From positions 1 to 21,586 of the IMG/VR virus record IMGVR_UViG_3300044628_000466: DNA of 21,586 nucleotides; one strand, 5' to 3'. The notes under the pieces were generated by a model that saw nothing but the letters and a program-made list of their open reading frames with translations, made no database searches and was not told the origin of the DNA. The first letter of the stretch is position 1, and every line of letters begins with the position of its first letter. A program made the position numbers and the translations under genes. Source of the DNA: a virus. Shown here piece after piece: positions 1 to 21,586 of the stretch.

Positions 1-1088
1 ATAGCCTGAGCAGATTTAACCTGTGTATCAAAGCCACCCATAAGTGCTTGAACACCTTGACCAGTAATAATGGAAGCATCAATGTTTCCAGTACGTCCCT
101 CTGGGTAACGTGTTCCTGTTCGTAGTTCCTGCTGTAACAAAGCCTGCTCAGTAAATGCGCCAGGTGGAATGTTAAGGTCTACGCGTCTTACACCTGCTGG
201 GTTTGCTGTGCGAATAATTGCATCGCCACCCAGTTCAAGTTCTGTTACATCTGTTGGTAGAACAATTGGAGCCTGTACTGACTTTTCTGCTGCTTCCATC
301 GCAAGTAATGCGAACCTGTTACGAAGCAACTGAATACCCAATACATCATCAAACTGTCCACGCATCTCACCATCAACTGATGGACGCTTAGCAACAACAA
401 CCATCATCTTACCAAGCGGGTTAGCCGCCTTAGATAAAACTAAATTGTTTTTTTCTGGAACAAACAACAGAGATTGTTGTGCATCGTAGTAACGAATTAT
501 CTCTAGTTGTGCGTTAAGGTCTCCCTTGTACATTTCTGGACCAAGGAGTTCTCTTGCATACTCAGGGAACTCTGAAGCGAGTTCTCCAATGCTCAAGTAA
601 TAACGCTTAGCAAAGGCAATACAGCGTCCGTAGCGGTCAAATTCTGGGTAAGCCCCTATTGGATTTTCTACGCGAATACGCGGTAGCCCTGCTTCTTCGT
701 CTAATTCAATAATGAAAGGGACGAAACCAAATGTAATGTACATGTCTGCGCCTGTGTACATCTGTACTTGCAAATCAGAGTTTGCAAAATAATTATTAGC
801 AATACGAGTACGTGTGTCCGCAAACTTACGAGCACGGTCGTTTGCTTGATTAGCAGCAGAACAATTAACAGATGGCAATGGAGCCATTACTTCTGATAAG
901 TCACGGGCTACAATGTCAATAAAGTTAGCAACTACGTTAGCGTCAACACCCTGTGGAAAAAAGTCTGGGTAAACACTTGCTATCTGTCCTTTACGGACAG
1001 CAAGAACATCTTGTTGGCGTGCATCACGCTCTGCAGCACGGTCTTTAAGTGATGCAACCCGTGCAGAAATTTGTTCTATAGAAAGCAT
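1..1088 (-). CDS. phage portal protein (partial, C-terminus beyond left edge)
   Basis: The reading frame is open from an ATG at 1088 to the left edge, giving 362 visible residues with no stop. It follows the terminase and two small genes on the same strand, where a portal is expected. The visible part begins with a charged helical segment rich in Arg, Ala and Asp (about residues 8-35). A mixed alpha/beta stretch follows, including a segment around residues 117-150 with the pattern FGFVPFIIELDEEAG and RVENPIGAYPEFD, which resembles the wing/stem region of portal proteins. Portals form the dodecameric DNA channel at one capsid vertex and dock the terminase. The ribosome site on the minus strand is TTAGGAC, about 5 bases upstream of the ATG. 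The family call rests on context and general resemblance; no diagnostic catalytic motif exists for portals. Confidence 0.68.
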   Translation of the reverse strand, partial: MLSIEQISARVASLKDRAAERDARQQDVLAVRKGQIASVYPDFFPQGVDANVVANFIDIVARDLSEVMAPLPSVNCSAANQANDRARKFADTRTRIANNYFANSDLQVQMYTGADMYITFGFVPFIIELDEEAGLPRIRVENPIGAYPEFDRYGRCIAFAKRYYLSIGELASEFPEYARELLGPEMYKGDLNAQLEIIRYYDAQQSLLFVPEKNNLVLSKAANPLGKMMVVVAKRPSVDGEMRGQFDDVLGIQLLRNRFALLAMEAAEKSVQAPIVLPTDVTELELGGDAIIRTANPAGVRRVDLNIPPGAFTEQALLQQELRTGTRYPEGRTGNIDASIITGQGVQALMGGFDTQVKSAQA

Positions 1089-1114
1089 TATTGTCCTAAC
1101 GGTTGGTTAAAAAA

Positions 1115-1495
1115 TTATTTACGCTTTGTGCCTGGTTTTGCTGCAGTCTTGCGTGGAGCAGAATTAATTTTAATTGTTGATGCAGGTTTTCTAAGAGCAA
1201 CGTTAAAAGCATTTGCTGGTTCAGCAACAGGCGTAGCACGCTTAGGTAAGTTTTTAATTTGAATTGATGCTTTACGAGAAGTGCCTTCTCCGCTTTTCAT
1301 TTCTTTCATCATTAACTTAGCAGTACTTGGTGGATTAGGTTTGTTTTTAGCAGCAGGCTTTACCTTAACATTAGACTTAGGGTTAGTAAGTGGCTTTTTC
1401 TTAGCAGCCTCTTTAACTAACTTTTTAGTTGCTGCCTTTTTAATAGCAGCACGCGCTGCTGCTCCTATTGCTAGTCCTACTAATGGTGCTACCAT
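1115..1495 (-). CDS. Lys/Ala-rich basic virion-associated-like protein, paralogue of the gene at 1498-1932
   Basis: A 126-aa, strongly basic, low-complexity protein. Residues 1-16 are a small-residue hydrophobic helix (MVAPLVGLAIGAAARA) with glycine-zipper spacing. The rest is rich in Lys, Ala, Pro and Asn and looks disordered. The first ~30 residues align with the N-terminus of the upstream neighbour (MVxPLVGLAxGxAARA, then KK repeats), so the two genes look like a tandem duplication whose C-terminal parts diverged. It lies between terminase and portal in the late leftward unit, so a structural, packaging or DNA-contacting role is likely. A short hydrophobic helix plus a basic tail would also fit an internal or ejected virion protein. 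No known family was recognised. Start chosen at the ATG that preserves the shared N-terminus. Confidence 0.7.
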   Translation of the reverse strand: MVAPLVGLAIGAAARAAIKKAATKKLVKEAAKKKPLTNPKSNVKVKPAAKNKPNPPSTAKLMMKEMKSGEGTSRKASIQIKNLPKRATPVAEPANAFNVALRKPASTIKINSAPRKTAAKPGTKRK

Positions 1496-1497
1496 AA

Positions 1498-1932
1498 TTA
1501 TTTACCCTTACTTTTTTTTACTGGAACTTTTGAAGTAGTTAATTTATTAGGATTGCCAACCAATTTTTTAGTTGGATACTTTGTAACAGAAGCACGCTTT
1601 GAATATCCTTTAGCCTCAAGTTCTGCGCGGTGTGCATTATCACGAACATTACGAGCAGTTCCTTTAACTTTAGCACCACTCATATATTCACGCATATTGC
1701 CACTTTTAGTACCTAAGTTAACAGCACCAGCGCCTTCAGATTTATATTTATTAGCCTTTATTGTTGCCTTCATTTTGCCAGTTGAAATATTTTTAGGTCC
1801 ACCTTTAGGAGCCTTAATTGCTTTGCTTGCCATTTTACCAACGGCTGCTTTTTTAACAGCATTAGATGCAACCTTCTTTGCAACAGCACGGGCCGCTACT
1901 CCCGCTGCTAACCCTACTAGTGGTAGTACCAT
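1498..1932 (-). CDS. Lys/Ala-rich basic virion-associated-like protein, paralogue of the gene at 1115-1495
   Basis: A 144-aa basic protein starting MVLPLVGLAAGVAARA, the same N-terminal helix as the downstream neighbour, followed by Lys/Ala-rich sequence. Residues ~85-120 are less repetitive (NMREYMSG, then KGTARNVRDNAHRAELEAKGY) and could form one helical segment. The tail ends in Lys/Ser-rich sequence. It is 2 bases from the downstream paralogue and 9 bases from the terminase stop, so all are co-transcribed. The basic tail suggests nucleic-acid contact and the N-terminal Gly/Ala helix suggests packing against a membrane or another helix; both are inferences. Function unknown. Confidence 0.72.
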   Translation of the reverse strand: MVLPLVGLAAGVAARAVAKKVASNAVKKAAVGKMASKAIKAPKGGPKNISTGKMKATIKANKYKSEGAGAVNLGTKSGNMREYMSGAKVKGTARNVRDNAHRAELEAKGYSKRASVTKYPTKKLVGNPNKLTTSKVPVKKSKGK

Positions 1933-1941
1933 AGTTATTCC

Positions 1942-3828
1942 TTATCCGTATTGTTGTTGCCACATTTCAGTGGCTGCCTCATCTAAGTTTATAGATGTGC
2001 GTTTATGCTGTTGCGCTCTTGTGGCCCAACGGTTTGATGCGTATCTAGATATGTTACTGTTCTGTTGCATAAACTCACGGGCACGGATAACCGCAAACCA
2101 TAAAGCCATAACAGTATCTGTCTTACCTCTGGTATCAGGCTTCCAAGTAATTAACTGTTGCACTAACGCCTTCATACCTTCTGAGTTTTCAGTACTAGGT
2201 AATTCTATAATGTTGTTCTTTTGGAACTTACCTTCGCGAGTAGTGCCAAAGAGCGTTGACATTGATGCCACACCGAAGTTTGTGTCCCATTTGTTCTTGC
2301 CTGTAAAGTGAGAATTAAGCCGTACGCCGTGTGAAGAGAGCCATGTTCGTAGTTCTTCATCAAGGGAGTAGGCTTTTTGGTGGGCGTTGATTTCAACGCG
2401 GAACTCTTGCGGTCTGTACCGAAGCGTAAAATCTTCAATGGCTTGCCTAATCTTTTGTGGCGTAGGGTCTGGCATGTTCAAACATTCTAGAACATAAATC
2501 TTTCCATCGGTCCTGTTATAGGTGATAGCCACAAATGCAGCGTTACCCGCCATAGCGGGGTCAAAGCCAACAATAGTGTAACCCTCAACCTGAGGTGGAT
2601 GTCCCGTTGCACCTGGCTTTAATGGACCACGCTTTCGCATACCATTGATAGAACCTTGCACCAGTTCAGGTGGAAAGATGGAGTCTTCAGTTACATCTTC
2701 TTGTTGATAAACAAGTGCCCATGTTGCTGGGGTTACTTCGCTTCTACGCTTGAAAAGCGTTTCGCCATCCCACTTAGGGTATAACCCTTCTTCATCAGGT
2801 GGGGTATCTTCATCCCCGTCCCAGGGTGTATCACTTGCAGGCCAGAGGGTTGTCCAGTCTTCTGGCTTATCGCTATAGTCAAGAACTGCTGGCATACCCA
2901 TGTATGTAAAAGGTGACTTGCCACCAGACCAATGCTTAGGGTCGCGGAGTTCTTTATAAAAATCAGATGGGGCGATACGGGTTCCTACCACCAGTAACTT
3001 ACCGTTCTTGCCCAGACGGGTAATAACTTCCTTTTGCAGCCAGTTAATCTGCTTCTCATGCTCGTGAGCGTTAGAGGTAGTTATACAGTCATCTAGGATA
3101 ATCAGGTCGGCACGTGCGCCGTAAATCTGCCCACCCATACCCAGTGCCTGAATCGTTGGGTCTTTTTCACTTGAGTTTCTCGCATCACTCCCAAGGTAGA
3201 CCGTGTCAACTCGCCAAGTATCTGAGTCCTCTTTCCAGCCCCCTTCTGGTCCAAAAGTTGTTTGCAACTTTAGCCAGCGCGGGTGGGATAATCTCTGCTT
3301 GATTGCGTACACGAACTCGCGTGCTTTAACAAGGGTCTTCGAGACCACAATAATGCGGACGTTCGGATTGAGAGCGATGCGATAAGTTGCGTAGTTAACC
3401 GTAATGACGGTTGATTTGGCGTGCTCAGGGGGAACGTTTAGAAGTAGGCGGTTCCGATTGCCTGGCTCGTAAATCATATTGGGGTGCAGCCACGAAGGCT
3501 CGCGTCCCTCTAACAGGTCAATCCAATCCATATGATGTGGAAAAACCCGCTGGTCCAAAAACATCTCAGAGAACTGAGGAAAAGTAATATCTTCACGGGC
3601 TACGCCCATGGCTTTTAATGAACGCTCTTTAGCGTTTTCCTTTGCCTCGACAAGGGCGGTAGCAAAGGCTGGGTCTCTTAAACACCAGATACGAACAGTG
3701 TCTGGCTTTTTGCCATTTTGTTCCATAGCCCTATGTACCGACATACCTTCAGATACCAGTGCCAAAACTTTGGCTTTAGCCTCTGCTGCCATAGCGGTAC
3801 GGGGGTTATTAGTCTTTTGAAAAGTCAC
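1942..3828 (-). CDS. terL: terminase large subunit with N-terminal HTH-like extension
   Basis: A 628-aa packaging motor: ATPase plus nuclease that cuts concatemers and pumps DNA through the portal. Visible motifs are a variant Walker A at ~131-140 (NVPPEHAKST), Walker B at ~242-247 (LIILDD), a coupling-type VGTR at 281-284, and an RuvC/RNase H-like nuclease with candidate acids D423 (GFDPAMAG), E479 (RVEINAHQ) and D571 (KTDTVMALWFA). Residues ~14-67 precede the motor and look like a helix-turn-helix (KVLALVSEGMSVHRAM, then DTVRIWCLRDPAFA) of the kind seen in small terminase subunits. No separate small subunit lies next to it. The start is a GTG at 3828 with a weak GGGA site; an ATG at codon 13 is an alternative. 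It is the first gene of the leftward late unit in this window. Confidence 0.93.
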   Translation of the reverse strand: MTFQKTNNPRTAMAAEAKAKVLALVSEGMSVHRAMEQNGKKPDTVRIWCLRDPAFATALVEAKENAKERSLKAMGVAREDITFPQFSEMFLDQRVFPHHMDWIDLLEGREPSWLHPNMIYEPGNRNRLLLNVPPEHAKSTVITVNYATYRIALNPNVRIIVVSKTLVKAREFVYAIKQRLSHPRWLKLQTTFGPEGGWKEDSDTWRVDTVYLGSDARNSSEKDPTIQALGMGGQIYGARADLIILDDCITTSNAHEHEKQINWLQKEVITRLGKNGKLLVVGTRIAPSDFYKELRDPKHWSGGKSPFTYMGMPAVLDYSDKPEDWTTLWPASDTPWDGDEDTPPDEEGLYPKWDGETLFKRRSEVTPATWALVYQQEDVTEDSIFPPELVQGSINGMRKRGPLKPGATGHPPQVEGYTIVGFDPAMAGNAAFVAITYNRTDGKIYVLECLNMPDPTPQKIRQAIEDFTLRYRPQEFRVEINAHQKAYSLDEELRTWLSSHGVRLNSHFTGKNKWDTNFGVASMSTLFGTTREGKFQKNNIIELPSTENSEGMKALVQQLITWKPDTRGKTDTVMALWFAVIRAREFMQQNSNISRYASNRWATRAQQHKRTSINLDEAATEMWQQQYG

Positions 3829-4200
3829 GTAACTGTCCCATCTGCATATAGTACAGACCAGTTAGTAACGGATAGTAGATACAGTCTGTAACGCAAGTTC
3901 CTGAAGAACTTGCTTAGGTAGTAAAAGAAATAGTCTCTATATAGTATTAACCCGTTCAAACAGCCATTCCGAACGGTCCAAAGGCAAAAATCTTTTTACT
4001 TAATTAAAACAATTAAGTAACAGCCTAAACAGGGCATAGGGGACTGTACGGGAAAATCTTTATGGGAGATACAGTATATCTTACAGCCGTAGTTTAATCA
4101 CTCTAGGGTCAGAAACAGACTACAGGTAGACAGATACAGGTTGACCTGTACTGTACAGGCTGAGTGTAGACAGAGACTAGTCTGCGGCTCGATAGACAGG
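3829..4200. promoter_or_regulatory. divergence region, AT-rich left half with inverted and direct repeats
   Basis: No gene is seen here. The segment separates the leftward terminase from the rightward early genes, so it should hold divergent promoters. Visible structure: a perfect 8-bp stem at 3893-3900/3906-3913, a 6-bp stem at 3952-3957/3971-3976, a perfect 10-bp AT-rich stem at 3996-4005/4011-4020 (loop 5), a palindrome at 4174-4183, and a cluster of TACAGG and TAGACAG repeats at 4121-4200. A TATATA box on the minus strand (3943-3938) is a weak leftward -10 candidate. TTGACC at 4141-4146 is a weak rightward -35 candidate. Neither has a convincing partner. An origin of replication here is possible but unproven. 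Confidence 0.5.
4121..4200. repeat. cluster of short direct and inverted repeats (TACAGG / TAGACAG)
   Basis: TACAGG occurs at 4121-4126, 4135-4140 and 4154-4159, with its reverse complement CCTGTA at 4145-4150. This makes overlapping dyads: 4135-4141 with 4144-4150, and 4145-4150 with 4154-4159. TAGACAG occurs at 4127-4133, 4167-4173 and 4193-4199. A 10-base palindrome (AGACTAGTCT) lies at 4174-4183. Such crowding is typical of repressor operators or initiator-binding sites, and the location between divergent transcription units supports that. Which protein binds is unknown. Confidence 0.6.
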
Positions 4201-4700
4201 ACTACCTCGCCCCTGTTTTATTAAACTGAAATAGTTACAGCCCTGGCGATGGCTGGCAAACCCTCACCTCTGCTACCGTAGCCAAGGGTCGCACCGAAGG
4301 CTGTCCGCCCGCGCAAGCGCGGTCTCGCCTGTCGCAATCGAAGGCATAGCCTTATGGTCTATTGCCTTCTCATGCTGACATGCACTCAGCCCTCATCTCT
4401 CGCCAGTCTGTCGGCGCGTCCAAGGCCGCGCTACGCCATCCTCAGGCTCGTGCTCCTGCGGTGCCTTCATCATACTCCGTCGTCAAATCGTTCCCTGCTC
4501 TGCCTATTCAGCAGAGCAAAGCGGTCACGATTGCTCTCAGCGTGGTAAACCACGCTTCTGGCCTGTCTGAAGCGCCCACAAGTGTGCGCCTGCTCGCAGG
4601 CTCGCAGTCCAGCCATGCCCCGCATCCAGCGCAATTGCGCTGTCTGAATGACTTAGGAGTATTTCTTGCGGCGTTTCCACAACGGGTGGAGACGGAAAAG
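4201..4700. ncRNA. hairpin-dense GC-rich non-coding region, candidate large structured RNA
   Basis: About 500 bases without a convincing gene. G+C is about 61% over 4261-4620 by hand count, against about 32% at 3901-3960. Stems: 4213-4216/4237-4240, 4260-4264/4285-4289 enclosing 4272-4275/4279-4282, 4309-4314/4317-4322 (CCGCGC/GCGCGG), 4340-4349/4359-4369 (10 bp with one bulge), 4496-4503/4511-4518 (8 bp, loop 7), 4539-4546/4549-4556 (8 bp), nested stems at 4572-4589, 4588-4593/4596-4601 and the perfect palindrome 4627-4642. Most follow each other without overlap, as in a multi-helix RNA. The strand is uncertain because stems read on both. An open frame crosses it, but its translation looks random and lacks a ribosome site. 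Alternatives are a replication origin or foreign GC-rich DNA. Confidence 0.45.
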
Positions 4701-4712
4701 AAAGGAACGACA

Positions 4713-4868
4713 ATGCACACAATAAGAAACATAGTGCTACAAGACACACAATGCCAATGGTGTGGCGACTATGCGGTTATCGAGTGCACAACATGTGACC
4801 ACATGGAATGTGACACATGCGGTGCAGGCGGATACTGCGACTGTATAGGAGGACAAACAAATGAGTGA
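4713..4868 (+). CDS. zinc-ribbon microprotein (51 aa)
   Basis: A 51-aa Cys-rich protein beginning MHTIRNIVLQ. Cysteines at residues 14/17, 25/28, 33/36 and 42/44 form three CxxC knuckles and one CxC, enough for two zinc sites. The start at 4713 is preferred over upstream in-frame ATGs because AAAGGAACGACA precedes it at proper ribosome-site spacing and the upstream frame lies in the hairpin-rich non-coding region. It is the first recognisable gene of the rightward unit and overlaps the next gene by 8 bases. The binding partner (nucleic acid or protein) cannot be told. Confidence 0.72.
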   Translation: MHTIRNIVLQDTQCQWCGDYAVIECTTCDHMECDTCGAGGYCDCIGGQTNE

Positions 4869-5250
4869 CGAACTAACTATCTCCAACCCATGCTACCAGT
4901 GCATGATTCAGATGGAACTATGTGTGGACTGCCAAGACCTACGCGACTCACGGGCGACTAACATCGCCCATGAGATAGTAGATGAGGCAAACCTCATCTA
5001 CCCTGCACAATGGCACAGTGTAACTGAGCCATCAGGACATGATTGGGTTAGCCCTACTACACGCGTAGAACCGTACTTCGTATACGCTACCCAAACCTGG
5101 GAAGATACCCGTGACGAGTTCCTAGAACCTATCACCAACCTATCCGATAGGTTTTTTGAACTGGTTGTGGACTTAGGTCCACATGAGATGGTCTGTCAAG
5201 ACTGTCGAATGGTATGCAACAAGCACGCTGTATGTCCAAGTTGTAACTAA
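4861..5250 (+). CDS. hypothetical protein with zinc-binding Cys clusters at both ends
   Basis: 129 aa, start ATG with a strong GGAGG site (4850-4854). Cysteine pairs at residues 11/14 and 21/24 make one N-terminal zinc knuckle pair. A second cluster closes the protein (CQDCRMVCNKHAVCPSC, about residues 112-128). The middle (~30-105) is acidic with several aromatic residues and no recognised fold. It overlaps the upstream zinc microprotein gene and is followed by a 12-bp hairpin. The two-ended arrangement may fold as one zinc ribbon with a long insertion. No family recognised. Confidence 0.75.
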   Translation: MSDELTISNPCYQCMIQMELCVDCQDLRDSRATNIAHEIVDEANLIYPAQWHSVTEPSGHDWVSPTTRVEPYFVYATQTWEDTRDEFLEPITNLSDRFFELVVDLGPHEMVCQDCRMVCNKHAVCPSCN

Positions 5251-5256
5251 TGCAAG

Positions 5257-5293
5257 GCAGACCTGCTCTGAACAAGTGCAGGAGCAGGTCTGC
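5257..5293 (+). other. perfect 12-bp intergenic hairpin without U-tract
   Basis: GCAGACCTGCTC at 5257-5268 pairs exactly with 5282-5293 around a 13-base loop. It starts 6 bases after a stop codon and is followed by AC-rich sequence, not a T-run, so it is not a standard intrinsic terminator. The loop base run GTGCA (5276-5280) could alternatively pair with TGCAC (5291-5295). An mRNA-processing, stability or attenuation role is likely. The next gene has its own ribosome site about 20 bases further on. Confidence 0.6.
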
Positions 5294-5325
5294 ACAACAA
5301 CACTACCAACAGAAAAGGAAATAAC

Positions 5326-5640
5326 ATGAACACAGTCACATTCAAGAACAGCGTTATCAAGAATGTTGTTGACCGCAACGGATTCTACACAGCATCCATC
5401 AACGACTACGAACAACTACCAACAGGGCGCATGATTTGCTCTGACTCCACTCGAGTGGTTATCTTCGATGAGAATGTAATCGCACAACTTCGAGCACTCA
5501 ACTGGCTTGAAGACCAGACAGCGTTTATCAACGCTGAAGGGATTGGCAATACACGATGGGACCGTCGTCCCAACATTGACAACAAGGACAGAAAGCCTGG
5601 TCTCAAGCAGGTAGTCCTTACCTCAGTATCGCAAGCATAA
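5326..5640 (+). CDS. hypothetical early protein (104 aa)
   Basis: 104 aa, ATG preceded by AAAAGGAAATAAC, a good ribosome site. The N-terminal half has alternating beta-like hydrophobic residues (VTFKNSVIKNVV, ARG-MICSDSTRVVIFDEN-type pattern), followed by a Trp/Asn-rich segment and a basic stretch near residues 80-95. A single cysteine, no membrane segment and no signal peptide. It is the last gene before a GC-rich terminator, so it closes the first early transcription unit. No family recognised. Confidence 0.7.
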   Translation: MNTVTFKNSVIKNVVDRNGFYTASINDYEQLPTGRMICSDSTRVVIFDENVIAQLRALNWLEDQTAFINAEGIGNTRWDRRPNIDNKDRKPGLKQVVLTSVSQA

Positions 5641-5645
5641 ACAAA

Positions 5646-5692
5646 GAGGGGTGGGTGGGGGCTTAGGCTCTCACTCACCTCTCCCCTTTTTT
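5646..5692 (+). terminator. intrinsic terminator after first early unit
   Basis: A G-rich arm (GGTGGGTG, 5650-5657) pairs with CACTCACC (5672-5679), with further G-rich/C-rich extension (GGGG 5648-5651 against CCCC 5683-5686 as an alternative register). T6 follows at 5687-5692. It begins 6 bases after the stop of the preceding gene. Orientation of the T-run indicates termination of rightward transcription. Confidence 0.7.
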
Positions 5693-5704
5693 CCTCGGCC
5701 CCAG

Positions 5705-5741
5705 GTAGTTAACACGGATAACTACAAGTCCATTATATAAT
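5705..5741 (+). promoter_or_regulatory. promoter with overlapping operator-like inverted repeat
   Basis: A perfect 7-bp inverted repeat, GTAGTTA (5705-5711) and TAACTAC (5719-5725), with a 7-base spacer, overlaps TTAACA (5709-5714), which matches a -35 box in 5 of 6 positions. About 19 bases on is TATATAAT (5734-5741), containing a perfect TATAAT at 5736-5741. It lies just after a terminator and just before a new gene run, as expected for a regulated promoter. The dyad is a natural binding site for a dimeric repressor; the BldD-like protein at 6518-6805 is a candidate by proximity only. Confidence 0.62.
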
Positions 5742-5756
5742 ATGAAAGGTAACAGA

Positions 5757-5969
5757 ATGTTATTAGATTCCATGACTATGCTTGCACTACTGATAGCGTT
5801 GACTACAAGTATTGCAGTTGTTACACTAGCAATTAGACAGAACATGCTACTTACTAAAGAGAATATAGAACTGCGCCGTGCGCTAAGGATAGCCAAGAAA
5901 GCCCGCAGCGTAGACTATTACATGGACCCAGACATAGCAAAGGAAGACTTATGGTCAAAGAGTTCATAA
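5757..5969 (+). CDS. small single-pass membrane protein with basic/coiled tail (70 aa)
   Basis: 70 aa. Residues ~5-26 are a transmembrane helix (MTMLALLIALTTSIAVVTLA); residues ~27-50 are a charged, coiled-coil-like helix (LTKENIELRRALRIAKKA); the end is acidic. The start at 5757 is chosen over the ATG at 5742 because the TATAAT box at 5736-5741 abuts that earlier ATG and would place the transcript start downstream of it, while AAAGG at 5745-5749 is correctly spaced for 5757. As first gene after a regulated promoter it may alter the host envelope (for example exclusion), but nothing in the sequence proves this. Confidence 0.68.
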   Translation: MLLDSMTMLALLIALTTSIAVVTLAIRQNMLLTKENIELRRALRIAKKARSVDYYMDPDIAKEDLWSKSS

Positions 5970-6133
5970 CAAAAGCACACTATCCAATACAAAGTAAATA
6001 CAAAATAGATGAATGTCATGCATGTGGCATGGACATTCTTGTAGATAGAGATAAGACAGCGCCCAGAAACTATTGCAGTCCATGTGCATGGACGAAGTTA
6101 GGAGAAACAAACTATGTCGTACACAGTGAATGA
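5951..6133 (+). CDS. zinc-ribbon microprotein (60 aa)
   Basis: 60 aa, ATG with AAGGAAG 6 bases upstream. CHAC at residues 22-25 and CSPC at 42-45 form a classical two-knuckle zinc ribbon with 16 residues between them. Flanking residues are basic, consistent with nucleic-acid or RNA polymerase contact, though that is inference. It overlaps the membrane-protein gene upstream by 19 bases and the next small gene by 20 bases, so translation is probably coupled. No named family recognised. Confidence 0.75.
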   Translation: MVKEFITKAHYPIQSKYKIDECHACGMDILVDRDKTAPRNYCSPCAWTKLGETNYVVHSE

Positions 6134-6245
6134 GATAGCGGAGTTAAACGAGTCCATTGATACAGCAATAACATCAATCAAGAAAGCCAACGCTATCCTC
6201 GAAGAGATGATGGCGACTGGCAGGATATACGTAGAGGAGGAGTAA
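6114..6245 (+). CDS. small helical protein (43 aa)
   Basis: 43 aa from an ATG at 6114 with GGAGAA at 6101-6106 as ribosome site. It reads MSYTVNEIAELNESIDTAI and continues as a heptad-patterned acidic helix ending GRIYVEEE, so a short coiled coil is likely. It overlaps its neighbours on both sides: 20 bases with the zinc ribbon and one base with the next gene (TAATG). Function unknown; it may be an adaptor or anti-host peptide like many early microproteins. Confidence 0.65.
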   Translation: MSYTVNEIAELNESIDTAITSIKKANAILEEMMATGRIYVEEE

Positions 6246-6415
6246 TGATAGCCCCTGCATATGGAGTATTAGTAGCCCAAACAAACTTATGGAGAAATGT
6301 AAAATACTACGCACTTGACCAAGACTTTAGTGAGTATGTAATGGAACAAGGTATCCAAGAACAGAATGAACTATGGGGATTCCTTAAAGATTATATTAAG
6401 GAGGAGTGTGAATGA
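6245..6415 (+). CDS. hypothetical small protein (56 aa)
   Basis: 56 aa. The ATG at 6245 shares its A with the preceding stop, and a strong GAGGAGG site (6234-6240) lies within the upstream gene. The protein is aromatic- and acidic-rich (tryptophans at residues 16 and 44, several Tyr, Glu-rich end), with no signal peptide or Cys pair apart from one C-terminal Cys. The stop overlaps the next start (ATGA). No family recognised. Confidence 0.66.
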   Translation: MIAPAYGVLVAQTNLWRNVKYYALDQDFSEYVMEQGIQEQNELWGFLKDYIKEECE

Positions 6416-6525
6416 CAGGCCCATACGTACCACCATACTGTGAAGTATGCGAGCAATATAACTTTACATGTGATGACTGCGGACTATGCAAAGAGTGTGA
6501 CGATTGTGAGGAAAATAATGAGTGA
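6412..6525 (+). CDS. Cys-rich zinc microprotein (37 aa)
   Basis: 37 aa in the ATGA overlap arrangement, with AAGGAGGAG (6399-6407) as ribosome site. Cysteines at residues 10/13, 20/23, 26/29 and 32 form repeated CxxC knuckles (CDDCGLCKECDDC) and the tail is acidic (EENNE). The same layout, Cys knuckles then an Asp/Glu tail, recurs in the still smaller gene at 6880-6954, suggesting they are related. It overlaps the BldD-like gene by 8 bases. Zinc binding is very likely; the partner is unknown. Confidence 0.68.
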   Translation: MTGPYVPPYCEVCEQYNFTCDDCGLCKECDDCEENNE

Positions 6526-6805
6526 CTTAAACCCTGAACACTTAGATGTAATGACAACACTCAAGATAGTAAGGTTGGTTGCAGGATACACACTTGCAGA
6601 TGTAGAACGCGTAAGCAATGGCGAGTTTACTGTCGCAGCATTGGGTAGTTATGAGCGTAACCATAGAAGTATAACAGTTAAAAGACTGTTGAAATTGTGT
6701 GAGGTATACGGCATATCAATTTATTCAGTTATCAGACATAGTATGTATGGAGACCAGATGCATGTAATGAAAGGAAAAAAAGATGGGCTACGAACCACCG
6801 CTTGA
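6518..6805 (+). CDS. BldD-like helix-turn-helix regulator (DNA-binding domain only)
   Basis: 95 aa. Residues ~14-70 form a lambda-repressor/XRE-type helix-turn-helix. The stretch with GEFTVAALGSYERNHRSITV, then KRLLKLCEVYGI, closely resembles the N-terminal domain of actinobacterial BldD, whose hallmark is GSYERGDRAVTVxRL. BldD also has a C-terminal cyclic-di-GMP-binding domain; here the protein ends with ~25 basic residues instead, so it should bind DNA without that control. The start at 6518 (GAGGAAAATA before ATG) is chosen over an ATG 26 codons earlier, which lies inside the zinc microprotein gene. It sits in the unit driven by the promoter at 5705-5741 and may autoregulate it. Confidence 0.8.
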   Translation: MSDLNPEHLDVMTTLKIVRLVAGYTLADVERVSNGEFTVAALGSYERNHRSITVKRLLKLCEVYGISIYSVIRHSMYGDQMHVMKGKKDGLRTTA

Positions 6806-6887
6806 AGATGACATAGCACTAGACAAAGATGTGGAAGATGACAGTGATATCTACACAGAACCAGACAGGATGTGGGGAGATGAATGA
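6783..6887 (+). CDS. acidic microprotein (34 aa)
   Basis: 34 aa starting MGYEPPLEDDIALD, with about 14 acidic residues and only two basic ones. Ribosome site AAAGGAAA lies 5-6 bases before the ATG at 6783. It overlaps the regulator gene by 23 bases and the next tiny gene at its stop. The extreme negative charge would suit a DNA-mimic or an inhibitor of a basic protein such as the neighbouring regulator, but that is speculation. No family recognised. Confidence 0.58.
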   Translation: MGYEPPLEDDIALDKDVEDDSDIYTEPDRMWGDE

Positions 6888-6954
6888 TGATGCAAGATGC
6901 AGCCAATGCGGCACACTATGCGATGTTTGCAACACAGAAGATGATGATGAATGA
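6880..6954 (+). CDS. zinc microprotein (24 aa), nested between overlapping genes
   Basis: 24 aa with CSQCGTLCDVC at residues 7-17 (two CxxC knuckles, four cysteines) and an acidic tail (TEDDDE). ATG at 6880, AGGA at 6867-6870. It overlaps the acidic microprotein gene by 8 bases and the following membrane peptide by up to 14. It is preferred over a competing frame from 6884, whose start would be unusually Met-rich (MMMQDAANAAHYAMFATQKMMM-like composition), because its pattern matches the Cys-knuckle-plus-acidic-tail of the gene at 6412-6525. Being so short it remains tentative. Confidence 0.5.
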   Translation: MNDDARCSQCGTLCDVCNTEDDDE

Positions 6955-7042
6955 CATATCAATCCTCCCTCTCACACCATTACAGTCCTGGCTCTTCATC
7001 ATTACAGTTTTCTATATCCTCTACAGATGGGTTGTTAGATGA
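6947..7042 (+). CDS. short single-pass membrane peptide upstream of secreted lysozyme-like gene
   Basis: 31 aa if started at 6947; in-frame ATGs at 6944, 6941 and as far back as 6884 give up to 52 aa. The core is one transmembrane helix (SWLFIITVFYILYRW) followed by a basic end (VVR), giving an N-out/C-in prediction. Its stop overlaps the start of the secreted muramidase-like gene (ATGA), so the two are translationally coupled. A holin-like or chaperone-like role for export of that enzyme is possible; equally it may be a host membrane effector. Confidence 0.52.
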   Translation: MNDISILPLTPLQSWLFIITVFYILYRWVVR

Positions 7043-7458
7043 AAAAACTATTCGCCTTGCTTACAGCATGGTATCTAGTGTTCTGGTCAATGCTGCCAGG
7101 GCACACGCCAGTAGCACAAGCACAACCACACACAGAAGCCAAACCTACAGAGATGAGCGAGTTCCATTGGACTCCCCGCGCTCTGAAGTTATATGCAAAA
7201 CAGTTTATGCGAATGGCCTATCCCGAGTGGAACTTGTCTGAGCATCGTGCTCTAATGAAACTCTGGGGCAAAGAGTCAGCATGGAATCACAAAGCACAGA
7301 ACCCAAACAGTTCTGCATTTGGTGTACCACAACTATTAAAACTTGACCCCGATACCCCAGCCCCGCTTCAGATTGAGCGGGGGCTGGGCTACATAATGCA
7401 TAGATATGACAGACCATCAGTTGCATGGAGACATTGGAGAGAACATGGCTGGTACTAA
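7039..7458 (+). CDS. secreted lysozyme-like / lytic transglycosylase (SLT-type) protein
   Basis: 139 aa. Residues 1-28 are a signal peptide (basic MKK, hydrophobic core, cleavage probably after AQA). The mature part has the short SLT/goose-lysozyme-like pattern: LMKLWGKESAWN with candidate catalytic Glu79, then NPNSSAFGVPQLL (residues ~88-100) and a C-terminal helix region ending WRHWREHGWY. Such proteins cleave peptidoglycan glycan strands. It is encoded in the early unit, far from the M15 endolysin and holin at 15.8-16.5 kb, and carries its own signal peptide, so wall remodelling or superinfection exclusion is as likely as final lysis. Start coupled to the preceding stop. Confidence 0.75.
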   Translation: MKKLFALLTAWYLVFWSMLPGHTPVAQAQPHTEAKPTEMSEFHWTPRALKLYAKQFMRMAYPEWNLSEHRALMKLWGKESAWNHKAQNPNSSAFGVPQLLKLDPDTPAPLQIERGLGYIMHRYDRPSVAWRHWREHGWY

Positions 7459-7468
7459 GGAGAAACAA

Positions 7469-7645
7469 ATGACAGTAGGAATAGCAGAACTAACAGAGGT
7501 AAAAGAGTTAGCCAGAAAACTTTATGATGATGAGTTCGGTCCCTTTTATTTACTTGGCTACCTATGGGCAATGCTCACCCAAGAGCAACAACAAGATGTG
7601 TTGGAATCCTTCCAGCGCTATACAAAAGAAAAGGAAAACAAATGA
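7469..7645 (+). CDS. hypothetical protein (58 aa)
   Basis: 58 aa from an ATG at 7469 with AAGGAG (7457-7462) at 6 bases; an in-frame ATG further up at 7406 lies inside the lysozyme-like gene and lacks such a site. It is helical, acidic at the start, with an aromatic middle (FGPFYLLGYLWAML) and a polar Gln-rich helix after. Too polar at its edges to be a sure membrane segment. Its stop overlaps the next start (ATGA). Confidence 0.66.
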   Translation: MTVGIAELTEVKELARKLYDDEFGPFYLLGYLWAMLTQEQQQDVLESFQRYTKEKENK

Positions 7646-8142
7646 CAATAACACTAGAGCAAGTTCAAGAGTTCTATTCAGAACTGCTTGATGAGAACGG
7701 CACAGAAGAACAACTATTAGAGCAACGTGTACGCCTAACTAATAGCATCTACTCACAGGTTGATTCAGGTTTAGAACCAGATGAACAACACATTGCAGAG
7801 ATGGCAGCAGCACTACAGAAAGACATTCAGTTGCGTGACTTTATGTTAGGTCTACCATCAGAGCGTCCAATGGAATCAGTTATCAATTATCTTACATGCT
7901 TTATTAACTCAGTGCCAGATGAGTTCATTGCACCAGTTGCAAGCATCCTTGCTAGCAACATCTACTCAATAGAAAATACTGATGAGGCTAAGGTTGTACT
8001 TGCTAGAGCATTACAAAGTAATCCAAGTTACTCACTAGCAAACCTACTTAACAGAGTCTTTACTTCAGGCTGGCCTTCGGCTGCGTTTGTTGCTATGACA
8101 TACGAACTGCACCCAAAGGTCAAGGCAGGGATGGGTATCTAA
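7642..8142 (+). CDS. DUF4192-type domain protein
   Basis: 166 aa from ATG 7642 (AAAAGGAAAAC ribosome site), overlapping the previous gene by 4 bases; longer starts are not needed. The C-terminal part, about residues 100-155 (VASILASNIYSIENTDEAK, ALQSNPSYSLANLLNRV), follows the pattern of the C-terminal half of DUF4192, an actinobacterial family whose members end with a GxxALARxALxxALxxDPxYxLAxLL-type motif. Host versions are longer, so this looks like a trimmed phage copy. Family function is unknown. It starts a run with the 8145 and DUF932 genes. Confidence 0.62.
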   Translation: MTITLEQVQEFYSELLDENGTEEQLLEQRVRLTNSIYSQVDSGLEPDEQHIAEMAAALQKDIQLRDFMLGLPSERPMESVINYLTCFINSVPDEFIAPVASILASNIYSIENTDEAKVVLARALQSNPSYSLANLLNRVFTSGWPSAAFVAMTYELHPKVKAGMGI

Positions 8143-8144
8143 TC

Positions 8145-8636
8145 ATGGGATTAGATATGTATCTCTATGCTCGCAAGAGCATTGCATCTATTGAGTGGGA
8201 ACCAGAGACACACAATAAGAAACTTAATGCTGACTATACAATCCTTGCCTCTCTTGTAGGGGCTACTAATTGGATGTATAACCCAGATGATTTAGCCTTT
8301 GCATCTGTGTCTATCCAAGTTGGATACTGGCGCAAGGTTAATGCTATCCACAACTGGTTTATTCAAGAACTAGCAGATGGAGAAGACAACTGTCAGCCAA
8401 TCTATGTACCACGTAGTTCTTTAATTGATTTAAAAATACTATGCAATGAGGTACTAGCAGATGGCAGTAAAGAACGAGCACATGAACTACTGCCAACAGG
8501 CTCTGGCTTCTTCTTTGGCAGCACAGAATATGACGAATGGTATTTTCATGGTCTTGAAAACACCGTGAAAATAGTAAGTAAACTCATTGAAGATGTACCC
8601 GAAGGATGGGCCTTCGAGTATCAGGCTTCATGGTAA
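8145..8636 (+). CDS. conserved phage protein of the MGLDMYL type, function unknown
   Basis: 163 aa starting MGLDMYLYARK, a start shared by a group of uncharacterised phage and bacterial proteins. Further features are WRKVNAIHNWF (residues ~61-72) and a C-terminal segment rich in Tyr/Trp (STEYDEWYFHGLENT). No signal peptide or membrane segment. It lies 2 bases after the DUF4192-like gene and 12 bases before the DUF932 gene, so they share a transcript. The family label comes from memory of the N-terminus and is not evidence of function. Confidence 0.68.
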   Translation: MGLDMYLYARKSIASIEWEPETHNKKLNADYTILASLVGATNWMYNPDDLAFASVSIQVGYWRKVNAIHNWFIQELADGEDNCQPIYVPRSSLIDLKILCNEVLADGSKERAHELLPTGSGFFFGSTEYDEWYFHGLENTVKIVSKLIEDVPEGWAFEYQASW

Positions 8637-8648
8637 AGAAAGGGACAT

Positions 8649-9602
8649 ATGACTACAGCAGATGTAGTAGAAAAGAAAAACCGTTCAGCCTGGATTAAAG
8701 CAGGCGTAGCGGTAGAAGCAACCAGCGCAGCACAAGTAGCACAGCAAGCAGGACTTAACTGGACTGTTGGATTATCTGAGATGCACACCTCTGACTTCTT
8801 GCATGTACCAAAGAAGCAAGCAGTGGTAAAAACACATCAAGGAAAAGAATCAGTCATTGGTGTAGTGGGTAGCAAGTACAAAGTCTTTCAGAACTCTGAA
8901 GTCTTTGGCTCACTAGATGGATTGATTGATTCAGGAGAGGCTCGCTATGCAGCAGCAGGTGAGTATGATGGCGGAGCAAAAGTATGGATGCTCATGTCAT
9001 TACCAAAAGAAATGGAAATCAAAGGCGACCCGCATGCTGCCTTCTTGCTAGCCAAGACCAGCCATGATGGTTCATCATCAGTAGTACTACGTCCTATCAT
9101 TGAGCGATTGTTTTGTGCTAATCAAATCAATCGTATCTTTAGAAGCAAGAGCCAAGCACATACATATACGCTGCGTCATACACAAAACGCAGTGCTATCA
9201 GTATCTGATATGCGAAATCTTCTTGACCTAACCTACTCAAGCATTGATATGTATAGCGACCTGGCTAACCATCTCATGCAACGTGAGTCAGACATCAACA
9301 GAGCAACAGCCTACTTCAAAAAAGTATGGGCATTGCCAACCAAGATAGAGAACGCACCGCTGCACCTACTATCTAAGGGTGAAAAGAACGCTAAGTCCCG
9401 TGCTCTCAATGCACGGCAGAAGGCGTTTGCTATCTACTCAGATAGCCCAACGCAAGAGAACATTCGCAACACAGAGTTTGGTTTGTGGCAAGCAGTTGTA
9501 GAATATGCTGACCATTACTCTCAAAAAGATGCTAGTATTGCTACCCTAGCAGGGCGCAATGATGGCATCAAACTTCGAGCACTAGAACTACTATCAATCT
9601 AA
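8649..9602 (+). CDS. DUF932 (phage/plasmid-like) protein
   Basis: 317 aa, close to the usual length. Typical DUF932 features are visible: N-terminal GLNWTV and an early VVKTHQGKESVIGVVGSKYKVFQN-type strand pattern (about residues 58-82), FGSLDGLIDSG, a central SHDGSSSV (residues ~138-146) and RLFCANQI. The C-terminal helices contain polar residues and FAIYSDSPTQEN. The family is common on plasmids and phages, often near recombination or replication genes; its molecular role is not established. Ribosome site AAAGGGA before the ATG at 8649. The next gene follows after 8 bases. Confidence 0.82.
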   Translation: MTTADVVEKKNRSAWIKAGVAVEATSAAQVAQQAGLNWTVGLSEMHTSDFLHVPKKQAVVKTHQGKESVIGVVGSKYKVFQNSEVFGSLDGLIDSGEARYAAAGEYDGGAKVWMLMSLPKEMEIKGDPHAAFLLAKTSHDGSSSVVLRPIIERLFCANQINRIFRSKSQAHTYTLRHTQNAVLSVSDMRNLLDLTYSSIDMYSDLANHLMQRESDINRATAYFKKVWALPTKIENAPLHLLSKGEKNAKSRALNARQKAFAIYSDSPTQENIRNTEFGLWQAVVEYADHYSQKDASIATLAGRNDGIKLRALELLSI

Positions 9603-9610
9603 GGAGAATC

Positions 9611-10045
9611 GTGTACCTAAATCCAATCACAGTAGACGCAGTAACCTACAACTTCACAGAAGAATCACTCAAAGAACTAATCAAGAGTGAGGCTACATTA
9701 AAGTTGCGACTTGAATCAGTCCAACTTGAAGCACAAGAAGCATACAGAAAGGTTATCTCCACCCGTAGCAAGGTGTATGATTTCTTTTCAGAAGCATTTG
9801 ATGATGGTTCAGATGAAGCAACAGTTAATCGTGACGACGTTAACGAATTGCTTGAAGCAATCGGTTCAGATGTACTCACTACAACCTGGTCAGCAACTGT
9901 AGAAATTACAGTTACTGTTACTGGTATCAAGGCTACCTCCCCTGAGGAAGTTGAAGATATCATTACGGACAACATCGAAGTCAGCGGCTACGACTTAGAG
10001 TTGCACGACCCAGATGTACGAGTGCAAGACATCGAGCGCGAGTAA
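9611..10045 (+). CDS. hypothetical acidic protein (144 aa)
   Basis: 144 aa, GTG start at 9611 with AAGGAG at 9601-9606. Residues ~18-65 form a likely coiled coil (ESLKELIKSEATLKLRLESV, then AQEAYRKV). Residues ~95-130 have alternating beta-pattern (SATVEITVTVTGIKA, then acidic). The protein is overall acidic. It closes the DUF4192/DUF932 run and is followed by a 12-bp hairpin. No recognised family. An architecture of a coiled coil plus a beta module suggests oligomerisation. Confidence 0.66.
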   Translation: MYLNPITVDAVTYNFTEESLKELIKSEATLKLRLESVQLEAQEAYRKVISTRSKVYDFFSEAFDDGSDEATVNRDDVNELLEAIGSDVLTTTWSATVEITVTVTGIKATSPEEVEDIITDNIEVSGYDLELHDPDVRVQDIERE

Positions 10046-10063
10046 CCAACATCAGCAGCGCTA

Positions 10064-10104
10064 TCTAACACATAGGAGTTTGTTCATTTCTACTATGTGT
10101 TAGA
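10064..10104 (+). other. perfect 12-bp intergenic hairpin without U-tract
   Basis: TCTAACACATAG (10064-10075) pairs exactly with CTATGTGTTAGA (10093-10104) around a 17-base loop. No T-run follows; the next bases are CTTGGGG. It sits in the 116-base gap before the replication genes, with a second possible small hairpin around GATGG/CCATC at about 10112-10132. Likely an mRNA-processing, stability or regulated-readthrough element. Confidence 0.6.
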
Positions 10105-10161
10105 CTTGGGGATGGGTGGTCCCGCCATCTGCGAAACACGGGACACTAAACAAGGAGACAA

Positions 10162-10944
10162 ATGCCAACAGAAATAGTAAGAGATAGATACGGTAGACCA
10201 ATGGTTGTACCGCCAAAGGGTGGCGCTCCAGTTGCATACACCCGCGCCACTACAATAGCCAATAGTCTTGATGATGCGTCAGCATTGACGGCATGGAAGA
10301 TGAGGATGGCTGCAATAGGTTTAACAAGCAGACCAGACCTGCTACTAGCAATAGGTGTAGCAGCAGAAGATAACAAGTTAGTTAATGCATACATCGAAGA
10401 AGCAATGGATGCAGCAGGTGCAAGTAAAGCAGCAACAATAGGCACAGCCATACACGCACTAACAGAAAAGTTAGATTTAGGATTAGACTTAGGTCCAGTA
10501 CCAGAACAATGGATGCCAGACATCAAAGCCTACGAACAGGCAACCAGTATATTAACTAACCTATTCATTGAACAGTTCACAGTTCTTGATAAGTTTAAGA
10601 TTGCTGGCACACCAGATAGAGTTGTTGAGTACAAGGGTGAGCGATTCATTGCTGACCTTAAGACAGGTCGCATCGACCATCCAAATAATATATCAATGCA
10701 GTTGGCTATCTATGCCAACGGCTTGCCGTATATGGTGGACACGGCAAGCCGTGGCACATGGGGCGACATCAACAAAGAAAAAGCAATTATAATTCATGCC
10801 CCAGCAGGGACAGGAACATGCAAACTAGTATGGGTTGACATCAAAGAAGGATGGAAAGGTGTACAGTTTGCAATGAAAGTAAGACAGTGGCGTGACCAGA
10901 AGGGTCTAGCCACTCCATTTGAGCAAGGAGAAGATAGTGCCTAG
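10162..10944 (+). CDS. Cas4/RecB-like PD-(D/E)XK exonuclease
   Basis: 260 aa. Nuclease signature: H98 in GTAIHALTE (the His-containing helix of RecB/Cas4-type nucleases), D152 in AGTPDRVV, D165 and K167 in ADLKTG, and Q180 in MQLAIYA, which is the ordered H...D...DxK...QxxxY pattern of RecB-family nucleases. Such enzymes digest DNA ends for recombination or degrade host DNA. No iron-sulphur Cys set like that of Cas4 is visible, so a plain RecB-like fold is more likely. ATG at 10162 with AAGGAGAC. The stop overlaps the next gene's GTG. It opens the replication block. Confidence 0.85.
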   Translation: MPTEIVRDRYGRPMVVPPKGGAPVAYTRATTIANSLDDASALTAWKMRMAAIGLTSRPDLLLAIGVAAEDNKLVNAYIEEAMDAAGASKAATIGTAIHALTEKLDLGLDLGPVPEQWMPDIKAYEQATSILTNLFIEQFTVLDKFKIAGTPDRVVEYKGERFIADLKTGRIDHPNNISMQLAIYANGLPYMVDTASRGTWGDINKEKAIIIHAPAGTGTCKLVWVDIKEGWKGVQFAMKVRQWRDQKGLATPFEQGEDSA

Positions 10945-11392
10945 CACCGAAGCACCAATCAGTATCACAGTAAAGACACCAGCAGGTAGTCTTGTAACAG
11001 TCCGCGCAGAAAGCGGAGATGAACTAGACAACATCATTGCACTATCAGTGCATGCAATCGCATCAGCAGCACAGGAACTAGAGTCAGCAGTACGCGGTAC
11101 TCCAGCCCCATCAGTTACATCAGTTGCTCAAGCATTTGGTGGCAACATCATTGAAACAGGAGCACCAGTTCCTGCACAAGATTACACACAACCAGCACCA
11201 ACTCAAATCATTGGTGGGCGTAATTGTCCACACGGTAAGATGACAGCGATTCAAGGCATGGGTAAGGATGGAAAACCTTACAAGGGTTGGTTCTGTCCAG
11301 CACCTAAGGGTGCTTTCGACAAGTGTAAGAACCAATACGTAACAGTTCAGTCACCTGAATGGAACACCTTTGTTCCAGAACAGATTAAGTGA
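10937..11392 (+). CDS. zinc-finger protein next to exonuclease, possible ssDNA-handling protein
   Basis: 151 aa. Start is the GTG at 10937, because AAGGAG (10925-10930) is spaced 6 bases from it; an in-frame TTG at 10919 is weaker. The N-terminal part (residues 5-55) is a small beta/helix region; a Pro/Ala/Gln linker follows. The C-terminal domain has CPHGKM, then WFCPAP and FDKCK with CPHG...C...C spacing, probably one zinc site. Placement between an exonuclease and a helicase suggests a role in DNA replication or recombination, for example ssDNA binding, but the sequence does not prove it. It overlaps both neighbours. Confidence 0.68.
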   Translation: MPSTEAPISITVKTPAGSLVTVRAESGDELDNIIALSVHAIASAAQELESAVRGTPAPSVTSVAQAFGGNIIETGAPVPAQDYTQPAPTQIIGGRNCPHGKMTAIQGMGKDGKPYKGWFCPAPKGAFDKCKNQYVTVQSPEWNTFVPEQIK

Positions 11393-12201
11393 AGACCCTC
11401 AAACGCTCTATAAATAAAGCAGAGGTGGGTGGCGAACCGTTGCCACCTGCCTTTGCTGCATTTGAAAGGGCTGGTATTATTCTGCGTCGAGCAGAAGTAA
11501 CTGTAATCGCTGGCACTCCAGGTGCAGGCAAGTCATCAGTTGCATTGTCTATTGCTGCAAAAACAAAACATCCGACACTTTACTTTTCAGCAGATACCAA
11601 TGCACACACAATGGCTATGCGCTTGATTGCCATGACTGGCAAGATGACACAGACAGCAGCAGAAAGTTTGCTAAAGAATAACCCAGACAAGTCACATGAA
11701 ATACTGCAACTCAACAATCATTTGTTCTGGTCATTTGAATCTAGCCCCACACTCAAAGACTTAGATGATGAAGTCTCAGCCTTTGAAACTGTATGGGGTA
11801 AGAGTCCTACCTTGATTGTGGTAGACAACCTAATGGATGTAGCAATGGATGGGTACGATGAGTTCGGTGCAATGCGTGCCGTTATGAAAGAACTTAAGTA
11901 CCTAGCCAGAGATACCAACGCAGCAGTGTTGGTGCTACACCATACTAAAGAAGGCTTTGATGGCTATCCTTGTCAGCCGCGTAGCGCAGTACAGGGCATG
12001 GTCAATCAGATACCAGCAATGGTACTTACAATAGGACAGATGAAACAGGGAGACGAAACATTCTTATGCGTAGCCCCAGTTAAAAACAGATACGGACGGG
12101 CTGACCAGACAGGAAGTAACTATGTTACTCTGTCATTTAATCCTGAGTCTATGTACTTAGAAGATGTAGCAGTTAGATACCAACAAGAGGAGGTAGTGTA
12201 A
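11389..12201 (+). CDS. RecA/DnaB-like replicative helicase (ATPase core only)
   Basis: 270 aa. Walker A GTPGAGKSS (residues 42-50), Walker B LIVVDN (142-147), a motif with VLHHTKEG (182-189, sensor-like His) and an arginine-rich PVKNRYGR (~230-237) resembling the terminal finger segment of DnaB. This is the RecA-type hexameric helicase core without a DnaB N-terminal domain, as in several phage replication helicases. It probably unwinds DNA at the fork with the split primase encoded 0.5-1.3 kb downstream. GTG start at 11389 overlaps the preceding stop, with no clear ribosome site, so translation is coupled. Alternative is a RepA/AAA_25-type plasmid helicase. Confidence 0.84.
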   Translation: MKTLKRSINKAEVGGEPLPPAFAAFERAGIILRRAEVTVIAGTPGAGKSSVALSIAAKTKHPTLYFSADTNAHTMAMRLIAMTGKMTQTAAESLLKNNPDKSHEILQLNNHLFWSFESSPTLKDLDDEVSAFETVWGKSPTLIVVDNLMDVAMDGYDEFGAMRAVMKELKYLARDTNAAVLVLHHTKEGFDGYPCQPRSAVQGMVNQIPAMVLTIGQMKQGDETFLCVAPVKNRYGRADQTGSNYVTLSFNPESMYLEDVAVRYQQEEVV

Positions 12202-12344
12202 TGCCAAAGTATAGAGTTACATACTCACAATATAAAGTAAAAGTTATTCGTGCATCATCATTAAAGATAGCAGAAGAACGTGCAAAGAAAGCAGAGACAG
12301 GTAGATGGGAACTAACGGAAGTTAGGGACGAGCCACAAGAATGA
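12201..12344 (+). CDS. hypothetical small protein (47 aa)
   Basis: 47 aa, ATG at 12201 sharing the A of the helicase stop; AGAGGAGG (12186-12193) is its ribosome site. Sequence starts MPKYRVTYSQYKVKVIRASS, a beta-strand pattern, then a basic helix (LKIAEERAKKAETG) and an acidic end. A compact beta/alpha fold is likely. Its stop overlaps the next start (ATGA). Position between helicase and resolvase suggests an accessory replication role; no family recognised. Confidence 0.64.
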   Translation: MPKYRVTYSQYKVKVIRASSLKIAEERAKKAETGRWELTEVRDEPQE

Positions 12345-12685
12345 GTACAGCAGCCAAGCGTAAAGGCAGCAAGGCAGAAGCAGATGCTGTTAAGTGGTTA
12401 AAGGTTAATGGCTTTCCATATGCAGACCGCAGAATCGCAGGAGCACAACTAGACAAAGGTGATATCAGCGGTGTGAATGGAGTGACCATCGAGGTTAAAG
12501 ACCACGTCCGCATGGACTTGAGCGCTTGGGTCAAAGAGTTAGAAGTAGAAATAAAGAATGATAACGCATGGACTGGGACAGTTCTACACAAACGGAAAGG
12601 TAAGTCAGATGTTGGCGAGTGGTATTGCACAATGCCAGCCAGCATTTGGCTTGCCCTAATCAGAAAGGCAATGGGTGAAACATAG
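12341..12685 (+). CDS. Holliday junction resolvase-like PD-(D/E)XK nuclease
   Basis: 114 aa. An N-terminal KGSKAEADAVKWLKVNGF helix leads to DKGDISGV and IEVKDH, with candidate catalytic residues E13, D41, E51 and K53. This matches the E...D...ExK order of Hjc-type archaeal resolvases, which also occur widely in actinophages. It would cut four-way junctions formed during replication and recombination or before packaging. Its stop overlaps the primase start by 11 bases. An assignment to a general endonuclease of the same fold is the alternative. Confidence 0.78.
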   Translation: MSTAAKRKGSKAEADAVKWLKVNGFPYADRRIAGAQLDKGDISGVNGVTIEVKDHVRMDLSAWVKELEVEIKNDNAWTGTVLHKRKGKSDVGEWYCTMPASIWLALIRKAMGET

Positions 12686-13049
12686 TATCGCGGACTACTT
12701 AAGATATGTAGGCGCAGCCGTGCCTGCTGAGGGACACGGCTGGCGCAAAATTAAGTGTCCATTTCATGCGGACAGTCATGCATCAGCAGGTATTAACTTT
12801 GAAGAAAACAGATTCAAATGCCACGGATGTGGTGTTGGTGGAGATGTATACGATTTAATTATGCACAGAGAAGGAGGTAACTACAGTGAGGCTGTCAAGT
12901 TCGCACAGACAATTTCTCTTACAGGCGACGCACCAGTACGCAAAACAGATTCATCTAGCAACAGAGTATCTAGCAACACGCAATCTCTCGGTCGACGAGG
13001 CGCAACGCTTTCATCTTGGAGTGGTAAAGGACGCTCTTCCAGGTCATGA
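12675..13049 (+). CDS. primase zinc-binding domain protein (N-terminal half of split primase)
   Basis: 124 aa from a GTG at 12675. Residues 28-55 are the DnaG-type CHC2 zinc domain: CPFHADSHAS, then FKCHGCGVGGDVYDLI, with Cys28, His31, Cys49 and Cys52 as ligands. It recognises template start sites for primer synthesis. After about residue 80 it departs from primase-like sequence and becomes Ser/Arg-rich. The catalytic TOPRIM half is encoded in the +1-shifted overlapping frame from 12886. The split is either real two-subunit organisation or a decayed/frameshifted single gene. A perfect internal ribosome site for the second gene supports two genes. Confidence 0.78.
   Translation: MKHSIADYLRYVGAAVPAEGHGWRKIKCPFHADSHASAGINFEENRFKCHGCGVGGDVYDLIMHREGGNYSEAVKFAQTISLTGDAPVRKTDSSSNRVSSNTQSLGRRGATLSSWSGKGRSSRS
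12871..12888 (+). promoter_or_regulatory. strong internal Shine-Dalgarno (AAGGAGGT) deciding the TOPRIM primase start
   Basis: AAGGAGGT at 12871-12878 lies 7 bases before the GTG at 12886-12888, inside the zinc-domain gene. It is the strongest ribosome site of the window and is optimal for the overlapped second gene, which argues that the primase is deliberately made as two chains. Confidence 0.75.
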
Positions 13050-13512
13050 ACAGTACACAGGCAGGCTAGCAATACCCTACATAACACCATCGGGTGTAGT
13101 TGATATTAGATTCAGAGCGATAGGTAATGCTGACCCAAAGTATATGGGTATGCCAGGTGCTAAGACCAGCATGTTCAATGCACAAGTAGTTCTTACTGCA
13201 TCAGATTATATCTGTGTGACAGAAGGAGAGATAGATTGCATTACAGTTAGTGTCAAGACTAACCATCCAGCCGTAGGTATTCCAGGGGCCAACAATTGGA
13301 AACCGTTTTACTCTAAGATATTAGATGATTTTGATACAGTAATTGTATTAGCAGATGGTGATACAGCAGGTATGGATTTTGGCAAGAAGGTTAGCCGAGA
13401 GTTAAGTAATGTTAATATAGTACAGATGCCAGAAGGGCATGATGTAAACAGCATAGTAATGCTAGAGGGGGCAGAGTTTATTAATGAGCGAATCCGAAAA
13501 TGCATTTCTTAA
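12886..13512 (+). CDS. primase TOPRIM catalytic protein (C-terminal half of split primase)
   Basis: 208 aa from GTG 12886, overlapping the zinc-domain gene by 164 bases in another frame. Residues ~24-45 resemble the primase entry helix (LATEYLATRNLS). The TOPRIM domain follows, with E113 in VTEGEIDC, GIPGANNW (131-138), D157/D159 in LADGDTAGMD, and GHDVN (184-188), the metal-binding acids for RNA primer synthesis. It lacks a helicase-binding C-terminal extension. Together with the zinc-domain protein it would rebuild a DnaG-like primase, serving the RecA/DnaB-like helicase. A frameshift fusion product is the alternative; see the note on the internal Shine-Dalgarno. Confidence 0.85.
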   Translation: MRLSSSHRQFLLQATHQYAKQIHLATEYLATRNLSVDEAQRFHLGVVKDALPGHEQYTGRLAIPYITPSGVVDIRFRAIGNADPKYMGMPGAKTSMFNAQVVLTASDYICVTEGEIDCITVSVKTNHPAVGIPGANNWKPFYSKILDDFDTVIVLADGDTAGMDFGKKVSRELSNVNIVQMPEGHDVNSIVMLEGAEFINERIRKCIS

Positions 13513-13798
13513 TAACGGTGAAGATGTATGGGAGTTCATCAAGGAACATCCTAGATACATAGGCATACCAATCTCCAACAGCAAAGGATTAGATATCCTT
13601 AATGCGTTAAGAGATGTATGGATAGCAAACAAAGTAGACCACGATAAAGCAAACAGCATGCTAACTATGCTGGCAGCCGTGCTAGTATCGTCAGAGGCAG
13701 GGCATGGAGATGAGATTGTAGAAGAAGTGTTAGTGCAAGAAGCAATGATGGACTTTGAAGAACAGGCTAAGGAGATACTAAATGAAAGACCTGAATAA
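13484..13798 (+). CDS. hypothetical protein (104 aa)
   Basis: 104 aa, ATG at 13484 overlapping the primase end by 29 bases. The ribosome site is not obvious (GGGGGCAG about 10 bases up). Residues 15-45 form a mixed helix with aromatic residues (VWEFIKEHPRYIGIPI); the rest is helical and acidic (EAGHGDEIVEEVLV). It overlaps the DUF1599-type gene by 17 bases. No recognised family; placed in the replication/nucleotide block. Confidence 0.66.
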   Translation: MSESENAFLNNGEDVWEFIKEHPRYIGIPISNSKGLDILNALRDVWIANKVDHDKANSMLTMLAAVLVSSEAGHGDEIVEEVLVQEAMMDFEEQAKEILNERPE

Positions 13799-14072
13799 TT
13801 TTGAAGATATATTAAATGAACTGCGTATAATTATGGTGCGTAAGCATCAAGACTACGGCCCATTTAACATAGCCAATGCTCCAGGTGGTGCAATGAATGG
13901 ACTGCTTGTGCGTATGCACGACAAGATGGCACGATTAGAAAACCTTTACTACAAAAGTAGCGACACGCCCAACTATGAAAGTATTGAAGATACCTTTATT
14001 GACCTAGCAAACTATGCAATAATCGGACTATTGGTGCAAAGGCGACAATGGGAAGGCGTAGCAGAGGGATAA
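13782..14072 (+). CDS. DUF1599 / nucleotide modification-associated domain 1 protein
   Basis: 96 aa. Pattern RKHQDYGPFNIANAPGG (residues 20-36), LLVRMHDKMARLENL (41-55) and SIEDTFIDLANYAIIGLLV (66-84) matches the DUF1599 family, named nucleotide modification-associated domain 1 and distantly related to MazG-type all-alpha pyrophosphatases. Members often occur in phages with modified bases or nucleotide pool control. The acids in the helical E/D-containing segment could bind metal. No other base-modification enzyme is visible here, so pool sanitation is as likely as modification. A sigma-like gene follows 1 base on. Confidence 0.78.
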   Translation: MKDLNNFEDILNELRIIMVRKHQDYGPFNIANAPGGAMNGLLVRMHDKMARLENLYYKSSDTPNYESIEDTFIDLANYAIIGLLVQRRQWEGVAEG

Positions 14073-14073
14073 C

Positions 14074-14721
14074 GTGGACTACTTAGAAGAGTATGAGCAG
14101 ATGGTTGTGGCTGTTGCTGCCGAATACCAGCGCAAATACCCAATGACTGACCAGCAAGACATACAGCAGGTGCTGTGGATATGGTTCGTTAGTCACCCAG
14201 TTAAGTACAAAGAGTGGTCAGCACTGCCAAGAAAAGACAAGGACAAACTCATAGCCAAGTCTCTTCGCAATAAAGCAATTACTTATTGTGAACGCGAAAA
14301 GGCACGGACGGTTGGCTATGAGTTGCTTGACCTTTACTACTACGATGCATCTGTTATAGAAGCGTTCTTACCATCAATCATTGCTGAGTCGTATGAGATT
14401 CCAACTAAGATTAAAGACCTTAACTTTAAGTTCAACAAGTCAGAGGCTGCCAATGATGGCAACAACTGGCTAGTGCTTAGGTCTGATATTGCAGCAGCAT
14501 ATTATAAACTGTCAGAAGCAAAACAGTTTATCCTTAAGGTTAGGTTCACAGTGGACAATCCTGAGTGGAGTGAGACAGCCAAAGAGTTGGACACAACACC
14601 AGATGGTGCACGAATGAAGGTCCAAAGAACTATTGCATCTCTAATTAGAAACCTAGGCGGATGGAAACCACAGCCTGATGATGATTTAGTAGAGGCAGAT
14701 GATGACGAACGAGGAGAATAG
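14074..14721 (+). CDS. sigma-70-like regulatory protein
   Basis: 215 aa from GTG 14074 (AGAGGGATAAC upstream). Residues ~8-80 resemble sigma region 2 (EYQRKYPMTDQQDIQQVLWIWF, then LIAKSLRNKAITYC). Residues ~145-195 resemble region 4: a three-helix HTH with WSETAKELDTTPDGARMKVQRTI. The tail is acidic. Phages use such factors to steer host RNA polymerase toward late genes; the leftward late unit starting at 3828 is a likely target, an inference. A region-2-like domain that is degenerate means it could also be a sigma-like regulator without full function. Confidence 0.62.
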   Translation: MDYLEEYEQMVVAVAAEYQRKYPMTDQQDIQQVLWIWFVSHPVKYKEWSALPRKDKDKLIAKSLRNKAITYCEREKARTVGYELLDLYYYDASVIEAFLPSIIAESYEIPTKIKDLNFKFNKSEAANDGNNWLVLRSDIAAAYYKLSEAKQFILKVRFTVDNPEWSETAKELDTTPDGARMKVQRTIASLIRNLGGWKPQPDDDLVEADDDERGE

Positions 14722-14947
14722 TGTTGCTAAAGAAATCAGAGAGTTACTACACCCAACGGATTACACACACGCTATGGATTTGCGAGGAGAATCTATTGGA
14801 GATGTTTGCGTATGTGGAGGGGATGTATTTCATGCGCTTGTTGCATTTGACCAAGGTGAAATATGCTTTTATTTCCTTGATGGAGAGTGCGCTAACTGTG
14901 GGTCTATGGTCACACTCCCTCACCCAACGGGCCAGGAGTTTGACTAA
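14699..14947 (+). CDS. zinc-ribbon protein (82 aa)
   Basis: 82 aa from ATG 14699 (or 14702), overlapping the sigma-like gene by 23 bases; a competing frame from 14721 gives an unconvincing translation. CVCGG (cysteines at 37 and 39) and CANCG (64 and 67) flank a beta-rich, aromatic stretch (GEICFYFLDGEC), consistent with a zinc ribbon. It is directly followed by an FmdB-type zinc ribbon and WhiB genes. Function unknown. Confidence 0.66.
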   Translation: MMTNEENSVAKEIRELLHPTDYTHAMDLRGESIGDVCVCGGDVFHALVAFDQGEICFYFLDGECANCGSMVTLPHPTGQEFD

Positions 14948-15108
14948 TGCCACTGTTTGATTTCAAATGTAATTGTTGCTCAGATGTAATTGAAGTAAGC
15001 GAAAATATACCGCCAGCCTGCACAACTTGTGGTGAAATCATGCAGCGTATATGGTCAGCACCAGCCATCAAGTTCAACGGCACAGGCTTCTACTCAACAG
15101 GAGGATAG
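14947..15108 (+). CDS. FmdB-family zinc ribbon protein
   Basis: 53 aa starting MPLFDFKCNCC, then CTTCG (residues 25-29) and ending with a SAPAIKFNGTGFYST motif. This matches the CxxC-CxxC-SSSS zinc ribbon (FmdB) family, whose usual start is MPxYxYxC and which ends with an AIxFxGxGFY pattern; length is at the short end. Ligands are Cys8 with Cys10/11 and Cys25/Cys28. It shares its A with the upstream stop and is directly followed by WhiB. The role in FmdB proteins is poorly known, probably regulatory. Confidence 0.8.
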   Translation: MPLFDFKCNCCSDVIEVSENIPPACTTCGEIMQRIWSAPAIKFNGTGFYSTGG

Positions 15109-15375
15109 ATGGAATACCCAGATTGGCAAGGCACACCTAACTGCAGAAGTGTAGAGTCAGAGGAGTTCTTTGTACCAGATGGTAGTTCTACATATAGAGA
15201 AGTTAAGATGCTTAAGAAAATCTGTAGCAACTGTGAAGTTAAGAAGCAGTGCCTAGACTACTCACTTAAGAACGCAGTGTTTGGATTCTGGGGTGGTACT
15301 ACAGAGTATGAACGTAAACTAATGAGAAACAAACTTAACATTACAGCCAAGCCACTATACTTAGGATACCCATGA
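15109..15375 (+). CDS. whiB: WhiB-family iron-sulphur regulator
   Basis: 88 aa. The four cluster ligands are Cys12, Cys39, Cys42 and Cys48 (C...CxxCxxxxxC), and GFWGGTTEYERK (59-70) is the WhiB glycine-rich turn and helix. WhiB proteins carry a [4Fe-4S] cluster, bind the primary sigma factor and control division and development in actinobacteria; phage versions can block host septation or redirect transcription. ATG at 15109 directly after an FmdB stop, with AGGAGGAT as ribosome site (15099-15104). Its stop overlaps the next start. The tail after the turn is short and moderately basic (RNKLNITAK), so DNA binding may be weak. Confidence 0.93.
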   Translation: MEYPDWQGTPNCRSVESEEFFVPDGSSTYREVKMLKKICSNCEVKKQCLDYSLKNAVFGFWGGTTEYERKLMRNKLNITAKPLYLGYP

Positions 15376-15746
15376 GCAAACTATCAGACTTCGACTTAGA
15401 CCTAGCAAAGGGACATGAAGGAGAAGGATTAGTAGAACAACTACTAACAGGTGGCAAAACAGTAGAAGTAAAGACAGATTTGAAATGGAAAGATACTGGC
15501 AACCTATACATCGAAACAGTTTGCTGGTCGCACAACAATGAGAATTGGTATCTATCAGGGCTATCTAGTACTAAGGCAGAATACTGGGCTTTCGTATTAG
15601 AAGGGGCAACCCTGCTAGTACCAACGGAGATACTCAAGCAGGTAGTAACGGTTCGGGGAAGAGCCATTACTTGCAACATACCTCCGAACCCTAGTAAGGG
15701 CTACCTTATTAAGGTTGAAGACATACTTTCTGCCCTGCAGAAATAG
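15372..15746 (+). CDS. PD-(D/E)XK-type nuclease-like protein
   Basis: 124 aa. GHEGEGLVEQLL (residues 14-25) precedes VEVKTD (31-36) and TGNLYIET (42-49), giving candidate residues E18, E32, K34 and E48. The order E...ExK with a following beta strand suits a small restriction-enzyme-like nuclease. It is the last gene before the bidirectional terminator. It could act on host DNA or on phage junctions. The catalytic set is predicted from pattern and not proven. Confidence 0.62.
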   Translation: MSKLSDFDLDLAKGHEGEGLVEQLLTGGKTVEVKTDLKWKDTGNLYIETVCWSHNNENWYLSGLSSTKAEYWAFVLEGATLLVPTEILKQVVTVRGRAITCNIPPNPSKGYLIKVEDILSALQK

Positions 15747-15749
15747 AAA

Positions 15750-15790
15750 AAACCCCCCGCGCTGGTAGGGGAAACCAGAACGGGGGGTTT
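15750..15790. terminator. bidirectional intrinsic terminator between convergent units
   Basis: AAACCCCCCG (15750-15759) pairs with CGGGGGGTTT (15781-15790), with an inner CTGGT/ACCAG stem (15762-15766/15774-15778). A T-run ends the right arm (TTT) and the A-run before the left arm (15747-15752) becomes a T6 run on the minus strand, so it works in both directions. It lies between the end of the rightward early unit and the end of the leftward late unit. Confidence 0.88.
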
Positions 15791-15801
15791 ACTGTCTCTA
15801 T

Positions 15802-15817
15802 GGGGCTGCTAAGCCCC
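15802..15817. terminator. secondary GC hairpin near late unit end
   Basis: GGGGCT (15802-15807) pairs with AGCCCC (15812-15817), loop GCTA. It lies between the holin stop and the main terminator and may assist termination of leftward transcripts. It lacks a long T-run. Confidence 0.4.
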
Positions 15818-15828
15818 TTAAATGGGTA

Positions 15829-16014
15829 CTACTTTGAACCGCGACCAAACTCTGTAGCAGAGTTATCTAGCCACTTAAGTAATGGACCAGCAAAGCCAGC
15901 CATTCCTGCCATTGCTAGTGTTTTAAGGTCCGTCTCGCCAACAAGATACAGGGCTACAACAGCGGACGCTGCAGCACGGAACCAAGTAAGTGACAGTTGT
16001 TTGAATTGCTCCAT
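15829..16014 (-). CDS. r1t-type holin
   Basis: 61 aa. Two hydrophobic segments, residues ~10-28 (LTWFRAAASAVVALYLVGE) and ~31-48 (KTLAMAGMAGFAGPLLKWL), then a charged end with TEFGRGSK. The WFRAAxAAxVALYL...GPxLKxLxxxxTEFGRG layout is that of r1t-type phage holins, which are frequent in actinophages. Holins open the membrane for the endolysin encoded just upstream. Strong ribosome site AGGAGG before the ATG at 16014. Last gene of the leftward late unit. Confidence 0.85.
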   Translation of the reverse strand: MEQFKQLSLTWFRAAASAVVALYLVGETDLKTLAMAGMAGFAGPLLKWLDNSATEFGRGSK

Positions 16015-16030
16015 TATTCCTCCTAGGGGA

Positions 16031-16534
16031 TTAGGATTTTGTACTGTGCAATTTGCAGCAAGTACAAACTTGTTTTGTATATGCTTTCTTAGCAGGTACT
16101 GGTGTTACTTTAGCAATAACTTGACTAATAATCTTTGGTTGGTTCAACCACCAAAACCATGGAGAAGTATCGGCAGAGCAAGCAGCATCAATAGAAATAT
16201 GTAGATGCTTGTTATGAGGATTACTCCCAGTGTACTGTCTGTTTCCTTGTTTAGCCTTTTCTTTAGACCATATCTTGCCTTTGAAGATGAGGTAAGTAAC
16301 CCGCTTATCTTCTTTAAGTTTTTCAAAAATGTCAGCACAATCAATTCCATTCTTAGGGTCATGTGTTAAGTCAACTGCAAGTCCAGTGTTATGGTCGCTG
16401 GTTGGACTCTGTTTGAGATGAGCATTCGACGGCAGAAGCCCATCGGATGCTTTCATACGAGATGGCGCTATCGCTGTGGCTTGTCGAAGGACAGCAATAG
16501 CGGCAGGTGTGGCTCTCTTGACAACATTCTTCAT
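16031..16534 (-). CDS. M15-family peptidase endolysin
   Basis: 167 aa. TSDHNTGLAVDLTHD (residues ~45-59) and HNKHLHISI (107-115) are the zinc motifs of D-Ala-D-Ala carboxypeptidase-like (VanY/M15) peptidases; ligands are H48, D55 and H110 or H112. The enzyme would cut peptide bonds in host peptidoglycan. There is no signal peptide, so it depends on the holin. The C-terminus carries CTCC with a basic tail, possibly zinc- or wall-related. The start overlaps the small membrane protein's stop (ATGA). It is flanked by two membrane proteins. Confidence 0.88.
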   Translation of the reverse strand: MKNVVKRATPAAIAVLRQATAIAPSRMKASDGLLPSNAHLKQSPTSDHNTGLAVDLTHDPKNGIDCADIFEKLKEDKRVTYLIFKGKIWSKEKAKQGNRQYTGSNPHNKHLHISIDAACSADTSPWFWWLNQPKIISQVIAKVTPVPAKKAYTKQVCTCCKLHSTKS

Positions 16535-16737
16535 TCATTCTTCCCTCTTTGTAACATCATTTGGTAGAGAACTTCTACTTTTGTTTCTAATCTAGTAACA
16601 GAATCTTTGACACTTGAACCACCGTTAGGCTTGAGTTCATTAAGATAGTGCTTAACCATCCAGCGTACCGCTGCAGCAAAGCCACCTATAATTGTCATTA
16701 CAGCAACAGCAACGGTTGCATAGTCTTGTGCTTGCAT
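16531..16737 (-). CDS. small single-pass membrane protein in lysis cassette (possible second holin)
   Basis: 68 aa. Residues ~7-26 are a transmembrane helix (TVAVAVMTIIGGFAAAVRW), followed by a coiled-coil tail (SSVKDSVTRLETKVEVLYQMM). A helix plus the LKPNGGSSVKDSVxRLE-type pattern occurs in many actinophage lysis-cassette or holin-like proteins. It may form a second holin, an antiholin or an assembly factor. Its start overlaps the minor tail gene's stop and its stop the endolysin start. Exact role not determined. Confidence 0.72.
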   Translation of the reverse strand: MQAQDYATVAVAVMTIIGGFAAAVRWMVKHYLNELKPNGGSSVKDSVTRLETKVEVLYQMMLQRGKNE

Positions 16738-18731
16738 TACACAGTCCTTATCGTGATATCAATGATGCCACCATAACCATTAAAGCCACGGTCTGGTGGA
16801 GTCAAACGGGTGAATGAGATTTGTTCAATGAGTGCCTGGCGTGACTCACCTGTGGTTAAGTCTTGCCATGTAACAACATCACCGTTTTGTTCGACAGATT
16901 CTAGTTGTGTGATTCTGTCAAATGCTCGTCCGTCATATCCCGTTAGCACATTATACTTGTCTGTTTCTACATCATAACAATAGACAGGAAACTTTATAAC
17001 TCTTTGTCGTGGTGTAGCAATGTAAGCCTTTGCCTGATAGCCCTTCATAATAGGACCTTTAGTTGCATCAGTACCATCACGAAACAATAGAAACTTGTAG
17101 GCTAAATACTCCTGTGCTTCCTGTGGATTAGATGTAGTTACTTCAACTGGCGGTACAGATGCAGAGTAAGCAACAACATCATACTCAGTACCATCAGCAG
17201 TAACTGTTTCTAAAGTCATAGACCCATATTCAAACTCTCCACGTGCAATAAGACGCTTAAAGTTTTTAGGTTCTAGTGTGTTATATCTAATGTAGCCTGT
17301 AGTTAGGTAGCCATTGGTTACTAATTCTGTGGCTGATTCTAAATAGATTGCACCATCTGTTGTCTTAAATGCTGTAGTAAAAGCAAGGCGGTTAGTAGTG
17401 CCAAGAAAGGCTACTGCTGTTGTAAAATGTTCTGCATTTTGCTGTATTTGTAAGTCATTTGCGTAAGCAAAGCGTAATGGTTCTACTTCTGTTCCTAAAT
17501 CAAGGCGGATAAGTCCGCCATCTAAAACACCTATGCCTGATGCTGCCCAAACAAATCTATCTCTGCCAGCAAAGTCATATACTGGTTGAGATGTTTCAAC
17601 AATCAAAGGGCCATAGTTAAGAGAACCATCTTGGTCTGAGACTGTTGCAACTCGAATACCCTTATTGGTTCCGATGCACATATAACCCAAGTAGTAATAC
17701 AATTTTGTTACAATTTCACCAGCAGGTAGTTCTGTTGCAACTATTGCAGATGTAAGAGTAGGCATTACACCAGTGGTATTTAATGTATACTTTTGAATAG
17801 TAGAATAAATACCAGAATGTCCAGCAGTATAAATAGCAGGACCAGAAGCAGCAATAGATGTATAAATATAATTAGTATTAGGATTTGTATATACTGGTGT
17901 AGGTAATGCCGATGCTACAGTAGATACTTCATAAACAGAGTTATTAACACACAAAACAATGCGGTCTTTGATAAACTCCATTTCAGCATGCTCAATAACA
18001 ACTCCAGTAGCAGTAAACATTGGTGATGGGATGCTTGTTGTAGCATCAGTTAATGCTTTTTTATACATATGCAGTTTGTTTGCACCACCTGCAGTAGCAT
18101 TTGATACCCAATAAGCAAAGATACCATCATCACAAATAGCACGGACTGGTTCTGCACTACCAGTATTGTAATCAATAAAGTGTGTAACAGTTCCGTCAGC
18201 AGCAATTTTATCTACATCATACTCATCATGAAGCAGTACACCATTAGTTCCACTCCATTGAATAGAACGTAAGTGTTGATTTCTAAGTTCATAATTTGTA
18301 CCTGCAACTGGTCCAGTAATTTCATGTGTATCAACTACACTTTTAAGTAAAGTTACTTCCCCTTGCTCAAATACATTTACCCCTTGACTATCTGCAAAGC
18401 GGTATTGTGCTGGAGAACTAGATGCTGATTGGGCTGGGTCAAAAAATGTTATGCCATCCCCACCATGAAAGGACATCTGACTACGAATCCACCAGCCAGT
18501 GAGCGACTGCTCACCTGGCTCTGTTTGATTATCAAATTGTTCTTTACGGAAAGGTGCAGTTTGGCGGATGTATGGACGAGCATCACTAATAGCGTAGATA
18601 AACGGCATACCACCAATAGCAACATCATAGGCTATGTCTGTGTTCTGCCAAATAGCAGAGGTGGCAACGACACCAACATCAACAGCAATGGCTCTCGATG
18701 CACGACCTTCGGTAATATCACGATTAGCCAC
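16737..18731 (-). CDS. large minor tail / virion protein
   Basis: 664 aa, GTG at 18731 with AGGAG upstream. The N-terminal ~100 residues hold a compact domain with FRKEQFDNQTEPGEQSLTGW and FHGGDGITFFDP. Residues ~110-440 alternate short beta strands with Asn/Gly/Thr turns, suggesting a beta-propeller or beta-helix. The C-terminal part is beta-rich and ends in GFNGYGGIIDITIRTV, resembling a baseplate or tail-protein end domain. No signal peptide or enzymatic motif is visible. It lies between glycosyltransferase and lysis genes in the late unit, so a tail structural or host-recognition role is likely. Confidence 0.66.
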   Translation of the reverse strand: MANRDITEGRASRAIAVDVGVVATSAIWQNTDIAYDVAIGGMPFIYAISDARPYIRQTAPFRKEQFDNQTEPGEQSLTGWWIRSQMSFHGGDGITFFDPAQSASSSPAQYRFADSQGVNVFEQGEVTLLKSVVDTHEITGPVAGTNYELRNQHLRSIQWSGTNGVLLHDEYDVDKIAADGTVTHFIDYNTGSAEPVRAICDDGIFAYWVSNATAGGANKLHMYKKALTDATTSIPSPMFTATGVVIEHAEMEFIKDRIVLCVNNSVYEVSTVASALPTPVYTNPNTNYIYTSIAASGPAIYTAGHSGIYSTIQKYTLNTTGVMPTLTSAIVATELPAGEIVTKLYYYLGYMCIGTNKGIRVATVSDQDGSLNYGPLIVETSQPVYDFAGRDRFVWAASGIGVLDGGLIRLDLGTEVEPLRFAYANDLQIQQNAEHFTTAVAFLGTTNRLAFTTAFKTTDGAIYLESATELVTNGYLTTGYIRYNTLEPKNFKRLIARGEFEYGSMTLETVTADGTEYDVVAYSASVPPVEVTTSNPQEAQEYLAYKFLLFRDGTDATKGPIMKGYQAKAYIATPRQRVIKFPVYCYDVETDKYNVLTGYDGRAFDRITQLESVEQNGDVVTWQDLTTGESRQALIEQISFTRLTPPDRGFNGYGGIIDITIRTV

Positions 18732-18739
18732 TTAGACTC

Positions 18740-19462
18740 CTAGTCTTGTTTGTTTTTTATTTGTTCTTTAATGTGCTGCATACTCCAGTACATAGCATAA
18801 TAATCCATGTCTAGTGAAAATCTTTTAATGTGCTTTACTAATGCACCAGTGTGTGCGTGTAATGGAATACCTGACTGTTGCATCTTACGGAAGAAGACAA
18901 TGTCTTCACCTACATACTTATCGCCAACATTTTCTTGCTCGGCAAACATAGACTGATTAGGAAATTTCTCACGCATCTTAGGAATAATTGACTTGTGCAT
19001 AAGAACAAAACCAAAGCCTGCACTGTCTACCTTAATGAGTTCGTTATCTGGTAGTGGATGTACATGTTGGATACTAAACTCATCTACATCATAGAACAAT
19101 GCAGGGTATGGCTTAGCCAATGTGCCTTCATTTTCTTTAGAAATAAAATAAGTACCGCTAACTACTGGTCGGTTAATCTTGTCGGCAGCATCCCATAGTT
19201 TGGCAACTACTTCCATGCTAACTACAATGTCTGAGTCAATCCATAGTAGCCAGTCGCTTTTAATTTGGTCAGCCCAATAGTCAAACAAAACCTGACGTTG
19301 TCTGCCAATTTGATTACCCTGCACTCGCATACTGTGAGTTAGTTCGATGCCGTTGTTAGCACACTGTAGTGCTACGCTAACGACACCTTCTGTGAACTTA
19401 CCATCAGTGTTACCGTTATCACACCAGCCTATTGCTAGTGTTCCTTTATTTACTTTAGTCAT
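18740..19462 (-). CDS. glycosyltransferase (GT-A fold, family 2-like)
   Basis: 240 aa. DSD at residues 76-78 in WLLWIDSDIVV is the metal/sugar-nucleotide motif, and GED (185-187) in YVGEDIVFFRKM plus H211 are consistent with a catalytic acid and a late binding residue. It transfers a sugar to a phage protein, host receptor or cell-surface glycan; tail-region location favours tail-fibre or receptor modification. It is 9 bases upstream of the minor tail gene, suggesting co-expression. Substrate cannot be told. Confidence 0.78.
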   Translation of the reverse strand: MTKVNKGTLAIGWCDNGNTDGKFTEGVVSVALQCANNGIELTHSMRVQGNQIGRQRQVLFDYWADQIKSDWLLWIDSDIVVSMEVVAKLWDAADKINRPVVSGTYFISKENEGTLAKPYPALFYDVDEFSIQHVHPLPDNELIKVDSAGFGFVLMHKSIIPKMREKFPNQSMFAEQENVGDKYVGEDIVFFRKMQQSGIPLHAHTGALVKHIKRFSLDMDYYAMYWSMQHIKEQIKNKQD

Positions 19463-19470
19463 TGCGTCCC

Positions 19471-20274
19471 CTATAGTAGATTAACTAAGGAGCGTGTTCG
19501 CCCCTGTGATAACTGTGTGTAAATCTGTGTTGTAGCCACACTTGTGTGGCGCATAAGTTCTTTAACAGCAATCAAATCTCCGCCTGATTTCTCAAGCATC
19601 GTCGTTGCAAAGTAATGTCTAAGGCTGTGGAAATGCTTAGCGTCTGGTCCAAGGATGCGACGCATCTCATTGGCTGCTCTACTAGATAACTTATTAGGCG
19701 TTACCTGCCATAGTCTGCCAAGAGTTCCGTATGACCTAACCATATCTGAGACTATTGGAGATACTGGAACTATTAAGTCTGTCCCACCTTTGCCCTGTAC
19801 TCGTAGAGAGTACCCATCCTCGTGCTCTATTAGGTCTGAGCCTTTGATGTTGGCTACTTCCATAGCACGAAGTCCTGCTGTGCCACCCAAGATAAACCAG
19901 TTGCGTAGCGTTGGGTTCTTAGCCTCAGCCAGCAGTTTCTGATACTCACCCTTGGTTACAGGCTTAGGCACACCACGCCCTGGCTTGACCTGTGGCAGTT
20001 GTTCAGCAGGGTTGTTACCATCTACCAACCCCATCTTATTCAGGGACTTGTAGATGCTTCTAAGCCTTGCTACATAAGTAGCCTTGGTAGACTGTTTGGT
20101 AGCCTGGAGTATCACCCGCTCTAGGTCCTCGTAAGTAGCCAGAGCAGGGTGAACACCCAGCCGTCTAATAATCTGCATATCCTGCTTAAACAATTGCTCA
20201 GAGAACCCTGAGGTTCTATATCTGTTATGTAGTTGGTCTGCTATCTGTTCCATAGGTATGATTTCCATACCCAT
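19471..20274 (-). CDS. int: tyrosine recombinase / phage integrase
   Basis: 267 aa with a full catalytic set: R136 (TAGLRAMEV), K162 (GKGGTDLIVPV), H216 and R219 (HSLRH), H243 (RHTSVATTQ) and Y252 (IYTQ). The N-terminal ~105 residues are the SAM-like DNA-binding domain. It would integrate the phage at an attachment site or, given its position between tail fibre and glycosyltransferase genes, act on other DNA. Orientation is leftward with the late genes, unlike the usual early location. Several start codons are possible (20274 or the internal ATGs two and seven codons on). No attP was recognised nearby. Confidence 0.9.
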   Translation of the reverse strand: MGMEIIPMEQIADQLHNRYRTSGFSEQLFKQDMQIIRRLGVHPALATYEDLERVILQATKQSTKATYVARLRSIYKSLNKMGLVDGNNPAEQLPQVKPGRGVPKPVTKGEYQKLLAEAKNPTLRNWFILGGTAGLRAMEVANIKGSDLIEHEDGYSLRVQGKGGTDLIVPVSPIVSDMVRSYGTLGRLWQVTPNKLSSRAANEMRRILGPDAKHFHSLRHYFATTMLEKSGGDLIAVKELMRHTSVATTQIYTQLSQGRTRSLVNLL

Positions 20275-20285
20275 AGCCTAGCACA

Positions 20286-20447
20286 CTACGACAGGTTCGG
20301 TGTGGATTGTTCCGCTTTGTCTTTGTTGAGATAGGCAAGGTACATAGGATTTTCCTCTGTCATAGGCACTTGCCATACATCATCAACCAATAGGTATTGC
20401 CATTCCACACCTTCTGGAGATACTGCGTCAATTATTTTATAGTTCAT
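20286..20447 (-). CDS. small protein downstream of tail fibre (53 aa)
   Basis: 53 aa, ATG at 20447 overlapping the tail fibre stop by 11 bases; GGTGG lies 5-7 bases upstream. Begins MNYKIIDAVSPEGVEWQYLL and is acidic with several Trp/Tyr, ending NKDKAEQSTPNLS. Small acidic proteins of this kind commonly follow tail fibre genes in phages and may be chaperones, an inference. No named family. Confidence 0.66.
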   Translation of the reverse strand: MNYKIIDAVSPEGVEWQYLLVDDVWQVPMTEENPMYLAYLNKDKAEQSTPNLS

Positions 20448-21586
20448 TATCTACCACCCAATGTCCGTTTAATGTTGTTACTACCCAATTTGCACCGGTC
20501 GTACCATAGGCTCTAAATGTTCTTTCGCTTTTTAAGTCAATAGTCATAGCAACATTGCCAGATGCACCTGAACGGGCATAAGCCCAATTGCTGGCTGTTC
20601 CGCCTGTTGTGTAGATAGCCACGGAATAGGAGACATTTCTTTTTGCGACTTGCATTGGGATTGTAACTACTGAAGTGCCAGACCCGTCTGATGACCCATA
20701 ATCAATAAAAACGCCTTCAGATGTGCTTGTTGCTGGTGCCACGCCTTGAATGTAAGTCTTTTCGTAATACCTTTGACAAGCGGCTAACTCTCCTTGGATA
20801 GTTCCGCCAGCGCGTGTGAACAAAGTCCCAGTCTGCCCCGCCTCTAATTGCACACCAGTAACCTCAAACCAATCATTAGCCCCAGCAGTACCCACAAAAG
20901 CACCGCTTTGGATTGCTAGTGTCAATTCTGTAATGCTTGAAGCCAATACCGCTGAAGTTGTAAATGAGTATTTAGCCCAAGATGTTGTAATCGCTTGGCT
21001 TGTGCTGATTGGTGTGGTCTGTCCTGTGTAGCCTGTTGTATAAGGATTTTGGTCTGTGCCAGTACCTGCATACAAAACAACAGTAATGTTGCTAGATGCA
21101 ACAGAATAGTTTGCACCAGCCTTTGCCCAAAATGAAACTGTTACATATTGACCTTGTAATGATGTTGCAACAGATGATTCAATAAGTTGAACCAGTTGAG
21201 TGCTTTGAGTGTTTGTATTACCACTATCACGCTGAATACGCTGAGAATAAGTAAAACCTGCTAAAGATGCGGTTTGACGGCTGGCTGTACGACCTGTAAC
21301 CGCATTAGAGTAATAACACCAGCGGTCAGCAGCACCATAATTTATTGTTGTTGCAGGTAACGCATAAGAAGTGCCGCGCTGCCAAAAGTCCATACCGCCG
21401 TTAATTATGTAATTTTTACCAGCAGCCTGAGTGACTTGATAACGCAAGCCTGTTGTAGCGGAACTATCTGCTACAAGAGTTTCCCCATTGTTGCCCACGG
21501 CTACTCTAGCCTGGGTAGTGGAGTAACCGAATAAATCACCCTTTGCTGTTAACGGCGAATTAGCCGTTGTTGGAACTCTACCTGTA
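20437..21586 (-). CDS. tail fibre / receptor-binding protein (partial, N-terminus beyond right edge)
   Basis: The frame is open to the right edge: residues before the GTG at 21498 read TGRVPTTANSPLTAKGDLFG and YSTTQARVAVGNNGETL, the KGDLFGYS...VGxxGExLxADSS repeat typical of phage fibre proteins, so the GTG at 21498 is internal. Visible length is 382 aa. Residues after ~60 from the visible start (YIINGGMDFWQRGTSY..ADRWCYYSN) form a beta-rich, carbohydrate-binding-like domain with many Thr/Ser. It would bind the host surface. Last late gene reading into the window from the right; it overlaps the next small gene. Confidence 0.8.
   Translation of the reverse strand, partial: TGRVPTTANSPLTAKGDLFGYSTTQARVAVGNNGETLVADSSATTGLRYQVTQAAGKNYIINGGMDFWQRGTSYALPATTINYGAADRWCYYSNAVTGRTASRQTASLAGFTYSQRIQRDSGNTNTQSTQLVQLIESSVATSLQGQYVTVSFWAKAGANYSVASSNITVVLYAGTGTDQNPYTTGYTGQTTPISTSQAITTSWAKYSFTTSAVLASSITELTLAIQSGAFVGTAGANDWFEVTGVQLEAGQTGTLFTRAGGTIQGELAACQRYYEKTYIQGVAPATSTSEGVFIDYGSSDGSGTSVVTIPMQVAKRNVSYSVAIYTTGGTASNWAYARSGASGNVAMTIDLKSERTFRAYGTTGANWVVTTLNGHWVVDNEL

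Follow-up and report, generated by a model that had tools for sequence, protein, structure and literature searches.

A structured, hypervariable region between the terminase and early genes of a freshwater phage family, with a predicted early-operon leader

What does a phage keep in 884 bases that hold no credible gene? The question arises in the window, a 21.6-kb IMG/VR virus record from lake water, which we analysed over its whole stretch of 21,586 nucleotides. A gap at 3829-4712 separates the minus-strand gene of the terminase large subunit (terL) from a rightward block of early-type genes, whose products include a DnaB-like helicase, a primase, an exonuclease, a sigma-like factor and a WhiB regulator. 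The genes bordering the gap are as follows.

1942-3828, minus strand: terL (PHROG 38, E 6e-66), heading the leftward (late) block
4713-4868, plus strand: first early gene of the window, 51 aa, without a Pfam match
4861-5250, plus strand: second gene in the window, commonly the first early gene among relatives

The gap and its genomic setting

Relatives were fetched by a terminase search of IMG/VR, which returned at least 404 to 599 matches per scan, the best 80 being used each time. The closest isolates are the Planktophila phages LanE43AprE7 and F5 (OX376640, OX376641), with 62% terminase identity; their hosts belong to the freshwater order Ca. Nanopelagicales, and both phages possess whiB as well as a sigma factor (PMC10202952). 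Searching GTDB genomes revealed no terL relative, so that no host genome or prophage was reached by that route, and blastn of INPHARED with the gap as query gave no match. Going by the nearest isolates, the phage is probably of a lytic type and belongs to a family that would infect Ca. Nanopelagicales; the gap is best explained as its divergent control region. The contigs of two relatives, L162 (79,356 bases) and L203 (76,622 bases), are about twice as long as the family's 39-kb genome and are possibly tandem double-genome assemblies.

Long plus-strand open frames in the GC-rich part of the gap were the reason to consider a protein-coding gene overlooked by annotation; they reach 168 aa, and one of them, 4362-4868, has tblastn matches in close relatives. 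Compared with relatives, the best open frame has its substitutions spread evenly over the codon positions (235/295/230), in contrast to the neighbouring gene 4861-5250 (239/148/645). Additionally, the indels of the gap are mostly not multiples of three and break the frame, and none of its open frames has a PHROG match. This candidate was rejected, and we regard an overlooked gene as scarcely conceivable. The original prediction that the 884 bases lack a credible gene therefore stands, with no codon signal in the gap and no protein conserved in one frame across relatives. Known RNA families were likewise absent: neither the window nor any of 13 related loci had an Rfam match at the gathering score, and on the gap at E values up to 5 only weak, unrelated matches appeared. 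No tRNA was found in the window or in three ~39-kb genomes.

A folded gap with a covarying core

The GC content of the gap is 40.9% over 3829-4200, 58.2% over 4201-4700 and 61.4% over 4261-4620, the last value agreeing with the figure of about 61% that had been claimed for a GC-rich right half. All six hairpins named at the outset (4309-4322, 4340-4369, 4496-4518, 4540-4555, 4588-4601 and 4627-4642) are present; their single stems are short, and a repeat tool at default settings listed no inverted repeats. Compared with dinucleotide shuffles, the whole gap folds with a z of -5.1 (20 shuffles), the right half with -4.4 and -4.3 on the plus and minus strands, and the left half with -3.1. The leaders of 34 diverse relatives reach mean values of -5.7 and -6.1 (plus and minus), compared with approximately -3.4 and -1.6 in five coding controls, with only 14 shuffles behind each of these values. 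Perfect stems of at least 8 bp occur 8.1 times per kb in the leaders; early genes have 3.5 and shuffled leaders 2.5. The right half is laid out as follows.

4236-4470, plus strand: 5' GC-rich domain, varying among relatives, with hairpins 4309-4322 and 4340-4369
4471-4662, plus strand: structured core; covariance model R1 matches 4481-4652
4472-4478 with 4656-4662, plus strand: closing helix P1, with base GTCA (4482-4485) paired to TGAC (4649-4652)
4486-4532, plus strand: P2, pairing 4486-4490 with 4528-4532 and, in its inner helix, 4496-4503 with 4511-4518
4540-4555, plus strand: P3 hairpin GCGTGGTAAACCACGC
4560-4619, plus strand: P4, pairing 4560-4569 with 4610-4619; an optional extension holds 4572-4589 and 4588-4601
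4627-4642, plus strand: P5 hairpin CAGCGCAATTGCGCTG, with two-sided changes among relatives in 7 of 7 pairs
4673-4693, plus strand: 3' pentaloop hairpin GTTTCCAC-AACGG-GTGGAGAC, just 5' of the Shine-Dalgarno site
4701-4706, plus strand: Shine-Dalgarno site AAAGGA

As an IMG/VR query, the P3 hairpin GCGTGGTAAACCACGC found 39 stretches, about 33 of which were the core element. Because MAFFT at first misaligned those cores whose P2 is short, the covariance model was built from the well-aligned forms and extended by covariance search, the outer arms of P1 falling outside it. In each genome the model finds exactly one strong match (E 1e-13 to 1e-56), solely at this locus. The core was found in 35 distinct sequences, each time lying between terL and the first early gene, and the order is conserved, with terL and/or early-operon homologues flanking the core, in all 18 non-window loci checked. 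These cores share an architecture in which P1, with its GTCA/TGAC base, encloses P2, P3, an extendable P4 and P5; the most constant bases are the joining strands, and the minimal form (L178) spans about 100 nt.

Among the 35 distinct cores, pairing is kept in 97.9% of 1292 pair cells; two-sided changes affect 24 of the 41 pairs and amount to 116 cells. Since the alignment was fitted to the structure, these counts lean toward it, and the controls nevertheless remain far off: none of 500 shuffles matched any of the core's covariation values, and sliding the structure lowered the paired cells to 27-41%. P1 is complementary in 25 distinct versions, which have the GTCA/TGAC-type base in common while their outer arms are completely replaced. 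This pattern shows that the core structure is under selection, and the covarying base pairs looked for among homologues are present.

The early gene start and the question of strand

The pentaloop hairpin ties the region to the gene behind it. Specifically, a stem of at least 5 bp ending no more than 15 nt before the Shine-Dalgarno site precedes 52 of 87 first genes, compared with 63 among 302 starts elsewhere, a threefold difference in frequency (p 2.6e-11); most of the loops at first genes, 35 of 52, are pentaloops. The leader thus keeps a fixed position just before the ribosome-binding site of the first gene, as a cis-acting leader does. The right half holds a selected structure, fixed in place and linked to the first-gene start, that encodes no protein and matches no known RNA family.

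We propose, with a probability of roughly 0.6, that the right half provides the early operon with a structured 5' leader on the plus strand, one that is new and hypervariable. It would make up the untranslated 5' part of the early mRNA that runs rightward; there P1, with its constant GUCA/UGAC base, would close a multi-hairpin domain holding P2-P5 and fold this large domain away from the start codon, while the pentaloop hairpin would keep the Shine-Dalgarno site open at a constant distance. Such a fold could act as a nuclease-resistant, ribosome-positioning leader that sets the lifetime of the early mRNA and the translation of the first gene, and frequent exchange of domains might alter its specificity. 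Both the plus-strand transcription and this mode of action, through stability and translation, are inferred.

The base changes themselves speak for a different possibility. Only 2 of 1265 standard pairs in the core are G-U (0.16%), versus 8.6% in an RNase P control of 35 sequences taken from a pattern search and treated with RNAalifold, and one-sided to two-sided changes stand at 2:116 in the core versus 97:433 in the control. One Watson-Crick pair is replaced by another almost without G-U steps, the folding excess of the 34 diverse leaders is equal on both strands, G-T is not in excess over A-C among stem mismatches, and in P1 the A-C mismatches exceed G-T 10 to 1. A swapped hairpin arrives already paired, so recombination could account for part of the scarcity of one-sided changes and G-U pairs; wholesale exchange does not explain why G-U is missing within the hairpins. 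Since G-U is nearly absent and both strands fold equally, structure at the DNA level remains a serious rival, which we rate as possible and tentative: the hairpins would form in DNA that is single-stranded or supercoiled, and would belong to a replication origin or a terL-adjacent packaging site. Perfect stems extending through the left module agree with it, as does the genomic position, the gap being the sole divergence point of the two gene blocks in the three ~39-kb genomes and the place where GC and AT skew switch sign. However, skew also tracks gene direction, so the switch is no proof of an origin; a hairpin at a fixed place before the Shine-Dalgarno site of an early gene speaks against the DNA level, as do loops that are A-rich on one strand alone. 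In stems of at least 7 bp, plus-strand hairpin loops contain 39% A versus 23% T, and A-rich hairpin loops are usual for RNA.

Other strand signals are mixed. Folding of the core together with the start site gives a z of -4.1 on the plus strand versus -3.3 on the minus strand, and special tetraloops gave no strand call, gCUUGc on the minus strand being found in coding controls too. In the left module and in four out of five leader groups, RNAalifold energies are lower on the minus strand, which base composition may cause. These energies would suit a separate, large ornate-type non-coding RNA acting in trans from either strand (on the minus strand, a leader of the late block), and so would the size and hairpin density of the region and its conserved junctions with variable helices. 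We consider such an RNA unlikely, given the lack of an Rfam match, the tight link to the early start codon and an extreme turnover between near-identical phages, unlike the conserved cores of GOLLD and ROOL.

The left part of the gap is organized separately, with the following features.

3829-4112, no strand assigned: left module, delimited by blastn and alignment over relatives, adjoining the terminase start
3893-3913, no strand assigned: hairpin H1, GCAAGTTC-CTGAA-GAACTTGC
3952-3976, no strand assigned: hairpin H3, CCGTTC ... GAACGG
3996-4020, no strand assigned: AT-rich hairpin TTACTTAATT ... AATTAAGTAA
4093-4110, no strand assigned: conserved element TTTAATCACTCTAGGGTC, the 5' arm of a palindrome in many relatives

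The terL-proximal 280-430 nt are kept in nearly all relatives, and the H1 arms change together, with more than 20 distinct, fully complementary versions. In many relatives the conserved element belongs to a near-perfect palindrome, TTAAACAGTCTGGGGTCA..TGACCC..AGACTGTTTAA; the TTAAACAGTCTGGGGTCA element lies ~270-330 nt upstream of terL in L199, L213, L251 and L255, is still recognisable in phage E7 and is degenerate in F5. The left module is expected to carry promoters or a packaging site, as a prediction. No promoter-like site was found on the plus strand, and promoter and terminator scans were not above chance.

Turnover among relatives and comparison with known systems

Beyond the left module, the leader up to the first early gene is highly variable and ranges from 150 to 800 nt, being unalignable even between phages whose terminases are 98-99% identical. 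In about half of the relatives the leader contains a GC-rich domain, which comes in several mosaic types, and the others have a short hairpin in its place. Some leaders consist of only a short P1 hairpin and the pentaloop hairpin, while others insert a large GC-rich multi-branch domain. Weak second matches to the core (E 3e-4 to 2e-3) lie in the 5' domain of four relatives (L148:491-590, L162:8143-8242, L172:3674-3773 and L153:5591-5690), which suggests a duplication of the core in them.

One guess at the cause of the fast domain turnover is that variety itself is favoured, for instance against host nucleases or as a means of telling co-infecting phages apart. A related and somewhat doubtful reading takes the region as a fast-changing specificity region, in which architecture and junction bases would stay fixed while helices are replaced wholesale without G-U intermediates; selection would then act on pairing in both strands or, alternatively, in single-stranded DNA. 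If true, this would be a hypervariable structural element without a described counterpart, which possibly sets early-gene control or exclusion among co-infecting phages.

Exchange of first genes together with their leaders at a cassette recombination site resembling integron attC was also weighed. Like attC, the element keeps its structure while its sequence varies: a conserved stem base bears a terminal part that is variable, and many copies have an unpaired base inside P1; one relative has the order leader-ORF-leader-ORF, and a tyrosine recombinase gene is present at 19471-20274. However, the attC R core sites (GTTRRRY / RYYYAAC) are absent from the 25 P1 bases, all of which are of GTCA/TGAC type, the first gene stays constant while the leader changes, and a large branched domain with constant junctions, standing before genes beside a Shine-Dalgarno site, is unlike attC. 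We therefore hold such a recombination site to be very improbable. The recombinase gene itself lies on the minus strand in the late block, in a phage family without terL relatives in GTDB genomes. On the early side of L043 / L131 (IMGVR 3300043448_000339), two consecutive genes each follow an identical short leader composed of a P1-type hairpin, an AGATA-loop hairpin and a Shine-Dalgarno site; the first of the two genes is optional cargo, and its MKVYK..-type start recurs in other relatives.

Large ornate phage RNAs had been put forward for this gap. GOLLD and ROOL usually lie near a tRNA island, form a multimeric RNA cage and are expressed at lysis. GOLLD is phage-encoded, hundreds of nucleotides long, found in freshwater and rich in hairpins, with one conserved and one variable part (PMC12286853), all of which the gap element shares; with ROOL it shares a phage origin, large size and multi-branch form. 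The absence of any Rfam family match means that the element is neither of them: covariance models gave no credible match in the window, the gap or the 13 related loci, and no tRNA island adjoins it. Unlike GOLLD, it precedes the early operon, has a core of less than 200 nt and undergoes near-total turnover between close relatives; unlike ROOL, it has another architecture. The original reading thus holds for a conserved, covarying structure without a protein and fails for GOLLD and ROOL, and among the identities it offered a new class fits best, with covariation, no protein and no Rfam family. By function the element is best filed as a putative structured phage early leader, not as a GOLLD or ROOL member, and it represents a real family of structured elements that is apparently undescribed, going by the open PMC papers searched.

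The put-type antitermination leaders of HK022 are about 70 nt long, with two hairpins and a near-constant sequence. The gap element resembles them as a predicted structured leader RNA opening a phage early operon, a likeness of structure and position; it differs in being 100-600 nt long, modular and hypervariable.

Ca. Nanopelagicales rank with the most abundant bacteria of fresh water. The isolation of their first phages dates only from 2023 (PMC10202952), and a hypervariable structured control element in a large family of such phages would offer a new handle on early infection. Strong covariation with nearly absent G-U also makes the element a test case for distinguishing RNA structure from DNA structure using only the sequence. 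The leaders of E7 and F5 likewise lie between terL and the early genes, and that of E7 has an upstream TTAAAC..TCTGGGGTCA element as in the window, the F5 copy being degenerate; their downstream sequence differs, and model R1 finds no match in it. Both isolates (L182, L183) share a non-coding stretch of ~170 nt with hairpins, ~560-750 nt upstream of terL, at the same locus as in the window and with a sequence unlike the window's core.
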